Source: Acidicapsa dinghuensis (lineage in GTDB: Bacteria > Acidobacteriota > Terriglobia > Terriglobales > Acidobacteriaceae). Taken from it: a stretch of DNA of 64,000 bases. The translations under genes were made by a program, and so were the position numbers. Below are positions 1 through 64,000 of this stretch, one piece after another; position 1 is the stretch's first letter; the number at the start of each line of letters is the position of its first letter. The notes under the pieces were generated by a model. That model was not told where the DNA came from. It did not search any database and saw only the letters and a program-made list of their open reading frames with translations. The stretch lies in the NCBI RefSeq assembly GCF_025685685.1, contig NZ_JAGSYH010000005.1, forward strand, positions 248,001 through 312,000. Direction: 5' to 3'.

Positions 1-2
1 CG

Positions 3-608
3 GAGGCTCCCGTGAATGACCGGATGCTGATGGATGCGTTTGAATTGGGGCATACCGACGGTGGTGGTCGGCATCTGCTGGATTTGATCAATGAGCCTTC
101 GCTGAACATCAATGGGATCTCTTCAGGGCAAACGGGAGCGCATGCGGCCAACGTGATTCCACCGACGGCAACGGCCGACATTGATCTGCGGCTTGTGGTG
201 GGAGTGGACTGGAAGGCGCAACAGCAGCGGGTAGTCGATTACGTGGCTTCGCGTGGATATTTTGTTGTGGACACGGAGCCGACGAAAGAGATGCTGCTAT
301 CGCATGCGAAGGTTGCGAAGATTTTTCGCGATCCTGCGAGTTACAACGCGGTGCGCACGCCGCTGGATCTGCCGATAGCGCAGGAGGTGATTGCTGCGGT
401 AAAGGGTGCGCGAGGCGAAGTGGAGCTATTGCCGACGATGGGTGGAAGCGTGCCACTGGAGATGATGATTCGTGCGGCGCATACGCATACGATTACATTG
501 CCGATTGCAAACTATGACGATAACCAGCATGCGGCGAATGAGAATCTGCGGTTGAAGAATCTTTGGGATGGCGTGGAGACGATGGCGGCATTGCTGGAGA
601 TGGATTGA
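3..608 (+). CDS. M20-family metallopeptidase/amidohydrolase, C-terminal part
   Basis: This is the 3' end of a gene that begins upstream of the window; the reading frame is open to the left edge, so the GTG at 12 is probably internal. The 201 visible residues cover the M20 dimerisation ('lid') domain, with the run HTDGGGRH and the segment ANVIPPTATADIDLRL that is typical of its central strand. They also include the C-terminal part of the catalytic domain, where TMGGS and NQHAANENLRL match the end of M20/M25/M40 peptidases (the His just before Ala-Ala-Asn-Glu is the usual last metal ligand). Such enzymes cleave peptide or acyl-amino-acid bonds with a dinuclear Zn or Co centre. No signal peptide can be judged because the start is missing. 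The exact substrate (dipeptide, acyl-amino acid or other) cannot be told. Confidence 0.8.
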   Translation, partial: EAPVNDRMLMDAFELGHTDGGGRHLLDLINEPSLNINGISSGQTGAHAANVIPPTATADIDLRLVVGVDWKAQQQRVVDYVASRGYFVVDTEPTKEMLLSHAKVAKIFRDPASYNAVRTPLDLPIAQEVIAAVKGARGEVELLPTMGGSVPLEMMIRAAHTHTITLPIANYDDNQHAANENLRLKNLWDGVETMAALLEMD

Positions 609-731
609 AAGACGAGTGTGAGTGTGAAGTGTGAGTGCGAACAGCGTTGGTCATCCAGTTATTACAGCTTGGGCTAAACTAAGTGCGTCGGGCTGGGGTT
701 CGGCGTTGCCTGGTTCGTAATACGCAGAGTT

Positions 732-1544
732 ATGTTCTATCGGCGATACAATCCGGCTCTTCCGTTGGCGGGGCTTGTGGCTTGCCTCTGGTATTCGGAG
801 GGATTTGAGGGAGCGCATAAGCAGGAGCGGTTGCTGCCGAATGGCGAGTCGGGGATTGTCTTTGACCTGCGCGAGGCGCCGATTCAGATATACAGTGCCG
901 ATAACGTAGCGATTTCAAGCACGTTTGAGCCGGCGGTGTTTTGTGGAGCACGAACGGACTGCTTTGTGATCGATACGAGTGCGCAGCAGCGCGTGGTGGG
1001 GATTCAATTTACGCCGGGTGGGGCGTTTCCTTTTCTTGGTATTCCGGCGAATGAGGTGGCAAGAGCTACGTATTCGCTTGACGATGTTTGGCCGCGGGAT
1101 GCGGGGCGTATGCGTGAGAGACTGCTTGCGGCGCGCAATGTTAGGGAGATTTTTGCAGTGCTGGAGCAGGAGCTGGCTGCCAGGCTTCTGAGGCAGCCGA
1201 GGGCGCTGCATGGTGCCGTGATTGCCGCAACGCAACAGTTGCCTCGTGGTGTACGCGTGCGTGACGTGGCGGAACGGATTGGTTTGAGCCCACGACGATT
1301 GAATGATCTGTTTGAGATGCAGACGGGGCTTACGCCTAAGGCGTTTCAACGAGTGCGACGTTTTCAGCGAGCGCTACTGAAGCTGCACAAGGGATGGGAA
1401 GAGGAATGGGCTTCGCTGGCGCTTGATTGCGGATACTACGATCAGGCGCACTTTATTCATGACTTTCGCGAGTTTGCGGGGATGACGCCGGGGGAGTACG
1501 TAGCGGTTGCGACTCCGCATCTGAATCATGTGCCGCTGTTGTAA
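732..1544 (+). CDS. AraC-family transcriptional regulator with DUF6597-like sensor domain
   Basis: The 270-residue protein has an N-terminal domain of about 110 residues starting MFYRRYNPALPLAG and containing LLPNGESGIVFDL and a GIQFTPGGAFPFLGIP segment, the pattern of DUF6597-type effector domains. A C-terminal AraC double helix-turn-helix lies at about residues 155-255 (VRVRDVAERIGLSPRRLNDLF, then FQRALLKLH and the closing GYYDQAHFIHDFREFAGMTP signature). It is a cytosolic DNA-binding activator or repressor. The ligand is unknown. It stands alone between the M20 peptidase and the convergent ROK regulator, so no target is obvious from context. The ATG at 732 is used because the DUF6597 pattern starts immediately there. 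Confidence 0.88.
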   Translation: MFYRRYNPALPLAGLVACLWYSEGFEGAHKQERLLPNGESGIVFDLREAPIQIYSADNVAISSTFEPAVFCGARTDCFVIDTSAQQRVVGIQFTPGGAFPFLGIPANEVARATYSLDDVWPRDAGRMRERLLAARNVREIFAVLEQELAARLLRQPRALHGAVIAATQQLPRGVRVRDVAERIGLSPRRLNDLFEMQTGLTPKAFQRVRRFQRALLKLHKGWEEEWASLALDCGYYDQAHFIHDFREFAGMTPGEYVAVATPHLNHVPLL

Positions 1545-1579
1545 GTGCGCGTTGTGTCGAAGGCGAGAGTGTGATTTGT

Positions 1580-2740
1580 TCAGACGCGTTTGCTGCTCAT
1601 GACGAGTGCAACACCGCTGCGCAGGCGGGCCTTGTTGCCTTCGAGTGCGGGGCGCAGTTTGGGCGCAAGAACGAGTGGGTAGCTGCGCATTTCAGCTTCG
1701 ATACGCGGACCGGCGATGTCCCAGAGAGTTGTGATGTCACCCACGATGACGATTTCTCCAGGAGCCACGGCCAGCGCGATCATGTGCATGCCGCGGCCTA
1801 GCGCCTGGCACATGAGATCGAGGGCCTTGAGCGCGTTGCGGTCGCCATTGCGAACAAGCTCCAGCAGATTGTCAAAGGACTGTAGTTCATGCCGGGCGAT
1901 TTGCGCGTAGTAACGTAGGCCGGCGCGATTGGAGGCGATGGTTTCCAAGCAGCCTTTTCCGCCGCATCCACAGATGGGGCCTTTGGGATCGATCTGTATG
2001 TGGCCGAACTCGCCGGCTACCCCGCCCTCGCCACGCAGTAGCTGGCCGTTGGCGAAGATACCGGCGCCGATGCCTTCCGAGACGTTGACCGCGACGAGAT
2101 TGCTTTGGGCGGCGCTGTATCCAAACCAGACCTCAGACAACGCGCAGGCGTTGGCTACGTTGTCGGCTGCGGTGGGAAGACCGGTAGCAGCCTCAAGACG
2201 GGCTTTGAGCTGACCGAGCGGCCAAGGGATGTTGGGAGCGAAGATGGAGGTCTCGATGGAAGGATTGAAGCGCCCGGGCAGGCTCATGCCGATGCCCTCA
2301 AAAGTGAGCTCGGCATGCGTGGTAATCAGCCTGCGCACATGTCTGACGATGGTGGCTATGACTTTGCTGGGATCGGAAGGAAGAGTCAGGAGATCTTCGG
2401 CTACGACTTTGCCGCTGATGGCGATGACGGCCAGTGCGATTTGAGTGGGATGAACATCGAGGGTGAGAACGACGCGTTTGTCGTTGAGGTGAAGGAAGGT
2501 TGGTTTGCGGCCGCGTGGAATGTGACCGATGGAGCCCTCTTCGATCCAGCGGTCGGCGAGGAGTTCTTCAACGATGAGGGAGACGGTGCTTCGTTGCAGG
2601 CCAGAGGCGCGGGCAAGGTCGGCGCGGGAGATGGGCTGGCGGACACGAATGTGGTTAAAGATGAGATTGCGGTTGATTTGCCGGGCGATGCGGTTGGAAG
2701 CGCTTTCCTGGTTGTTCATCAACAAACGCGCCGTCGGCAT
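1580..2740 (-). CDS. ROK-family transcriptional repressor (NagC/XylR type)
   Basis: The 386-residue protein has a winged helix-turn-helix at about residues 25-85 (ISRADLARASGLQRSTVSLIVEEL, then RGRKP) followed by a ROK sugar-binding fold at about 88-380. The zinc site is present: GEFGH with His247, and Cys257, Cys259 and Cys264 in the C-x-C-G-G-K-G-C-L-E motif. The Asp of the DNDAN-like kinase motif aligns with Val195 in ADNVANACALSE, so this looks like a regulator that binds a sugar or sugar phosphate rather than a sugar kinase. It follows the Gfo/Idh oxidoreductase on the same strand after a 185-base gap containing two inverted repeats. It may regulate that sugar-related gene, though this is inference. 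Confidence 0.88.
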   Translation of the reverse strand: MPTARLLMNNQESASNRIARQINRNLIFNHIRVRQPISRADLARASGLQRSTVSLIVEELLADRWIEEGSIGHIPRGRKPTFLHLNDKRVVLTLDVHPTQIALAVIAISGKVVAEDLLTLPSDPSKVIATIVRHVRRLITTHAELTFEGIGMSLPGRFNPSIETSIFAPNIPWPLGQLKARLEAATGLPTAADNVANACALSEVWFGYSAAQSNLVAVNVSEGIGAGIFANGQLLRGEGGVAGEFGHIQIDPKGPICGCGGKGCLETIASNRAGLRYYAQIARHELQSFDNLLELVRNGDRNALKALDLMCQALGRGMHMIALAVAPGEIVIVGDITTLWDIAGPRIEAEMRSYPLVLAPKLRPALEGNKARLRSGVALVMSSKRV

Positions 2741-2925
2741 GAGAAACCCCTTGGAACTTACGCGGAAACACTCATCATGGGCACTGGGGCAAACAACACT
2801 CCCACGCGAGCCCGAATTTGAAGTAGTTCGGGCTAGTATAGCGGGCAGCGGGGCCCGGAATGGAAGATATCCGCTGCCGATTTATTGCCTCGTTGTTGTT
2901 TCGTGAAGAGTTGAGCGCAGCTCGA
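2741..2925 (-). promoter_or_regulatory. Intergenic region with two inverted repeats upstream of the ROK gene
   Basis: Two inverted repeats are visible. One has 8-base arms at 2809-2816 and 2827-2834 (AGCCCGAA/TTCGGGCT, 10-base loop). The other has 8-base arms at 2844-2851 and 2871-2878 (GGCAGCGG/CCGCTGCC, 19-base loop). Neither is followed by a T tract on the minus strand, so they are better read as operators or mRNA structures than as strong terminators. Their position, between the end of the oxidoreductase gene and the start of the ROK gene, would suit autoregulation. Confidence 0.35.
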
Positions 2926-4245
2926 TCAAATGTGAGGAGCCCAGCCCTTTTCGTATTCGCGGCCCCATCCCTTCATCGCTTCGGCATCGTTCTTGATTTT
3001 GCCGTCGGCGGGATTGAGGTTTAGGACGCGGTTGACTTCCCAGGCGATATTGGAGAGCTGCAACATCGTCACCGCGACGTTGCCGACTTCAATGGGAGCG
3101 TGGAGTTTTTCTCCCTTTTGTACGCCAGCGATGAAGTTGGCGAAGTGCGCATCGGTCATGGAGTCGCGGCCGGTGAGGTCAGAGGATGAAGTCTCTTTGC
3201 CGGTACGGAACTCATCTTTCTTGGTGCCTTTGAGGTCGTAGATTTCATAACCGTCGCGGTCAACGAGTACGGTGCCTTCGGTGCCCATGATTGTCGATCC
3301 GCGGTCACGGCCGTAGATCTTCATTCCCTGACAGCACTTCCCTTCCCACGAGATCATTTTGTCGTCGTAGTTGAAGTTGGTATTGAGGGTGTCGTAGAAC
3401 TGCCAGTCGTCCTTGAACTGATAACGGCCGCCCTGAGCGGCGACACTGTTGGGGAAATCGACGCCAAGGGCCCAGCGGCAGACGTCGATTTCGTGAGTGC
3501 CGTTATTGAGCGTTTCGCCAGTGCCCCAGATACGGAACCAGTGCCAGTTGTAGGGCTGCACATTGTCTTTATAGGCTTGGCGAGGAGCTGGACCTTGCCA
3601 GAGATCCCAGTCGAGCTGCGGCGGAACAGGGGCCTCCTTGCCCACGCCGATGGATTTGCGTGTGTTGCTGTACCAGGCTTTCGCGTAATAGGCGCGGCCG
3701 ATGAGACCGTTGTGAATCTTGTCGACGATTTCCATGGTGTGCTTTGACGAGCGCTGCTGGGTACCCATCTGAACCAGCTTGCCGTATTTGCGTTGCGCTT
3801 CGACGAGCAATGCGCCCTCTGCGGGATTGTGGCTGCAGGGTTTTTCTACGTACACATGCTTGCCTGCCTGTAGGCCGAGAATCGCCATCGGTGCGTGCCA
3901 GTGATCGGGCGTGGCGATGGTGATGGCGTCGATTTCTTTCTTTTGCAGGATGTGGCGGAAATCCTGATCTGTAGCGGGAGCCTCGCCCATTTCTTTTTCT
4001 GTATCAGCAGCAAACTTTGCCATCGTGTTGCGATCAACATCGCAGACATAAGCGATGCGCGCGTTGGCTTTGTTTGCCTTGAGCGATGACAGATGCGCAT
4101 AGGCGCGGGAGTGAAGGCCGATGACGGCGAAGTTGAGACGATCGTTTGCGCCCATGATCTGCGCATAGCTCTTGGCAGAGGTGCCAAGTGTCATGCCTAC
4201 TGCTCCAACAGCGAGTGAGTCAAGAAACTCTCTTCGGGTCACCAT
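2926..4245 (-). CDS. Gfo/Idh/MocA-family oxidoreductase with Tat-type signal
   Basis: The 439-residue protein begins with a twin-arginine leader (TRREFLDSLAVGAVGMTLG, residues 3-21, then an Ala-rich cleavage region near SYAQ). The Rossmann NAD(P)-binding domain follows from about residue 38 (FAVIGLHSRAYAHL is a diverged GxGxxG loop), with the family's E-K-P motif in HVYVEKPCSHNP. The C-terminal half matches the substrate domain of Gfo/Idh/MocA enzymes (GTGETLNNGTHEIDVCRWAL). Family members oxidise or isomerise sugars and polyols; Tat-exported acidobacterial and planctomycete members are common in glycan breakdown. The ROK regulator downstream on the same strand fits a carbohydrate role. The exact substrate is unknown. 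Confidence 0.9.
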   Translation of the reverse strand: MVTRREFLDSLAVGAVGMTLGTSAKSYAQIMGANDRLNFAVIGLHSRAYAHLSSLKANKANARIAYVCDVDRNTMAKFAADTEKEMGEAPATDQDFRHILQKKEIDAITIATPDHWHAPMAILGLQAGKHVYVEKPCSHNPAEGALLVEAQRKYGKLVQMGTQQRSSKHTMEIVDKIHNGLIGRAYYAKAWYSNTRKSIGVGKEAPVPPQLDWDLWQGPAPRQAYKDNVQPYNWHWFRIWGTGETLNNGTHEIDVCRWALGVDFPNSVAAQGGRYQFKDDWQFYDTLNTNFNYDDKMISWEGKCCQGMKIYGRDRGSTIMGTEGTVLVDRDGYEIYDLKGTKKDEFRTGKETSSSDLTGRDSMTDAHFANFIAGVQKGEKLHAPIEVGNVAVTMLQLSNIAWEVNRVLNLNPADGKIKNDAEAMKGWGREYEKGWAPHI

Positions 4246-4328
4246 GCTTTTTCTCCGATATAGATGTGACGATTCCGATCAAGGTAGAGTTGCGATGGAT
4301 CTGCGAAAATGAAACCTCTAACTTATAT

Positions 4329-4345
4329 AGTTCGAAGTGCGAACT
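4329..4345. promoter_or_regulatory. Palindromic operator candidate upstream of the oxidoreductase gene
   Basis: AGTTCG and CGAACT form a perfect 6-base inverted repeat with a 5-base spacer, 84 bases upstream of the minus-strand oxidoreductase start. It lies in the roughly 280-base divergent region shared with the VOC gene. A minus-strand TTGACA is present at 4376-4371, so the repeat would sit near the -10 position or just downstream, a typical repressor site. The ROK protein encoded next door is the natural candidate to bind it. No matching site was found by eye elsewhere. Confidence 0.35.
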
Positions 4346-4524
4346 GAAAGTAATTGCCGCAAATCCTCTTTGTCAAGTAGATTTCTGCACTATCGACCGT
4401 TCTGGGGGCAATTGAAAAGCGGAATATCTTCTTCCAAATCGAGATTTCAGATGGCATTTCGCTTTTTTACAATCGTGACTACATTTGGTTGCTTGAGAAT
4501 GCTTCTTGTCAGGAGGAGACGACA

Positions 4525-4944
4525 ATGGCACGCAAGATTCCCGAAGGTTATAACCCGGTACAGCCGTATTTGATTTTCAAGAACACGCGCGAGGCGATGG
4601 ACTTCTACGCGAAAGTCTTCGACGCACAGGAGAAGCTTTGCATGACCTCGCCTGAAGGACGGGTGGTGCATGCGGAGGTTAAAATTGGCAGCTCTGTGCT
4701 GATGATGGCTGATGAGCATCCGGAGATTGGCGCTTATGCTGTAGCTCACTATGGCGGATCGCCGATCAATCTAATGATCTACGTGGACGATTGCGACACC
4801 ACATACCAACAGGCATTAGCGGCGGGAGCGGCGAGCGAGCGTGAGCCCGCGGATCAGCCTTACGGCGATCGCATGGCTGGGATCGTCGATCCGTTTGGTT
4901 ATAAGTGGTGGATTGGACATTCGCTGACGAAGGAAAACCAGTGA
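4525..4944 (+). CDS. VOC-superfamily (glyoxalase/bleomycin resistance-like, PhnB-type) protein
   Basis: The 139-residue protein carries two beta-alpha-beta-beta-beta modules of the vicinal oxygen chelate fold. Features of the PhnB-like branch are PYLIFKNTREAMDFYAKVFDA near the N-terminus, VLMMADEHPE in the middle and DRMAGIVDPFGYKWWIG at the end. The ATG at 4525 is preferred over the upstream in-frame ATG at 4489 because AGGAGG lies about 10 bases in front of it. PhnB-type proteins are often annotated as 3-demethylubiquinone methyltransferase-like, but their chemistry is mostly unproven. The stop codon overlaps the start of the next gene (TGATG), so the two proteins are probably made together. 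Confidence 0.88.
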   Translation: MARKIPEGYNPVQPYLIFKNTREAMDFYAKVFDAQEKLCMTSPEGRVVHAEVKIGSSVLMMADEHPEIGAYAVAHYGGSPINLMIYVDDCDTTYQQALAAGAASEREPADQPYGDRMAGIVDPFGYKWWIGHSLTKENQ

Positions 4945-5321
4945 TGACGGCACAGGAATTTCGTGAGCTGGCACTGAATCTGAAGGGCGCTGAAGAGCGA
5001 TCGCATATGAATCACCCCGACTTTCGCGCTCATGGCCGCATTTTTGCAACGATGGGTTATCCGGATGAGAGCTTTGCGATGGTGAAGCTCAGGCCTGACG
5101 ACCAGAAACATTTTGTGGAGACGCATCCGCAGATGTTCCGGCCAGTAAAGGGAGCATGGGGTTTGCAGGGCTCGACCAATGTAATGCTTGCACAGGCGAA
5201 GAGCGAGATTGTCGCTCAGGCGCTGGACCTGGCGTGGCAGGAGAGCGCAAATGCTCCTGCGAAGAAGGCCGCAAAGGAACGCTCTACGGGAACGAAATCG
5301 ATCGGGCGTACGTTGAAGTAA
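4944..5321 (+). CDS. MmcQ/YjbR family protein
   Basis: The 125-residue protein has the small alpha/beta MmcQ/YjbR fold: an N-terminal helix (TAQEFRELALNLKGAEERSH), the strand HGRIFATMGY, FAMVKLRPDDQKHFVE and a GAWGLQGSTNVML segment with the conserved Trp-Gly. The family is a cytosolic, DNA-binding-like fold with no settled function. The C-terminal tail (APAKKAAKERSTGTKS) is basic and probably disordered. Translation most likely starts at 4944, where the ATG overlaps the VOC stop codon in TGATG; an in-frame ATG at 4905 would overlap the VOC gene needlessly. The VOC-MmcQ pairing suggests a shared but unknown detoxification or stress role. Confidence 0.85.
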   Translation: MTAQEFRELALNLKGAEERSHMNHPDFRAHGRIFATMGYPDESFAMVKLRPDDQKHFVETHPQMFRPVKGAWGLQGSTNVMLAQAKSEIVAQALDLAWQESANAPAKKAAKERSTGTKSIGRTLK

Positions 5322-5495
5322 GTGCAGATGTGTTTGAGCGCGGTTCTTCCGCAAGGCGATCTTTTTGCGCGCTGACGAGGGGCCTCTGCGAGATCACGTT
5401 TTCAACAAACCGTTACAGTTCCACTACAAATTTGAAGCACATGCGCGCGCAGGATAGCTGTTGCATGTTGCAGTTTTTCTGCTTAGGCTTAGGCG

Positions 5496-6473
5496 ATGCC
5501 ACTGACTGCGTCACAGAATATATCGAGCGACGGCCGCTCAAGTGCTACAGTCCGTTCTTTGCTGTTGCGCGGGCTGCGGAAGACCTATGCCGATGTTGTG
5601 GCGGTTGATGGCGTTGATCTTGAGGTGATGCCGGGAGAGTGTTTTGGCCTGCTTGGTCCGAACGGCGCGGGCAAAACAACGACCATCGAGATTTGTGAGG
5701 GATTGACAGCTCCAGACTCCGGCACTGTGGAGTTGCTGGAACGGAACTGGAATAGTCATGCAAACGAGCTGCGGCAACTGATCGGCATTCAGTTGCAGGA
5801 GACACAATTTCCAGACAAGCTGACAGTCGAGGAAACGGTGCTGTTGTTTCGCAGCTTTTTTCATCGCGGCGTTGCGGTCGATGAGATTATTCGCATGGCA
5901 CAGTTGGATGAGAAGCGTAAATCGCGTGTCGGCGGGCTCTCGGGCGGTCAGAAGCAGCGGCTGGCGATGGCGTGCGCGCTGGTGGGTGATCCGGAACTGT
6001 TGTTTCTGGATGAGCCAACGACTGGGCTTGATCCGCAGGCGCGGCGTCATTTGTGGGATCTTGTCGACGATCTGAAAAAGGCCGGGCGAACGATTATTTT
6101 GACGACGCATTACATGGATGAAGCGGAACGGTTATGCGATCGCATAGCGATCATGGACCACGGCAAGATCATTGCTCTGGGTACCCCGCAGCAACTGATT
6201 GCGTCTGTTGGTGGCGAGCACATTGTGGAGTTTGCGCTTGGCACAGATACCAATGTGGATGTTGCGTCGCTGACTGGGATTCCGGGCGTACAGTCGCATC
6301 GCGTGGATGCGGGGCTTCATCAGCTTTCAGTGTCTGAGTTGCATACGGCGGTGCCGCTCATCTTTGCTTCGCTCAAGGGGCAAGGACTTGCACTGAGCGA
6401 ATTTCGCACGCACTCGGCGACGCTGGAAGACGTGTTTGTTGGGTTGACCGGGAGGAATCTGCGCGATGAGTAG
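5496..6473 (+). CDS. ABC transporter ATP-binding protein (ABC-2 exporter type)
   Basis: This 325-residue nucleotide-binding subunit shows Walker A GPNGAGKTT (residues 54-62), the signature LSGGQKQR near residue 149, Walker B LLFLDEPTTGLDP and the switch His in ILTTHYMDEA. The C-terminal 90 residues form the accessory domain seen in DrrA/CcmA-like drug and lipid exporters, ending with TLEDVFVGLTGR. It energises the membrane subunit encoded directly after it, whose start lies 8 bases inside this gene. The pair is a classical two-component ABC-2 exporter at the inner membrane. The cargo cannot be told from sequence; drug, polysaccharide or lipid export are all possible. Confidence 0.93.
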   Translation: MPLTASQNISSDGRSSATVRSLLLRGLRKTYADVVAVDGVDLEVMPGECFGLLGPNGAGKTTTIEICEGLTAPDSGTVELLERNWNSHANELRQLIGIQLQETQFPDKLTVEETVLLFRSFFHRGVAVDEIIRMAQLDEKRKSRVGGLSGGQKQRLAMACALVGDPELLFLDEPTTGLDPQARRHLWDLVDDLKKAGRTIILTTHYMDEAERLCDRIAIMDHGKIIALGTPQQLIASVGGEHIVEFALGTDTNVDVASLTGIPGVQSHRVDAGLHQLSVSELHTAVPLIFASLKGQGLALSEFRTHSATLEDVFVGLTGRNLRDE

Positions 6474-7497
6474 GTGGCAGGAGAGCTCTCTGCTGCAGTT
6501 GACGCTGGCGCGGTTCCGGTTGTTTTTGCGTGAGCCCGAGGCGATCTTCTGGATTTTTATCTTTCCGATTCTGCTTGCTGTGGGGCTTGGCATTGCCTTT
6601 CGCAACCGGCCGGCCGATGTGCTGCAAGTGGGTGGAACAACGCCGCAACTTGTGCAGGCGTTGAATGCCGACAAAGGACTGAGCGCAAAACAATTCGATG
6701 AGGCCGATGGAACGCATGCGCTGGCGACGGGGCAAATTCTGCTGCTGGCGATTCAGGGGCCAGACGGTGTGGATTATAAGTATGACGACACGAATCCCGA
6801 TGCGCGAACGGCTCGGCTGATTGCGGATCGGGCGATTCAAGCCAGCGCAGGACGGCGCGACGCCGTTCATGCGGAAAACCAGCTTATCCATGAAACGGGC
6901 GCACGATATATCGATTTCGTGGTGCCGGGCCTGTTGGGAATGAATCTGATGGGATCGGCGATCTGGGGACTCGGATTTGCGATTGTGGAGGCGCGGCAGA
7001 AAAAGCTGTTGAAACGGCTGGTGGCTTCGCCGATGCCGCGATGGCAGTATCTGGCCTCTTACCTTCTTTCGCGGCTGGTAATGCTGGTGGTTGAAGTGGT
7101 GGCGTTTCTCGGGTTTGCGCGACTGGTATTTGGCGTGCCGTTTCGCGGATCGCTGCTGGAGCTGGCTTTTCTTTGTGTGCTCACGTCGCTGGCGTTTTCG
7201 GCGCTTGGCCTGCTGGTGGCTTCGCGCGCGAAGACGATGGAGGCTGCTTCAGGGCTGATGAACCTGGTGATGCTGCCGATGTGGATTTTATCGGGCGTGT
7301 TCTTTTCTGCTTCGCGGTTTCCGGATAAAATTCAGCCGTTTGTACGGGCATTGCCGTTGACGGCAGCTAATGATGCCCTGCGAGGAAATATGCTGCAGGG
7401 CATGAATTTAGGGCAGATGTGGCCGCAGGTAGCGATTCTGCTGGTGTGGCTGATTGTGCCGTTTGCGATTTCGCTGCGCATTTTCCGTTGGCGCTGA
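6466..7497 (+). CDS. ABC-2 type transporter permease
   Basis: The 343-residue inner-membrane subunit has one N-terminal membrane segment (EAIFWIFIFPILLAVGLGIA, about residues 25-44) and a soluble extracytoplasmic region of about 110 residues. Five hydrophobic segments follow from about residue 148, including the ABC-2 signature region ending LPLTAANDALRGNMLQG. This architecture is that of the YhgE/DrrB/YadH-type ABC2_membrane_3 group. The start ATG overlaps the stop of the ATPase gene by 8 bases, so the two subunits are translationally coupled and surely form one exporter. Confidence 0.92.
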   Translation: MSRWQESSLLQLTLARFRLFLREPEAIFWIFIFPILLAVGLGIAFRNRPADVLQVGGTTPQLVQALNADKGLSAKQFDEADGTHALATGQILLLAIQGPDGVDYKYDDTNPDARTARLIADRAIQASAGRRDAVHAENQLIHETGARYIDFVVPGLLGMNLMGSAIWGLGFAIVEARQKKLLKRLVASPMPRWQYLASYLLSRLVMLVVEVVAFLGFARLVFGVPFRGSLLELAFLCVLTSLAFSALGLLVASRAKTMEAASGLMNLVMLPMWILSGVFFSASRFPDKIQPFVRALPLTAANDALRGNMLQGMNLGQMWPQVAILLVWLIVPFAISLRIFRWR

Positions 7498-7510
7498 TCG
7501 TGATTGAACT

Positions 7511-7780
7511 CTAGCCGCGCATTTCGGTTGCGATCTTTGAGCGCCAGGGCAGGCCTGGTTCCAAGCGATGGATATGGGTCTCGAACTCAGTCCACTGCGC
7601 GGTGGTGATACAGCGGGCTTTGTAGTACTGGTAGAGCTGGGCTTGCACGGCTTCCAGGCTGCAGCCTTTGGGCAGCTTTCCGGACTTTACCAGTTGCAGA
7701 AAGTTCTCCCACTCAGCCAACTGCACAGCACCCTCCTCCTCAGCTTCACTACCTAGTCCAAAGTATGCCAAGTTTGCCAC
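7511..7780 (-). CDS. Small conserved-looking protein of unknown function
   Basis: This 89-residue reading frame encodes an acidic N-terminus (GLGSEAEEEG), then a helical, Trp- and Gln-containing body (LAEWENFLQLVKSGKLPKGCSLEAVQAQLYQYYKA, given here only as description of the predicted helices) and a short basic tail. There is no signal peptide or membrane segment, so it is probably cytosolic. Composition and codon use resemble the neighbours and no competing frame on the plus strand is plausible. It lies 75 bases beyond the end of the MFS gene on the same strand. I do not recognise the family. Confidence 0.6.
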   Translation of the reverse strand: MANLAYFGLGSEAEEEGAVQLAEWENFLQLVKSGKLPKGCSLEAVQAQLYQYYKARCITTAQWTEFETHIHRLEPGLPWRSKIATEMRG

Positions 7781-7855
7781 ATTTCATGGTGTGAATAAGA
7801 TTACGTTCGTTACAACTTAAGTTGAATTGAACCATATTGGAATTACCGAGAATGG

Positions 7856-9151
7856 TTACCGGGCAGGTTGCGAGCGCGAAGCCGATGCGCTTTGCACTCT
7901 AGAGAGTGTTTCAGGGACGAAAGCCCAAACAAGCAATAACGCTATGACAGCGATAACGCCGAGGCCGAGAAAGGATCGGTTAAATCCGCATTCCTGAGCC
8001 AACTTTCCGCCGATCAGATTGCTGAGCGCTGCACCGATACCGACGGCGGTAGCTAATGCTCCCTGGGCGAGATTGAAGCGGCCAGAACCGCGCGTGCGAT
8101 CTGCAACCAACAAGACGGAAACGACGGTGAAAATGGCATTCGCGACGCCATCAAGGACCTGAATAGCGACGAGCAGAACGGTTGCATGGGTGAGGGTGTA
8201 AAGAACGGCGCGGAAGGGTAGTACTCCAAAACCGAGAAGAAGCAAAGGTCTGCGACCTATGCGATTTGCCGCTCGGCCCAGAAAAGCGGCTGAACACATG
8301 ATGACGATCTGCGTGACGAGTACACAGGCGGACATAAATGGCGCGGCGGTGGTGCTGGAGCCATGGTTCAACATCTCCCCTAATTCGGGCAACATGGCAG
8401 CGTTTGCGAGATGGAAGCAAGAGGATGCAACGAGAAACGCAAGGAGCACGCGATCTGAAAGGAGGACCTGTGTGATGCTTTCTGTCTGCTGGGGCTCTTC
8501 GTCGCACTGCTCGCGTCCGCCGCGAGCCAACGTATGGTGAATGTCCTGGCTGCGGATCATAAGAATGGACACGACTGTTGGTATTGTGAATAACGCGGTG
8601 GCGAGAAAAATGGCACGATTGCCAAACCATCGGCTTATCGCCGCAATGAGCCCTGCACTGGCGACGTTTCCCGCGGAATTGAAGGATTGATTGCGGCCAA
8701 ATTGTATGTCGAAGCGTTCTGGGCCGGTTAGACCCATGGTAATGGCAGCTAGCGTGGGAGCGAGAAAGGGTGCTGCTGAACCAATCAAAACCTGCGCTAT
8801 GAAAACGGCCCATTGGTCTGTTGACAAGGACAGTAATACGGCCCCGACCGCCAAAACCAGAGAGCCAGCTATCAGGAGAGCCCGCTTTGCGTGCACTCGA
8901 TCAACGAAACTCCCCGCAGGGGTCTGGACTACAACGGTGATAACGCCCCCGACAGTAAGAGCCAGGCCGACCTGATCAGGACGCCAGTGCGCTGCAGCCA
9001 GATAAGCAGCCAAAAAGGGGCCCAGGCCGGTCTGCACATCCGCCAGGAAGAAATTAGAAACTTCGACGGCTCTGCGACTCTGCTTTTTTTCCGTTGCCGG
9101 TGGTTTCTTTGCCCGATCAAAGAATGCCGATTGCGGCGTTCTATCGCTCAT
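7856..9151 (-). CDS. Major facilitator superfamily transporter
   Basis: The 431-residue protein has a basic cytosolic N-terminus followed by 12 hydrophobic segments in two blocks of six, split by a hydrophilic loop (GGREQCDEEPQQTES) near residue 220. Features of the MFS include PAGSFVDRVHAKR in the loop between helices 2 and 3 (motif A position) and GRAANRIGRRPLLLLG at the equivalent point of the second half. It is an inner-membrane secondary transporter, probably an exporter, with unknown substrate. Its ATG overlaps the stop of the upstream 200-residue protein by 4 bases (ATGA), implying co-translation and a linked role. Confidence 0.9.
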   Translation of the reverse strand: MSDRTPQSAFFDRAKKPPATEKKQSRRAVEVSNFFLADVQTGLGPFLAAYLAAAHWRPDQVGLALTVGGVITVVVQTPAGSFVDRVHAKRALLIAGSLVLAVGAVLLSLSTDQWAVFIAQVLIGSAAPFLAPTLAAITMGLTGPERFDIQFGRNQSFNSAGNVASAGLIAAISRWFGNRAIFLATALFTIPTVVSILMIRSQDIHHTLARGGREQCDEEPQQTESITQVLLSDRVLLAFLVASSCFHLANAAMLPELGEMLNHGSSTTAAPFMSACVLVTQIVIMCSAAFLGRAANRIGRRPLLLLGFGVLPFRAVLYTLTHATVLLVAIQVLDGVANAIFTVVSVLLVADRTRGSGRFNLAQGALATAVGIGAALSNLIGGKLAQECGFNRSFLGLGVIAVIALLLVWAFVPETLSRVQSASASRSQPAR

Positions 9152-9750
9152 ACAAGGGATGAAGACTGAACCCTCACAAAAAGTCTTAGACGCGATCCGG
9201 CATCGAGAGACTGAGTGGAATTCACTGTAATCGCGCCATGCAGACGAAGATGTGCCAAGGCTTCAGCGGCCCTGGCATATTCAAGGGCCGACTGGTAGGC
9301 ATTACGCTCGATGGCACGGTCGGCCATTTCCCGCGCTAACTTGTAGACGGCGACGAACTCTGGGGGATGGATGACCTCGGGTCGAAGGTGATCTGCGCGG
9401 TGCATCAGCTCGCGAAAGTGAGCAACTACCGCACTATGCACTGCAAAAGGAATGCCCTCATCCAGCGTGCTCTCGAATAGTCGCGCGCCGAAGCAGATAT
9501 GTTCTGCCGCACGGAGCAGGTCTGCTGCGTTCTGGGCATGGCCTCCTTCCCACTCATGCCCGGCGAACATGACGGTGACATCAACGGCTCCTAGCGCCAT
9601 TGCCGACAAGCCTGCCGCGCGGATAGTTTCAATTCGTCCCAGATGTTCGAATGCACGACGAAGATCGTGAACATCTTTATGACGGTGCGTGGCTGACTTC
9701 TTCGCGGCTTTCTTGGCCGCCTTTTTGGCTGCTTTTGGGGGTGGGGGCAT
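9148..9750 (-). CDS. Unknown protein with Lys/Ala-rich histone H1-like tail
   Basis: The 200-residue protein starts MPPPPKAAKK and continues with repeated A-A-K-K units to residue 18, a tail like bacterial histone H1/AlgP-type DNA-binding segments. The rest (about residues 25-190) is a helical, Ala- and His-rich domain (DLRRAFEHLGRIETIRAAG, HICFGARLFES, ALEYARAAEALAHLRLHG) that I cannot place in a family; parts resemble a four-helix or TPR-like arrangement. There is no signal peptide. AGGAGA precedes the ATG by 7 bases. The gene is coupled to the MFS transporter by a 4-base overlap. A role in nucleic-acid binding is suggested only by the tail. Confidence 0.7.
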   Translation of the reverse strand: MPPPPKAAKKAAKKAAKKSATHRHKDVHDLRRAFEHLGRIETIRAAGLSAMALGAVDVTVMFAGHEWEGGHAQNAADLLRAAEHICFGARLFESTLDEGIPFAVHSAVVAHFRELMHRADHLRPEVIHPPEFVAVYKLAREMADRAIERNAYQSALEYARAAEALAHLRLHGAITVNSTQSLDAGSRLRLFVRVQSSSLV

Positions 9751-9900
9751 ACTTTATCTCCTGTGATTTATTTATGGGAGATGAGATGCAATCAGCGAAA
9801 GTGATCGGGTTATTTATGGTCAATTCTGAACCTGCTTAGGAGGCGGTTCTCGCTTTAATTGCAACGTTAGAATGCGATGTATTTCTGTTGCGATGAGAAA

Positions 9901-9923
9901 GCCCGGAGATTCCACCTCCGGGC
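9901..9923 (-). terminator. Rho-independent terminator of the BON-domain gene
   Basis: GCCCGGAG and CTCCGGGC form a perfect 8-base stem with a 7-base loop. On the minus strand it is followed by TTTCTC, and it lies 59 bases beyond the BON gene stop codon. A plus-strand reading also has a weak T-containing flank, but no plus-strand gene ends nearby. Confidence 0.75.
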
Positions 9924-9981
9924 TTGAAATTTGTCGAGTGAACCTGATGATGACCGTTGGATAGAAAGATTTTGGCTTTAG

Positions 9982-10776
9982 CTATTTTTTCTCCGGCGTC
10001 TGATTGGCGACTTGCAGGTAGTTCTTTACGCTGAACACGCCGGGAACTGCGTTCGCGCGCAGATAAGCGGTGTCCTTGTCAGCCTGCGTATCTACGACTC
10101 CATACAATTCGACGTTGCCATTCTGCACAGAGACACGGATGGGAGCCGCCGGATTGATGGCGTACTTATTCAGGGATGGGAAGCTGTAGATGGCGTGAGC
10201 AACAGCGACCCGGGTCCGCTCATCCATGATGGAAACAGGATCGACCTGGACCTCGTCATTGACATCTTTAACACCTGGATAGGTGGAGACGAGAGCCAAA
10301 GCTGAATCCCTATCAACAGGAGTGTGGGCATGACCACCTAGCGTCACTGCACCGTCATGCACTTGAACAGAAATGGCGTTAAAAGCATTGCCGTATCCAA
10401 CGCGATCATATTGCAGCTTTTCGACGAGTTTTTGCTGCAGTTCCTGATCGGAAACTGAGGCGCCAGCCACCTGTATCTCGTTGCGGACGGCGGAAACACC
10501 TTTTACTTTGTGAGCGATTTTGTCGGCCTGCTCTTTGTATTCATACAGATCAACGGTGCCAGAGAGGGTTGCGACACCGTTATCGACTGTAACTTTTACA
10601 TTTTGGAACTGCTTCTTATTGAGCTTCGCGGTCACTGCCGCAGCCGGGCTCTCGTCTTCCATCGTGGAAGCGGCTCTATTGCCTGAGAGGGCAAAAGAGG
10701 CAAGCGGAAGGCTGAGGAGGGCCCCGACAACGATTCCGGCGAGCGTAGCTTTACTGGAGAAACGAGTGGGAATCAT
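9982..10776 (-). CDS. Exported protein with three BON domains
   Basis: The 264-residue protein has a signal peptide (ATLAGIVVGALLSLPLASFA, about residues 10-29) and three BON modules at about residues 42-105, 110-180 and 188-258. Each has the alpha-beta-beta-alpha-beta pattern with a 'V.DG.VTL.G' strand (VDNGVATLSGTVD, VHDGAVTLGGHAH, VQNGNVELYGVVD). BON domains bind phospholipid or the envelope, as in OsmY and DolP, so this is probably a periplasmic osmotic/envelope stress protein. The ATG at 10776 is chosen because AGGAGG lies just upstream and the signal peptide follows; the frame is open further upstream to 10902. It is monocistronic, with its own terminator. Confidence 0.88.
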   Translation of the reverse strand: MIPTRFSSKATLAGIVVGALLSLPLASFALSGNRAASTMEDESPAAAVTAKLNKKQFQNVKVTVDNGVATLSGTVDLYEYKEQADKIAHKVKGVSAVRNEIQVAGASVSDQELQQKLVEKLQYDRVGYGNAFNAISVQVHDGAVTLGGHAHTPVDRDSALALVSTYPGVKDVNDEVQVDPVSIMDERTRVAVAHAIYSFPSLNKYAINPAAPIRVSVQNGNVELYGVVDTQADKDTAYLRANAVPGVFSVKNYLQVANQTPEKK

Positions 10777-10835
10777 GCTGAAACCTCCTGACTTCTGGAT
10801 CATTAGACTTTGAGTCTTTGAGTGCGGCTGTTGTG

Positions 10836-10861
10836 CACGCATCCTATTGCTAGGATGCGTG
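10836..10861. terminator. Hairpin at the end of the TamB operon / upstream of the BON gene
   Basis: An 11-base perfect inverted repeat (arms 10836-10846 and 10851-10861, 4-base loop TTGC) lies 95 bases beyond the tamB stop codon and 60 bases upstream of the BON start. No T tract follows on the minus strand, so it could act as a Rho-independent-like stop for the Omp85-TamB operon, as an mRNA 3' stabiliser, or as an operator for the BON gene. Confidence 0.45.
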
Positions 10862-10955
10862 TTGCGAGTGCGAGGTTCATTGTCCACAGATATAAACACC
10901 AATTTTCATGGCGTGTTTCGTTCGGATGGAACAGAGCGCAACAGGAGGCTACCGC

Positions 10956-13900
10956 TTACCGATAGCTGCGGCGGGCTTCGATCACCGCGGAAAAGATGCC
11001 CGATTCATCCTGAGTGAGCAACAGGGAGACATGGCGGTTGATGGCTATCTCAGCCTGGATGAGCTGCTGCGTAGTGGTATTGACGTTGCTGGCGTAGGTG
11101 AACGTCAGGTTGTTGCCGATCTGCTCGACGACAGTGACACGGGCGGTGGAGTTGCCCAGAGAGCCGATGAAATTGGGGTCTATTTTGACTGCGCCCGTGC
11201 CGAATAACCGCTGGACACGGTTGGAAACGGTGGCGTTAAGCGCACCGCCGAGCAGGGCGTCGGTCATTGGATTGTCGCCGGCCTGCTGCTGCTGTTGCAC
11301 ATAGGCAGTCTGTTCATTCTGGGTACGACCGAGCGCGAGAAGAGTGAGGATATCGGCCTCGGCCAGAGGAGGTTCGGAGCGATAGGTGAAGCGGGGCTTG
11401 CTGGCGGTTCCATGCAGCCCGAGAGTGATGTCGTAATCCTCAACGCGGGCTGTCGCATCGATATCGATTTCAGGCTGAATGCGGACGGGATTGTTGAAGT
11501 TGATTTCGCCGCGCTGCAGTTCGTAGCGGGTGCCACTGACGGTTGCCGTTCCCTCGGTGAGCGAAATGCGGCCAAGCAGGGATGGGGCTGCGAGGGTGCC
11601 ACGCAGGCGAAGATCGACATCTCCGGCAAGCTTGGCGTAGGCATTCTGGAAGTTGAGCTGCGGGGCAGAGATTACATGTACATCGAGACGCAGATGGTTG
11701 GATGGCGCGTCGGGCGAAACGATAGGCTGCACGCTCACTGGCTGCGAGGCATATACAGAAAGATCGAAGTCGCTATTCACTGCGAAACGCGTGACGAGAA
11801 CATTGCCGCTAAGCAGCAGGTTGTTTTGCGGCCCCTGGAGCTTGAGCGTTGCATCGGCGATAGAGCTGATGCCCTGCGGATAGCGGATGCGGATGGACTT
11901 TCCAGTAACGGTGAGATCGGCGTACAGGCCACGCTGGAAGCCGATGTAACCGCCGACGCTTAACTGACCACCACCGGACATGGCGGTCAGTGAGCGAACC
12001 TGCAGGCGATTCTGAATGAAGTCGAGCGTGCCGTTGATCTGGCTCAGACCGTTGGGGAAATCGTGCAACGCGAGACTTGCATTTTTGAATTCGACCTTGC
12101 CTTGCAGCGTTGGATTCGAAACCGGGCCATGCGCCTCCATCTGAAATGTCGTAGCGCCGCGAGCGGTCAAGTCGGGATCGAGCGTCTCGGCCAGACGCAT
12201 GTTAACAGCACCGTCGGCTCCCAGATCGAGTTGACGTTTGCCGGTAAAGGCCAGCGATCCGTGAAGTCGCAGATCGGTGTCTTCTCCTGTAATTTCAACT
12301 GGGTCGAGACGCGCTATGCCTTCGATCAATGTGGCATGCACCGAGCCTTTGCTGGCTAGATGAACCCCTTCCAGGGAAAACGCGAGCTGATCGAGTTTCG
12401 CTTCACCGCGAATACTTTCGGGGCGGCGGAGCGGGCCTGAGATGGTCGCGACGCCTTCGAGATCGGACTCTCCGCTGATACCGGTTACATGGAGCAGCTT
12501 GAGCATGGCTCCTATGTCGAAATGGGTGAAGCGCACGGTGGCTTGTGTTTTCAGATCCGGATCGAAGCCGGTTTCGCCTTGCGCGCTGAAGTCGCCTGTC
12601 GGCTGATGAGAGCTTAGATCATAAGAGACTGTGCGATTGCGGGTGCTGGCGGTGAGTTGCAGGTCTGCTACCTGCTCGCCGGCGATGACGAGGCTGCCGA
12701 ACGTGGCATGAGCCTGAATACGAGGATCGGACTGCGTGCCGGCCCCATCGACGTTGAACGCGAGCTTGCCGCCGACAGAGAGGCCATTGTCGCGAAGCGC
12801 ATGAATCGCGGCCAGATCGATTCCTGATCCATGCGCATCCAGTTGAAAGCTGTGGCGATCCCAGTTGTAGGTGGCGGTCGCGGTGAGTTTGCCTCCGGTG
12901 CTGCCAGACGATTGTTGGGCGGTTACGGAAGTGAGCTTGAGTGTCTGGCCATTGATTGCACCAACTGCGTGCACATGCTGGACGGACTCACCGTAGAGGC
13001 TTGCTTGGTCAAGATCGACGCTGCCGGCGCCAATGAGATTGTTGAGCTGCCCATCTACATCGACGCGGGAACTAATGATGCCTTTGACCGGTGCATGAAT
13101 GTTGACCAGCGGCAGCAGATCTTCTATTGGAGCCTGTTGAAGTTGTGCCTTAAGGCTAAGGATCGCATGCGCATCGAACTCAGGCTCGCTGAAGCCAATC
13201 TGGTAATCGGGATCTTCGGAGTCGAGATGGCCCTGGAGTGTGATGCTGGCTGCCCCGCGATGAAGCGTACCGTGCCGGATGACAATGCTGGCGGGCGCGT
13301 AGGAGCCTTCCGCATCGAGCGAATCGAGAGGAAAAAAGTAAGGCTCCGCATTGTTAGAGGTGGAAGGTATCTCGATGCCCATGTTATTTGCTGTAAGCCG
13401 ACCATCGATATGCGGAGTAAGCCATGCACTGGAGAATGTGCCGTGAAATTGCGCCTGCCCATGCAATTGAACGGGGAGAGCTTCAGCGCCTTGGCGCGCG
13501 CCGTGATGCAACCCCAGTGTGCGCAGGATAGCGTCGAACTCAGATAGGTTCGCAGAATTGAAGTCGACATGAAGCTGCGATGCACGGGTGATGGGATATA
13601 CGCCGAGCGAGCCCTGCGCCTGAACTGCGCTTTGACGCAGATGCGCATCGAGGGATTTGATTTCTACAGAACCGGTTGCATAGCGGTAGGTACCGTCGAC
13701 TGAACCCTGCACCGGAACTTCATTTGCTATCGGGGTACTGGAGGGCGTGAGAGCCAACTGGCCGCCGATTTCCAGGTCGTCGGCACGGCTTGTCCATCGC
13801 GCGGTCGCGGGACCGGACACTACCGTATTCAGGCCAAGTTTCTGGTACTCGGGAGAAGCCAGCATCACGAGGATCGTGTCGAGTGTGATGCCTTTCAAAT

Positions 13901-15239
13901 TCGCCCTGACAAGACCTGTTGGTACCGGCCAGGTTTTGTGTTCACGCCGCAAAGATGCCTGCACAGCCGGAGCGGGTGTTGAGTCGAGCCAATTATCGAG
14001 GAGCAGTTCACCATCGACTTCTCCACCCCGTTGCAGATGGGTCTGGATGTCAGTGACGTTGAGCTGCTTCTGGTCGGCGTGAAATCTGGCAGAGAAAGCG
14101 GCAGTCTGCGCATCGACGACGGTGTCCTGATAATGGATTGCGTCGGATGCGAGATCGCCTGATGCAGTGAACTGCGAGCCTCGTCCTGAGCCAGTGGCAT
14201 GCAGAGTGACAGCGCCGGTGCGCGCATAAGCAAAAGTGGTGTAGGGCGCGAGAATGCGCAGGTCAATCTGCCCCTGCGCCTGCGCCTGCCAACTGGGACG
14301 GGCAAAGTTGGTGAGGATGCCCCGAAGATTGAGGACCCGATCAAGAGCCGTAAGACGCAGCGAATCTAGCCGGACGCTGTCATGGAAGAGAACGAGCGAC
14401 GCATCAAGACGGCTTGGGGGCGGGTTCTCTTTGGCCTGCGCGAAGGCGAGATCGGCAACGCTGAGGTTGATGCGATAGCTGCCCGGCGGCACGGCTTCTG
14501 ACTTTGCATTGTTGGTAGGCGCCATAGTAGCGCCTGTATCGGGTACCCAATTGAGCTGGAGAGATGTATTGCGAGCGGCGAAGTTGAGTGGTACTTCAAA
14601 GTCAGCAATCTGCGCGAGACCGTTATTGATTTGAAGTTGACCGATCTCTGCGTTGAAGAGATTGTCTATCGCTGAGGTGGACTGCTTGCGCTTTCTTTTT
14701 GGATGAGGCTGATTGGTAGTGCCATCGGCGTAGACGATGAAATGGAATTTCGGACGATCGATCTGCGCGTCGCGGAGAATAACGCGAGGCGAAGGCCCCC
14801 ATTGAAAAAGGCCGAGTATGGCAATGCTGACTTGCAGACGATCGATGTGCGCGTATGGCGCTTCATTGGAAGCTTCGAGGCCGTGGATGGTGATGTTGGT
14901 GGCTTCCGCGTGCAGATGCAGGAGATCCCAATGCAGGGTGGCGATTTCGACGCGGCCTCCTGTAAGGCTCTGCAACTCAACAATGAGGTGTTTACGGACT
15001 GTGTTTTCAAAGCCATCGGAGCTTGCCCATTGATAGCCCGCAATACACGCGCCGACAAGTAGCACAAATAGAACGAGAAGGATATAGCCGCAGATGCGCG
15101 CCCAGCGCGGCACACCGCGATGAAGATCAGGCGGAGGAGGCTCAGATGAAGTGGGACTTGATTCGCCGGTGTTGACGGGCTCAAAAGAAGGGTTCGTGCT
15201 CTCCGGAAGGCCGTCGTTGTTGCGATCCAGACCGCTCAT
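10956..15239 (-). CDS. tamB: TamB/AsmA-like translocation and assembly module protein
   Basis: The 1427-residue protein has a cytosolic Pro-rich prefix, a single inner-membrane anchor (GYILLVLFVLLVGACIAGYQ, residues 51-70) and a very long periplasmic beta-rich body in which strands repeat every 15-20 residues. The C-terminal about 330 residues are the DUF490/TamB domain, including LLGRISLTEGTATVSG, RGEINFNNPVRIQPEIDIDA and ADILTLLALGRT. TamB proteins bridge the inner and outer membranes with a hydrophobic groove, working with an Omp85 partner in outer-membrane protein assembly and in phospholipid transfer. Its length is close to the usual 1250-1500. The ATG overlaps the SurA-N-like stop codon by 4 bases (ATGA). 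An in-frame extension to 15329 is rejected because it would run into that gene. Confidence 0.93.
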   Translation of the reverse strand: MSGLDRNNDGLPESTNPSFEPVNTGESSPTSSEPPPPDLHRGVPRWARICGYILLVLFVLLVGACIAGYQWASSDGFENTVRKHLIVELQSLTGGRVEIATLHWDLLHLHAEATNITIHGLEASNEAPYAHIDRLQVSIAILGLFQWGPSPRVILRDAQIDRPKFHFIVYADGTTNQPHPKRKRKQSTSAIDNLFNAEIGQLQINNGLAQIADFEVPLNFAARNTSLQLNWVPDTGATMAPTNNAKSEAVPPGSYRINLSVADLAFAQAKENPPPSRLDASLVLFHDSVRLDSLRLTALDRVLNLRGILTNFARPSWQAQAQGQIDLRILAPYTTFAYARTGAVTLHATGSGRGSQFTASGDLASDAIHYQDTVVDAQTAAFSARFHADQKQLNVTDIQTHLQRGGEVDGELLLDNWLDSTPAPAVQASLRREHKTWPVPTGLVRANLKGITLDTILVMLASPEYQKLGLNTVVSGPATARWTSRADDLEIGGQLALTPSSTPIANEVPVQGSVDGTYRYATGSVEIKSLDAHLRQSAVQAQGSLGVYPITRASQLHVDFNSANLSEFDAILRTLGLHHGARQGAEALPVQLHGQAQFHGTFSSAWLTPHIDGRLTANNMGIEIPSTSNNAEPYFFPLDSLDAEGSYAPASIVIRHGTLHRGAASITLQGHLDSEDPDYQIGFSEPEFDAHAILSLKAQLQQAPIEDLLPLVNIHAPVKGIISSRVDVDGQLNNLIGAGSVDLDQASLYGESVQHVHAVGAINGQTLKLTSVTAQQSSGSTGGKLTATATYNWDRHSFQLDAHGSGIDLAAIHALRDNGLSVGGKLAFNVDGAGTQSDPRIQAHATFGSLVIAGEQVADLQLTASTRNRTVSYDLSSHQPTGDFSAQGETGFDPDLKTQATVRFTHFDIGAMLKLLHVTGISGESDLEGVATISGPLRRPESIRGEAKLDQLAFSLEGVHLASKGSVHATLIEGIARLDPVEITGEDTDLRLHGSLAFTGKRQLDLGADGAVNMRLAETLDPDLTARGATTFQMEAHGPVSNPTLQGKVEFKNASLALHDFPNGLSQINGTLDFIQNRLQVRSLTAMSGGGQLSVGGYIGFQRGLYADLTVTGKSIRIRYPQGISSIADATLKLQGPQNNLLLSGNVLVTRFAVNSDFDLSVYASQPVSVQPIVSPDAPSNHLRLDVHVISAPQLNFQNAYAKLAGDVDLRLRGTLAAPSLLGRISLTEGTATVSGTRYELQRGEINFNNPVRIQPEIDIDATARVEDYDITLGLHGTASKPRFTYRSEPPLAEADILTLLALGRTQNEQTAYVQQQQQAGDNPMTDALLGGALNATVSNRVQRLFGTGAVKIDPNFIGSLGNSTARVTVVEQIGNNLTFTYASNVNTTTQQLIQAEIAINRHVSLLLTQDESGIFSAVIEARRSYR

Positions 15240-16030
15240 GAACGGCCTCCTTCTTTGGTTGAAGCTTGAGAGCGAAGGGCTGGATCGAGTATCTCTACCT
15301 GACCTTGATCCTGTAGACTCTTGAGCCACTGGGTCAGCAGATCATTGACCTGCTGCTGCAGGAGGATTTCCTGAATGCGTGGGGTGACACGATCAAGCGG
15401 GGGAGCATCTTGCGGATGCGCGTATTGCGGCAGCAGCGTCTGGTTATAGTACTTCTGAATATCGTCCTGAGAGATGCGAATGCCGCTACGGAAGCGAAGC
15501 TCGATGAAGCGGAGGACGGCCATTCGATGCTGCCAGTAGTCTTGGACCTGCTGGGGAGTCAAGCCGAGCGTTGCTAAATACGCGGCCCATCCCTGGGCGC
15601 TGTTGCAATCGCGTATCTTGCATGCGGGCAGCCCCTGACGTAGCTCTGTCAATGCGTCATCCAGCTCTTTTGCCGGAATTTCGAGACCGTGTGGATCTTC
15701 CTGAAGAATCTGCTGCTCGATCAAAACGCGAGTGGTGAGCCTCTCGATCGCTGCCTGCGGGGTATAGTCCTTTTGCGTGCCGGAGGGAAGCAGGTGGACA
15801 ATGCGCATTTCAAGATCGAGATCGCTCGACAGAATCGCCTGGTTATTCACAACGGCGACAACACTATCGAGGAACTGTGCTGACTTGTCATCATGCGGTG
15901 CGTCAGGCTGAGCCGAAGCGTGTGGAGCGCAGGCGAAGATGGCTGCATATGCAGCATAGACAAATAAGACGCGCCGCCCACATGTGAGGATGTGGCTCGC
16001 TATGCTCGATCTCATTTGGTCTATGTGCAT
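15236..16030 (-). CDS. SurA N-terminal-like periplasmic chaperone without PPIase domain
   Basis: The 264-residue protein starts with a signal peptide (about residues 20-41, ending near PHASAQ) and then shows the SurA N-domain start, DSVVAVVNNQAILSSDLDLEM, where the 'vNd..It..dl' pattern is typical. Helices follow that match SurA-N (IERLTTRVLIEQQIL). After about residue 185 there is only a helical region with PRIQEILLQQQVNDLLTQWL, which resembles the C-terminal SurA helix; the parvulin domains found in SurA are absent. Such a protein would be a holdase for outer-membrane protein precursors. It is coupled to both neighbours, by TGATG to the Omp85 gene and by ATGA to tamB, which argues that the three proteins act together. 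Confidence 0.82.
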   Translation of the reverse strand: MHIDQMRSSIASHILTCGRRVLFVYAAYAAIFACAPHASAQPDAPHDDKSAQFLDSVVAVVNNQAILSSDLDLEMRIVHLLPSGTQKDYTPQAAIERLTTRVLIEQQILQEDPHGLEIPAKELDDALTELRQGLPACKIRDCNSAQGWAAYLATLGLTPQQVQDYWQHRMAVLRFIELRFRSGIRISQDDIQKYYNQTLLPQYAHPQDAPPLDRVTPRIQEILLQQQVNDLLTQWLKSLQDQGQVEILDPALRSQASTKEGGRS

Positions 16031-19000
16031 CAGAAGCTCTGCCCCAGACTGAAGAAGAAGTTGAAGTGAGAACCTTCGCCTACGTATGGATTGGTGAGAT
16101 TGGTGTCGGTGACGGTGTCGTAGGTGACGGGATAAATGGGTGGGTTGAGGTTCCAGCTGAAGTCGAGTCGCACCGGACCGACGGGCGTATGATAGCGCGC
16201 GCCCAAACCGACCGCGTGGGAGAAATAGTTGAAACTGCAGCTACCTTCCGTACCTGTCGACGTGACTTTGCCGCTCGGCGGACCAGGCGTGAGGTTACGG
16301 CAACCGGCGCGATCTGGCTGGCGGAAACGGGCGATGCTCGGCCAGATGTCGCCTGAATCGCGGAAGGCGTTGCCCATGTCGTGGAAGAGAACGAAGCTGA
16401 GCGTATTGCCGAAGAGCGGCAACGTTGGTGGAGGCATGCGCAGTTCGGTGGAATTGACGAAAACCCCAGCGCCGCCGATGGGGAAGCCGGATTGCGGATC
16501 GCGAGGACCGGCTGAATTCACGCCGAATCCGCGATGGGAATTGCCACCACCGGCATAGAGACGCTCGGGCAATGGAATCAGTTCGTCTACGGACTGACCA
16601 TACGCTCGCTCCTGTCCATAGCGCGTATTTCGTGCGAGCACAAGACGGTCGTGATCAAAGGTGTAGTAGCTGGAGTTCGACACATCGACCTGATTGAAAT
16701 TGGCTTCGGAGTCGAAGATGGCCGAGGAGATGAACTCCTGAAAGCTGGTGTAGGTGCCGCGATGCGCATCGAGTGGAGCATCGCGTGTGTCACGTATCCA
16801 TGTGAAGCTGGGACCGCCAACGCGTACTGCTTCCGACAGCAGCGGAATTTCATCGAGTGGCACCTGAATACTATTCTGATCAACCTTCACACGGCGATAG
16901 ATGAACTGGTAGATGAAGGTGTTGGCTTTACTGAAGAGCTGCTCGGGGCCGTTGAAGTGCTCAGTGAGGCGCAGACTGCCTTCGAGCTTGGAGGCGCTGT
17001 AGGTGATGACATCCTGGCTGTTGTTGTAGCCACCATTGAAACTGAAGCTGAAGTTGCGATTGCCGAACAGATGCGGATATTGATAGACCAGGTCAACACG
17101 TTGTTCGAGCAGGCCGTAGTTGCCGCGGATCGACGCGGTCTGATCACGGCCGAAAAGATTGATGCGGCTTACCTGAAGCAGAACACGTGGGCTGATGCCG
17201 ACGGTTCCATTGGGATTGCTGTTATTCGATCCATTGACCGTACCGGTTTGCGCTTCCAAGCCCACGCCATAAGCGATATCCCAACGGCGGGCTTCCGTGG
17301 TCTGCAACAGCACCGTCTTGCGCGGCTCTTCCCCGTTGGGATTTTCAATAACTGGATTGACCTCATTGAACAGGGCCAGATCGTACAGATTGCGCTGCGT
17401 ATCGACGAGGGCGGTTTCATCGAGCGGCTCGCCTTCTTTGAGAGTGATGGCGCGAGCGATCGTTTTGGGATGCGTATAGTGCAGACCTGTTGTTATGACC
17501 CGCCTAAGGAAGACCTGTTCGCCCTCGTGGATACGAAAGGTCACATCGACGGCACCTGGAGCGGTATGCGTTTCATCGGGGTGCGGCGTGTCTGTTGAAG
17601 CATGCGGAACCGCCTGACTTACTTCTACGTCCGCCTGCTCGAAGCCACGGCTCAGGTAGTAAGTGAGGAGCGCCTCGCGGTCGCCGGCGAGGTTTTGCGG
17701 CGAAAGCGGTTGGCCTGCCGCGGTGTTCAGCAGGGGAATCAACAGGTCCTGCGCAATACGCTGCGTGCCGACGAGTGTGACGGAGTGAACGCGCTCCTGG
17801 GGTCCTTCATCGATGTGATAGACGACTGAAAATCCAACCTGTTTGGTTCGTTTTGGGCTTTGACCGTTGTTGTCTTCGTCCTGAATCTCCTGCGTGACCT
17901 TGACCTGCGTAAAGCCGTTGTTCTGATAAACGGCCTGTATAGCGCTTATATCCTGTGCAATCAGCGCCTGGTTGTAGACACCCTGGCGGCTGAATGCGTC
18001 GTGAGCGCGAACACTCAGGCGCTCCTCAAGAGTGCCTCGATCAAAGTACTTATTTCCATCGACGGAAACTTTAATGACACGATGGCGTGCTCCGAGATGG
18101 ACGGTAAAGAGGATCTCGACGAGATCCGGCGAAGGATTTTTTTCTTCGTGGCGAACGCGCGCATCGAAATAGCCGAGGCGCTGGTAATAGTTCTGGAGAT
18201 GCTGGTTGCCTTCATTGAGAAGATCTTCATCGACGCTGCCTTCTTCATAGATGGGAACGAGCTTTCGGACTTTTTCATCGCTGAGGCTTACGCCGTCGAC
18301 AATGACATGGACAATAGGACCGCGATTGGCGGAGAAGTTGAAGTCGACATCGTTCTTAGCTGAAACGTAGTTTTGCGATTCCAGCTTGACGTCAGCCTCA
18401 AGCCGTTGGTTTTTGCGGTAATACTTTTGCATTCCGCCCAATGCGCGGCTTGATGTATCCCGATCGACGGTATGGCCTGCGCGTAACCTCGCCTGACGGC
18501 GAAATTCATCCAGGGTCAGTCCGCTGTCTCCCTGAACGGACACATCGCCGGTGCGGGCCTGTGCGCGGGAATTGACGGTAAAGGCGATATCGACCAGTTG
18601 CTCTGCTGGATGCGGGGTTAAAGTGTGCGTGATTGTGGCCTGGTACCAGCCGTTAGCGGCAAGAGTTTTCTTCATCTCCTCTTCTGCCTGTACCAAGCCT
18701 GCGTCCGTGAAGCGATTACCGGGGGTCAGACCGCTGGCGCGTGCAAGCAAAGAGTTGATGTTGGCTCCCTTTGCTCCAATGACGGAGACGAGTCCGATGA
18801 ATGTCCTTGGCTGGCCGCTGAAAATGAGGATCACGCCTCCGGCTTCCCTGCGGCTTTCGACGGCAATGGTGTCGTAGACGCCTGTCGCGTAGAGGCGGCG
18901 CAGACTGTCTCGCACGGCGGTCGGATTGAGAGGCTTGCCAGACTGTTGAGCTAACTCAATGGGTAGGGGCTCAAGGCGAGCACGGCGCACACCTTCGAAT

Positions 19001-19485
19001 TCGATGCGCAGGACAGTCTTTCCTTGCAAGGCGTCGAGCCTGTCAGGAGGCTCCGCAACGCGAGGCGAAGAAGCGTTCAACTGTGTGGAGGTTTGCTCGG
19101 TGTCTGCAGCTTTTCTGCGTACTTCTGCGGCATCGGTTTGCGCAATTTGTTGAGCTGTCTGCGGCTGAGCCACCAAGCGAGATGGATAACCGCACCACAG
19201 AAAAGTCACCGAGGCCAAAGACAGCCATTTCAGGAGCTTTCCAGATTGCGGTAGCTTTGCGGGGAGTTGCGCTCGTTTTTCCTCGCGTTCAAGGAGAGTG
19301 CGCCGCTGGTCAGGGCAGATCAAGCGGCGATATCGAGCTGCAATAGAAATCAAAGCGTAGTCCGTTCGATGGCAGGAATGCTGAATCGAACCGCGGAATT
19401 GATGGTACTTCCACGGAACAACCATTCGCAGTCCGACGCCTGGAGTGTTTCTTTCGGGACTATTCGCAGTCCGATTCCCCTGCAT
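16030..19485 (-). CDS. Omp85/BamA-family outer-membrane assembly protein with about seven POTRA domains
   Basis: The frame encodes up to 1151 residues. Counting from 19485, a signal-like segment sits at about 84-107 and seven POTRA-like repeats follow at about 157-222, 228-305, 311-385, 389-465, 469-560, 566-655 and 659-732. Each opens with a 'v..V.v.G' strand (for example VIKVSVDGNKYFD and RVHSVTLVGTQRI) and ends in a 'v.i.f.v..G' strand. The beta-barrel occupies about 735-1151 and ends in Phe (FFFSLGQSF), the usual C-terminal insertion signal. BamA has five POTRAs and TamA three. The ATG at 19485 leaves about 80 residues before the signal peptide, so the true start is probably further in (possibly CTG near 19233), but it is not settled. 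First gene of the operon with the SurA-N-like gene and tamB. Confidence 0.9.
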   Translation of the reverse strand: MQGNRTANSPERNTPGVGLRMVVPWKYHQFRGSIQHSCHRTDYALISIAARYRRLICPDQRRTLLEREEKRAQLPAKLPQSGKLLKWLSLASVTFLWCGYPSRLVAQPQTAQQIAQTDAAEVRRKAADTEQTSTQLNASSPRVAEPPDRLDALQGKTVLRIEFEGVRRARLEPLPIELAQQSGKPLNPTAVRDSLRRLYATGVYDTIAVESRREAGGVILIFSGQPRTFIGLVSVIGAKGANINSLLARASGLTPGNRFTDAGLVQAEEEMKKTLAANGWYQATITHTLTPHPAEQLVDIAFTVNSRAQARTGDVSVQGDSGLTLDEFRRQARLRAGHTVDRDTSSRALGGMQKYYRKNQRLEADVKLESQNYVSAKNDVDFNFSANRGPIVHVIVDGVSLSDEKVRKLVPIYEEGSVDEDLLNEGNQHLQNYYQRLGYFDARVRHEEKNPSPDLVEILFTVHLGARHRVIKVSVDGNKYFDRGTLEERLSVRAHDAFSRQGVYNQALIAQDISAIQAVYQNNGFTQVKVTQEIQDEDNNGQSPKRTKQVGFSVVYHIDEGPQERVHSVTLVGTQRIAQDLLIPLLNTAAGQPLSPQNLAGDREALLTYYLSRGFEQADVEVSQAVPHASTDTPHPDETHTAPGAVDVTFRIHEGEQVFLRRVITTGLHYTHPKTIARAITLKEGEPLDETALVDTQRNLYDLALFNEVNPVIENPNGEEPRKTVLLQTTEARRWDIAYGVGLEAQTGTVNGSNNSNPNGTVGISPRVLLQVSRINLFGRDQTASIRGNYGLLEQRVDLVYQYPHLFGNRNFSFSFNGGYNNSQDVITYSASKLEGSLRLTEHFNGPEQLFSKANTFIYQFIYRRVKVDQNSIQVPLDEIPLLSEAVRVGGPSFTWIRDTRDAPLDAHRGTYTSFQEFISSAIFDSEANFNQVDVSNSSYYTFDHDRLVLARNTRYGQERAYGQSVDELIPLPERLYAGGGNSHRGFGVNSAGPRDPQSGFPIGGAGVFVNSTELRMPPPTLPLFGNTLSFVLFHDMGNAFRDSGDIWPSIARFRQPDRAGCRNLTPGPPSGKVTSTGTEGSCSFNYFSHAVGLGARYHTPVGPVRLDFSWNLNPPIYPVTYDTVTDTNLTNPYVGEGSHFNFFFSLGQSF

Positions 19486-19708
19486 ACTAGCTTATGTACC
19501 ACTTGCCATGTGGCCGGTTGCGATTTTCCGCTGATCCTTATACTAATTAGCGGGAACGGATTGCGCCCGGTCCTTTGCTCACGGCTCAACGCCTGAGCCC
19601 GCCATATTTCGCGGCGAGGCTAGGCTGTAAGTGAAAGCATGTATCTTGACCGGTTCCGGTTGAGGCCATACACGCCGACACGCTAATTTTTTTCGAAGGA
19701 TTTTACCG
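19486..19708. promoter_or_regulatory. Divergent control region between the Omp85 operon and the sigma-factor operon
   Basis: This 223-base region separates the minus-strand outer-membrane assembly operon from the plus-strand sigma factor. A plus-strand TTGACC (19646-19651) and TACACG (19669-19674) lie 17 bases apart, a modest sigma-70-like match placed 35 bases before the sigma start. AAGGA precedes the ATG at 19709 by 8 bases. I did not find a clear ECF-type promoter (GAAC box) for either operon by eye. Confidence 0.3.
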
Positions 19709-20431
19709 ATGGGCTCAGTCAATTCCCCGAGTTACGCGAACGGCGACGCGGTGGAAAATAAAGACCGCGTAAATCCGCAAAGCAGGGTGGCTGGCGCCGC
19801 CAGTGGCCCTCCGTCGCAGGCAAAATCTGGCGCCAGTGACACTGCGGCATCTCAGCAGCCGGAGAACGATGCGCAAATCCTGGAACGAGCGCAGGCCGGT
19901 GATCACAATGCGTTTGCCCAACTTTATGCCCTGCATAAACGCCGGGTGTACTCCCTTTGTCTTCGCATGCTGGGTAACGTGGCCGAAGCCGAGGATCTAA
20001 CCCAGGAATCATTTCTGCAGCTTCACCGCAAAATTGCGACCTTCCGGGGGGATTCGGCGTTTTCTACCTGGTTGCACCGACTGACAGTCAACGTTGTACT
20101 GATGCATCTTCGCCGTAAAGGCTTGAATCTAATCTCTCTTGATGAGGCACTCGACCCCAGTCCCGAGCGTGGACCGGCGCGAAGCTTTGGCGCGCCCGAT
20201 ATGCACCTGTCTGGATCGATTGACCGCATGACTCTGGAAAAAGCGATCGAAAGCCTTCCGGCAGGTTACAGGCTGATTTTCGTGCTGCATGATATTGAGG
20301 GTTATGAACACAACGAGATCGCGACTCTGCTCGACTGCTCCATTGGCAATTCAAAATCACAACTGCACAAAGCCAGAATGAAGCTGCGGGAGGCGCTGCG
20401 CGCGCCTGCCGACGAGGAGGTGGCCAGGTAA
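19709..20431 (+). CDS. ECF (sigma-70 family) RNA polymerase sigma factor
   Basis: The 240-residue protein has a disordered Ser/Gln/Ala-rich N-terminus of about 55 residues, then sigma region 2 at about 65-140 (AFAQLYALHKRRVYSLCLRML, the AEDLTQESFLQLHRKI core and FSTWLHRLTVN) and region 4 at about 172-232 (LEKAIESLPAGYRLIFVLHDIEGY, EIATLLDCSIGNSKSQLHKAR). There is no region 1.1 or 3, which makes it an ECF (group 4) sigma factor of the RpoE/SigW type. The stop overlaps the next ATG (TAATG), so it is co-translated with the zinc anti-sigma factor that follows. It is divergent from the outer-membrane assembly operon. Confidence 0.92.
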   Translation: MGSVNSPSYANGDAVENKDRVNPQSRVAGAASGPPSQAKSGASDTAASQQPENDAQILERAQAGDHNAFAQLYALHKRRVYSLCLRMLGNVAEAEDLTQESFLQLHRKIATFRGDSAFSTWLHRLTVNVVLMHLRRKGLNLISLDEALDPSPERGPARSFGAPDMHLSGSIDRMTLEKAIESLPAGYRLIFVLHDIEGYEHNEIATLLDCSIGNSKSQLHKARMKLREALRAPADEEVAR

Positions 20432-20718
20432 TGGACTCCAATTTGAATCGCGATCTGTCTGTAGACAGGAACCATCTTCCCCAAGCTCTGGACGAAGCCG
20501 CGTGTGCGGCATTCCAGGCGAGCATGGCTGACCGGATCGGTGCAGGCGAAGACCTGCAGGCCGATCCGCACCTTGCAACTTGTGAACGATGCACGGCCCT
20601 GCTGACGGAACTGGAATTCATCGTCGAGTTTGCAAAACAAGTCATGCCGGTGGAACAGGAACCCCGCGACGACCTTTGGTCTCAGATTCAAATGGCGATT
20701 GAACGGGGAGAGGCATAA
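20431..20718 (+). CDS. Soluble zinc-type (ZAS) anti-sigma factor
   Basis: The 95-residue protein carries H-x3-C-x2-C (HLATCERC, residues 47-54), the ZAS motif of anti-sigma factors such as RsrA and ChrR. A helix follows (ELEFIVEFAKQVM), as expected for sigma binding, and the protein ends without any membrane segment. It should therefore hold its sigma factor in the cytosol and respond to an internal signal such as oxidation or zinc loss; that is an inference. Its start overlaps the sigma stop by one base, the normal arrangement for a cognate pair. No second anti-sigma candidate lies nearby. Confidence 0.82.
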   Translation: MDSNLNRDLSVDRNHLPQALDEAACAAFQASMADRIGAGEDLQADPHLATCERCTALLTELEFIVEFAKQVMPVEQEPRDDLWSQIQMAIERGEA

Positions 20719-20719
20719 C

Positions 20720-21310
20720 TTGCTGACGGAAGAAAGTAGCCTCTCGCCGAAAACCGCCGAAGATGTCGAGATCCAAGCGGAGCGGAGGCTTCCGGTACGC
20801 ATTGTTCTCACGGGATTTATGGGAGCAGGCAAGACAACCGTCGGCTCCTTACTGGCTAAGCGTCTTGGATATCGGTTTATAGACGCTGATGTGGAGATTG
20901 AGCGAGAAACCGGGGCAACCATAGCACATTTGTTCGAAGAACACGGCGAACCCTGGTTTCGCGAACTGGAGCACGAGACGATTCAGCGGCTGCTGGAGCC
21001 GGAAGCGGTCATATTGGCTCTCGGTGGCGGCGCTATTGAGGACGACCGCACACGACGGTTGCTGCTGGAGCGGAACGCAGCGAAGCTGGTGCATCTGGAG
21101 GCTTCGATAGAGACGGTTCTGCGGCGCTGCCGGGGAACGGAATCGGTGCGGCCGGTGCTGCGCGATACGGCGAATCTGGAAGCCCGGTACCACAAACGCC
21201 TTCCGCTCTACCGACTGGCGCATCTGAACGTGCCGGTCGACAGCCATACACCTGCTGGAGTGGTGGAAATTATCGTGGAGCGGCTGTCGGGACAGAATCC
21301 TTCCAGATAG
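20720..21310 (+). CDS. aroK: Shikimate kinase
   Basis: The 196-residue enzyme phosphorylates the 3-hydroxyl of shikimate with ATP in the chorismate pathway. It shows Walker A GFMGAGKTTVG, the shikimate-binding DADVEIE (D-x-D), the GGGA motif in LALGGGAIE, and the lid arginine in GTESVRPVL. The N-terminus is extended by about 30 residues compared with E. coli AroK. The most likely start is TTG at 20720, one base after the anti-sigma stop and preceded by GGGGAGAGG. An upstream in-frame ATG at 20630 would lie entirely within the anti-sigma gene. Coupling of an amino-acid enzyme to a sigma/anti-sigma pair is unusual. Confidence 0.92.
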   Translation: MLTEESSLSPKTAEDVEIQAERRLPVRIVLTGFMGAGKTTVGSLLAKRLGYRFIDADVEIERETGATIAHLFEEHGEPWFRELEHETIQRLLEPEAVILALGGGAIEDDRTRRLLLERNAAKLVHLEASIETVLRRCRGTESVRPVLRDTANLEARYHKRLPLYRLAHLNVPVDSHTPAGVVEIIVERLSGQNPSR

Positions 21311-21448
21311 AAATACTCGATCCGAAAGGATTCTTAGGAAACCGTCTCATGGTTCGGAAAATCCTATATGCAGGCTTGTTATCATCAAGAAAGCCGTCGC
21401 CTGCGCCCAAAAGACGGGTGAGCTTCGGTCGAGGTTTGGCCCCGACGC

Positions 21449-22462
21449 ATGTCCACACTGCCTTCCGCGACAGCTAAAGCGCCTGTTGGAGTTTCTGCTC
21501 ATGCCCATGAGCCGGCGGAGACTGCGCATGCGTCCCTGGCGTTTCATCCCGCTCCAGGCGCAACGGCGACCTTTATCGGCGATCTCCGGGAGCTTTTCAA
21601 GTTCAAAGTAACGGCGATGGTGCTGATCACTACCTGGGCCGGGTTTTACCTGGGATCGCTGGACTCGGGTATTTCGAGCATTCAGCGCGGGCTGCTGAAT
21701 ACACTGATCGGCGTAGGGCTGGCGTCGGCGGGGTCAAGTGCGCTGAATGAGGCCCTGGAACGCAAAAGCGACGCCAAGATGATCCGGACAGCGAACCGCC
21801 CGATCGCTTCAGGACGGTTTTCGCTGGCCCAAGGGGCAATTCTTGGACTGATAGCGGTTGTACTAAGTGGCGTCTGGCTGCTCAACACGACGAATCCTCT
21901 GACGGCGGGGCTTACGCTGCTGACGGTTTTCAGCTACGTTGCGATCTATACACCGCTTAAGCGCGTTACGACGCTGGCTACATTTCTTGGAGCTTTTCCG
22001 GGGGCTGCCGGGCCGTTACTGGGCTGGACTGCTTCGCGCGGGCAAATCGAGTGGCCGGGGATTGCGCTTTTCGCGATCCTGTTCGTTTGGCAGTTTCCGC
22101 ATTTTATGGCTATCGCGTGGCTCTACCGGCACGATTACGGGCGGGCTGGAATCAAGATGCTGCCCGTGGTGCAGCCTGACGGCCTCTCCACCGTGATCGA
22201 GGCTCTGTTCTATGCGGTACTGATGATTCCTGTAAGCCTGGCGCCCTGGTATCTGCATATGGCGGGAATTCCGTATGCAATTTACGCCACGGTTTTAGGG
22301 CTCGTATATCTCGGATATACGATTCGCTTTGCCCGTATTCTTCGCGCGCGGAGCGAAACGGAAAGCCGCATGTTTGCACGCGATCTGCTGAAGGTGAGCG
22401 TGATCTATCTGCCGCTGCTGCTCACCGGCCTGATGCTGGCAGCTACCGTGCGGCACCCATGA
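21449..22462 (+). CDS. ctaB: Protoheme IX farnesyltransferase (heme O synthase)
   Basis: The 337-residue inner-membrane enzyme attaches a farnesyl group to the vinyl of heme B to give heme O, needed for heme-copper oxidases. The UbiA-family aspartate-rich motifs are present: NEALERKSDAKMIRTANRP (first N/D-x3-D) and the second in YRHDYGRAGIKM. Eight or nine hydrophobic segments follow a 45-residue soluble N-terminal region. The DUF420 protein starts 26 bases downstream and is often encoded with cytochrome oxidase genes. No oxidase subunit genes are seen in this window. Confidence 0.93.
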   Translation: MSTLPSATAKAPVGVSAHAHEPAETAHASLAFHPAPGATATFIGDLRELFKFKVTAMVLITTWAGFYLGSLDSGISSIQRGLLNTLIGVGLASAGSSALNEALERKSDAKMIRTANRPIASGRFSLAQGAILGLIAVVLSGVWLLNTTNPLTAGLTLLTVFSYVAIYTPLKRVTTLATFLGAFPGAAGPLLGWTASRGQIEWPGIALFAILFVWQFPHFMAIAWLYRHDYGRAGIKMLPVVQPDGLSTVIEALFYAVLMIPVSLAPWYLHMAGIPYAIYATVLGLVYLGYTIRFARILRARSETESRMFARDLLKVSVIYLPLLLTGLMLAATVRHP

Positions 22463-22487
22463 TCCTGCATAAGTTCAAAGATTTGCG

Positions 22488-23039
22488 ATGACGACCAAGA
22501 CTCTTCCTCAATCTTCCGGTACACGGCCCTACATCGCAGGCATTCTTCTGATCAGCCTGGTGGCGACGCTGTTTCTCTTCTGGCTGATCTATGTGCATCC
22601 AGCATCGGATGCTGCCAGCGTCAGACTTACATTTTTGCCTGCGCTCAATGCTTTTCTCAACGGACTCTGCGCATGCGCTCTGCTGGTTGGCTTCACTTTT
22701 ATCCGCATGAGGCGCATTGCGGCTCACCGCGCATCGATGATCACCGCCTTTGTATTCAGTTCGCTCTTCCTGGTGAGCTACATCACGCATCATGCGCTTC
22801 ATGGAGATGTCCGCTACCCAGTTGGAGCGGCCTTCCGCACTCTTTATCTCTGGCTATTGGGAACGCATATCGTTCTGGCGACTGTGTGTCTTCCGTTGAT
22901 CCTCATTACCTTTTTCTTCTCACTCACTGGCCGCTTCCCGCTGCACAAGAAGATTGCACGTTGGACTTTTCCGATTTGGCTTTACGTTTCTGTCACCGGC
23001 GTGATCACGTATGTGATGCTGGCCACGGCAAAGGCGTAG
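22488..23039 (+). CDS. DUF420 family membrane protein
   Basis: The 183-residue protein has five hydrophobic segments and the DUF420 features: an N-terminal helix with LISLVATLFLFWLIYVHPASD, conserved RRIAAHRASM, and HHALHGDVRYP with His residues that could bind heme or a metal. The family is found next to ctaB and cox genes (CtaM/YozB-like) and is thought to help cytochrome c oxidase maturation. Here it directly follows ctaB on the same strand. I cannot tell whether it binds heme. Confidence 0.88.
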   Translation: MTTKTLPQSSGTRPYIAGILLISLVATLFLFWLIYVHPASDAASVRLTFLPALNAFLNGLCACALLVGFTFIRMRRIAAHRASMITAFVFSSLFLVSYITHHALHGDVRYPVGAAFRTLYLWLLGTHIVLATVCLPLILITFFFSLTGRFPLHKKIARWTFPIWLYVSVTGVITYVMLATAKA

Positions 23040-23088
23040 ATTGCGGGAATCCCACGATTGAGAAGAATAGAGAGCTTACGAACGTAGA

Positions 23089-23376
23089 ATGTCTGTAGCC
23101 CACATGTCCGGTAAACCCCGACCGCTGAAATTAGTACCCAATCTTGCCGATGACGGAACGAGCCAGTTGCTGCGCGGCGGACTGTCGATCCTGGGTTTTG
23201 GCCTTCTGGCAGTTGTGTTGCTGTTTACAGTGCTGGGCGGTGTTGGAGCAGATGGAGCCCGTAACAACGCGGGGTGGCTCGCTCTTGTAATCGGCATGAT
23301 GTGCGTTCCTTTTGGCTTGATGTTGAGCATGCTGGGAGTTGCCAAGTGGTTGCGACGCCGCAATCTGCGGCGCTAA
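23089..23376 (+). CDS. Small two-helix membrane protein of unknown function
   Basis: The 95-residue protein has a basic N-terminus (MSVAHMSGKPRPLKLVPN), two hydrophobic segments (about residues 30-50 and 62-83) and a basic tail (KWLRRRNLRR). It follows the ctaB-DUF420 pair by 49 bases and precedes ssb. I recognise no family. The frame, composition and positive-inside pattern support a real inner-membrane protein, with both tails predicted in the cytosol. Confidence 0.6.
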   Translation: MSVAHMSGKPRPLKLVPNLADDGTSQLLRGGLSILGFGLLAVVLLFTVLGGVGADGARNNAGWLALVIGMMCVPFGLMLSMLGVAKWLRRRNLRR

Positions 23377-23480
23377 TGCCAGCTTTTCCTTGTATTACGG
23401 AATGCTCATGCAGCTTGAGTGCATGCCGTCTCTGCTATTCTTTTTCCTTACATTCGTGACATGACAGGTGGAGTAATTCG

Positions 23481-23945
23481 ATGGCAAAGAGCGTCAATAA
23501 AGTCATCCTTCTGGGCAACGTAGGCAAAGATCCGGAGATTCGTGTGCTTCCGAGCGGGCAGCCTGTGGCCAATTTCAGCATCGCTACCAGTGAGCGATTC
23601 AAAGACCAGCAAGGCAATTGGCAGGATCGCACCGAATGGCACAATATGACCGCCTACGGTAAGTTGGCTGAGATCATTCGAGATTATGTAAAGAAAGGCA
23701 GCAAGCTCTATGCCGAGGGCCGCCTGACCACGCGAAGCTGGGACGACAAGGAAAGCGGCAAAAAGGTGTATCGCACGGAGATCGTGGTCGGCGATATTTC
23801 CCTGCTCTCAGGACGCGGCGAAGAAGGCGGAGCCACCAGTGGCGGCTATTCGCAGCAGCGCAGCGGATCGGGCTATGACCAACGCTCCTCTGGTCCGGAT
23901 GATTATGCCAATACCGGCATTACGGATGACGATATCCCGTTTTAG
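23481..23945 (+). CDS. ssb: Single-stranded DNA-binding protein
   Basis: The 154-residue protein has an OB fold at about residues 3-107 (VNKVILLGNVGKDPEIRVLPSG, then WHNMTAYGKLAEI and LYAEGRLTTRSWDD). A Gly/Ser/Gln-rich flexible linker and the acidic tip DDDIPF, which binds replication and repair partners, complete it. It coats and protects single-stranded DNA during replication, recombination and repair. GGTGGAG lies 7 bases before the ATG. It is monocistronic, with a hairpin just beyond the stop. Confidence 0.95.
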   Translation: MAKSVNKVILLGNVGKDPEIRVLPSGQPVANFSIATSERFKDQQGNWQDRTEWHNMTAYGKLAEIIRDYVKKGSKLYAEGRLTTRSWDDKESGKKVYRTEIVVGDISLLSGRGEEGGATSGGYSQQRSGSGYDQRSSGPDDYANTGITDDDIPF

Positions 23946-23973
23946 GTCTCGAGATCGTTTCATAACCTAATGA

Positions 23974-24010
23974 CAACTAGCCCATCCTTTCTGCATGGAT
24001 GGGCTAGTTG
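23974..24010. terminator. Perfect 14-base-stem hairpin between ssb and the convergent gene
   Basis: Arms 23974-23987 and 23997-24010 are perfectly complementary, with a 9-base loop. It lies between two convergent genes and ends 10 bases before the stop of the minus-strand gene. There is no T tract on either side, so it would stop or protect both transcripts by structure rather than as a standard intrinsic terminator. Confidence 0.65.
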
Positions 24011-24019
24011 CCGTTGGCG

Positions 24020-25006
24020 CTATCGTATAACGAAAGCTGTCGGCTGTATGGTTGCAGGCTGAGAAGCCGTTTCCTCAACAGGTTCCCGCGCCAGTGCAGC
24101 AGCCTGCTGCAAGCTCAGGCCCGGTGGGACGGGAGTGAATCCGCCACGGACTTCGCTGGTTTCACGTGCGATGGTCTTAAAGAGCATGGCCCGGCCATTC
24201 ATGTGAACTTCGAGCTTGCGGGTCTTCCAGTCACCGGCGCCGCCGTTCGCCGTCACCCGCGTGCGCTCAAGACGGAACCATCCGCCCTTGTAAAGACGAC
24301 CGAGGATTCCGTACCCGAAATCGACGTTGTCCTGGAGCACGCCGTCGAGGCGAACCAGGCGTTTATTGTCCGCGCCGATCCAGAGATCGCCGGCCATGGC
24401 GTGAAAGATGCGCGACTCGATGGAGTGCGTTGGATAGTTCGGATTGGGTTGGAAGTGAAAGTGATAGCAGGGGCAATCGCGCATCTCGCTACGATTTGTT
24501 TCGTCGCTTATGCGTTCGTAGAGGAACGCATCCGGCAACAGGGCTAGAATACGTCCGATACGATTTTCATCTTCCGCGTATTCTTTGCGGTGCTGAGCCT
24601 GTGCGCCGGGAGAGGTCAATAGGTGCTCAAGGCGGCTGTTCTCTTCCTGCTGTTCATCAGCGGACGGAGGTTTACCGTTGGTCAGCTCCAGATGGGAGAC
24701 TGGCCCTTCGGGAGTTTCCACTTCTTCCTGTAATTGAGTCTCACGGCTCGAATGCTTCTCTATCCAATAGCGCCAGTAACCGTGGCTGTCATGATCGTGA
24801 AGCTCGTTATAGACGACTTCGCGAACGAGATGCGCGGGATCTATCGCCGGGAGGGCTGCAGGCTCCGCCTGCTTTTGCCGCAATGCGGAACTGGGTGCGA
24901 GATGTTTGCCTGAGGCCGGTGAGGGCGCTTCACCGGGCGATGCGAGTGTCCCGCCAATCCATACCGCCGTGACGCAACAAAATCCGATGAGGCTTCGCAT
25001 TTTCAC
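24020..25006 (-). CDS. Exported protein of unknown function, LolA/LppX-fold candidate
   Basis: The 328-residue protein has a signal peptide (MRSLIGFCCVTAVWIGGTLA, about residues 3-22). A Gln/Glu-rich helical region follows (about residues 60-150), then beta-rich sequence from about 175 to 300 with YHFHFQPNPNYP, FHAMAGDLWIGADNKRLVRLDG, GWFRLERTRV and KLEVHMNGRAML. The alternating strands and the 'm.G.lwId..d..l...d' pattern resemble the LolA-like lipid-binding fold of outer-membrane lipoprotein-sorting and sigma-E regulator (MucB/RseB) proteins. This is a weak call. It probably acts in the periplasm. The gene is single, opposed to ssb and divergent from frataxin. Confidence 0.6.
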   Translation of the reverse strand: MKMRSLIGFCCVTAVWIGGTLASPGEAPSPASGKHLAPSSALRQKQAEPAALPAIDPAHLVREVVYNELHDHDSHGYWRYWIEKHSSRETQLQEEVETPEGPVSHLELTNGKPPSADEQQEENSRLEHLLTSPGAQAQHRKEYAEDENRIGRILALLPDAFLYERISDETNRSEMRDCPCYHFHFQPNPNYPTHSIESRIFHAMAGDLWIGADNKRLVRLDGVLQDNVDFGYGILGRLYKGGWFRLERTRVTANGGAGDWKTRKLEVHMNGRAMLFKTIARETSEVRGGFTPVPPGLSLQQAAALAREPVEETASQPATIQPTAFVIR

Positions 25007-25211
25007 GCTTGTCTCCTGACGAAATGGTGTTGGTTGAGGTGGTAGTGGTTATTGCGTTGTACCGCTTGCTGCTTTGAGTTGAGTTTGCATCGTGTACGGT
25101 GAAACTTTCACAAGATGGATGTGAAATCTCGGAGAAAACCTTAAGATTCCCGAAAAAGCCCGAAACGGTACGATGAGGTCGAGCAACCACCGAACTTGGT
25201 ACACTTGGCGC

Positions 25212-25520
25212 ATGATCGATGAGGTGCAGTTTCGCAAAGCCGCAGATGGCGCCATGGAAGCGCTCAAGCAGAAGCTCTTTGCCGCCGAGGACGGCGGTGA
25301 TTTTGAAGTAGAGGAACAGAGCGGCGCGCTGTATGTGCTGTTTGAAGAGCCGGGAAGCAAGTTTGTGATTACGCCAAATGCTCCAGTGCAGCAGATCTGG
25401 ATCTCTGCGCTCAGTACCAGCTTCAAGCTTGACTACACATCCGATGGATTTGTGCTGCCCAAGACAGGCGAAAAACTCGATGATCTGGTGATGCGGTTAA
25501 TCGGAGAATATGCCGGCTGA
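25212..25520 (+). CDS. cyaY: Frataxin-like iron-binding protein (CyaY)
   Basis: The 102-residue protein shows the frataxin pattern: an acidic N-terminal helix (MIDEVQFRKAADGAMEALKQKL), then a strand region with FEVEEQSGALYVLFE, then KFVITPNAPVQQIWISALSTSFKLDY, where P-x-x-Q-I-W-I-S-A is the family signature. A C-terminal helix (DDLVMRLIGEY) ends it. CyaY binds iron through the acidic ridge and modulates IscS during Fe-S cluster assembly. The internal ATG at 25212 is preferred over the in-frame ATG at 25173 because it matches the family's start. There are no isc genes in this window. Confidence 0.85.
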   Translation: MIDEVQFRKAADGAMEALKQKLFAAEDGGDFEVEEQSGALYVLFEEPGSKFVITPNAPVQQIWISALSTSFKLDYTSDGFVLPKTGEKLDDLVMRLIGEYAG

Positions 25521-25580
25521 TTCTGATGACAATTTGCGAAACTGCCTTATGCGGGCGATGTCGCAACCTGGCAAGCTCTT

Positions 25581-26360
25581 ATGAAAATTTCGATAGCCAT
25601 GCTGGCGTGTAATGAAGTAGCGAACTTGCGCCGGGTGTTGCCTAGCGTTGCCTGGGCCGACGAGATCGTGCTGGTAGATTCCGGATCGACGGACGACACC
25701 ATCGCCATTGCCGAGTCCTTTGGCGTGAAGGTGTACTCAGAGCCGTGGAAGGGCTACGGGCCGCAGGTGAACTCGTCGATCGACAAGTGCACCTGTCCGT
25801 GGATCTTTTCTCTCGATGCCGATGAGGAGATGACTCCCGAACTACAGGCCGAGATCCAGGCATTGATTCGGGGCGAGTTGGGTGGCGAACCGAAATTCGA
25901 TGCCTACTGGGTACCACGCCGCAATCAGGTCTTTGGCCGCTGGATGCGTTTCGGAGGCCAGTATCCCGATTACAAGCTGCGGTTGTTTCGTAAAGGCACC
26001 GCGCGGTTGCCGGAAGACACGGAGCCGCATGCGACGCCAAAGTGGGCTGGGCCCAAAGGCAAGTTGCGGGGCGATCTACTGCATTATCAATATCCGACTG
26101 TAGCGCTCTATGTGGAGCATATGAACCGCTATAGCACTGCCAGCGTTCCACTAGTTCTGCGCAAAGGTCGGAGCTGCAGTGGACTGATCCAGTTTGTAGC
26201 GATGACTACGATCAACCCGGTGCTAACGTTTTTTTATAACTATGTATTCCGCGGCGGATTCATGGACGGGCGCGAAGGATTGCTATTTCACATGTATCAC
26301 TCAGCTTATACAAGCTGGAAGTATGCGAAAGCATGGCAGGCCACCAAGGCTAAGAGATAA
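25581..26360 (+). CDS. Family 2 glycosyltransferase, WaaE/KdtX type
   Basis: The 259-residue GT-A enzyme begins ISIAMLACNEVANLRRVLPS and WADEIVLVDSGSTDDT, the UDP-sugar-binding part, and has the divalent-metal D-x-D in SLDADEEMTPEL. A later conserved block is VPRRNQVFGRWMRFGGQYPDYKLRLFRKG, as in WaaE/KdtX of lipopolysaccharide core synthesis, followed by amphipathic and hydrophobic helices near the end (FFYNYVFRGGFMDG). It probably adds a glucose-like residue to the inner core of LPS or a related envelope glycan at the cytosolic face of the inner membrane. The donor and acceptor are not determined by sequence. It has no partner in an obvious operon. Confidence 0.88.
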   Translation: MKISIAMLACNEVANLRRVLPSVAWADEIVLVDSGSTDDTIAIAESFGVKVYSEPWKGYGPQVNSSIDKCTCPWIFSLDADEEMTPELQAEIQALIRGELGGEPKFDAYWVPRRNQVFGRWMRFGGQYPDYKLRLFRKGTARLPEDTEPHATPKWAGPKGKLRGDLLHYQYPTVALYVEHMNRYSTASVPLVLRKGRSCSGLIQFVAMTTINPVLTFFYNYVFRGGFMDGREGLLFHMYHSAYTSWKYAKAWQATKAKR

Positions 26361-26670
26361 TGATGCCAAGATGCTGTGGATATTTATCTTTTGACAGGAT
26401 GAAACAGAACGGGCTCTTACAAGAACAAGTACACCCATTGCATAGAGATATATGCTGATCGCCAGTAAAACATGGGCTTGCCAAGGATGCCGCTGCCCAG
26501 CGTATTATGCTGCGATTTTGACTCATCGATATTGATGGATGGAAAAGTCAAAACACTAACTAACGACAATCTCCGATGGGCAACCTGGATGACTCTCTGC
26601 GCTTCAGAGCTAGTATCGATGCGGTGCAATGCCAGATATGCCGCAGCCGATACTTACAGGAGAATCTGCT
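26361..26670. other. 310-base intergenic stretch with no supported gene
   Basis: Nothing convincing is seen here. A 69-codon frame at 26472-26681 lacks a ribosome-binding site and has no recognisable composition. The stretch ends with AGGAG at 26658-26662, the ribosome-binding site of the Gln/Gly-rich protein that starts at 26671. No clear terminator for the glycosyltransferase gene was found. Confidence 0.5.
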
Positions 26671-26868
26671 ATGACAAATAAGCCCAATGAACGGGAAGAA
26701 AAAAATGCTCCTCAACAGCAAGGTTCGTCCCAGCAAAGCGGCGGGCAGCATCAGCAATCTCAAACTGGGCAGGGGCAACCGGGGCAGCATCAGCAGCCTG
26801 GATCGGGCACGCGGACAGGCTCATCTCAATCCGGCATGGACCCCGGACGCGGCGGCCAGCAGCAGTAG
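26671..26868 (+). CDS. Small Gln/Gly-rich, probably disordered protein
   Basis: The 65-residue protein starts with a charged stretch (MTNKPNEREEKNAPQQQG) and is then almost only Gln, Gly, Ser, Thr and Pro, with short repeats such as GQHQQ, GQGQPGQHQQ and GRGGQQQ. AGGAG stands 8 bases before the ATG, which supports real translation despite the low complexity. It has no signal peptide or membrane segment and should be intrinsically disordered. I recognise no family; a stress-related hydrophilin-like role is only a guess. The gene is isolated. Confidence 0.6.
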   Translation: MTNKPNEREEKNAPQQQGSSQQSGGQHQQSQTGQGQPGQHQQPGSGTRTGSSQSGMDPGRGGQQQ

Positions 26869-27042
26869 ATAGATCAGCGGAGCGTGGACCACCGCATCTC
26901 TTCTGATCCACGAAACTTAGATCAACGGACCGGATTCTTTGAGCAAATCATGTGCGGCTGCTGATACTGTAGTTCGCATTCTGATATGACATCAGAAATG
27001 CCAAAGGCATGTCCGGTCCTTTACCTATCAACAGATGACAGT

Positions 27043-27097
27043 CTCTGCTGCACATAAGCTGCCAATTCCAGCCAGCTTATGTGCAGCAGAGGTTTTT
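27043..27097 (+). terminator. Strong intrinsic terminator or attenuator upstream of the LacI gene
   Basis: Arms 27043-27061 and 27073-27091 are perfect 19-base complements with an 11-base loop, followed by GTTTTT at 27092-27097. It is the strongest hairpin in the window. It may end transcription from the Gln/Gly-rich gene 175 bases upstream, or attenuate transcription into the LacI gene whose likely start is at 27149. The repeat is also long enough to be an operator for a dimeric regulator. Confidence 0.75.
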
Positions 27098-27148
27098 ATT
27101 GAGGAAAATCCTTTTACTGAGCACCTTCATTCTGGTACAAATCGATGG

Positions 27149-28234
27149 ATGCCAAAGGGGAAGTCTGAACCAAAGCCAGGCCATGTAAACCTAAAGATGC
27201 TAGCCGAGCATCTACAACTCTCGCAGACGACGGTCTCGCTGGTACTCAACAATTCGCCGTCGGCTAAGTCAATACCTGCGGAGACGCGTCAGCGTGTGCT
27301 GGAAGCCGCTGAGCGGTTGAATTACAGGCCCAACTATTTTGCGCGATCACTGCGCCAAAGCAAGAGCATGAGCGTGGGTGTGCTCGCTCCCGACCTGAGT
27401 GAGGGGTACTTTACCCGTGTTATGAGCGGTGTTGTACAGGAGCTCACCCAAGCCAAATACTTCTATTTCACAGCATGCCATGATTGGAATCCGGAATTGA
27501 TGAAGGAGTATCCGCGCATGCTGGTGGAGCGTGCGGTTGACGGATTTCTGTTGTTAAATACACCTGCCGAGATCGATGTGCCGGTTCCGGTGGTGGCCAT
27601 TTCGGCGCATGGATCAGAAGAAGGCGTCACCCATATCGTTCTCGATCATCTGAAAGCAGCAGAGATGGCGCTGTCGCACTTGCACGAATTGGGGCACCGA
27701 CGGATTGCCTTTATGCGCGGCCCGCATGCGATTCCCGATTCCGAATTTCGTTGGGAAGGTATCGAGCAGGCGGCCAAAGGGCTAGGACTGGAGCTTGATC
27801 CTGAACTGGTGACACGTATCGGCGCGGGAAACGGAACAGACGAAGTAGGATGGAGCGAGAAGACAGGCCACCATCCGATGTCACCCGAGATTGGCTATCT
27901 GCCGATGATGCAGCTCCTTAAGCGAACACGCGCGTTCACCGCTGTCTTCTGCTTTAACGACATTGCGGCAATCGGCGCTGTTCGCGCGTTGACAGAGGCT
28001 GGCCTGAATGTTCCGGGCGATGTTTCGGTGGTCGGTTTCGATGACATCCAGTCAGCGGCTTTTTGCACTCCGAGCCTGACGACTGTACGGCAGCCGCTAA
28101 ATGAGATGGGGATGCGCGGCGCGCGAATCCTGCTGGAGCGAATTGCGAACCCTGATAATGCGGAACTCACCGCGGAAGTGGTGATAGAGCCGGAGTTGGT
28201 GATTCGCGAATCGACCGGTCCGGCTCGTTCCTGA
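27149..28234 (+). CDS. LacI-family transcriptional regulator
   Basis: The 361-residue protein has a LacI helix-turn-helix at about residues 13-65 (VNLKMLAEHLQLSQTTVSLVLN, then IPAETRQRVLEAAERLNYRPN and the hinge SLRQSK) and a periplasmic-binding-protein-like effector domain (VGVLAPDLSEGYFTRVMSGV, then VFCFNDIAAIGAVRAL, GDVSVVGFDDIQSAAFCTPSLTT). It probably binds a sugar. The frame is open upstream to 27035, but that extension would span the 19-base hairpin and matches no LacI protein, so 27149 is preferred. The ribosome-binding site is poor. Target genes are not evident from the neighbours. Confidence 0.9.
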   Translation: MPKGKSEPKPGHVNLKMLAEHLQLSQTTVSLVLNNSPSAKSIPAETRQRVLEAAERLNYRPNYFARSLRQSKSMSVGVLAPDLSEGYFTRVMSGVVQELTQAKYFYFTACHDWNPELMKEYPRMLVERAVDGFLLLNTPAEIDVPVPVVAISAHGSEEGVTHIVLDHLKAAEMALSHLHELGHRRIAFMRGPHAIPDSEFRWEGIEQAAKGLGLELDPELVTRIGAGNGTDEVGWSEKTGHHPMSPEIGYLPMMQLLKRTRAFTAVFCFNDIAAIGAVRALTEAGLNVPGDVSVVGFDDIQSAAFCTPSLTTVRQPLNEMGMRGARILLERIANPDNAELTAEVVIEPELVIRESTGPARS

Positions 28235-28262
28235 CTCTGACACTGCGTCTCGTGAAAAGAGA

Positions 28263-29591
28263 CTACTTCTCCAGAATCTGCATGTCGAGTGGTGGCTCCA
28301 GCAATGCTGGAAGCCGCGCAATCTCCTTCAGTGCTCGCTGCAGAGCCGAAGTTCGGCAAGGCTCAACGGTAATGACAAAGGGTAGGCGATCAAGCGGAAA
28401 ACCGGGCCGTTGCAGGATTGCGTTGAGATTGATATTTTCGCGAGCTAATGCTCCGGCGATCGCGGCTACGATGCCGGGCCGGTCGCTTACAGTAAAGCGG
28501 ATGTAGTGAGGCACTTCCAGCTCTGTGCTGACCTTGGCTGGAGTGGACGGCAGAGCGATGCGGCATGAACCCTGAGCGAGACCTACGAGGTCGCTCACGA
28601 CGGCTACCGCCGTAGGATGCCCACCTGCTCCGTGGCCCGAGAAAACAACATCGCCGCCATAGTGGCCGGTTGTGACAACCATATTTTCCGTTCCGCGCGA
28701 CCAGGCGAGTGGAGAACTCAGAGGCACCAGCATGGGTCCGACGACTGCAGCGAGTTCGCCATCGATGCGCCCGGCGCGAGCGATCTGACGAACGGTGCAG
28801 TTCAGGTCTCGCGCATAGCTGAAATCGATAGCGCTGACGTCGGTAATGGACCGGGTTGGAATCTCTTCCGGATGAATCTGAGCGCGAAGAGCGAGGCGCG
28901 TGAGAATCGAGAGTTTAGCGCGCGCATCGTAGCCGGCCACATCTTCCGTTGGGTCAGCCTCTGCGTAACCCAACTGCTGCGCCTCGGCGAGGGTTTCGGC
29001 GTAATCGCCACCCTCCTGCATCTTGCTCAGGATGAAATTACACGTGCCGTTGAGAATGCCTTCGACACGATCGACGCGATCCCCGGCAAGGCCATGCTCA
29101 AGGCCAGGAATTACGGGGATACCGCCGGCAACGGCTGCTCCGTACAGCAGGTGCAGGCCTTGCGCCGCTGCCTGGGCTTCGAGTTCGAGGCCGTGATAGG
29201 CGATGAGCTTCTTGTTCGCTGTGACGACGCTTTTGCCATTTGCCAGTGCGGTTCGCACCCAATTTCCTGCGGGATCGAGACCTCCGGCGAGCTCGACGAT
29301 GACGTCCGGACCTCCATTGGAGGAACTAGCTTGCAGTACATCTTCCGCGTTTTCTGTCCAAACGACTGAATCTGGAACCCAATCGACGCGCTTCCTTGCC
29401 ACATTGCGATTGAAGATATGGCTCAGTTCGAGACCCGCGGGGTGTGACTCCAGAAGAATGCGAGCAACGGAACTGCCTACGGTGCCGAATCCGAAGAGGG
29501 CGACGCGTAACGGACGAGAGGCGGAAACAGCAGGCAGAGATGAGGTATTGTTAAGAGCTTGCGGCACAAAATTCCCTTTGATCTGTTTCAT
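28263..29591 (-). CDS. hom: Homoserine dehydrogenase with ACT domain
   Basis: The 442-residue enzyme reduces aspartate semialdehyde to homoserine in threonine, methionine and isoleucine synthesis. The NAD(P) site is LRVALFGFGTVGSSVARIL, the substrate region has VVTANKKLIAYHG and GGIPVIPGLEHGL, and GILNGTCNFILSKM is the dehydrogenase signature. An ACT regulatory domain lies at about residues 360-440 (YIRFTVSDRPGIVAAIAGALAREN), so feedback inhibition by threonine is likely. The ATG at 29591 is chosen by homology; the frame is open to 30206 but the extension would run through the opposite-strand lipoprotein gene and has no domain. No thrB or thrC is nearby. Confidence 0.94.
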   Translation of the reverse strand: MKQIKGNFVPQALNNTSSLPAVSASRPLRVALFGFGTVGSSVARILLESHPAGLELSHIFNRNVARKRVDWVPDSVVWTENAEDVLQASSSNGGPDVIVELAGGLDPAGNWVRTALANGKSVVTANKKLIAYHGLELEAQAAAQGLHLLYGAAVAGGIPVIPGLEHGLAGDRVDRVEGILNGTCNFILSKMQEGGDYAETLAEAQQLGYAEADPTEDVAGYDARAKLSILTRLALRAQIHPEEIPTRSITDVSAIDFSYARDLNCTVRQIARAGRIDGELAAVVGPMLVPLSSPLAWSRGTENMVVTTGHYGGDVVFSGHGAGGHPTAVAVVSDLVGLAQGSCRIALPSTPAKVSTELEVPHYIRFTVSDRPGIVAAIAGALARENINLNAILQRPGFPLDRLPFVITVEPCRTSALQRALKEIARLPALLEPPLDMQILEK

Positions 29592-29700
29592 AGAACGACT
29601 TGGGGAGGGCCCGGGGACGAGGAAGCGACCCGGCCAGATACGAATCTTTTGCTGAGTAGATGATACCGAGGCGAATCGCTCCAAGGCCACCTGTTGTAGG

Positions 29701-30099
29701 ATGAGGCCAATGAGGCGGATTTTTTCCTTATTGCTGGTGTTGCTGGCCGGGTGCGCTCCCATTTTGGAAGCGATGCCTGCCAACGCGCTGCGATCGGGAT
29801 GGACCGGCAAGGTAGACGAGTCGCGTATACCCGCCTGCTGCCGCCGCCACGGACAGCACCATTGCATGATGGATGCGATGGAAGACGATCCTGGCCTGGT
29901 GGTGATGGGTCCAAGCAGTTGCCCATGCATGCCGCATAGCATGCCATGTACAGCGCCAACCTTGGCTGCGCTGCCAGGTAATAGTGCAGTGGCGCTGCTG
30001 CGCCTGAGCCGCCGCCGTGCATTGCAGACGATCCGCGATGCTGCATGGACAAATGAACTCCGGATGTGGCCGAAAAGAGGCCCTCCACAGGCAATCTGA
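29701..30099 (+). CDS. Cys/His-rich lipoprotein, metal-binding candidate
   Basis: The 132-residue protein starts with a lipoprotein signal: a basic N-terminus, LLLVLLAG and Cys18 in the lipobox LLAGC. Metal-ligand-like clusters follow: IPACCRRHGQHHCMM (two adjacent Cys, two His spaced by a Gln, then Cys and two Met) and SCPCMPHSMPC. Such Cys/His/Met clusters suit copper or another soft metal. A similar CCRRxGxHHC motif recurs, as far as I recall, in acidobacterial proteins near TonB receptors and copper genes, but I cannot confirm it here. It lies 160 bases before the TonB receptor on the same strand. No other function is visible. Confidence 0.65.
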   Translation: MRPMRRIFSLLLVLLAGCAPILEAMPANALRSGWTGKVDESRIPACCRRHGQHHCMMDAMEDDPGLVVMGPSSCPCMPHSMPCTAPTLAALPGNSAVALLRLSRRRALQTIRDAAWTNELRMWPKRGPPQAI

Positions 30100-30258
30100 A
30101 AACCAACAGGTTTGCTCTTCTCTCTTACTGCGCTTGAAGACTTCATACGGCGGAACGTTGTGATGCTTCTTCGCGATTTGCTCTGAGATCGAGGGCCTGC
30201 CTTCATGCGGGTGAGGAGGCATAGATTCCTCTTACCGCAGAACCGCGAACAGATTGCA

Positions 30259-32580
30259 ATGTTTCGGAGTTCTCTGATGCTTTTCAGAAGTGCAATAGCC
30301 CGTATCGCAATGGCGGCACTGGCAGCAGCCGTTTCTCTTCCCTGTCATGCCACTATTCTCTCTACCGTGCGCGGAGTCGTGCATGACCCTCAACATTTTC
30401 CGATCCAGGATGCTCAGGTATCTCTGAAAGCGGCGGGTTCCAGTCTTGAATTCAAAGCCGTATCAAGCAGCGATGGCGTTTTTCAAATTGCATCGGTGCC
30501 GCTTGGTGTTTACCGCGTACATGTGGAAGCGAAAGGCTTCGCCGAAACAGATGAGACGGTTACTGTGCTTTCAGGCACGAATCCGGTGATTCACGTGGTG
30601 CTGCAACCAGCAGGTGTCAAAACCACGGTAACGGTTTCAGCATCAGAGCAAGCTCCAGATACGGTGACGCCAACCACGCTGGTGACTCGGAGCGATATTG
30701 AGGAAACTCCCGGCGCCAATCGCACGCTTGGCACGGAGATGATCACCGACTATGTTCCCGGCGCTTACATGACGCATGACATGCTGCACATGCGCGGAGG
30801 GCACCAGACGAGCTGGCTGATCGATGGCATCTCGATACCGAACACAAAGATTGCCTCGAATGTCGGACCCCAGATCGATCCAAAAGATATCGACCAATTG
30901 GAAATAGAACGCGGAAGCTATGGTTCGGATATCGGCGACCGCACCTATGGCGTTTTCAATGTATTGCCGCGCAGCGGCTTTGAGTTCAACCGTGATGGAG
31001 AGTTGACGGTGATGGGGGGTAATTTCTACACCGGCGAAGCACAACTCTCACTGGGTGACCACTCCGAACGCACCGCGTGGTACGCGAGTGTAACTGGATC
31101 ACGTTCCCACTATGGGTTAGCTCCGCCCGTGGCAGGCGTATATCACGATGCGACCAACTCACAGAGCGGTTTCGCCAACATCACGCACAATCAGACCGAC
31201 AAAGACCAACTTCGCCTGGATGGGCAGTTCCGGCGAGACTACTTCCAGGTTCCCTACGATCCAAACCCAGATGATTATGAGACTACTTCGGGCTATTACT
31301 CTTCGGTCGGCCTACGCGATGTGCAAGCGGAGCACGATGGATTTGTAATCGCCAATTGGGTTCATACCTTCTCACCTAAATCACTCTTTGAGTGTGCGCC
31401 TTTTTATCACTACAACGTTTCGAATTACGACTCAAACCCAAACGATCAACCGGTCGCAACAACATGGCATCAGACATCCAACTACGTCGGTGGGCAGGGA
31501 GATTTGCATGCTCAGGTAGGTTGGAATGATTTTTCTACCGGCTTTTATTCCTTTTATCAGCGCGAGAATGATCTGTTTGGCGTGCAGGTCAACGATGGCT
31601 CTGCTCCATCGGAACCGAACGCTCCTGGAGGCGCCAGCGCGGCACTTTTCGAATGTTACGTTGCAGATCATCTGAGACTGGGTCACTACATCACGTTGCT
31701 GGGTGGTGAGCGACTCTCTGTTTTCGATGGTGGATATAGCGAGACTGCTATTTATCCGCGGATTGGAGCAACTGTAATTATTCCAAGACTGCGGTGGGTG
31801 CTACGCGGATTCTACGGACACTTCTTTCAGCCAGCTCCGCTGCTCACAATTTCAAGCTCGGTGCTCAACTATGCTTCCGATCTGGGCGGAGGTGAGAATA
31901 CATTCACGCCGTTGCGCTCGGAACGGGATGAAGAACATCAGTTTGGGATCATGATTCCCTATCGCGGATGGTCGCTGGATGTGGATACATTCAAGACACG
32001 CATCAATAACTTCCTCGATCACTCGAATCTCGGCGAATCCAACATGTACTTCCCGATCTCGGTAGACGGGGCATTGGTGCGAGGTTGGGAACTTGCCATA
32101 CGGTCTCCGCGGCTCGGACACATCGGGCAGTTCCACTTGACGTATTCAAACCAGATTGCAGAGCAGCGCGGCAACATCATAGGCGGCTTTGTCTGCAGCT
32201 TACCGAATGCCCCTGCGTGCGATCTTGGCTCCGAATATAGTCCCGTCGATCACGACCAAAGAGACACGCTCAACACCGGCTTTACTACTTCCCTGCCCTG
32301 GCATACGTGGTTTGCGAGCAATGTGTACTATGGGTCAGGATTTGTGAATGGTCTGGCCGGTGCAGATGAAGGGCCATACAACGGGAATTATCTTCCTGCG
32401 CACACGACGTTCGACGTATCAGCCGGACATACCTTTGGTGAGCAGTTGAAGGTGGCCGTCAATGTGCTGAATGTTACGGATCACCGAGTGCTGCTGGATA
32501 ATTCGGTAACAATTGGTGGATTCCACTACAACGATCCGCGCATGATTCAAGGGCAGATCACGTACCGGTTCCACTTCTGA
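30259..32580 (+). CDS. TonB-dependent receptor with N-terminal carboxypeptidase-regulatory-like domain
   Basis: The 773-residue outer-membrane protein has a signal peptide (about residues 10-30, ending near PCHATI), a carboxypeptidase-regulatory-like beta domain at about 33-115 (VRGVVHDPQHFPIQDAQVSL, then GVYRVHVEAKGF), a plug at about 120-240 (including DMLHMRGGHQTSWLIDG) and a 22-strand barrel ending in YRFHF with C-terminal Phe. It should import a siderophore, metal complex or carbohydrate using TonB energy. The ATG at 30259 puts the signal peptide at the N-terminus; the frame is open to 30205. Neighbouring Cys/His lipoprotein suggests a metal ligand. Confidence 0.92.
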   Translation: MFRSSLMLFRSAIARIAMAALAAAVSLPCHATILSTVRGVVHDPQHFPIQDAQVSLKAAGSSLEFKAVSSSDGVFQIASVPLGVYRVHVEAKGFAETDETVTVLSGTNPVIHVVLQPAGVKTTVTVSASEQAPDTVTPTTLVTRSDIEETPGANRTLGTEMITDYVPGAYMTHDMLHMRGGHQTSWLIDGISIPNTKIASNVGPQIDPKDIDQLEIERGSYGSDIGDRTYGVFNVLPRSGFEFNRDGELTVMGGNFYTGEAQLSLGDHSERTAWYASVTGSRSHYGLAPPVAGVYHDATNSQSGFANITHNQTDKDQLRLDGQFRRDYFQVPYDPNPDDYETTSGYYSSVGLRDVQAEHDGFVIANWVHTFSPKSLFECAPFYHYNVSNYDSNPNDQPVATTWHQTSNYVGGQGDLHAQVGWNDFSTGFYSFYQRENDLFGVQVNDGSAPSEPNAPGGASAALFECYVADHLRLGHYITLLGGERLSVFDGGYSETAIYPRIGATVIIPRLRWVLRGFYGHFFQPAPLLTISSSVLNYASDLGGGENTFTPLRSERDEEHQFGIMIPYRGWSLDVDTFKTRINNFLDHSNLGESNMYFPISVDGALVRGWELAIRSPRLGHIGQFHLTYSNQIAEQRGNIIGGFVCSLPNAPACDLGSEYSPVDHDQRDTLNTGFTTSLPWHTWFASNVYYGSGFVNGLAGADEGPYNGNYLPAHTTFDVSAGHTFGEQLKVAVNVLNVTDHRVLLDNSVTIGGFHYNDPRMIQGQITYRFHF

Positions 32581-32593
32581 TGCGTTACTGACA

Positions 32594-33331
32594 TTAATCA
32601 ATAACAAAGAGGCCGGAGAGAACTTCTCCGGCCTTACCCAACACAATGCGCGTGAATTCCTTTGCGTTGAGCGGCTCTTCCGGCCCGATGTAAATGGTGC
32701 GCGCGCCTGCCTGACGCGCCCAGCGCACAAAAGCCGCAGCCGGATAAACAGAACCTGATGTACCGATGACGAGCATCACCGTGGCGCGGTTGATCTCGCG
32801 GCTGATGCGATCCATCTCAAAGGGCATCTCTCCGAACCATACGATATGCGGCCGCATCATGGCTCGGCATGAGCAGCGGGAGATTTCGGCTTTGGAGTCG
32901 TAGCGTGCGTGATCTGCGATCGGCGGTTTGCCGCAGCCCTCGCTACAGCGCGACATAAACAGCTCACCGTGCATGTGGACAAGATTGCGCGTGCCGGCGC
33001 GCTCATGCAGCTCATCGACGTTTTGCGTGCACAGAAAGAATCGATCGCCGACCTGGCCGGACTTTGCATCGAGCTTGTCTTCGAGCTCAGCCAAAACCCT
33101 GTGCGCAGGATTAGGCTGCGCTTTCTCTGCGTTCTCGCGGCGCGCGGAGTAGAACTGCCAGACCAGTTCGGGATTGTTGTCCCATGCCTCGGGCGTGCAT
33201 ACGTCTTCGATGCGATAGCCGGACCAGAGGCCGTCGGAATCTCGGAAGGTTGCAAGACCGCTCTCGGCGCTGATGCCGGCGCCGGTAAGCACGAAGACGC
33301 GGTCATTAGCGGCAATTTCGATGGACTGCAT
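32594..33331 (-). CDS. cobB: NAD-dependent protein deacylase (sirtuin, class III CobB-like)
   Basis: The 245-residue enzyme removes acetyl and probably succinyl groups from lysines with NAD. Motifs are GAGISAESGLATFR (NAD loop), TQNVDELHERAG, catalytic His121 in VHMHGEL, and a zinc site from Cys129, Cys133, Cys153 and Cys155. Tyr61 and Arg64 in FYSARR match the Y-x-x-R pair that SIRT5-like and E. coli CobB enzymes use to bind acidic acyl groups, so desuccinylase activity is likely. The C-terminal codons overlap a hairpin. It converges with the TonB gene, 13 bases away. Confidence 0.92.
   Translation of the reverse strand: MQSIEIAANDRVFVLTGAGISAESGLATFRDSDGLWSGYRIEDVCTPEAWDNNPELVWQFYSARRENAEKAQPNPAHRVLAELEDKLDAKSGQVGDRFFLCTQNVDELHERAGTRNLVHMHGELFMSRCSEGCGKPPIADHARYDSKAEISRCSCRAMMRPHIVWFGEMPFEMDRISREINRATVMLVIGTSGSVYPAAAFVRWARQAGARTIYIGPEEPLNAKEFTRIVLGKAGEVLSGLFVID
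32610..32634 (-). terminator. Hairpin terminator overlapping the end of the sirtuin gene
   Basis: A ten-pair stem (32610-32619 with 32625-32634, loop GAACT) lies between the TonB and sirtuin stops but falls inside the last codons of the sirtuin gene. On the minus strand it is followed by CTTTGTTATTG, a partial T tract. It could serve both convergent genes. Confidence 0.55.
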
Positions 33332-33416
33332 ACAGCTTCCTCTTGCAACGCAATGCCAAAAACAGATCCTTCGCTTCGCTCAGGATGACTATCCTAGAGT
33401 GAACAAGACAGCATGA

Positions 33417-34385
33417 TCAGGGAATGATGAGCAGTTTGCCGGTGGTCTTGCGGCCGACGAGATCGATCTGCGCCTGCGCAGCATCGGCCAAAGGATACAA
33501 ATGCGGCATGCGTACGTGAAGCTTGCCTTCTTCGATCCAGCGGAAGACATCACCTGCGCGATGACGAAGATCTTCGGGGGTCGCGATGTAGTCCTTAAGC
33601 GTTGGGCGCGTGACGTAGAGCGAACCATGCGTTGACAACTGGATGAGGTCGTAGGGCGGCACTGCACCGCTCGATCCACCGAAGAGAACCATCATGCCGC
33701 GTGGGCGTAGGCAATTGAGCGATTTCTCAAAAGTAGTTTTGCCCACCGAGTCGTAAACGACATCGACACCATGCTCGTCGGTCAGGCGCTTTGTCTCGGC
33801 TTCGAAATCAACTTCGGTGTATTTGATCACTTCATCCGCACCAGCAGAGCGAGCTATCTCTGCCTTTTCATCGCTGGATACTGTCGCGATAATGCGAGCA
33901 CCGGCGTGGTGCGCCATCTGAACGAGCAGGCATCCTGTGCCACCGGCGGCGGCGTGAATCAATGCTGTTTCGCCCTTTTTGAGCGGATAGGTGGAATGAA
34001 CGAGATAGTGCGCGGTCATGCCCTGAAGGATCGCTGCCGCAGCGAGTTTGAGGTCGACGTCATCGGGTACCTTGACGAGCGCGGAAGCAGGAACCAAAGC
34101 ATACTCGGCATAGCTGCCTTGCACGGAGGTAGAAGCGACGCGGTCACCAGCCCTGAAGGAATCAACGCCTTCACCGACGGCTTCAATAACACCCGCAGCT
34201 TCGGTACCAGGTACCAGCGGCAGAGGAGCCTTATAGCGACCCTCGCGTACGTAGGTTTCGATGAAGTTGACACCGGTGGCTGCAATCTTAATCAGCACCT
34301 GCCCCGGACCGGGAACTGGAATCGGAAGATCGACGAGCTCAAGCACTTCTGGGCCGCCGGTTTTGTGCATCTGGATAGCGTTCAT
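33417..34385 (-). CDS. NADPH:quinone oxidoreductase (zinc-less MDR family)
   Basis: The 322-residue protein matches Qor-type medium-chain reductases: MNAIQMHKTGGPEVLELVDL at the start, then GVNFIETYVREGRYKAPLP, GTEAAGVIEAVGEGV, and the nucleotide site AAAGGTGCLLVQMA with A-x-x-G-G-x-G. There are no structural zinc Cys residues. It probably reduces quinones or enones with NADPH in the cytosol. The ATG at 34385 is preferred by length and family alignment. A TTG at 34436 would overlap the preceding gene's stop (TTGA) and add 17 residues that do not match. The gene sits right after the ICMT-like gene on the same strand. Confidence 0.92.
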   Translation of the reverse strand: MNAIQMHKTGGPEVLELVDLPIPVPGPGQVLIKIAATGVNFIETYVREGRYKAPLPLVPGTEAAGVIEAVGEGVDSFRAGDRVASTSVQGSYAEYALVPASALVKVPDDVDLKLAAAAILQGMTAHYLVHSTYPLKKGETALIHAAAGGTGCLLVQMAHHAGARIIATVSSDEKAEIARSAGADEVIKYTEVDFEAETKRLTDEHGVDVVYDSVGKTTFEKSLNCLRPRGMMVLFGGSSGAVPPYDLIQLSTHGSLYVTRPTLKDYIATPEDLRHRAGDVFRWIEEGKLHVRMPHLYPLADAAQAQIDLVGRKTTGKLLIIP

Positions 34386-34432
34386 AGCAGCTTCAGGATA
34401 CTCCGGCGAAATGGAATGGAGATCAATGCCGG

Positions 34433-35002
34433 TCAATATATGCCGGGAATGAGGCGTCTTGTCTCGCGGCTGTAGGCGATGTATTCCTCGCCGAAGTGCT
34501 CGCGCAGAGCGGTCTCTTCAACGTGGATGCGATAGAGCAGCGCGGCGGTTGTGGGAATGGTGATGATAAGGAACCCAATCCAGTTGTGCGTATGCAGGCC
34601 CGCGGCAAGGAAGATAAGGATAAGGCCGGTGTAGGAGGGATGGCGCATCCAGCGATAGAGGCCAGTTTTCATCACGGTTTGCGTTGCATGAATCGCAACG
34701 TTGGAGCTGAAGGATCTGCCCAATGTGATGACAGCTGTCCAGCGGATAGCGAGGCCGGTGATGAGCAGGCCGAGCGTAAGGATGCGCAGCCAATACGCAT
34801 TGTGAAAGAAGCCGATGCGCGACGCCTCTGAGAACCAGCTGCCGGCGGTCATCGATGCGAGAATGACCACCCAGAGCAGATAGAGTGTGCCGCGATCGCG
34901 CACATTGCCACTCGAGTGGCGCGTGCGCGTACCGATGGCGATTGCAACTTCTGAACCAATCCATACATAGTAGAGAATCTGCCCGAAAAGCGAGAGAGAC
35001 AT
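34433..35002 (-). CDS. Isoprenylcysteine carboxyl methyltransferase-like membrane protein
   Basis: The 189-residue protein has four or five hydrophobic helices and the ICMT/PEMT SAM-binding signature near the end: GLYRWMRHPSYTG (about residues 112-124), then RIHVEETALREHFGEEYIAY and RRLIPGIY. Bacterial members (MddA-like and others) methylate thiols or small lipids. In eukaryotes the fold methylates prenylated cysteines. No substrate can be read from the sequence. Placement 47 bases ahead of the quinone reductase start suggests a co-transcribed pair; the next upstream gene is the secreted fucosidase. Confidence 0.85.
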   Translation of the reverse strand: MSLSLFGQILYYVWIGSEVAIAIGTRTRHSSGNVRDRGTLYLLWVVILASMTAGSWFSEASRIGFFHNAYWLRILTLGLLITGLAIRWTAVITLGRSFSSNVAIHATQTVMKTGLYRWMRHPSYTGLILIFLAAGLHTHNWIGFLIITIPTTAALLYRIHVEETALREHFGEEYIAYSRETRRLIPGIY

Positions 35003-35054
35003 GCCGGCTCCTGAAGCCCGTATACGGGGGCCGGCAGAAGCCGGTTCCCTTTCT

Positions 35055-36479
35055 CTATTTTGCAGGGTCCAGCTTCAACACGTAGGCATAGTTGCCTGGC
35101 AAAGTTGATGGCAACGTCACTTCGAGATCCGCTTCTTTCTGCTTCCACTTCAGGGCGCCCGCGTCGCCGAGCAGGGATATCTCCGAACCCGGAGCGGCCG
35201 TTACGTTGTGCAGAAGGATGGTCGAGCCTGTCGGCTTACCGAAAAGTGTGGCGTAGAGATGGCCATCTTTCTGCGTGAAGCGCAGATCGACGGGCTTGCC
35301 TTCTGACGTGACCTGATTGGTGGTGCCGTTGGCGCGTGTCCAGGGCTTGGTACCGTAGATGGCATCGCCGTTCTGCTTGAGCCACGCACCCAGCTTTTCC
35401 AGGCGGTCCATCTGAATGGCTGGAATGCTGCCGTCTACTTCTGGCCCTACGTCGAGAAGCAGGTTACCGTTCTTGCTCACGATGTCGACAAGCAACTCAA
35501 TCAGGTCCTGCGGGGCGATCGTCTGCTTTTCGTCTTCGGCGCGATTGATACCAAACGACAGTCCAAGGCCGCGGCACTCTTCCCACTTCTTGGGGCTGAT
35601 CTGATCGAGCTTTGAATATTCGGGTGAGGTGAAGTCGGAGTGCGGCACGCCGAAGCGGTCATCCAAAACGCCGTCAGGGATCGCGTTGTAGTAGTCGGCC
35701 ATCAGCTGCAGTGGACGGCCTGTCTTAGGCCAATCGATGTCATTCCACAAGACCGCGGGGTGGTACAGGCGAATCAGTTCCTCAGCCTGATCGAAGGCGT
35801 AATCGCCATAGGCTTTGGTCTCAGGCTTCGTGGCTTCGCCATCCTGACCATCCTCGATCGGGCCGCGGTTAAAGGTCCAGTCGAAGCCGCCGGAGTAGTA
35901 GAGTCCCATCTTCATGCCATCTGCGCGCACAGCTTCGGTGAGTTCGCCGACTATGTCGCGCGACGCATGCAGGCCCGGCTGATTGATGTTTCGCACCTTG
36001 CTCGGCCACAGCGTGAATCCCTCGTGATGCTTCGTGGTCAGCACAACATACTTCGCGCCGGCGTCACGAAAGATGGCAGCCATCTTCGCCGGATCCCAGG
36101 ACTTGATCTTCTCGTTGAACGTGGTCTTGAAATCGTAGTAGTTGTGATCAGGGCCGTAGTGCTCACGGTCGTACTGCTCTGTGGGTGAACCGGCGATGCG
36201 AACCGTGTTGTAGTACCACTCGGCGTAGGGATTGTATTTTGCATAATCGCTGGTCCCAAAGTCGTGATCGGGATGGTTGACCGGAGCCCAGCCCGGAACG
36301 GAATACAGTCCCCAGTGGATGAATATGCCCAGCTTGGCATCTGCGTACCACTGCGGCAGAGGATGTGAATCGAGTGATTCGATGGTGGGCTCGTAGTGCT
36401 TTTCCTGGGCGATGGAGCAGGCAGAGAAGGCAACTCCCAGTGCGATGGGAAGCAGGACTTTCAGAGACTTGTATGGCAC
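35055..36479 (-). CDS. Secreted alpha-L-fucosidase (GH29)
   Basis: The 474-residue enzyme has a signal peptide (residues 1-24, VLLPIALGVAFSACSIAQ) and the GH29 domain: WYADAKLGIFIHWGLYSVPGW, then YVVLTTKHHEGFTLWPS, MGLYYSGGFDWTFNRG, and VLWNDIDWP, where the Asp of W-N-D is the usual catalytic nucleophile position. A C-terminal beta-sandwich (about residues 375-470, DLRFTQKDGHLYATLFG) follows. It removes terminal alpha-L-fucose from glycans in the periplasm or outside the cell. Possibly a lipoprotein: Cys22 follows FSA. No co-transcribed sugar transporter is seen. Confidence 0.93.
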   Translation of the reverse strand: MPYKSLKVLLPIALGVAFSACSIAQEKHYEPTIESLDSHPLPQWYADAKLGIFIHWGLYSVPGWAPVNHPDHDFGTSDYAKYNPYAEWYYNTVRIAGSPTEQYDREHYGPDHNYYDFKTTFNEKIKSWDPAKMAAIFRDAGAKYVVLTTKHHEGFTLWPSKVRNINQPGLHASRDIVGELTEAVRADGMKMGLYYSGGFDWTFNRGPIEDGQDGEATKPETKAYGDYAFDQAEELIRLYHPAVLWNDIDWPKTGRPLQLMADYYNAIPDGVLDDRFGVPHSDFTSPEYSKLDQISPKKWEECRGLGLSFGINRAEDEKQTIAPQDLIELLVDIVSKNGNLLLDVGPEVDGSIPAIQMDRLEKLGAWLKQNGDAIYGTKPWTRANGTTNQVTSEGKPVDLRFTQKDGHLYATLFGKPTGSTILLHNVTAAPGSEISLLGDAGALKWKQKEADLEVTLPSTLPGNYAYVLKLDPAK

Positions 36480-36600
36480 GCGTTCAACCTTTCCGATTGG
36501 ATTAAAACTGATTCCGGTTGGCGCACCAAATTCTACATGATGGAATGAATGTTTTACATATTGACCTCAGAAGGGCCGGCTCGAACCTCCCTAGAAATGG

Positions 36601-36627
36601 AAAAGCCTCGCAATGTGCGAGGCTTTT
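36601..36627 (-). terminator. Bidirectional-looking terminator after the DPM-like glycosyltransferase
   Basis: Arms of 12 bases (36601-36612 and 36616-36627) pair perfectly around a 3-base loop. AAAAGCC/GGCTTTT flanks give an A-rich side and a T-rich side on both strands. It ends the minus-strand glycosyltransferase gene 21 bases past its stop and separates it from the fucosidase gene. Confidence 0.8.
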
Positions 36628-36647
36628 GATCGAAATGCTGTTTGAGA

Positions 36648-37637
36648 TCAGCTGCCGGAAAGCAGGCTCGGCTCTTCCGGTGCGCGCAGGCGAACAAGAC
36701 GATCGATAGCATAGGGCGCGCGATGGCTGCCGGTGTGGTAGTGGCGCACCTGCAGTTCACCTAGCAGGCCGATGGCCAGCATCTGGATGCCGGCGACGAT
36801 GAGCACAGCGGCGACAACGAAGAGCGGGCCATGCTGATCCATCACGTTCTGATGGGGATTGATCAGCTTGGTGAGCAACAGGAAGAGCGAAAAGAAGCAA
36901 CCGGTAACGATGCCGAGTGCCCCGAATCCGCCGAAGAAATGCAGCGGACGGCTCATATGCTTGAGCAGGAAGCGGATGGTCAACAGATCGAAGAAGACGC
37001 GGAAGGTGCGGCCGATGCCGTAGTGGCTCTTGCCGCGCTGGCGCATCACGTTCTTGATCGGAATCTCGCAAATCGAGGCGCCGTACCAGGCGGCTAGCGC
37101 CGGAATGAAGCGGTGCATCTCGCCATAAAGCGGAATATTGTGAATGATCTCGCGGCGGTAGGCCTTGTATGTAGTGCCGAAATCGTGAATATCCACTTCC
37201 GAGAGCTTGGCCATCAGCCAGTTGGCACAGCGGGAGGGAATGCGGCGCATGACGAAGTTGTCGATGCGCTCCTTACGCCAGCCGGAGACTACGTCGTAAC
37301 CCTCGTCCAGCTTCTCGATAAAGTTGGGAATCTCGTTGGGGTCGTGCTGCAGATCGCCGTCCATGGCGATAATGAAGTCGCCCGAGGCATTATCAAAGCC
37401 CGCGGCGAGAGCTGAGGTCTGGCCGAAGTTGCGGCGGAGTTTAACGACCAGCACACGGCTGTCGACTGCAGCGATCTCTTCAAGGAGCTTATAGGTGCGG
37501 TCGCTGGATCCGTCGTCCACAAGAACCAACTCGAAACTGTCGCCGACCTGTTCCATTACGGACTTGAGGCGGGCGTAGAGCTGGGTTACATTCTCTTCTT
37601 CATTGTGGAAAGGGACAACAATAGAGTACTTCGGCAT
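36648..37637 (-). CDS. Family 2 glycosyltransferase, DPM1/ArnC-like
   Basis: The 329-residue protein has a cytosolic GT-A domain (YSIVVPFHNEEENVTQLYARL, LVLVDDGSSDRTYKLLEEIA, then D-x-D in IIAMDGDLQHDPNEIP, and GWRKERID) at about residues 1-225, followed by two membrane helices (about 240-260 and 275-300). This is the architecture of dolichol-phosphate mannosyltransferase-like and undecaprenyl-phosphate sugar transferases. It should load a sugar onto a polyprenyl phosphate at the inner membrane for later transfer to lipid A, O-antigen or proteins. The sugar is unknown. Confidence 0.92.
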   Translation of the reverse strand: MPKYSIVVPFHNEEENVTQLYARLKSVMEQVGDSFELVLVDDGSSDRTYKLLEEIAAVDSRVLVVKLRRNFGQTSALAAGFDNASGDFIIAMDGDLQHDPNEIPNFIEKLDEGYDVVSGWRKERIDNFVMRRIPSRCANWLMAKLSEVDIHDFGTTYKAYRREIIHNIPLYGEMHRFIPALAAWYGASICEIPIKNVMRQRGKSHYGIGRTFRVFFDLLTIRFLLKHMSRPLHFFGGFGALGIVTGCFFSLFLLLTKLINPHQNVMDQHGPLFVVAAVLIVAGIQMLAIGLLGELQVRHYHTGSHRAPYAIDRLVRLRAPEEPSLLSGS

Positions 37638-37749
37638 ATACCAAGTATAGATGTTGCATAGATAAAAAAGGCGTCAATCGAAATGATCAGAACAAGATAA
37701 ATCAGTAGCTGAGGGACAATCTGGCGACCATTTATTCTGCATCGGAAAC

Positions 37750-37773
37750 CTACTGACACAATGCTGTCAGCAG
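37750..37773. promoter_or_regulatory. Imperfect palindrome upstream of a VOC gene
   Basis: CTACTGACA and TGTCAGCAG (one mismatch) surround a 6-base spacer, 52 bases upstream of the ATG at 37825. Size and symmetry suit a regulator-binding site; the WYL regulator encoded 500 bases downstream is one possible binder. No -35/-10 pair of good quality is recognised nearby. Confidence 0.3.
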
Positions 37774-37824
37774 GGGTAGGGCAAGATAGTTTTCAAGCGT
37801 GACACTTCGCGCCCGGAGAAAACG

Positions 37825-38229
37825 ATGACTACCCTGATGACCGAACCCGTTAAAACCCGCCGGGCCAACAACATGGTCTGGTTTGAACTGCCTGTCACCA
37901 ATCTCGAACGAGCGACGGAGTTCTACGAAATCGCCTTTGGCACGGATCTGAAAACCGATGCCAGGTTCCCTCGAATTGCGATGTTTCCCCGAACCAGCGA
38001 CGAGGCCGTCACTGGCGCGCTGGCGGAAATGTCCTCGGTCAGTCCTTCAACTGATGGGACTGTCGTATATCTCAACTGCGATGGTGACATCGACGGCGTG
38101 CTGAAGCGGGCCAAGGCGGCCGGCGGCGAGGTACTGCAGGAAGTGGCGCAGTTACCGGGTGGCATGGGCTGGATTGCGCAGTTTCGCGATCTGGATGGCA
38201 ATCGTGTAGGTCTTCATGCCACGTTTTAA
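37825..38229 (+). CDS. VOC-superfamily protein
   Basis: The 134-residue protein has the two-module VOC fold: MVWFELPVTNLERATEFYEIAFG opens the first module, then FPRIAMFPR, and WIAQFRDLDGNRVGLHA closes the second with the usual 'D.DGN.vgl' signature. It resembles small bacterial glyoxalase-like proteins that are often encoded near YafY/WYL regulators, as here. Metal-binding residues are not fully conserved, so the reaction is unknown. The first ATG at 37825 is used; the next in-frame Met is five codons later. It ends in an intrinsic terminator. Confidence 0.85.
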   Translation: MTTLMTEPVKTRRANNMVWFELPVTNLERATEFYEIAFGTDLKTDARFPRIAMFPRTSDEAVTGALAEMSSVSPSTDGTVVYLNCDGDIDGVLKRAKAAGGEVLQEVAQLPGGMGWIAQFRDLDGNRVGLHATF

Positions 38230-38246
38230 GCAATTTTTTCCTCTGG

Positions 38247-38288
38247 ATCCCGCCTTTTGGAGCTGTTGCGAAGGGCGGGATTTCTTTG
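38247..38288 (+). terminator. Intrinsic terminator of the VOC gene
   Basis: An 8-base GC-rich perfect stem (ATCCCGCC 38247-38254 with GGCGGGAT 38274-38281) can be lengthened to 12 pairs with two G-U pairs, and TTCTTT follows. It lies 18 bases past the VOC stop and before the WYL regulator gene, which must have its own promoter or rely on read-through. Confidence 0.75.
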
Positions 38289-38329
38289 CGAATCCCAACT
38301 TTTACGACCGATTGCGGTAGGATGCCCTC

Positions 38330-39025
38330 ATGCGCCGCGCCGACCGGCTTTTTCGAATCGTTCAACTATTACGTGCCGGCAGGCTGCAAACTGCCCGCAG
38401 CCTGGCGCAGAAGCTGCAGGTTTCGGAGCGCACGGTTTATCGCGATGTGCAGGATCTACAACTCTCCGGTGTCCCGATCATGGGCGAAGCTGGCGTCGGC
38501 TATACCCTGCGCCGCGACTACGACCTGCCACCTCTGATGTTTAACCCTCGCGAAATCACGGCGTTAGTCCTCGGCAGCCGAATGGTGGCGACCTGGGGAG
38601 ATCCGGATCTGGCCGCTGCCGCGAACGATGCCCTGCGAAAGATTGAAGCTGTGCTGACGAGCGGGCTGCGCGACCGCATTGACGCGGTGCGGCTCTATGT
38701 ACCGAGCGTGGCGCTGAGCACCGTCAGTTCGACCCGCGAAACGCTTGAGCATCTGCGTGCGGCGATTGATGGTTCCCGCAAGATCGAAGTCTGCTATCGC
38801 GATGAAAAAGGACAGGTTACAGACCGAAGGCTGCGCCCGTTGGCGCTGCTCTTCTGGGGTAGAGTCTGGACTCTGGTGGCGTGGTGCGAGATGCGAGTCG
38901 ATTTTCGGAGTTTCCGAGCCGATCGTTTTCAGAATCTACGCATTCTGGAAGAGACTTTTACTCAGGAATCAGGACAGCGGTACGAAGATTTCCTGGCAAA
39001 GATCAAGCAAGCAGAAAAGGATTAA
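38330..39025 (+). CDS. YafY-type HTH_11 and WYL-domain transcriptional regulator
   Basis: The 231-residue protein has an HTH_11 winged helix at about residues 1-60 (RADRLFRIVQLLRAGR, ARSLAQKLQVSERTVYRDVQDLQLSGVPI, then GEAGVGY) and a WYL domain at about 130-225 (IEVCYRDEKGQVTDRRLRPLALLFWGRVWTLVAWC). WYL proteins sense nucleic acids or ligands and control stress, DNA damage or metabolic genes. The upstream VOC gene is a likely target by analogy with other bacteria; this is an inference. Its ATG at 38330 lies 100 bases after the VOC stop. Confidence 0.9.
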   Translation: MRRADRLFRIVQLLRAGRLQTARSLAQKLQVSERTVYRDVQDLQLSGVPIMGEAGVGYTLRRDYDLPPLMFNPREITALVLGSRMVATWGDPDLAAAANDALRKIEAVLTSGLRDRIDAVRLYVPSVALSTVSSTRETLEHLRAAIDGSRKIEVCYRDEKGQVTDRRLRPLALLFWGRVWTLVAWCEMRVDFRSFRADRFQNLRILEETFTQESGQRYEDFLAKIKQAEKD

Positions 39026-39040
39026 GCGCCAGGAACAAAA

Positions 39041-39062
39041 GAGCGAGGCCGTAGCCTCGCTC
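39041..39062 (-). terminator. Terminator of the YXWGXW-like gene
   Basis: A 9-base perfect stem (GAGCGAGGC at 39041-39049 with GCCTCGCTC at 39054-39062, loop CGTA) is followed on the minus strand by TTTTGTT. It lies 23 bases past the minus-strand stop and 16 bases past the plus-strand WYL stop, so it may serve both convergent genes. Confidence 0.75.
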
Positions 39063-39084
39063 CTGCTGATCCGATAGAAGTGAA

Positions 39085-39378
39085 CTATCTCCAGTGTCCT
39101 TCGACAAGCACCCAGCCATCATGACGGTGCTCCCAGCGATGCGGTACCCAACGCGCGTGCGGACGTGGCGGCCGATCCCAACGGCCCGGCACCCAAACAT
39201 AGCGGGCACCATCCCAGCGGTGATAGCCGTCAATCCAGACAAAACCCGGGCCGGGGGCCACAGGACGTCTTTCAACGATCGGGGCGGGCGGTCCTACACG
39301 GACGACAACCTGCGCAAAAGAAGAAGCGGCAGGGAGCAGCGCTGCAGCCAAAATCAATGTTGGAAGAAATTTCTTCAC
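39085..39378 (-). CDS. Small exported YXWGXW-like repeat protein
   Basis: The 97-residue protein has a signal peptide (LPTLILAAALLPAASSFAQ, about residues 5-23) and then an aromatic-, Arg- and His-rich segment with repeated W-x-x-G-x/W patterns: VWIDGYHRWDGARYVWVPGRW, then RWVPHRWEHRHDGWVLVEGHW. This is the YXWGXW (WxxGxW) repeat family, found as small envelope proteins of unknown function in proteobacteria and acidobacteria. It should be periplasmic or outer-membrane associated. It is single, with a terminator after it. Confidence 0.85.
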   Translation of the reverse strand: MKKFLPTLILAAALLPAASSFAQVVVRVGPPAPIVERRPVAPGPGFVWIDGYHRWDGARYVWVPGRWDRPPRPHARWVPHRWEHRHDGWVLVEGHWR

Positions 39379-39528
39379 GACGAGCGATTCCTCCTGATGA
39401 ATATTGCCCGCCCCTGATCCGTCCAGTTTGGGCTAAGGCTCTTGCTCCCTTGAACGTCTTATGCCACCGTTTAGTTGCGCGAGAAGATGGAAATGCTGTG
39501 AATTCTGCGCCAAAGCCGCATACGCGAC

Positions 39529-40635
39529 CTAAGATCGGGCTGCAACCGCTGCATCCTCAAGCACTTCCCCAAGAATCTCTGCTGCCCTCAAGCAGGCGTT
39601 TCGATCGACATCATGATGCGTTACCAGTCGAACGGACTTCGGCCCTGTTGCTCCGGCAAGCACGCCACGCGCCTTGAGCCCGGAAGTGACCTCGGCAGCG
39701 GAGCGGTTATTCAGGTTGAAGATCACGATGTTCGTCTCGACGGTTGCCGGATCGATCTGCACTTCAGGCAGTTTGGCGAGAGACTCAGCCAGCAACTTTG
39801 CATTGGCGTGGTCTTCATGCAAACGCAGGGTCATTTCTTCCAAAGCAATCAGACCGGCTGCCGCAAGCACGCCGGCCTGGCGCATGGCGCCACCGAGAGC
39901 TTTGCGGTAGACACGGGCTTCATCGATCGCATCTTTACTACCCACCAGCATGGAGCCGACCGGCGCGCACAAGCCTTTTGACAGGCAGAACATGACCGTG
40001 TCGAAGCTGCGAGTTAAAGTACGAACATTCTCGAATATGTCGCCGCCCAACGTGGTCGCGGCGTTGAAGATGCGTGCGCCGTCAAGATGCACCGGCAGAT
40101 TGCGCTTGTGGGCTTCGTGAAGGACCTCTTCCATCACGGGCAAGGGGATGACGATACCACCGGCCAGATTCGCTGTGTTTTCGAGCTCGATCAGACCGGT
40201 GGCGGCGGAAAATGTGCTCCCTTTTGCATGCACAACCGGAGCAATCTGTTCCCACGTGAGGTAGCCTGCCGGAGAAGCAACGGCGCGAATCAGGCATCCG
40301 GAAAAGGTTGCCGCCATCGCCATCTCCCAATCGAGGATGTGGGCACGCGACTCGCAGATAATCTCCTGATTGGGCCGCGTGTGCAGGCGCAGCGCGATCT
40401 GGTTACCCATGGTTCCACTGGGAACAAAGACGGCGGCTTCGCGACCAAAAATCTCCGCCGCGCGGGCTTCGAGGCGATTAATGGTCGGGTCTTCGCCGTA
40501 GATGTCGTCGCCTACTTCAGCAGCAGCCATCGCGGCGCGCATGGCCGAGGTGGGGCGGGTGACGGTATCACTGCGCAGGTCAATCAGGCTGGAAGAATCA
40601 AAGGAAGGTGCTTCGGCAGAACCGCTGTATGCCAC
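39529..40635 (-). CDS. ltaE: Low-specificity L-threonine aldolase
   Basis: The 368-residue PLP enzyme splits threonine (or allo-threonine) into glycine and acetaldehyde. The sequence shows IDLRSDTVTRPTSAMRAAMAAAEVGDDIYGEDPTI at the start (described only as the family's hallmark), FVPSGTMGNQIAL, LHLDGARIFNAATTL and the PLP-binding Lys in MFCLSKGLCAPVGSML. The fold is the fold-type I aminotransferase one. It lies 36 bases upstream of nothing else on its strand: the preceding minus-strand gene is hemW, ending 37 bases before this start, so the two may be co-transcribed. The first 11 residues before the catalytic domain look disordered. Confidence 0.94.
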   Translation of the reverse strand: MAYSGSAEAPSFDSSSLIDLRSDTVTRPTSAMRAAMAAAEVGDDIYGEDPTINRLEARAAEIFGREAAVFVPSGTMGNQIALRLHTRPNQEIICESRAHILDWEMAMAATFSGCLIRAVASPAGYLTWEQIAPVVHAKGSTFSAATGLIELENTANLAGGIVIPLPVMEEVLHEAHKRNLPVHLDGARIFNAATTLGGDIFENVRTLTRSFDTVMFCLSKGLCAPVGSMLVGSKDAIDEARVYRKALGGAMRQAGVLAAAGLIALEEMTLRLHEDHANAKLLAESLAKLPEVQIDPATVETNIVIFNLNNRSAAEVTSGLKARGVLAGATGPKSVRLVTHHDVDRNACLRAAEILGEVLEDAAVAARS

Positions 40636-40671
40636 AGAATGCTCCTCAGAAAGATGAAAAGAGCAGTTTAA

Positions 40672-41922
40672 TTAATGCGCGACGGCTTCGGCGCAATCTT
40701 CTTCTTCGACGGACCAGCCTCGGCCCAGACCGAGAAATTCAGCAAAGACATTATTGGAAATCAATCGTCCGCGAGACGTAAGAGCTGCTTTACCACGTTG
40801 GATTGAAAGTAACCCCTCGTCTGCGAGGCGTCGCGCGATGGCAATCGATGGGTCTGCAGCTTCCGCTCCAAACTCTTTGCGCAGTGCGGCAAAAGAGACC
40901 CCGGCATTGCGCCGGAGGCCCAAAAACCACGCTTCCTCAATCTGCTGCGTTGGCCCCAGCCATGAGGTTTCGATGATCGGCTCCTGTCTGTCCGAATGCT
41001 TAAGAAATTCGTCGAGATCCGCAGTTGTGGCGGCGCGCAGGACAGAGCCATCCTCTGCAGGCAGCATCGAGCTGGCATCCAGGCCGATTCCGAGGTAAGG
41101 CTTGCGCTGCCAGTAACGGAGATTATGCGCTGATTCCCGGCCGGGCTGCGCAAAGTTCGATATTTCGTACTGCTTCAGGCCAGCCTCGGACAAGGCTTCC
41201 ACGGATTCTTCGTACATCTGCACAATCGCATCGTCGCTTGGCACCAGCTCCGCGCCGTAACGTGCACCGCCGGAGAGCAATTCCCTGCCGAGCCTCGATT
41301 CTTCGTCAATCTCAAGCATGTAAACGCTGGCATGCGGAACGCCGGTATCGATCAGAACCGACAGTGATTCGCGCCAGGATTGGAGCGTCTGCCCGGCAAG
41401 TCCGGCAAGCAGGTCCAGGTTCAGATTGTTGATGCCTGCACTGCGCAGACGGTGTAGATCATCGAGCACCTGCGCCCGGGAATGCAGCCGACCGCTGCGA
41501 TGCGCCTCTTCATCGATGAAGGACTGTACACCGAGACTGACGCGATTGACACCAACCTCAACCATCGCGCCCAGTGTGGCGTCGCTTAACTGCCCAGGAG
41601 CACACTCCACTGTGATCTCTGCGTCGCGAGTCAACATAAACTCATTGCGAATCGCGCGGAAAATCTGCCGGAAATGATCGCCTGACAGCAGGCTCGGCGT
41701 GCCGCCGCCGAAATAGACCGTATCCACCTGCCGAGAAAGCGTGACTTGCATCGACCGTGCCCATGCCGGCGCGGCACTGAGATCGGAGACAAGGCGGTCA
41801 ACGTACTTACTATGCTCCGAAGCCGGATAAACGCCCGAAGCGAAATTGCAGTAGGTACACTTTGACCGGCAGAATGGAACGGAAAAATAAAGCCCCGAAG
41901 TTTGCCTGAGTGAAGCTGCCAT
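40672..41922 (-). CDS. hemW: Radical SAM heme chaperone HemW-like protein
   Basis: The 416-residue protein has the radical SAM cluster motif C-x3-C-x2-C with Cys18, Cys22 and Cys25 (FCRSKCTYC). The next residue is Asn-Phe as in HemW rather than the Gly-Cys of true HemN. SAM-binding features include YFGGGTPSLL, ITVECAPG, RVSLGVQSF and NLDLLAGLAGQT. A C-terminal HemN_C-like region runs from about 330 to 410. HemW inserts heme into respiratory enzymes and is not coproporphyrinogen oxidase. It starts 149 bases from the divergent CPBP gene. Confidence 0.9.
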   Translation of the reverse strand: MAASLRQTSGLYFSVPFCRSKCTYCNFASGVYPASEHSKYVDRLVSDLSAAPAWARSMQVTLSRQVDTVYFGGGTPSLLSGDHFRQIFRAIRNEFMLTRDAEITVECAPGQLSDATLGAMVEVGVNRVSLGVQSFIDEEAHRSGRLHSRAQVLDDLHRLRSAGINNLNLDLLAGLAGQTLQSWRESLSVLIDTGVPHASVYMLEIDEESRLGRELLSGGARYGAELVPSDDAIVQMYEESVEALSEAGLKQYEISNFAQPGRESAHNLRYWQRKPYLGIGLDASSMLPAEDGSVLRAATTADLDEFLKHSDRQEPIIETSWLGPTQQIEEAWFLGLRRNAGVSFAALRKEFGAEAADPSIAIARRLADEGLLSIQRGKAALTSRGRLISNNVFAEFLGLGRGWSVEEEDCAEAVAH

Positions 41923-42070
41923 CCCCTCTTATTTTCTCATCTACTCAGACACAGGCATAGATTGATTCCTCAAAAAGGCCTGCAACGAACGCAGAATTGT
42001 TTCGAACGGAACAAATATTCCGGGTACGGGAATTCTGCGTCCATTCTGATTATGGAGACGGCTCAATCCG

Positions 42071-42841
42071 ATGGCGGCAATTGATCTACCTCCAGTTTTG
42101 CCTTCCGTAGGCCAGTCCAGGCAGGAAACGGGAGGCAAGGTACAAGATGCGAGATTCGCACGCGATCTGATCGAATTCGCAGTTGCGTTTGGCCTGATTC
42201 TAGCAGCTGTCTGGACAGCGATGCCGTATCAACGATGGCTGTCCTATGCCGCTTTGATGTGGATCACTCTATCTACATGGCGTTCGTTTGACGGCGTACT
42301 CGCCATGGGATATCGCGTCGCGCACTTCTGGCGAGCCTTATGGATTCCCCTGGTGTCCATCGCACTTTCTGCACTCGCCATCTATTTTTCGCATCGTGCG
42401 GGCATGCTGCGCATTCCTCGGACTCCACACGTGTTCTTTGAACGATTCTGGCTTTATGCCCTCTGGTCTTTTCTGCAGGAATTTGTGCTGCTCAACTTTT
42501 TCCTGCTACGCCTGACGCGCCTGTTGCCCAAGCAGTGGATGGCAGTATCCGCCACTGCATGCTGCTTTGCAATTACGCATTTGCCCAATCCTGTGCTGGC
42601 CCCATTGACGATGATATGGGGCATGGTCGCATGCGCTACGTTTCTTGCTTATCGCAATTTCTACATGCCGGCTATCGCGCACGCCATTCTCGGCATCTGT
42701 ATCGCGCTCACGATTCCGGGCCGGGCTGATCACAATATGCGCGTAGGTTATGGATACATGACCTACCGGCCACACGCGCATTCGCGGCCGGAGCCCGAGC
42801 CGACTAGTGGAGCCAGATCGACCATACCGTATCGACCGTAG
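42071..42841 (+). CDS. CPBP-like membrane protein with degenerate first motif
   Basis: The 256-residue protein has six or seven hydrophobic segments and the outline of a CPBP (CAAX protease/bacteriocin-processing) domain. The first motif reads LQEFVLLNFFLLRL where the canonical form is E-E-x-x-x-R, so one Glu is Gln and the Arg is displaced or lost. The second motif is CFAITHLPN with the His, and the third is IAHAILG. This Q-E-F variant looks like a separate CPBP branch. It might still bind metal or may be inactive. The C-terminal 40 residues are basic and Pro-rich. Its 3' end overlaps the convergent canonical CPBP gene by 38 bases. Confidence 0.8.
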   Translation: MAAIDLPPVLPSVGQSRQETGGKVQDARFARDLIEFAVAFGLILAAVWTAMPYQRWLSYAALMWITLSTWRSFDGVLAMGYRVAHFWRALWIPLVSIALSALAIYFSHRAGMLRIPRTPHVFFERFWLYALWSFLQEFVLLNFFLLRLTRLLPKQWMAVSATACCFAITHLPNPVLAPLTMIWGMVACATFLAYRNFYMPAIAHAILGICIALTIPGRADHNMRVGYGYMTYRPHAHSRPEPEPTSGARSTIPYRP

Positions 42842-43685
42842 CGTGGGTGATGGCAGATGCCGCGACTCTCCGATTTTGCCTCCACGCGCGACCGTAAAAG
42901 ATACCGGCCAGTGCCGCGAGCGCCACATATTGCCAGTTAAAACCGGTTGTGCGCTTGTTCCAGTGCGACAAACCAAACAATATTGAGGTCAAAAGAAGGG
43001 CCGGAAGACGGCCGATGCGCCGCTCCATAAGATTCTGCATCCATCCACGAAAGAAGAGCTCTTCAGGAACAGCTATAAAGAGGAAAGTGAAGATCCACGC
43101 ACCAGCAAACCACCATGGTGTGGACCAGACGGCGTGCCAGTGCAGAAATCCCATGCTTAGTCCGAGCGTGATCGCGATGGGGGTGTAGAAGAGAAACTCA
43201 CGCAGCCCAGGCCAAAGATCGCGTAGGCGGATGCGGAGATCGGCCCCAACGCCTTCCAGTTCGCGCAAAACGATGAAGCCATACATGCCGGCATCGAGCA
43301 GAATGATTTTGTTGAAGACGGCAAGGTGCGCAGGCCATGCAGCTTCGAACCAGCGCAAATCAACAGCGAGGCCCAACGGAACCAGGACGAGCCAGTCCCG
43401 CCAATTGCCTCGTTTGTGCACATCGATGCCACGCGCCTGCGTGAGCAGAAAGGCGATCGCAACAGGAAGCACCGCATAAAGAGCGAGCCACTGCCATTGG
43501 AATCTCTCGGCTGAAATGCTGACCAACAGATAGGGGATGCAAAGCACCGCAGGGAGCAGAACGCGCAGCAAGATCGGCCAACGTTGCACTGAGCGTGTTA
43601 CTGAATTACCCCAGAACGCGATTGCAAAATACGGGGCGAGCGTGACAAGCGCTGCAAGGATGATTGGAACAGTGAGGTATTCCAC
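42804..43685 (-). CDS. CPBP family intramembrane metalloprotease
   Basis: The 293-residue membrane protein has eight or so hydrophobic segments and all three CPBP motifs: PEELFFRG (E-E-x-x-x-R, about residues 210-217), FGLSHWN (F-x-x-x-H) and ITHATVDT (H-x-x-x-N/D). It is thus predicted to be an active intramembrane glutamic/metal protease of the Abi/Rce1 group. Roles in this family include protein processing and bacteriocin immunity. It starts 58 bases after the MsbA-like exporter stop on the same strand, so the two may form an operon. Confidence 0.88.
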   Translation of the reverse strand: MEYLTVPIILAALVTLAPYFAIAFWGNSVTRSVQRWPILLRVLLPAVLCIPYLLVSISAERFQWQWLALYAVLPVAIAFLLTQARGIDVHKRGNWRDWLVLVPLGLAVDLRWFEAAWPAHLAVFNKIILLDAGMYGFIVLRELEGVGADLRIRLRDLWPGLREFLFYTPIAITLGLSMGFLHWHAVWSTPWWFAGAWIFTFLFIAVPEELFFRGWMQNLMERRIGRLPALLLTSILFGLSHWNKRTTGFNWQYVALAALAGIFYGRAWRQNRRVAASAITHATVDTVWSIWLH

Positions 43686-43743
43686 TCTTCAGTGTATGGA
43701 CAAAGCTCAACTGTTGAGATGCAGGATTGTGCTTCCAGTGCAA

Positions 43744-45750
43744 TCAGCTTCCGATCTTCGCCCCGGAAGCCAGTTCGGGAGCAAGCCCGGCGACCAATCC
43801 CGAACCAACCGCAGGGCCGATCGAGATCGACGCACTGGCAACTTCCTGATCCTTGTATTGAAGCTGATACAGCTTCCAGTAGATGCCGCGCTGTGCGAGT
43901 AACTGCTGATGCGAACCCATCTCGCGCAACTGACCCTTGTGCATGACGAGAATGATGTCGGCGCGCTGCACAGTGGAGAGGCGGTGCGCGATGAGGACCG
44001 AGGTGCGTCCCTCAACCATGCGCTCAAGCGCGAGGCGAATCTTCTGCTCTGTTTCGGTATCGACGCTCGACGTGGCTTCGTCAAGAATCAGGATGCGCGG
44101 ATCATACGCCAGAGCGCGGGCGAAATTGATGAGCTGTTTCTGCCCGGTCGAAAGCGAGTTGCCGCGCTCGATCACGGGTTCTTCAAAGCCATTGGACAAA
44201 CTTTCGACAAACTCAAGCACATTGACGTCTTTTGCCGCTGAAGCCATCTGCTCTGTTGTAATCTCCGCTTCGCCCAGCCGGATGTTTTCAGCAATCGTGC
44301 CGGTAAAGAGAAAAGGGTCCTGCAATACGACGGCGAAATGGCGGCGTAGTGTATTCAGATCGTGCTCACGCAGGTCGATTCCGTCGAGATAGATGCCGCC
44401 GCGTGTTACGTCATAGAAGCGCATCATCAGCCCTGTCAACGTAGTCTTGCCCGCGCCCGTGTGGCCAACAATCGCGACTGTTTGTCCAGGCTCGATGGTG
44501 AAGCTGACATCTTTGAGAATCCACTCAATATCGTTCATCGCAGCAAGCTCGGATGCGCTTGCTGATGCTATTTGCGCTCTTTGTTCTTCCGCTAGTAGCT
44601 GATAGGTGAACCAGACGTTGCGGAACTCGATGCGGTTGCTGGCGTCACCAGCTTTGGTCTCGACGGGAGAAACGATCTCGGCGGGGGTATCGAGCAGCTT
44701 GAAGATGCGTTCGCAGGCGGCCATGGCTGCCTGCAGGATGTTGAACTTCTCGCTGAGATCCATGATGGGGCGGAAGAAGCGCTGCGAGTATTGCGTAAAC
44801 GCCGCCAGAACGCCGATGGTGACTGCGCCATTGATGACACCAAAGCCGCCGCGCCAGACGATGAAGGCGATGGCGATAGAAGAAAGAATTTCGACAGCAG
44901 GGTAATAGAGCGCGTAAGCGAAGATTGTGTCTTTGAACGCGACCATGTGCTGCTCATTGACGGCAGTGAAGTCTTTAAAGGCGCGCTCTTCGCGGTTAAA
45001 GAGTTGCACTACGCTCATGCCGCTGATGTGTTCCTGGGTAAAGCTGTTGATGCGGGCGATAGCAGCACGCACGCGGCGGTAGCTCTCACGCACGCTTTTG
45101 CGAAACAGATGCGTGACTAGAACGATGACCGGCAGCACGCTCAGAGTCAGCAGTGCGAGCCGCCAGTTCATGTTGAGCATCACGATGACCATGATGGAGA
45201 GCGCGAAGAGATCATCGATCATCGACAGCACGCCCGAGGTGAACATGTCATTGATGGCGTCTACGTCGGACGTAAGCCGAGTCACCAGCCGGCCAACGGC
45301 GTGATTGTCAAAAAAGCCGATGTGCATGCGCTGCATGTGGCGAAAGATTTCGCTGCGCAGGTCAAACATCACCTTCTGGCCGGTCCACTGCATGAGGTAG
45401 GTTTGCGTGAACTCAAAGGCATAGGCGAGCAGCAGGGCGCCCAGATACATCGCTGCAAGCTGGCCGAGGCCTACGTATGGATCATTGCTGAGCCGCGAGC
45501 CGAGCCAGTTGCTGCTGGCAACGCCCGCAGTAGCTGCACGCTGGGTCAGATAGCGGTCCAGGCCTACTTTAACGAGATAAGGGCCGACGACATCCGAACC
45601 CGCTTTGAGGATGACTGCGATGACCGAGACCGTCGCCTGAATTCGATACGGCCCGAGATACCCGGCGAGACGCCGCATCAGCCGCGCGTCATAGGTTTTG
45701 CCGCTAATCTCGTCGTCGGCTCGTTTGGGCTTATTTTTCTCGTCGGCCAT
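43744..45750 (-). CDS. ABC exporter half-transporter (MsbA/LmrA-like)
   Basis: The 668-residue protein fuses a six-helix membrane domain (about residues 25-350, including FTQYSQRFFRPIMDLSEKFN just before the linker) with an ATPase domain from about 375 to 640. ATPase motifs are GHTGAGKTTLTG (Walker A), the signature LSTGQKQLINFARAL, ILILDEATSSVDTETE (Walker B) and the switch His in LIAHRLST. It should work as a homodimer or with another half to export lipids or drugs across the inner membrane. Its sequence (LQDPFLFTGTIAENIRLG) is of the multidrug/lipid-flippase type. The start follows a short basic and acidic cytosolic tail. Confidence 0.93.
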   Translation of the reverse strand: MADEKNKPKRADDEISGKTYDARLMRRLAGYLGPYRIQATVSVIAVILKAGSDVVGPYLVKVGLDRYLTQRAATAGVASSNWLGSRLSNDPYVGLGQLAAMYLGALLLAYAFEFTQTYLMQWTGQKVMFDLRSEIFRHMQRMHIGFFDNHAVGRLVTRLTSDVDAINDMFTSGVLSMIDDLFALSIMVIVMLNMNWRLALLTLSVLPVIVLVTHLFRKSVRESYRRVRAAIARINSFTQEHISGMSVVQLFNREERAFKDFTAVNEQHMVAFKDTIFAYALYYPAVEILSSIAIAFIVWRGGFGVINGAVTIGVLAAFTQYSQRFFRPIMDLSEKFNILQAAMAACERIFKLLDTPAEIVSPVETKAGDASNRIEFRNVWFTYQLLAEEQRAQIASASASELAAMNDIEWILKDVSFTIEPGQTVAIVGHTGAGKTTLTGLMMRFYDVTRGGIYLDGIDLREHDLNTLRRHFAVVLQDPFLFTGTIAENIRLGEAEITTEQMASAAKDVNVLEFVESLSNGFEEPVIERGNSLSTGQKQLINFARALAYDPRILILDEATSSVDTETEQKIRLALERMVEGRTSVLIAHRLSTVQRADIILVMHKGQLREMGSHQQLLAQRGIYWKLYQLQYKDQEVASASISIGPAVGSGLVAGLAPELASGAKIGS

Positions 45751-45924
45751 GTATTTTGGATGGTTTTTTCCGGCAACTGGATACAGTCCTATTGTAGCGG
45801 TGAGGTTAAGGGTGATTCGACGCAGGAGTAAAGCAGAACTGAAACGTCAAGCGTATGCTTATTGTGCTATTTGATGCTTCCGTCGACGCTTCTTCTCATT
45901 TGGCTACCCTCTGGTGGAGATGCA

Positions 45925-46506
45925 ATGTTACGCAAGCTGCTGGTCCTGCTACTGATTGTCTTCACCGGCGCTGCAATCTCGCAGGCGAAATCCAAGAAAC
46001 CGGGTCTTCCAGAACAGTTCGAGAAGGCGAAAACAGTCTTCGTCGAGTCTCGCTACGGGGACCTGACCGACCTGCGCCTGAACCGCGACCAGCGTGACGC
46101 CATTCTGGATATGCAGGATGGAATTCAAGATTGGGGTCGTTATTCCCTGGCTAGCGCTCGTGTGGATGCAGACCTGATCGTGGTCGTATATCGAGGCCAA
46201 TATATTAACGGCCGCAGCTTTCCGGGCAACTCGCCCAGTACCGGACCGGTTCCTGGCCGCACTCCAATCCAGAATCCGGCAGACGCATCGCAAAGCAGTG
46301 CGACAAATCCTGCCGATACGGAACGCGAGAAAGATGAACTGCGGGTTTACACGCTTGGGCAAGACGGCAAACTCAAAGGACCGATCTGGAGATCGCAGAT
46401 GGACAACGGGCTACTTGCCCCCAGTTTATTTCTGCTCCAGCAGTTGAAATATGACGTCGAAAAGGCCTATCCCAGCCCGGCTGGTGGAAAGCCGAATACG
46501 CCGTAA
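45925..46506 (+). CDS. Exported protein of unknown function
   Basis: The 193-residue protein has a clear signal peptide (MLRKLLVLLLIVFTGAAISQA) and then an alpha/beta domain: KTVFVESRYGDLTDLRLN, AILDMQDGIQDWGRYSLASARVDADLIVVVYRG, a disordered Pro/Ser-rich loop of about 40 residues (NSPSTGPVPGRT), then DELRVYTLGQDGKLKGPIWRSQM and LFLLQQLKYDVEKAY. The beta-alpha pattern looks like a small periplasmic fold common in acidobacterial proteins, but I do not recognise a family. The ATG at 45925 gives the signal peptide; an in-frame ATG at 45862 adds a longer hydrophobic leader without an obvious ribosome-binding site. Confidence 0.7.
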   Translation: MLRKLLVLLLIVFTGAAISQAKSKKPGLPEQFEKAKTVFVESRYGDLTDLRLNRDQRDAILDMQDGIQDWGRYSLASARVDADLIVVVYRGQYINGRSFPGNSPSTGPVPGRTPIQNPADASQSSATNPADTEREKDELRVYTLGQDGKLKGPIWRSQMDNGLLAPSLFLLQQLKYDVEKAYPSPAGGKPNTP

Positions 46507-46577
46507 AACCCGGGTAAACCTGAATTTAATTCTCAGCCTTTGCACTGGTATGGTATCGTTTCCACTCGGAGATAATC

Positions 46578-49500
46578 ATGATGCGCCGTTCGCGGATATT
46601 CCCCGTCCTGGCCCTCGCGATCTCGTTCGCCGCGAATGCCCCGTCTCAGACAATGCAAGCTCCAGATATAACAAAGGAGCCAACGCTTTACGTTGTTCCC
46701 TATGCCCATCTCGATACGCAATGGCGCTGGGAGTTTCCGCAGGTTATCAGTGAATACCTGCTGAAAACGATGAAGGTCAACTTCGACTACATCGATAAGT
46801 ATCCCCACTATGTTTTCAACTGGACTGGCGCAAACCGTTACCGGCTGATGAAGGAGTATTTCCCCGCCGACTACGAGCGCATGAAGGGATATATTGCCAA
46901 AGGCAACTGGTACCCGGCCGGATCTTCGGTAGAAGAGGGTGACGTGAACCTGCCCAGCGCCGAGTCGATCTTCCGGCAGGTGCTCTATGGCAACACCTAT
47001 TTCCGCGATGAATTTGGCAAGGCCAGCGCTGAATATATGCTGCCGGACTGCTTCGGCTTCCCTGCCTCTTTGCCAACGATTCTCGCAGCGTCAGGCGTAA
47101 AGGGCTTCTCAACGCAGAAGCTGAGCGCCGCATGGCAGCCTGCGCCTAAAGTTGGTGGTCCGGATTCTGCCGAACAGACGCCAGAGGGCATTCCCTTTAA
47201 TGTAGGCATCTGGAAGGGTCCCGATGGCGAAACGATTTTGGCTGCTCTGAATCCCGGTGGCTACGGCAGCCGGATTCGCACAGACCTTAGCAAAGAGCCG
47301 CCGCCGGTCGTCATCCCTCCAGATGCAACGCCGCAGATGCGCCGCTTCCTTGAGAATAATCAGGAACAGGACTGGGTGAAGCGCGTCAACATCGACGGCC
47401 AGGCTACGGGCGTTTTCGCCGACTATCACTACGTTGGCACCGGCGATATCGGCGGTGCTGTGGATGAGGAATCGGTGAAGCTGCTGGAAGCCACGGTGGA
47501 CAAGACGGATGCGGTGCTGCCAACTCCCGGCAGCGCCATGAGCGCCTTTGGTCCGAATGCGGACCAGGCCGCCAAGACCACAGGTCCGGAAGTACAGATG
47601 GGCACCGGCCCGCTGCATGTGATCTCAGCAGCAGCAGACCAGATGTTCCTGGACATCAAACCGGACATGCAGTCTCGCATGCCAAGCTACCAGGGCGATC
47701 TGGAACTGATCAACCACTCTGCCGGCTCGCTGACCTCAGAGGCTTATCACAAGCGCTGGAATCGCAAGAATGAGATTCTCGCCGACGAGGCGGAAAAAGC
47801 ATCGGTTGCTGCGAGCTGGATGGGTGGAAGGCCCTATCCGCAGAAACGGCTCAATGATGCGTGGTTCCTGGTGATGGGCGGGCAGTTCCACGACACGGGC
47901 GCAGGGACCGCTACACCGCGTGCCTATGAGTTCGCGTGGAACGACGACATCATCGCCTCGAATCAGTTCGCCGATGTCTTCACCGATGCAACGCAGTCGG
48001 TTGCCTCCGGCATGAACACTGAGGTGCACGGCGTTCCTCTGGTTGTCTTCAACTCGCTTAATATCCCGCGCGAAGACGTTGTCGAAGCACACGTTGCCTT
48101 CCCTGGAGGCACGCCCAAAGCTGTCAAGGTTATTGGCCCTGACGGCAAGGCGACTCCATCGCAGGTCGAAGACGGCAAGGTACTGTTCCTCGCCAAGACG
48201 CCTTCGGTTGGCTATGCGGTTTATGACATACAGCCCGCCGCATCAGAAGAGCACTCTAGGGAGCTGCACGTCAGCGAATCGTCGCTTGAGAATGCGCGCT
48301 ATCGCGTTCATATCAACTCCGACGGCGATGTGACGAGCATCTTCGACAAAAAGATCAATAAGGAACTGCTCTCTGCTCCCTTCCGGCTGGCACTGATGAA
48401 CGATGCGCCGAAACAATGGCCGGCATGGAACATGGATTTCGATCAGGAGCAAGCTGAACCCACCGCTTACGTCTCTGGCCCAGCAAAAATCCGCGTGGTC
48501 GAGAATGGTCCAGTGCGTGTGGCTGTCGAAGTCTCGCGCGAGACGAAGGGATCGAAGTTCGTACAGACGGTGCGGCTCTCGGCGGGTGATGCCGGCAACC
48601 GCGTCGAATTTGGCGAGTCGATCGATTGGAAGACTCTTTCGTCCAATCTCAAGGCTGTCTTCCCGCTTTCGGCAACCAACAACATGGCTACATACAACTG
48701 GGAAGTCGGTACCATTCAACGGCCTACCGCGTATGATCGCCAGTTCGAGGTTGCCTCGCATCACTGGATCGATCTGACCGATCAGAGCGGCTCGTACGGC
48801 GCGACAATTCTCACAGACGTTAAGAACGGCTCGGATAAGCGCGACGATCACACCATTCGTCTCACGCTCATTCGCACGCCCGGCTTCCCACCACCCGATC
48901 CGAAGTTCCCTAACCGCCGTCCTGGCTACAGCGATCAGCTCAACCAGGACTGGGGTCACCACGAGATCCTCTTCGGGCTCGCGGGGCATGAAGGCGACTG
49001 GCGCCAGGGACAGACCGACTGGCAGGGCTATCGCCTGAGCACTCCGCTGGTTTCGTTTGAAACGAGCAAGCACTCCGGCTCGTTGGGCAAGTCGTTCTCC
49101 ATCGTCACGGTCGACAATCCTCGTATCCGCATCCTCGGCCTCAAGAAAGCTGAGAAGAGCGACGAGACTGTCATCCGCATGGTGGAACTGGATGGCAAAC
49201 CTGCCTCCGATGTGCATGTGAAGTTCGCCGGTCCCATTGAATCAGCACGCGCGATCAACGGGCAGGAATTGCCGCTTGGCAGCGCTACCGTGAACGATGG
49301 CGTGCTTGATGCCTCCTTCAACGGATACCAGCCGCTGACCTTTGCATTAAAGCTTGGCGCGGCTCCAGCTCATCTCGAAAGCGTTCAGTCCGAACCGGTC
49401 ACACTGAACTATGACCTGGCTGCGGCCAGCAATGACGACACGCATTCGCAGGGTGGATTCGATTCGAAAGGCGATGCTCTGCCCGCCGAAATGCTGCCCG

Positions 49501-50153
49501 GCGATCTGCACTTCAATGGCACGGACTTCCACCTGGCTCATGCGGCGACCGGGACACCGGACGCAGTGGTCGCCAAGGGGCAGAAGATCGAACTGCCTGA
49601 AGGGGGCTTCAACAAGGTGTATATTCTTGCGGCTTCTGAAGATGGAGACCAGAAGGCCACATTCCGCGTGGGCAGCAATCCGGCTACCCTGGACATCGAA
49701 AACTGGGGTGGTTTCATCGGTCAGTGGGATACACGGTTGTGGAAGCCGGAGCCGGACAGCATCAAGGTCGGCGGACGCTTCGGACAGCCGGAGCGGACCG
49801 TCGAGTTGAAGCATGACTGGGCAGTTTCCGCCAACCACGCGACCTGGCCCGATATCACCTATCGCGGATCACCAGACTGGTCGCCCAGCTATCCGGACGA
49901 CTACCTCGGTCTTCGCCCTGGCTTTATCAAACCGGCAACTCTGGGATGGTATGTCTCGCACCATCACACGCCAGATGGCTTGAATGAGCCTTACCAGTAC
50001 AGCTACCTCTTTGCCTATCCGGTGTATCTGCCGCCGCACACCAGGACACTGACTCTGCCTGAGAATGACAAGGTCCGCGTACTGGCAATTACGGTGGCAA
50101 AGGATGAGCCCGCGGTTACTCCCGCGCAGCCACTCTACGACACTCTGAAGTAG
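46578..50153 (+). CDS. Secreted alpha-mannosidase (GH38)
   Basis: The 1191-residue enzyme starts with a signal peptide (residues 1-22) and GH38 catalytic sequence PYAHLDTQWRW with zinc ligands His44 and Asp46. The catalytic nucleophile is Asp157 in MLPDCFGFPASLP. The central three-helix and beta-sandwich domains follow, with LVVFNSLNIPREDVVEAHV near residue 490. The extra C-terminal 250 residues (from about 940, including TFRVGSNPATLDIENWGG) look like a glycan-binding or acidobacterial-specific beta-domain, as the family usually ends near 1000. It removes alpha-linked mannose in the periplasm or outside the cell. A hairpin terminator follows. Confidence 0.93.
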   Translation: MMRRSRIFPVLALAISFAANAPSQTMQAPDITKEPTLYVVPYAHLDTQWRWEFPQVISEYLLKTMKVNFDYIDKYPHYVFNWTGANRYRLMKEYFPADYERMKGYIAKGNWYPAGSSVEEGDVNLPSAESIFRQVLYGNTYFRDEFGKASAEYMLPDCFGFPASLPTILAASGVKGFSTQKLSAAWQPAPKVGGPDSAEQTPEGIPFNVGIWKGPDGETILAALNPGGYGSRIRTDLSKEPPPVVIPPDATPQMRRFLENNQEQDWVKRVNIDGQATGVFADYHYVGTGDIGGAVDEESVKLLEATVDKTDAVLPTPGSAMSAFGPNADQAAKTTGPEVQMGTGPLHVISAAADQMFLDIKPDMQSRMPSYQGDLELINHSAGSLTSEAYHKRWNRKNEILADEAEKASVAASWMGGRPYPQKRLNDAWFLVMGGQFHDTGAGTATPRAYEFAWNDDIIASNQFADVFTDATQSVASGMNTEVHGVPLVVFNSLNIPREDVVEAHVAFPGGTPKAVKVIGPDGKATPSQVEDGKVLFLAKTPSVGYAVYDIQPAASEEHSRELHVSESSLENARYRVHINSDGDVTSIFDKKINKELLSAPFRLALMNDAPKQWPAWNMDFDQEQAEPTAYVSGPAKIRVVENGPVRVAVEVSRETKGSKFVQTVRLSAGDAGNRVEFGESIDWKTLSSNLKAVFPLSATNNMATYNWEVGTIQRPTAYDRQFEVASHHWIDLTDQSGSYGATILTDVKNGSDKRDDHTIRLTLIRTPGFPPPDPKFPNRRPGYSDQLNQDWGHHEILFGLAGHEGDWRQGQTDWQGYRLSTPLVSFETSKHSGSLGKSFSIVTVDNPRIRILGLKKAEKSDETVIRMVELDGKPASDVHVKFAGPIESARAINGQELPLGSATVNDGVLDASFNGYQPLTFALKLGAAPAHLESVQSEPVTLNYDLAAASNDDTHSQGGFDSKGDALPAEMLPGDLHFNGTDFHLAHAATGTPDAVVAKGQKIELPEGGFNKVYILAASEDGDQKATFRVGSNPATLDIENWGGFIGQWDTRLWKPEPDSIKVGGRFGQPERTVELKHDWAVSANHATWPDITYRGSPDWSPSYPDDYLGLRPGFIKPATLGWYVSHHHTPDGLNEPYQYSYLFAYPVYLPPHTRTLTLPENDKVRVLAITVAKDEPAVTPAQPLYDTLK

Positions 50154-50170
50154 ATAGACCGCATCAAATA

Positions 50171-50199
50171 AAGAGGCCCGGATCATCTCCGGGCCTCTT
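50171..50199. terminator. Bidirectional terminator between mannosidase and M1-like genes
   Basis: Perfect 12-base arms (AAGAGGCCCGGA 50171-50182 and TCCGGGCCTCTT 50188-50199) enclose TCATC. TATTTG follows on the plus strand and TATTTGATG on the minus strand, so it fits the convergent genes on both sides. It is 18 bases past the mannosidase stop. Confidence 0.8.
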
Positions 50200-50230
50200 T
50201 ATTTGTGCTGAATCTACGGGGAGGGAATTA

Positions 50231-52255
50231 CTACTCTGTATCCGGTCTCTGATACGGCTTCTGCAGATACAGGCGGGCCTCATTTACTGCGCCCTGCGTA
50301 TTGTCATTGGTCTGCACGGCCTGGCGGTATTCATTCACGGCACGGTCCCGCTGGCCGGTGACGTCAAAGATCTTGCCAAGCTGAATATGGCTCCAGACCT
50401 CGGTCCAACGTGGATCACCATCGCCACGCAAAGCATCGCGATAAGCATTGGCGCTGGCCTGGTAGTTTCGCTGCGCGAAGAGCACCTCACCGATGCGATA
50501 GCTGGCCAGAGAGCTTTGCGAGTTAGCCTGCAGCGCCTTCTGATACTCCTGCAGTGCGCCTGCAAGGTCACCCTGCGCCACCAGCTGTTGCCCCTTGAGA
50601 ATCTGAACACGAACTTGTAAGTCGGGCGTAGACTGCAGCACCCAATCATCCGGATCGATCTGTATATGCCGTGGACGTCCGAAGGTATCGACGACAAAAT
50701 TTGAGTCGGAACCGACAACGTCGATCCGCTTCATTTCTGTTTTGCCATCGGTCTCAACACGCAGTTCAACCGGCATGCGGAAGAGATCCAGATCCTGCTG
50801 GATCTCTCCGATGGTGCGGAATCCCTTATTGTTGCCCAGCCGGTAGACGGCGTATTTCTTCACAAACTGCGGCGCGCCGGTTCCGTCTATCCACTGCGCA
50901 AAGAACGGAGTCAAATTCTGCTGGCTCTGCGCCTCGGCCACTTTTTCAAAGTCTGCCGAACGCATGCCGCGGTCGGTGTACTGGCTAAGCGCTCCGACGA
51001 GAATCTTCTTAAACATGGCGTCGCCCACTTCCCAGCGAAGCATGTGGAAGACCATAGCGCCCTTCTCCAGCGTCATCGACTGGAACTCTGGCGAGAATGG
51101 ATTGAGCCTTCCGGCGCTTGAAAGTGGCGTCGTGTCATAAGCCAGCGCACCGGCAGAGACATCCTCAATGGCGTTCCTCATCGCAGTCTTACCGTTCTCA
51201 TCCTCCACATACATGAGCTCGGCGTAACGCGACATGCCATTGGTGATCCAGGCGTCATTCATGGTCTGTGGGCTTACCTCAGAGCCCCACCATTGATGGG
51301 CAATGGTGTTGGCAAGCAGGCGAATGCCCGATTTATCCGCAACACGCGAACCCATGATTGCAGCCACTTCAGGAGCCCACATAGCCGGGAGTGTGTCGTC
51401 CGGGATTTCGACGACGTTGAGATGAATAGACTCGGGTTCACCGAAGTTTTGCGTGAAGAACTCAAATTCGCGAGCCGCAGTCGCTGCCAGGTCGTTGCGC
51501 GAAGCCTGATGATTCACGGTGAGATAGACATGCACATTGGGCGCGCCCATTGGAGATACCGGCGCGACAAACCGCCCCGCGATAACTGTTCCGGGAAAAC
51601 CGGGCTTCTTCCAATCGAAATCGTACTCATCCCCTGGTTTGCCATTGGAGAGCGTCACCGATTTCGACTGCCCCATCTTGCCGCTGGCGATCACCTGCAT
51701 GCCCTGCGGAACCTTGATGTGCATCTCAGCGGTGAACCGGTCGATCTGATAGCCGGTCGTGGGAAACCATCGCCCGGGATATAACAGGTAGGTGATCGGC
51801 TCCTGAATAGCGGCCAGCTTCAGTCCCTCAACCGGTCCATCCTCATTGCCGGTGATCGTGCCTTCGTAAGAAAAAGTCCAGTGCACAGGCTGCTTGTCGA
51901 CAAACGGAGTTGCGGGCGTAATGCGAATGCTGCCATCCGCGGTGCGGTCACCGGTCAGGACTTTACCCGTGTCATCCGTGACCTTGGTCAGCTTCAGCGC
52001 CGGGTGAAAGCCAAACGTGACCTCATCGGCTGAGGCAGGCGCAGTAAAGGTAACGACCGCGGTCGCCGTAATGTGGTGAGCAGTCGTGTCCAGTTCGGCG
52101 TCAATTACGTAGCCGGTGATAACGAGGCGATTGGCCGTACGCGAAAACTGAGCAGCGGCCGGCAACGTAAAAATCAGAGTTCCGAGAACCAATGAAAGCG
52201 TGCTGAACTGAAAAAAACGACTGCACCGAATGGAAAACTTGCTGTGCCTGCTCAT
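50231..52255 (-). CDS. M1 aminopeptidase-like protein with TPR tail, catalytic residues lost
   Basis: The 674-residue protein has a signal peptide (residues 1-36, ending LPAAAQ), an M1-peptidase-like beta domain to about 240, a thermolysin-like helical domain and TPR repeats from about 555 to 665 (QGDLAGALQEYQKALQANSQ, then QRNYQASANAYRDAL). The zinc motif HExxH-x18-E reads N-T-I-A-His320 with Asn339 at the third-ligand position, and the exopeptidase GAMEN motif is replaced by MWAPEV. It is therefore predicted to lack peptidase activity and to act by binding. The ATG at 52255 precedes the signal peptide; the frame is open to 52486 and would overlap lpxB. Downstream of lpxB on the same strand. 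Confidence 0.88.
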   Translation of the reverse strand: MSRHSKFSIRCSRFFQFSTLSLVLGTLIFTLPAAAQFSRTANRLVITGYVIDAELDTTAHHITATAVVTFTAPASADEVTFGFHPALKLTKVTDDTGKVLTGDRTADGSIRITPATPFVDKQPVHWTFSYEGTITGNEDGPVEGLKLAAIQEPITYLLYPGRWFPTTGYQIDRFTAEMHIKVPQGMQVIASGKMGQSKSVTLSNGKPGDEYDFDWKKPGFPGTVIAGRFVAPVSPMGAPNVHVYLTVNHQASRNDLAATAAREFEFFTQNFGEPESIHLNVVEIPDDTLPAMWAPEVAAIMGSRVADKSGIRLLANTIAHQWWGSEVSPQTMNDAWITNGMSRYAELMYVEDENGKTAMRNAIEDVSAGALAYDTTPLSSAGRLNPFSPEFQSMTLEKGAMVFHMLRWEVGDAMFKKILVGALSQYTDRGMRSADFEKVAEAQSQQNLTPFFAQWIDGTGAPQFVKKYAVYRLGNNKGFRTIGEIQQDLDLFRMPVELRVETDGKTEMKRIDVVGSDSNFVVDTFGRPRHIQIDPDDWVLQSTPDLQVRVQILKGQQLVAQGDLAGALQEYQKALQANSQSSLASYRIGEVLFAQRNYQASANAYRDALRGDGDPRWTEVWSHIQLGKIFDVTGQRDRAVNEYRQAVQTNDNTQGAVNEARLYLQKPYQRPDTE

Positions 52256-52397
52256 CTCTGCCGCTGTCCTGTCCGGCCTGTTTGCCGAGGCCCGGAAACC
52301 TGAAAACGTTCCTTCGACTTCTTCTGACATTCGCCAGTAAACCGTACCGGCTCGAAAGATATGCCAACGATCCATGCCATAACCGATAAAAACCAGC

Positions 52398-53615
52398 TTA
52401 AACCTGCGCCATCCCCGGTTTCCCGTTCTGCAGCATAGCCAGTACTTCCCCGGCCACTGTTCCAATGGCTGTCTCTTCCGCTGCACGCCCGCTGCGAAGC
52501 TTGCGACCTACCTCGGCTAAACCTGCAACCATCTTTGAACGCGCGGGGCCGTCAGCCAGGAGCGGCTCTAATGCTTGGACGACAGCAGGCGGGTGAAAGT
52601 CATCCTGAATCAGCTCGGGAACGAGACGCTGGTCTGCAACCAGATTGACCATGGCAACATGGGGAACGGTTACTACCCTCTTAGCGATGGCGTAGGTGAG
52701 CGGCGAAACCCGGTAAACCACCACAAAGGGATTCCCGATCAGGGCTGCTTCCACCGTCGCTGTGCCGCTGGCGACAATCGAGGCGCGGCAACGGAAGAGC
52801 GTCGCACGAGCATCGTCTACAAATTTTAGGGGCAACTTTCCTAAAGCCTGTGCCTCTGCTTCAGCCATGGCGAGTGCCTCCTGGCGCTGCATAGCCGTCA
52901 GCGTAGGTGCAAGCGGAAGCACAAACTGCAAGCCATGGTTATTTTTGAGCAGCAAGCGCGCTGAGGCGAGCATTCCCGGCAAATTGAGCCGGATTTCCTT
53001 AATCCGGCTGCCGGGCAACAGCCCGATCCAGGTACGTTCCGGGTCGAGACCGTTCGCTTTTGCAAATTCCTCCGTGGTGATCGCCGGAAGTGGCAGGTCG
53101 GCCAGCGGATGGCCGACGTAGCGCGCATCCACGCTGCGCTCGCGGTAAAACGGCTCTTCAAACGGGAAAATCACCAGCATCCGGTCTACAAACCGCTGCA
53201 CTTTGCGAATTCGGCCTTTTTTCCAAGCCCAGAGCTGCGGACTGACGAAAAAGATCACCGGAATGCCTAGACGCTGAAATTCAGAAGCCAGCTTCAGGTG
53301 GATGTCGGGAAAATCGATCAGGACAGCGATATCAGGCCGCAGTGTCTGAATCGCCGATTTGAGCTTCCGGTATTCGCGGTAAATCTGTGGCAAATGCCGG
53401 ACAATTTCGGTTATCCCCATCACGGCCACGTCTTCACTGCGAACGATGCACTGCAGCCCCAGCGCTTCCATTCGGTTGCCACCCATCCCGATGAAGCGCG
53501 GCTCTATTCCACTAGAGCCAAATCGGGAAATAAGTTCCTCCATCAGCAAGGCACCGTAGTGTTCACCGCTGGCTTCTCCTGCCGAGAGGAAGATTGTGGG
53601 GCTCTGATCGGGCAT
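52398..53615 (-). CDS. lpxB: Lipid-A-disaccharide synthase
   Basis: The 405-residue GT19 glycosyltransferase joins UDP-diacylglucosamine and lipid X to form the lipid A disaccharide at the inner-membrane face. Features are IFLSAGEASGEHYGALL at the start, GIEPRFIGMGGNRMEALG, IDFPDIHLKLA, FFVSPQLWAWKKGRIRKV, and YVGHPLAD, then SGTATVEAALIGNPFVVVYR in the C-terminal half. All are diagnostic for LpxB. Its presence shows the organism makes lipid A. It stands alone with respect to lpxA, lpxD and fabZ in this window, and its 3' end faces the M1-like protein start 142 bases on. Confidence 0.95.
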   Translation of the reverse strand: MPDQSPTIFLSAGEASGEHYGALLMEELISRFGSSGIEPRFIGMGGNRMEALGLQCIVRSEDVAVMGITEIVRHLPQIYREYRKLKSAIQTLRPDIAVLIDFPDIHLKLASEFQRLGIPVIFFVSPQLWAWKKGRIRKVQRFVDRMLVIFPFEEPFYRERSVDARYVGHPLADLPLPAITTEEFAKANGLDPERTWIGLLPGSRIKEIRLNLPGMLASARLLLKNNHGLQFVLPLAPTLTAMQRQEALAMAEAEAQALGKLPLKFVDDARATLFRCRASIVASGTATVEAALIGNPFVVVYRVSPLTYAIAKRVVTVPHVAMVNLVADQRLVPELIQDDFHPPAVVQALEPLLADGPARSKMVAGLAEVGRKLRSGRAAEETAIGTVAGEVLAMLQNGKPGMAQV

Positions 53616-53776
53616 CGGTCCTCTATCTACAGAGTAGAACCTGCGGAAGACACGATCGTCTCATCTCGCGCCATCCCCTCACCAACTCAAGTTTTTCTGT
53701 CTCTTTCCGATACACATGGCGTGCGCTCACTGTCTCAAACCGAGGCACGCGCTGACTCCTCTCACAGGCGAGCATC

Positions 53777-56700
53777 TTGACCCGCATATCTTCCATTCAT
53801 CCCCCTCAGCCACGCCACGAGTCACGAGGTCGCGACTACTCCATCCGGTCTAAGACATCCGCAGCCGGGTTTGGCGCAGTTCTACTTATGGCACTCTACG
53901 TTTTGACCCCACCAGCGCGCGCGATGCAGACGCGCGATCTAATCCCGGGAGTGGCAGATGACAGCCATCTGGCACAGATTGGAGGGCGTGTCTCACCTAT
54001 TCTGTCGAGGGCAACGGACCTGGGACCTGTTGAAGACTCCTTCACTGCAAGCCGGATGCTCTTGCTGCTAAACCGCTCTTCCGAACAGGAGCGTGCGCTG
54101 GAACAATTCATCGCCGGCTCTAACTCTCCCGGCAATCCTCATTACCACGCATGGCTAACGCCGCAGGAATTTGGCGAGAAGTTTGGGCCCTCGGATGCGG
54201 ACATCGCAACCATTACAGCGTGGCTTCAATCTCAGGGATTCATAGTGGATCGCGTCCACCCTGGCAAAATGTTCCTCGAGTTTTCCGGCACTGCTGGGCA
54301 GGTTCGAGAGGCTTTTCATACCACGCTGCATCGGTACCGCCTTGGCACCGGGCAGATGGTGATTGCGAATGCCTCAGCTCCTGAGGTTCCATCCTCGCTG
54401 ACAAACGCAATCCACGGCATTTCGATTGCGCCCACCGTTCATCTCCGACCTCTGGCCCATGTAGCAAGTCAGGCACCAAGCCAGGTGTCCTACGATCTGC
54501 AAACGCATATTGCTCAGCCTGAATGGACCTATCCGATGGCCGGTGGAGGCAACACTTACGAGTTAGCGCCCGCTGACTTCGCGGTTCAGTATGACGTTGC
54601 TTCAGTCTACAAATCTGGCGTCAACGGCGCCGGCCAGAGCATCGGCATTCTTAGCGACTCCAACATCGACTTGAGCCTTGTGGCTGCTTATCAATCGCTC
54701 TTTGGACTTATACCTAACCTGCCTTCCGTTATGATCGATGGCAATGATCCAGGGCAGACCACCGACGCTCCAGAGACATATTTCGACGTAGAAGAAGCCT
54801 CCGCAGTGGCTCCCGGAGCACAGGTGATCCTGTATACCTCGGCTGGCTCTGTCCTTACCGATCCTCTGATGGATGCGGCCCTGCGCGCTCTTGAAGACAA
54901 CCAGGTCAGCGTACTCAGCGTCAGTTACGGAGCCTGCGAATCTGAGCTTGGCGCATCAGGCAATGCCATGTGGAGCGCTCTCTGGCAACAGGCTGCCGCG
55001 CAGGGCATCACTGTCTTTGCTGCTACGGGAGACAGCGGATCGGCTGCCTGCGACAACCCAGCTACGCAGGACCTCGCCTATAGCGGATTGGCCGTCAACG
55101 GAGTGGCATCCACACTGTACGATGTTGCGGTCGGTGGCACAGACTTCTACTACAGCAGCTATGCGTCGCCGCCCAGCACTCTGCAAGCGCAGATCGGCTC
55201 GTACTGGGGTATGGCATCGGCAACTGCTCCCGCAGTATCGCTGTTGCAGACTGCGCCCGAGCAGGCATGGAACGACGCCTTCGGATTGAATGCTAGCGAT
55301 GGCGGCGTTTATTCCTCAGCGCGATCAAGCATTCTTGCTGGTGGAGGAGGCAGCAGCAGTGCTGCGATCTATCCCACATCGGGTTCTGTCACTGGATATC
55401 CCAAGCCCGTCTGGCAGACCGGAAGCGGTGTTCCCGCCGATAGCCGGCGCGATGTGCCTGATCTTTCTCTCTTTTCTGGAGATGGAGCGAATCTCGTCAA
55501 GTATCCCTTTTGCGCCAATCCAGGCGACTGCACGAACACGACAAGCACTGGAGCAGTTGTGCTCACCAGCGCAGGCGGGACCTCCGTCGCCGCGTCCGCG
55601 ATGGCTGGGATTCAGGCTCTGGTGAATCAAGCCACCAACAGCAGGCAAGGGCTCGCCAACGTGACTTACTACGCACTCGCAAATCAGAGTGCGACAGCGA
55701 ATACGTTTCGAGACATTGCAACCGGTGGCAACGCTGTTCCTTGCCTGCAAGGTTCCGCGAACTGCGTGCTGGCGACTTCAGGGCCGGCCAAGAGCAACTA
55801 TGCCGAGAGCGGATATGTCGCCGGAACAGGTTACGATCTTGCGACAGGCCTCGGATCTGTCGATGTGGCCCGGCTGATCGCCAATTGGGCGCGTGTGACC
55901 TTGAAGCCGACGACTACGGCGCTAACACTCTCTTCACTCAGCTTTGCGCACGGCATCCCAGTCACCGTAAATGCAGTGGTTTCGCCCTCATCGGGCAGTG
56001 GCGCTCCAACAGGGAGTGTTGCGATCAATAGTACTGACGCGACCGCCTATTCCAATGGTCTTGCACTGCTCACGCTGACTGCAGCACAGGCCAGCGCATC
56101 GTTGTCTGACCTGCCTGGTGGCACCTATCAGGTGTTTGGTCAATACTCGGGTGATAGCACATGGGCACCAAACACATCTGAGCCAGTCAACATCACGGTC
56201 ACGCCAGAGCGCGCCACGCTCATCACAACCGGATGGGTGCTTAACCCCGCAGATGGCAACATCTATCCACTGACACAAGGAATGTCGATTCCCTACGGTT
56301 CGCAGGTGTATCTGGATGCCCAGCCAGCAGGTGTCAATGAGGCCAATTCCGGAGCACGTGCAACGTCTGCGACTGGCTCGATTCTCTTCTCCGATGTAAA
56401 CGGAGCAACCACGCAGTCCTTCATTGTCCCACTGAATGGAGAAGGTTCTGCTGAGTGGATTCCCGCTGTGCTGCCCGTCGGAGCGCACTCCATCTCCGCC
56501 TCGTACTCAGGAGACGCCAGTTACAACGCAATTGCTGCCACGCAGACCGCAGCGTTCACCGTGTTTCCCGGCACCACTACGCTTGCTATAAAGCCAATGG
56601 AAACCACCATCCCTGCTGGAAGCAGCGTCGTTGTCGAGATTCTACTAAAGAATGGTGATCTTGGACTCGACGGAGCACTGCCGACCGGAACCATCACCGT

Positions 56701-59125
56701 CAAACTCGGCAACCAGTCTCTCTCGATCAAGTCTCCTTTCAACGCCTCTGGAGCGGCGAACTCCGCGACGCAAGGAGCTTCTGTAACATTCACCAATGTC
56801 CCTGCAGGCATCTTGCCTTTGAGCGCTAGTTATTCGGGCGATACGAATTGGAACGCAAGCGCCGGATTCTACGGATCGGTTCAGTCGCTTTCTTCCAAAA
56901 CTGCGCCTGCAGTCACCCTCACAGCCAATGCCTCCAGCTATTTGTCAAGTCAGACTGTATCGATGACCGCGGTCGTTATGGGAACTGCGGCATTCGGCGC
57001 GCCGCAAGGATCCGTTACATTCACCGAAGCGGGTGGCACTGTTTCCTACACGGGGGCCTTGCAGCAAAAAACGACAACCGCTGCCACATGGGAGTTGTCT
57101 CTACCCGCATGGAAACTGATGAATGGCAGCAACACCTTCCTGGCGAATTTCGCAGGCGACAGCAACTATTCCCCTCAATCCTCTGGCCCTCTCGTCGTAA
57201 TACTGAATGCAGGGGATTTTTCTCTCACCTCCTCACAGCAGGAAGTCACAATCTCCCAAGCTTATACGGGAACCGTCCCACTCCTGATTTCCCCGGAAGA
57301 TGGCTTCAGTGGCACCGTTACGTTAACGTGTTCCGCATCATCCAGCATTACCTGTTCCGCAGCCAACAAGATAATTTCACTATCAACATCCACGACCGAC
57401 GTCATTTCGTATTCCATCCCTGCTGGCCTCACGTCTGGCACATATTCCACCTTCATTACGGCTTCCGGAGGCGAGAGGACGCACACCCTCGAAGTTCTTC
57501 TGTCCTACGCGCCTTCGACAGCAACGCCGACCTTCTTTCCGCCAGCCGGCACTTACGTGACGGCGCAGGCAGTCACCCTCAGCGATGCGACAACGGGAGC
57601 CACGATGTATTACACCACTGATGGCTCAACACCTACGGTTTCTTCGAAGCCATACGCCGAACCGATCACCGTAACCTCCAGCGAGACGTTGAATGCAGTC
57701 GCAATCGCCAATGGCTATTCATTCAGCCCAGCCGGATCGGCAACCTATGTCATCTCCTCCGCAACTGCACAGCCAGTCATTTCTCTCCCCGGCGGCACCT
57801 ATAGCCCCTCGCAGACCGTCACCATCACGGACGCTACACCCGGTGCAAGTATTTACTACACCACGAATGGCAGCACCCCTACTGCGTCTTCGACTCCGTA
57901 TACCAGTCCACTGACTGTCGGCCGCAACACGATTTTGCAGGCGGTTGCAATTGCGCCGGGTTACTCCATCAGTGGAGTAACCGTAGCAAGTTACACCATG
58001 ACTAATGGAAGCACTCCGCTCCAGTTCATACCTATCACCCCATGCCGCATTGCGGACACACGCAATCCCGCTGGCTCCTTCGGAGGACCTGAACTGGCAG
58101 GCCGCAGCACACGCGAATTCGATATTCCACAAAGCAGTTGCAATATCCCCAGGACCGCCATCGGATATGCACTCAATGTTACGGTCGCACCCGATGGGCC
58201 GATAGGATATCTGGCCATCTGGCCGAGCGGGCAGCCGCAACCGTTCGTCTCTTTGCTCAATTCCGATGGCCGCGTAAAGGCGAATGCGGCCATTACGCTC
58301 GCGGGCAATAGCGGAGGAGTCAGCATCTACACCAGCGATCCGACAAACGTAATCCTCGACATCAATGGCTATTTCGTCCCCGCTGGAACCACGTCTGCGC
58401 TACAGTTTTATCCGCTCACACCGTGCCGCATTGCGGACACTCGCATCGGCTTAGGTCCATTCGGCGGCCCTTACCTTGCGGGCGATAGCAGCCGGGCATT
58501 CCCCATCCTTTCCAGCACATGCAACGTCCCTGCAAATGCTCAGGCTTATTCGTTGAATATCACCGCGGTTCCACACATAACCCTCGGCTATCTTTCCACA
58601 TGGCCTACAGGATCGCCGCAACCCTACGTTTCCACCCTCAATTCATCCTCCGGTGAGGTAGAAGCAAATGCGGCTATCGTTCCTGCCGGCAGCAATGGCG
58701 AAATATCCATTTATACCTCGGATGACACAGATGTTGTGCTCGATATCAACGGCTATTTCGCGCCTCCTTCGAGCAACGGTTTATCTCTTTATTCCGTCAC
58801 TCCATGCCGGATCATCGACACGAGAGCTGACGCACAACCATTCCCTGGGACACTGCTTGTTCCGGTTGCCACTAGTCCTTGCGCATTGCCGACGACTGCC
58901 GCAGCGTATGTGCTCAATGCGACAGTAGTGCCATCAGGCTCTTTCGGTTATCTTTCCCTGTGGGCAGGTGGGCAGCCGCAGCCATATGTCTCTACGTTGA
59001 ACGCCACAGATAGCGCCATCACCTCCAACATGGCCATCGTTCCCACGGTCAACGGAACAGTCAATGCTTACTCTCCGAGCCCAGGCAATCTGATTCTCGA
59101 CGTCAGCGGCTATTTCGCCCATTGA
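53777..59125 (+). CDS. Giant secreted S53 (sedolisin/kumamolisin-like) serine-carboxyl peptidase with Ig-like, chitobiase-like and PCRIADTR repeats
   Basis: The 1782-residue protein (TTG start at 53777) has a signal segment at about residues 31-49, a pro-kumamolisin domain at about 75-225, and an S53 catalytic domain at about 245-705. Catalytic residues are Glu333 and Asp337 (E-x3-D in PETYFDVEE), Asp419 in ATGDSGS (oxyanion) and Ser603 in GGTSVAAS. A calcium site is likely near FRDIATGG and YDLATGLGSVDV. Ig-like repeats (about 710-1250), two chitobiase-like domains (about 1250-1405) and three PCRIADTR-type C-terminal repeats complete it. Substrate-binding and surface-attachment roles for the tail are inferred. 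Usual S53 peptidases are 500-700 residues. Confidence 0.9.
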   Translation: MTRISSIHPPQPRHESRGRDYSIRSKTSAAGFGAVLLMALYVLTPPARAMQTRDLIPGVADDSHLAQIGGRVSPILSRATDLGPVEDSFTASRMLLLLNRSSEQERALEQFIAGSNSPGNPHYHAWLTPQEFGEKFGPSDADIATITAWLQSQGFIVDRVHPGKMFLEFSGTAGQVREAFHTTLHRYRLGTGQMVIANASAPEVPSSLTNAIHGISIAPTVHLRPLAHVASQAPSQVSYDLQTHIAQPEWTYPMAGGGNTYELAPADFAVQYDVASVYKSGVNGAGQSIGILSDSNIDLSLVAAYQSLFGLIPNLPSVMIDGNDPGQTTDAPETYFDVEEASAVAPGAQVILYTSAGSVLTDPLMDAALRALEDNQVSVLSVSYGACESELGASGNAMWSALWQQAAAQGITVFAATGDSGSAACDNPATQDLAYSGLAVNGVASTLYDVAVGGTDFYYSSYASPPSTLQAQIGSYWGMASATAPAVSLLQTAPEQAWNDAFGLNASDGGVYSSARSSILAGGGGSSSAAIYPTSGSVTGYPKPVWQTGSGVPADSRRDVPDLSLFSGDGANLVKYPFCANPGDCTNTTSTGAVVLTSAGGTSVAASAMAGIQALVNQATNSRQGLANVTYYALANQSATANTFRDIATGGNAVPCLQGSANCVLATSGPAKSNYAESGYVAGTGYDLATGLGSVDVARLIANWARVTLKPTTTALTLSSLSFAHGIPVTVNAVVSPSSGSGAPTGSVAINSTDATAYSNGLALLTLTAAQASASLSDLPGGTYQVFGQYSGDSTWAPNTSEPVNITVTPERATLITTGWVLNPADGNIYPLTQGMSIPYGSQVYLDAQPAGVNEANSGARATSATGSILFSDVNGATTQSFIVPLNGEGSAEWIPAVLPVGAHSISASYSGDASYNAIAATQTAAFTVFPGTTTLAIKPMETTIPAGSSVVVEILLKNGDLGLDGALPTGTITVKLGNQSLSIKSPFNASGAANSATQGASVTFTNVPAGILPLSASYSGDTNWNASAGFYGSVQSLSSKTAPAVTLTANASSYLSSQTVSMTAVVMGTAAFGAPQGSVTFTEAGGTVSYTGALQQKTTTAATWELSLPAWKLMNGSNTFLANFAGDSNYSPQSSGPLVVILNAGDFSLTSSQQEVTISQAYTGTVPLLISPEDGFSGTVTLTCSASSSITCSAANKIISLSTSTTDVISYSIPAGLTSGTYSTFITASGGERTHTLEVLLSYAPSTATPTFFPPAGTYVTAQAVTLSDATTGATMYYTTDGSTPTVSSKPYAEPITVTSSETLNAVAIANGYSFSPAGSATYVISSATAQPVISLPGGTYSPSQTVTITDATPGASIYYTTNGSTPTASSTPYTSPLTVGRNTILQAVAIAPGYSISGVTVASYTMTNGSTPLQFIPITPCRIADTRNPAGSFGGPELAGRSTREFDIPQSSCNIPRTAIGYALNVTVAPDGPIGYLAIWPSGQPQPFVSLLNSDGRVKANAAITLAGNSGGVSIYTSDPTNVILDINGYFVPAGTTSALQFYPLTPCRIADTRIGLGPFGGPYLAGDSSRAFPILSSTCNVPANAQAYSLNITAVPHITLGYLSTWPTGSPQPYVSTLNSSSGEVEANAAIVPAGSNGEISIYTSDDTDVVLDINGYFAPPSSNGLSLYSVTPCRIIDTRADAQPFPGTLLVPVATSPCALPTTAAAYVLNATVVPSGSFGYLSLWAGGQPQPYVSTLNATDSAITSNMAIVPTVNGTVNAYSPSPGNLILDVSGYFAH
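58013..59122 (+). repeat. Three tandem PCRIADTR-type repeats at the end of the S53 peptidase
   Basis: Units lie at about 58013-58385, 58399-58765 and 58789-59122, each about 110-125 residues. Each starts P-x-x-P-C-R-I-x-D-T-R, has the pattern Y.LN.T..P.G..GYL..W..G.PQP, and ends with D.NGYF or D.SGYF. These occur at the ends of surface proteins in acidobacteria. The two first units are the closest to each other; the third is more diverged. Confidence 0.85.
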
Positions 59126-59219
59126 GACATATCGCCTGTGGTCACGCAACCTGCGACCGGTACACCGATACACTGGATGCTGGAGCGGGGAGGCAAGGGC
59201 TATTCAAGACAGCGAGAAC

Positions 59220-60455
59220 ATGGCTCATGGCCTGAGTGGCAGCCTTGAAGCACCCGACTGGCCGCCGCTCGAATTGGATGAAGTGCGGCAACTGCTGCGC
59301 CGCTATCCCCAAGCAGGCGAAGGGCAGCGAATTGTTTCGCGTAGCCCGCGTCCTTTTTCGTCCGCGGGCCTCGTCGAGACTTCCAGCAGAACGGTTTTTA
59401 TCAAGCGGCACTCGAGCCTCATAAGAACCTGCGAAGAACTGAACGAAGAGCATCGCTTCATCGAATTTTTGGCGGAAGCATTTGAACAAGAGGAACGGCA
59501 AAACAACTTTTCTGGTCAGCAACTTGTGCAGGCACCATTGCGAGATGTTTCTGAAGAAACATCCGTTTGTCTCGGCGAATGGACCTACGAAGTGCATCCG
59601 CGGGCGCGTGGGCTTGACGTGTATGAGCAGGTCATTTCCTGGCAGCCTTTTCTGTCGAATCATCACGCATACGCGGCAGGTGAAACGCTCGCGCGCTTGC
59701 ATCACGCGGCAAAGGGATACGCAGCTTCTGCGCGCCGCACGCAGCAACTTGTCACCAGTTTCACAATCTTCGCCGGTCCAGGTGAATCAGAGCTTTCGTC
59801 TTCACAGATTGACGCACACCGCGACCTTCCTTTCCTCCACATGCAGCACTACCTTTCATCGCGTCCTTCGTTGCGCAACTACGCGGAGGATCGCGATTGG
59901 CGACTGGATATGCAGGAACTCTTTTTGCCGTTGTACCGAGAACTCACGCCGTGGTTGCCGTATCTGGAGCCATTGTGGACGCACAATGACTTCCATGGTT
60001 CCAACATGATGTGGCGCAGCAACGAAGACGATGCAACCGTCATCAGCATCGTTGACTTCGGCTTGTCCGATCGCACGAATGCTATCCATGATCTGGCAAC
60101 AGCTATCGAGCGCAATATCATTGAATGGCTCCGCATGCAGGACACAACTGCCGATCTGGTTCACTTCGATCATTTAGCCGCACTACTCGATGGCTACGAA
60201 TCGTGCACGCCTCTCAGCTATGAGCAAGCTCGGGCATTGGCTGCCATCTTGCCACTTGTGCATTGCGAGTTTGCGCTTTCAGAGACGGACTACTTCCTCT
60301 CTGTTCTTCATTCCGAAAACAAAGCGTACCTTGCCTACGAAGGCTATTTTCTCGGCCATGCGCAATGGTTTCTCTTACCGCAAGGTCAAGTACTGCTCTC
60401 ATGGTTGCGCGAATGGGCAGAGAAACATCCGCGTGCTTCGGGAGGCGACCACTGA
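59220..60455 (+). CDS. APH/ChoK-fold phosphotransferase coupled to a PnuC-type transporter
   Basis: The 411-residue protein has an N-lobe with a basic Lys (VFIKRHSSL) and a C-lobe with the aminoglycoside phosphotransferase catalytic loop HNDFHGSNMMW (Asp257) and the metal-binding IVDFGLSDR (Asp279). Substrates of this fold include choline, homoserine, thiamine and riboflavin-type small molecules. It is not an obvious antibiotic kinase. Its stop overlaps the PnuC-type transporter start by TGATG, so it most likely phosphorylates the imported vitamin and traps it. I cannot tell which vitamin. No riboswitch is recognised ahead of it. Confidence 0.85.
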   Translation: MAHGLSGSLEAPDWPPLELDEVRQLLRRYPQAGEGQRIVSRSPRPFSSAGLVETSSRTVFIKRHSSLIRTCEELNEEHRFIEFLAEAFEQEERQNNFSGQQLVQAPLRDVSEETSVCLGEWTYEVHPRARGLDVYEQVISWQPFLSNHHAYAAGETLARLHHAAKGYAASARRTQQLVTSFTIFAGPGESELSSSQIDAHRDLPFLHMQHYLSSRPSLRNYAEDRDWRLDMQELFLPLYRELTPWLPYLEPLWTHNDFHGSNMMWRSNEDDATVISIVDFGLSDRTNAIHDLATAIERNIIEWLRMQDTTADLVHFDHLAALLDGYESCTPLSYEQARALAAILPLVHCEFALSETDYFLSVLHSENKAYLAYEGYFLGHAQWFLLPQGQVLLSWLREWAEKHPRASGGDH

Positions 60456-61057
60456 TGTCTTCTGCCCATCTAACGCTTTGGTTCAACGAGCATTGGTTTG
60501 AGCTGATTGCCGCAGCAGTTAGCGCGCTTGATGTGTGGCTTGCGACGCGACGCAGCCTCATCTCTTGGCCCATTACAATCCTCGCCAGTCTGCTTTATGC
60601 GGAGCAATTTCGTGAGAGCCATCTCTACTCCGACATGCTGCTGCAGCTTATCTTCGTCGCCTTCGCCATTTACGGATGGTGGCACTGGCAGCAGGGCAAG
60701 AAGCAGGAAGGCTCTGTTCGTGTTGGAATTCCGTCGTCCTTAAGCTTATTGCGGGACGTCGCACTTGGCGCTCTTGCCAGCGTCGTTCTCGGCTACTGGA
60801 TGAAACACCATACTGACGCTGCCCTGCCGTGGTTCGATGCTGCACTGACCGGCTACAGTCTCGTCGGGACCTGGTGGGGCGCCCGTAAGTACATTGCCAA
60901 CTGGTGGTTATGGATCGTCGTCGACATACTCTATGTCGGGGAGTATCTATTCAAGCACCTGATTCTCACAGCCATCCTCTACGCTGTCTTCGTCCTGCTG
61001 GCTATGCTTGGAGTACGCGATTGGCAACGGGCGCTTCGCGCGCAACAGGCGACTTGA
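60455..61057 (+). CDS. pnuC: PnuC-family vitamin (nicotinamide riboside or thiamine) transporter
   Basis: The 200-residue membrane protein has seven or eight hydrophobic segments and the PnuC pattern: LEAAAVSAL-like first helix (FELIAAAVSALDVWLATRRS), ISWPITILASLLYAEQFRESHLYSD, YGWWHWQQGKK and NWWLWIVVDILYVGEYL. The last carries a W-x-x-W-x-x-x-D substrate motif. As far as I recall, Asn at the final position is typical for nicotinamide riboside and Asp for some other Pnu types, so a thiamine-like substrate is possible. It is a facilitator that relies on intracellular phosphorylation. Kinase gene coupled just upstream. Confidence 0.85.
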   Translation: MSSAHLTLWFNEHWFELIAAAVSALDVWLATRRSLISWPITILASLLYAEQFRESHLYSDMLLQLIFVAFAIYGWWHWQQGKKQEGSVRVGIPSSLSLLRDVALGALASVVLGYWMKHHTDAALPWFDAALTGYSLVGTWWGARKYIANWWLWIVVDILYVGEYLFKHLILTAILYAVFVLLAMLGVRDWQRALRAQQAT

Positions 61058-61103
61058 ACGTCTCACCCCAAGCCGGACCTCTATCGCAAACGGTTCTCAA
61101 GAC

Positions 61104-61967
61104 ATGCCGTCAGCAACAGCCAGCGTCGATCTCTTCCCGGTGCATTTTCCGCGCACCTTTAATCTGCAACGCCTCGGGCCATACGATCCAACCACTGAGC
61201 TGCATTCCGACTGCTTCCGCAAAGCTTTCTTCTATCGTGGTACTCCTGCGGCTATCGAGATTATCCGTTCCACCAAGGATGAAAAGCGGGCACTTGTGAT
61301 TCGAACTCATGGCGACAACGCCGACGAACTGTTAGCGGAAACCGCCGCGGACTTGCAGCAGGAAGATGGATACGCACAGTTTTCAACGTCGGATGCTGGC
61401 ATGCAACGGCTGCATCGATTGCTTCCAGGTTTACGAGTTGTTCGCGTGCCGTGGCTATATGACATGACGTGTTCTGCGATCCTGCAGCAGCGGGTTCGCA
61501 CGGTCGATGCCATGCGCGAATGGCGGAAGATCGCCTACCGTTATGGCACGCCTGCTCCGCTGGGTCTTCATGCATTTCCATCAGCTGAGGTTCTTGCCGC
61601 AGTGCCGCAGTTTGCTCTTGAGTCCATCGGAATCGACGCGAAACGCGCCAAGACGCTGCTTCGATTCGCGCGTGAAATGCGCTTTGTTTCTCTCAAGCCG
61701 GGCATGGACTTCGAACAGTTGCGGCAGACGCTATTGCGTGTCGCAGGTATCGGTCCATGGACAACGGAAACCGTGCTTGGTTATGGTGCAGGCGATACCG
61801 ATGCAGCGATACCAGGAGATCTGCATCTGCCGCGCATTGTCTGCTACGCGCTTGCAGGCGAAGAAGATGGTACAGATGAGCGCATGATGGAATTGCTAGA
61901 GCCCTTTCGCGGGCATCGCTTTCGCATCATCCGGCTTATTACCTCAGCCGGCATCGATCTCCCTTGA
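61104..61967 (+). CDS. AlkA-like DNA-3-methyladenine glycosylase (HhH-GPD)
   Basis: The 287-residue protein has a helix-hairpin-helix GPD base-excision fold. The N-terminal about 100 residues form a beta-domain as in AlkA, then FVEAILQQR-like helix (AILQQRVRTVDAMREWRKIAYRYG), LESIGIDAKRAKTLLRFAREM and the hairpin VAGIGPWTTETVL. The catalytic Asp is in IPGDLHLPR. It excises alkylated or other damaged bases. The ATG at 61104 is preferred; the frame is open to 61008 but that would overlap the pnuC gene. It follows pnuC by 46 bases. Confidence 0.87.
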   Translation: MPSATASVDLFPVHFPRTFNLQRLGPYDPTTELHSDCFRKAFFYRGTPAAIEIIRSTKDEKRALVIRTHGDNADELLAETAADLQQEDGYAQFSTSDAGMQRLHRLLPGLRVVRVPWLYDMTCSAILQQRVRTVDAMREWRKIAYRYGTPAPLGLHAFPSAEVLAAVPQFALESIGIDAKRAKTLLRFAREMRFVSLKPGMDFEQLRQTLLRVAGIGPWTTETVLGYGAGDTDAAIPGDLHLPRIVCYALAGEEDGTDERMMELLEPFRGHRFRIIRLITSAGIDLP

Positions 61968-62083
61968 GCGCCAGCACTCCATCCGTTTTTTGTCATGCGC
62001 CTGTCAGATAGGCGGCGAAGCTGCTGTGACATACTTTGGAGTGACTGATCGAACCGACCAGAGACTCCAGGAGACATATACCA

Positions 62084-63118
62084 ATGACTTATGTTGCCGA
62101 TGCAAAGCGCTATGACGGAGCACATTTCCGCCGATGCGGAAATTCAGGGATTGTTCTGCCGCCCATCTCCCTTGGCCTTTGGCAAAATTTCGGTGGTACT
62201 GATGTTTTTGAAACTGGACGCGCCATGCTCCGGCGCGCTTTCGATCGCGGCGTCGCGCACTTCGATCTCGCCAACAACTACGGGCCTCCTTATGGCTCGG
62301 CGGAAGAAAATTTTGGCGAGTACATGCGCAAGGATCTTCGCCCCTACCGCAACGAATTGATCATCTCAACCAAGGCAGGCTGGGACATGTGGTCAGGCCC
62401 ATACGGCATCGGCGGTTCGCGCAAGTATCTGCTGGCCTCACTTGACGACAGTCTAAGGCGCATGGGACTCGATTATGTCGATATCTTCTACTCGCATCGC
62501 CCGTGGTTTGATGTGCCACTGGAAGAAACAATGGGAGCTCTGGTGCAGGCTGTTCGCCAGGGCAAGGCGCTCTATGTCGGCATCTCTTCTTACAGCCCGG
62601 AACGCACGCGCGAAGCAGCAAAAATCCTGCACGGCGAGGGTGTTCCTCTGCTGATTCATCAGCCGTCCTACTCCATGCTTAATCGCTGGATCGAACACGG
62701 GTTGCTCGACACGCTTGAGGAAGTCGGAGCAGGTTGCATTGCGTTTTCGCCACTCGCGCAGGGCCTTTTGACCAATAAATATTTGAACGGCATCCCAGGA
62801 ACTTCGCGCGCCACGGCCGAAAATTCATCGATGCTGGATAAATTCCTGAATGAAGAAAACATCAGACGCGTGCGAGCTCTGAACGAAATTGCCGCAAAAC
62901 GTGGCCAATCTCTGGCACAGATGGCGATTGCATGGGTGTTGCGAGACAAACGCGTAACCTCGGCACTGATAGGCGCACGCAATGTCGAGCAGCTCGACAA
63001 CTCGCTTGATGCACTCAACAATCTTCAATTTACTGCAGCCGAATTGGGGGAGATCGATTCCTACGCCCAGGACAGCGGCATCGATCTCTGGCAGGACGCA
63101 CGCGAGGGCCGTGAGTAA
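62084..63118 (+). CDS. yghZ: Aldo/keto reductase, YghZ (L-glyceraldehyde 3-phosphate reductase) type
   Basis: The 344-residue protein follows E. coli YghZ almost line by line: SLGLWQNFGG, FDLANNYGPPYGSAEENFGEY (catalytic Asp and Tyr), IISTKAGWDMWSGPYGIGGSRKYLLASLD (catalytic Lys), YVDIFYSHR (His), GISSYSPERT, LIHQPSYSMLNRWI and VTSALIGARNVEQLDNSLDAL (NADPH site). It reduces aldehydes such as L-glyceraldehyde 3-phosphate or methylglyoxal with NADPH in the cytosol. A clear AGGAG lies before the ATG. It may be co-transcribed with the deoxyhypusine synthase-like gene 30 bases downstream. Confidence 0.93.
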   Translation: MTYVADAKRYDGAHFRRCGNSGIVLPPISLGLWQNFGGTDVFETGRAMLRRAFDRGVAHFDLANNYGPPYGSAEENFGEYMRKDLRPYRNELIISTKAGWDMWSGPYGIGGSRKYLLASLDDSLRRMGLDYVDIFYSHRPWFDVPLEETMGALVQAVRQGKALYVGISSYSPERTREAAKILHGEGVPLLIHQPSYSMLNRWIEHGLLDTLEEVGAGCIAFSPLAQGLLTNKYLNGIPGTSRATAENSSMLDKFLNEENIRRVRALNEIAAKRGQSLAQMAIAWVLRDKRVTSALIGARNVEQLDNSLDALNNLQFTAAELGEIDSYAQDSGIDLWQDAREGRE

Positions 63119-63148
63119 CATCAACGAAATCTCCGTATCTATCGCGGT

Positions 63149-64000
63149 GTGAGCTCAATATCCAATTCATCCGATTGTGATATTTTCGAGGATGGCAGTT
63201 TTGCCGTTCGAGGTGTCTCTTTGGCAATTAAGGAATTTATCAAGCATCATTACCGTCACTTCAATGCAGCCGCGCTGATTGACGCTGCAGAGGCCTGGGT
63301 TAAGCTGCTCGACGATGGCGGCAAGATGTTTCTGACCATGGGCGGAGCAATGAGCACCGCAGAACTAGGCCTTTCGCTCGCCGAGATGATTCGCCAGGAT
63401 AAAGTGCATGGAATCTGCTGCACAGGCGCAAACCTCGAAGAGGACGTCTTCAATCTCGTAGCGCATGACTTTTATGAACGTGTGCCCAACTATCGCGATC
63501 TGACGCCTGCCGATGAGCAGAAGCTGCTTCAGCGTCATATGAATCGTGTGACCGATACATGCATTCCTGAGATGGAAGCGATGCGGCGCATCGAAAATGT
63601 CGTGCTTAAGGAGTGGATGCGCGCCGATCAGGCAGGTGAGCGCTATTTCCCGCACGAATTCATGTACAAGATCCTGCTGTCTGGCGACCTTAAACAGTCG
63701 TATCAGATCGATCCGAAGAATAGCTGGCTTCTCGCGGCAGCCGAAAAGAACCTGCCGATGTTCGTACCCGGTTGGGAGGACTCGACCCTCGGCAACATGT
63801 ACGCAGGCCACAATATCGCCGGCGACGTAAAGATGGTGCACACTGTCCGTACCGGCATTGAGTACATGATGGAGTTGGCTGAGTGGTACACCAAGACTAC
63901 GAGCGAGACGCCGCTTGGTTTCTTCCAGATCGCAGGCGGCATTGCCGGTGACTTTCCCATCTGCGTCGTGCCGATGCTACATCAGGATTTGCAACGCGAT
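63149..64000 (+). CDS. Deoxyhypusine synthase-like protein, cut by the window end
   Basis: The open frame begins with GTG at 63149 after an in-frame stop at 63116 and runs off the right edge (284 codons seen). Motifs of the deoxyhypusine synthase family are KEFIKHHYRHFNAAALIDAAEAW, MFLTMGGAMSTAELG, GICCTGANLEEDVFNLVAH, YERVPNYRDL and FFQIAGGIAGDFPICVVPML. The catalytic Lys and active-site Trp/His region lie beyond the window. Bacteria lack hypusine and eIF5A, so bacterial members are thought to make polyamine derivatives such as homospermidine or to modify other targets. The start is uncertain because no good ribosome-binding site precedes it. Previous gene: aldo/keto reductase. Confidence 0.88.
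   Translation, partial: MSSISNSSDCDIFEDGSFAVRGVSLAIKEFIKHHYRHFNAAALIDAAEAWVKLLDDGGKMFLTMGGAMSTAELGLSLAEMIRQDKVHGICCTGANLEEDVFNLVAHDFYERVPNYRDLTPADEQKLLQRHMNRVTDTCIPEMEAMRRIENVVLKEWMRADQAGERYFPHEFMYKILLSGDLKQSYQIDPKNSWLLAAAEKNLPMFVPGWEDSTLGNMYAGHNIAGDVKMVHTVRTGIEYMMELAEWYTKTTSETPLGFFQIAGGIAGDFPICVVPMLHQDLQRD

Follow-up and report, generated by a model that had tools for sequence, protein, structure and literature searches.

A tight omp85-surN-tamB operon in Acidobacteriota suggests a second membrane-assembly machine with its own dedicated delivery chaperone

Three overlapping genes on the minus strand of a 64,000-nucleotide stretch of Acidicapsa dinghuensis DNA (NCBI RefSeq assembly GCF_025685685.1, contig NZ_JAGSYH010000005.1, positions 248,001 to 312,000; hereafter, the window) raise the question of whether an outer-membrane insertase, a periplasmic chaperone and TamB are encoded as one machine. 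The original prediction, made from the letters alone, read positions 10956-19485 as Omp85, SurA-N-like and TamB genes in one translationally coupled operon. It asked whether the Omp85 is a BamA paralogue or the TAM of acidobacteria. Here, we name the SurA-like gene, which encodes 264 amino acids, surN. The features discussed below are as follows, in window coordinates.

omp85, 16030..19485, minus strand: TAM-type BamA paralogue with seven POTRA domains and a 16-strand barrel; start codon uncertain.
surN, 15236..16030, minus strand: core-only relative of SurA, with a signal peptide, an N-domain and a C-terminal helix and strand, without parvulin.
tamB, 10956..15239, minus strand: 1427 amino acids from the ATG at 15239; membrane helix, AsmA-like repeats and C-terminal TamB/DUF490 domain.
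omp85-surN junction TGATG, 16028..16032, minus strand: the last base of the omp85 stop TGA (16032-16030) is also the A of the surN ATG (16030-16028).
surN-tamB junction ATGA, 15236..15239, minus strand: the surN stop TGA (15238-15236) overlaps the tamB ATG (15239-15237).
QFLDSV, 15860..15877, minus strand: surN residues 52-57, profile-aligned with residues 23-28 of E. coli SurA (QVVDKV).

The three predicted identities hold by Pfam. The omp85 product (P0001) has seven POTRA stretches followed by the Omp85 barrel; the surN product (P0002) has SurA_N as its sole meaningful match, at 27.9 bits and thus below the cut-off of 30.8; and the tamB product (P0003) matches TamB/DUF490 at 136.5 bits against a cut-off of 22.4. 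The translation of P0003 begins with a hydrophobic helix, a membrane anchor, so that the protein combines the N-terminal anchor and the C-terminal domain of TamB, while its score for the proteobacterial ATportTamB equivalog (54 bits) lies under that model's cut-off of 825. The tamB start is the ATG at 15239, not the upstream GTG of the mechanical open reading frame. The true start of omp85 is uncertain, since the first ~75 residues of the frame that opens at 19485 are unconserved and relatives offer differing starts; the conserved part of P0001 begins near residue 153.

Both gene overlaps that had been read from the letters are present, and their conservation was examined in an independent named collection of 76 surN loci. 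The omp85-surN junction is a -1 overlap with ATG in 62 of 74 named loci, and the surN-tamB junction a -4 overlap (ATG, GTG or TTG) in 71 of 74; as the rows are related, these counts are not independent events. Both overlaps are more than chance, and they suggest translational coupling. No excess of promoter-like sites was found between omp85, surN and tamB. An ECF-type GGAAC promoter 5' of the operon was considered and dropped, being unconserved in relatives.

Two neighbouring genes deserve mention. An ECF sigma factor gene (19709-20431, plus strand) is the divergent neighbour of the operon. Such a gene lies upstream of omp85 in 35 loci of the class, divergent every time, at ~2 kb or less from omp85 in the genus and its near relatives and at 2.5-6 kb in the others. 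A search for a shared promoter motif found none; the sigma factor may be a regulator of envelope assembly. On the same strand as the operon, ~180 bases past tamB, lies a gene for a protein with three BON domains (9982-10902); among 115 class loci, 20 have a homologue close to the operon. BON domains also occur in OsmY, which is likewise a periplasmic chaperone.

Which kind of Omp85 does the operon encode? In the NCBIfam models, P0001 narrowly passes the cut-off for BamA (314 vs. 297 bits) and reaches 60.7 bits for TamA, whose cut-off is 625. This score, together with seven POTRA domains instead of three, rules out proteobacterial TamA proper. The AlphaFold model of P0001 (mean pLDDT 69; about 80-90 across most POTRAs) contains seven beta-alpha-alpha-beta-beta units at residues 157-731, and then 16 barrel strands. 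An inventory of the genome, which the original prediction had called for, counted three genes for Omp85 and two for TamB. The Omp85 on contig C10 has five POTRAs and, at 458 bits, the top BamA score, and two tandem OmpH/Skp-like genes come after it (locus L005:6633-11691, minus strand); on these grounds it is the canonical bamA. Since canonical bamA thus stands elsewhere in the genome, with two skp genes, P0001 is not the main BamA, and in an Omp85 tree built on the C-terminal, mainly barrel part the two proteins are far apart. P0001 is additional to canonical BamA, carries seven POTRAs and adjoins tamB, as acidobacterial TAM-type Omp85 proteins do. It is thus the duplicated, TAM-type BamA known from Acidobacteria; the choice between a BamA paralogue and the TAM is settled as a TAM-type BamA paralogue. 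With the OmpH/Skp-like genes beside bamA, the cell's two Omp85 systems have different neighbouring chaperones.

The third Omp85 gene, on contig C12, belongs to a second omp85-tamB pair (L004:5180-12392, minus strand) that has no chaperone gene: its omp85 and tamB are separated by a 28-base gap, with no gene in between. In the Omp85 tree, the surN-less copies of 13 Terriglobales loci form one clade (support 100), which adjoins the surN-bearing copies of the class and lies well apart from BamA. The pair is apparently a later duplicate that arose in Terriglobales and lacks surN. Within the same genome, it could serve as a natural control for what surN does. Both P0001 and this paralogue score above the NCBIfam BamA cut-off; hence, automatic annotation is expected to report three "BamA" genes in this genome.

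What, then, is surN? A profile of 30 surN members matches E. coli SurA across the N-domain (construct residues 41-181, E 1.7e-14) and again at residues 421-449, the last 29, where the match is weak (5.5 bits) but colinear. Nothing in this alignment corresponds to the part of SurA that contains the two parvulin domains. Among the 30 members scanned, SurA_N_3 is matched by 19, SurA_N by 11 (counted at E 0.001) and SurA_N_2 by four, and parvulin (Rotamase) by none. In the PDB, the AlphaFold model of the protein (pLDDT 81, above 90 for most of the core) is matched best by SurA chains from BAM-SurA complexes, with TM scores, normalized by target length, of 0.74 for 8pzv, 0.73 for 8pz2, 0.72 for 9hg9 and 0.62 for 8qpv. 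The model includes a helix (212-242) and a strand (245-247) as the C-terminal elements that complete the core, and the predicted fold is that of the BAM-bound SurA core. A hidden parvulin domain is excluded by the scan of the family and by the predicted model, which is all core. SurN therefore has the SurA N-domain and the C-terminal helix and strand, and we file it as a core-only relative of SurA, not as SurA, because all 30 members are free of a Rotamase match. The claim of a PPIase-free SurA-type protein encoded with a TAM-type pair was thus borne out, surN adjoining both omp85 and tamB.

Sites known from E. coli SurA can be located in SurN. In the segment aligned with SurA residues 23-28, Asp55 is nearly invariant across the family. 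The client-site residues remain hydrophobic in P0002 (I91 to I118, M114 to W148, I132 to W166 and M136 to M170), four of the five reported core hot spots as mapped by hand from the profile alignment. Codon comparisons within the genus gave a dN of 0.25-0.55 and a dS of 1.5 or more; surN is under purifying selection. Family conservation, the kept overlaps and a dN far below dS exclude a pseudogene or a chance open reading frame. The genome also encodes two SurA-like proteins with a parvulin domain, and surN is monophyletic with respect to parvulin-bearing SurA (support 98). The protein further carries two cysteines five residues apart, Cys137 and Cys142 (window 15605-15622, minus strand), in an insertion common to the genus and its nearest relatives and absent from the rest of the family; they possibly form a disulfide.

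If the three genes form a unit, then their association should extend beyond this genome. A single-sequence search recovered surN in 50 of 61 relatives, and a profile search added G042, G043 and G048, in which surN lies beside an Omp85 gene; their apparent lack of surN was an effect of search sensitivity. Eight relatives are without surN. Four of them are drafts with a completeness of 88% or less; the other four are near-complete, of which G037 has only a surN-less omp85-tamB pair, and G055, G057 and G058 have neither surN nor any TamB. Thus, the presence of surN follows the tamB of the surN-type operon. The class loci examined have the order omp85-surN-tamB. In the named collection, whose loci were chosen by the surN match alone, with neighbours unused in the selection, nearly all of the 76 loci are from Acidobacteriota, and all 73 that retain both flanks have the order omp85-surN-tamB. 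A scan of the collection with a tighter surN alignment returned almost only Acidobacteriota. One outlier, from Goldiibacteriota (L199), is a protein of 492 amino acids without such neighbours.

In other families of Acidobacteriota, the arrangement varies. Among 40 such loci, selected solely by their surN match, tamB-omp85-surN was found in 25, omp85-surN-tamB in two and omp85-surN at a contig end in two, while 10 were unlinked and one was cut by the contig end; in one of the tamB-omp85-surN type (L114), ~4 kb separate omp85 from surN. SurN thus keeps with omp85 while tamB sits on either side, and gene order tracks the surN tree. With about three Omp85 genes per genome, the adjacency of surN and omp85 in 28 of 40 loci is not chance, and since the predominant order differs from omp85-surN-tamB, the linkage has survived rearrangement. 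The genomes with unlinked surN still have TamB elsewhere, so the partnership is not obligatory. The original prediction of a conserved unit therefore stands far beyond this genome, in all 73 named loci, and fails in 10 of the 40 loci sampled in other families; separation of the genes in relatives, which it had named as evidence against a unit, does occur to that extent, and the same genome holds an omp85-tamB pair without surN. The unlinked core-only genes are those of L091, L092, L096, L099, L103, L105, L106, L107, L111 and L117. Five unlinked genes have near-basal positions in the surN tree, and those of L105 and L106 directly follow an apparent murA gene.

Taken together, the tight operon suggests a second membrane-assembly machine with its own dedicated delivery chaperone. 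We narrowly favour the view that the operon encodes a three-component TAM, in which a parvulin-free SurA core, SurN, would be the dedicated chaperone, docking on the distal POTRA of the Omp85 and handing over clients. The BamA-derived Omp85 with its seven POTRAs would sit in the outer membrane, TamB would bridge the periplasm from the inner membrane, and SurN would serve this machine as a periplasmic SurA core. In E. coli, the SurA core is the part that binds POTRA-1/2; residues 23-28 dock on POTRA-1 of BamA by beta-augmentation, with the client in the core site (PMC11366764), and the core is auto-inhibited or restrained by the parvulin domain P1 (PMC11401910). On this model, the SurN strand just before the VAVVN motif would pair with the neighbouring gene's Omp85, at the edge of its distal POTRA. 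The crevice of the N-domain, constitutively open without P1, would hold an unfolded beta-barrel client and pass it to the Omp85/TamB seam, and the gene overlaps would hold the parts in fixed proportion. Docking, handover, translational coupling and a division of labour with BamA are what we infer here. In favour of the three-component TAM are the profile and fold match to the SurA core, the linkage kept with and without rearrangement, selection, and a presence that follows tamB. Against it are the 10 of 40 unlinked loci, despite TamB elsewhere in these genomes, and the Terriglobales duplicate pair without surN. Two further points weigh against it: E. coli SurA left TAM-driven assembly unchanged in vitro (PMC11341756), which calls for caution regarding chaperoning of TAM by SurN, and lipid transport may be the main task of TamB (PMC12800296). 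A bolder reading, which we hold as tentative and somewhat doubtful, is that the acidobacteriotal TAM was ancestrally three-subunit, with a SurN that never had or has lost parvulins and docks on the distal POTRA. The view that SurA almost always needs a PPIase domain would then be partly an artefact of the counting profile, and Skp for BamA and SurN for TAM would split two insertion routes in one cell.

Could SurN serve the machine without delivering clients to it? It might be an assembly factor that keeps its own partners soluble until they are joined, namely the newly secreted Omp85 with its seven POTRAs and TamB with its long beta-helix. Where all three genes are linked, surN nearly always directly follows omp85, and TamB has a large hydrophobic groove, which would call for a holdase. 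However, the duplicate omp85-tamB pair is conserved in 13 Terriglobales loci without surN, and canonical SurA serves clients; we regard an assembly factor as unlikely. The conserved position of the POTRA-pairing strand and the seven POTRAs of the Omp85 would also suit a structural adaptor that bridges the extra POTRAs to TamB and holds no client, but the SurA client-binding positions are still hydrophobic in P0002 (I118, W148, W166 and M170), and this makes such a role very unlikely.

Other readings place SurN outside the machine. It might be a general periplasmic holdase of the whole cell, merely housed in the operon; in favour are the unlinked copies in 10 of 40 loci and the general chaperone role of the SurA core in E. 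coli (PMC11401910). Yet surN is absent from near-complete genomes that lack the surN-type tamB, the linkage is kept through changes of gene order, and the genome already has two parvulin-bearing SurA-like proteins and two skp genes beside bamA, so that we consider general service quite improbable. That SurN is a mere relic, left over when a SurA shed its enzyme domains, is hardly credible: it is short and scores under the Pfam SurA_N cut-off, but purifying selection, phylum-wide conservation, an intact signal peptide, N-domain and C-terminus, and its monophyly against parvulin-bearing SurA all oppose decay.

The three-component TAM can be set beside known systems. In Acidobacteria, Heinz et al. 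2015 described an additional BamA with seven POTRAs that shares an operon with TamB, and proposed it as the origin of TAM (PMC4494059); the omp85 and tamB of the window are this same system. The words "SurA", "isomerase" and "chaperone" occur zero times in the main text of that paper, and the present genome has two such pairs, one of them without surN. The omp85-tamB linkage in Acidobacteria is therefore already published, and surN appears to be the new part. A search of open-access papers found no TAM operon that includes a naturally core-only SurA. That a TAM partner and a chaperone can share one cluster is known from the synteny of TamB, BamA and Skp in diderm Firmicutes and Spirochaetes (PMC5007114). 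In both cases, a periplasmic chaperone is encoded together with Omp85 and TamB; there, however, Skp fills this role, and the Firmicutes have no BamA other than this Omp85, whereas here a SurA core takes its place, and Skp stays with bamA elsewhere in the genome. As in E. coli TamA-TamB, an Omp85 is paired with TamB in one locus, but P0001 has seven POTRAs instead of three and a TamA score of 61 against 625 bits, and a third gene is added. Models of client delivery to TAM are undecided between transfer from a chaperone to TamB and transfer straight to a TamA POTRA (PMC11341756); such delivery can be tested directly in the natural system described here, a conserved TAM operon that brings its own minimal SurA.

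SurN shares with E. coli SurA, and with its engineered parvulin-less N+C form, the N-domain, the C-terminal segment, the signal peptide and the position of the POTRA-pairing strand. It differs from E. coli SurA in being naturally without both parvulins and in being encoded with omp85-tamB, not separately. Parvulin-less SurA functions in vivo, as the work of Behrens 2001 is cited in PMC11401910 and PMC2556385. A 2024 survey counted core-only SurA in 73 of 14,244 homologues of the SurA_N family (0.5%), mostly from Halomonas, and pictured it as largely from extreme environments (PMC11401910). That the survey missed the surN family may be explained by the score of P0002, which lies below the Pfam SurA_N cut-off. 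SurN is likewise a SurA core without parvulin; unlike these scattered cases, its family is phylum-wide and tied to TAM, and only 11 of the 30 members scanned match SurA_N. Contrary to the picture of a rare form of extreme environments, it is a large core-only set in ordinary soil bacteria, and as such it bears on the purpose of the parvulin domains in SurA.
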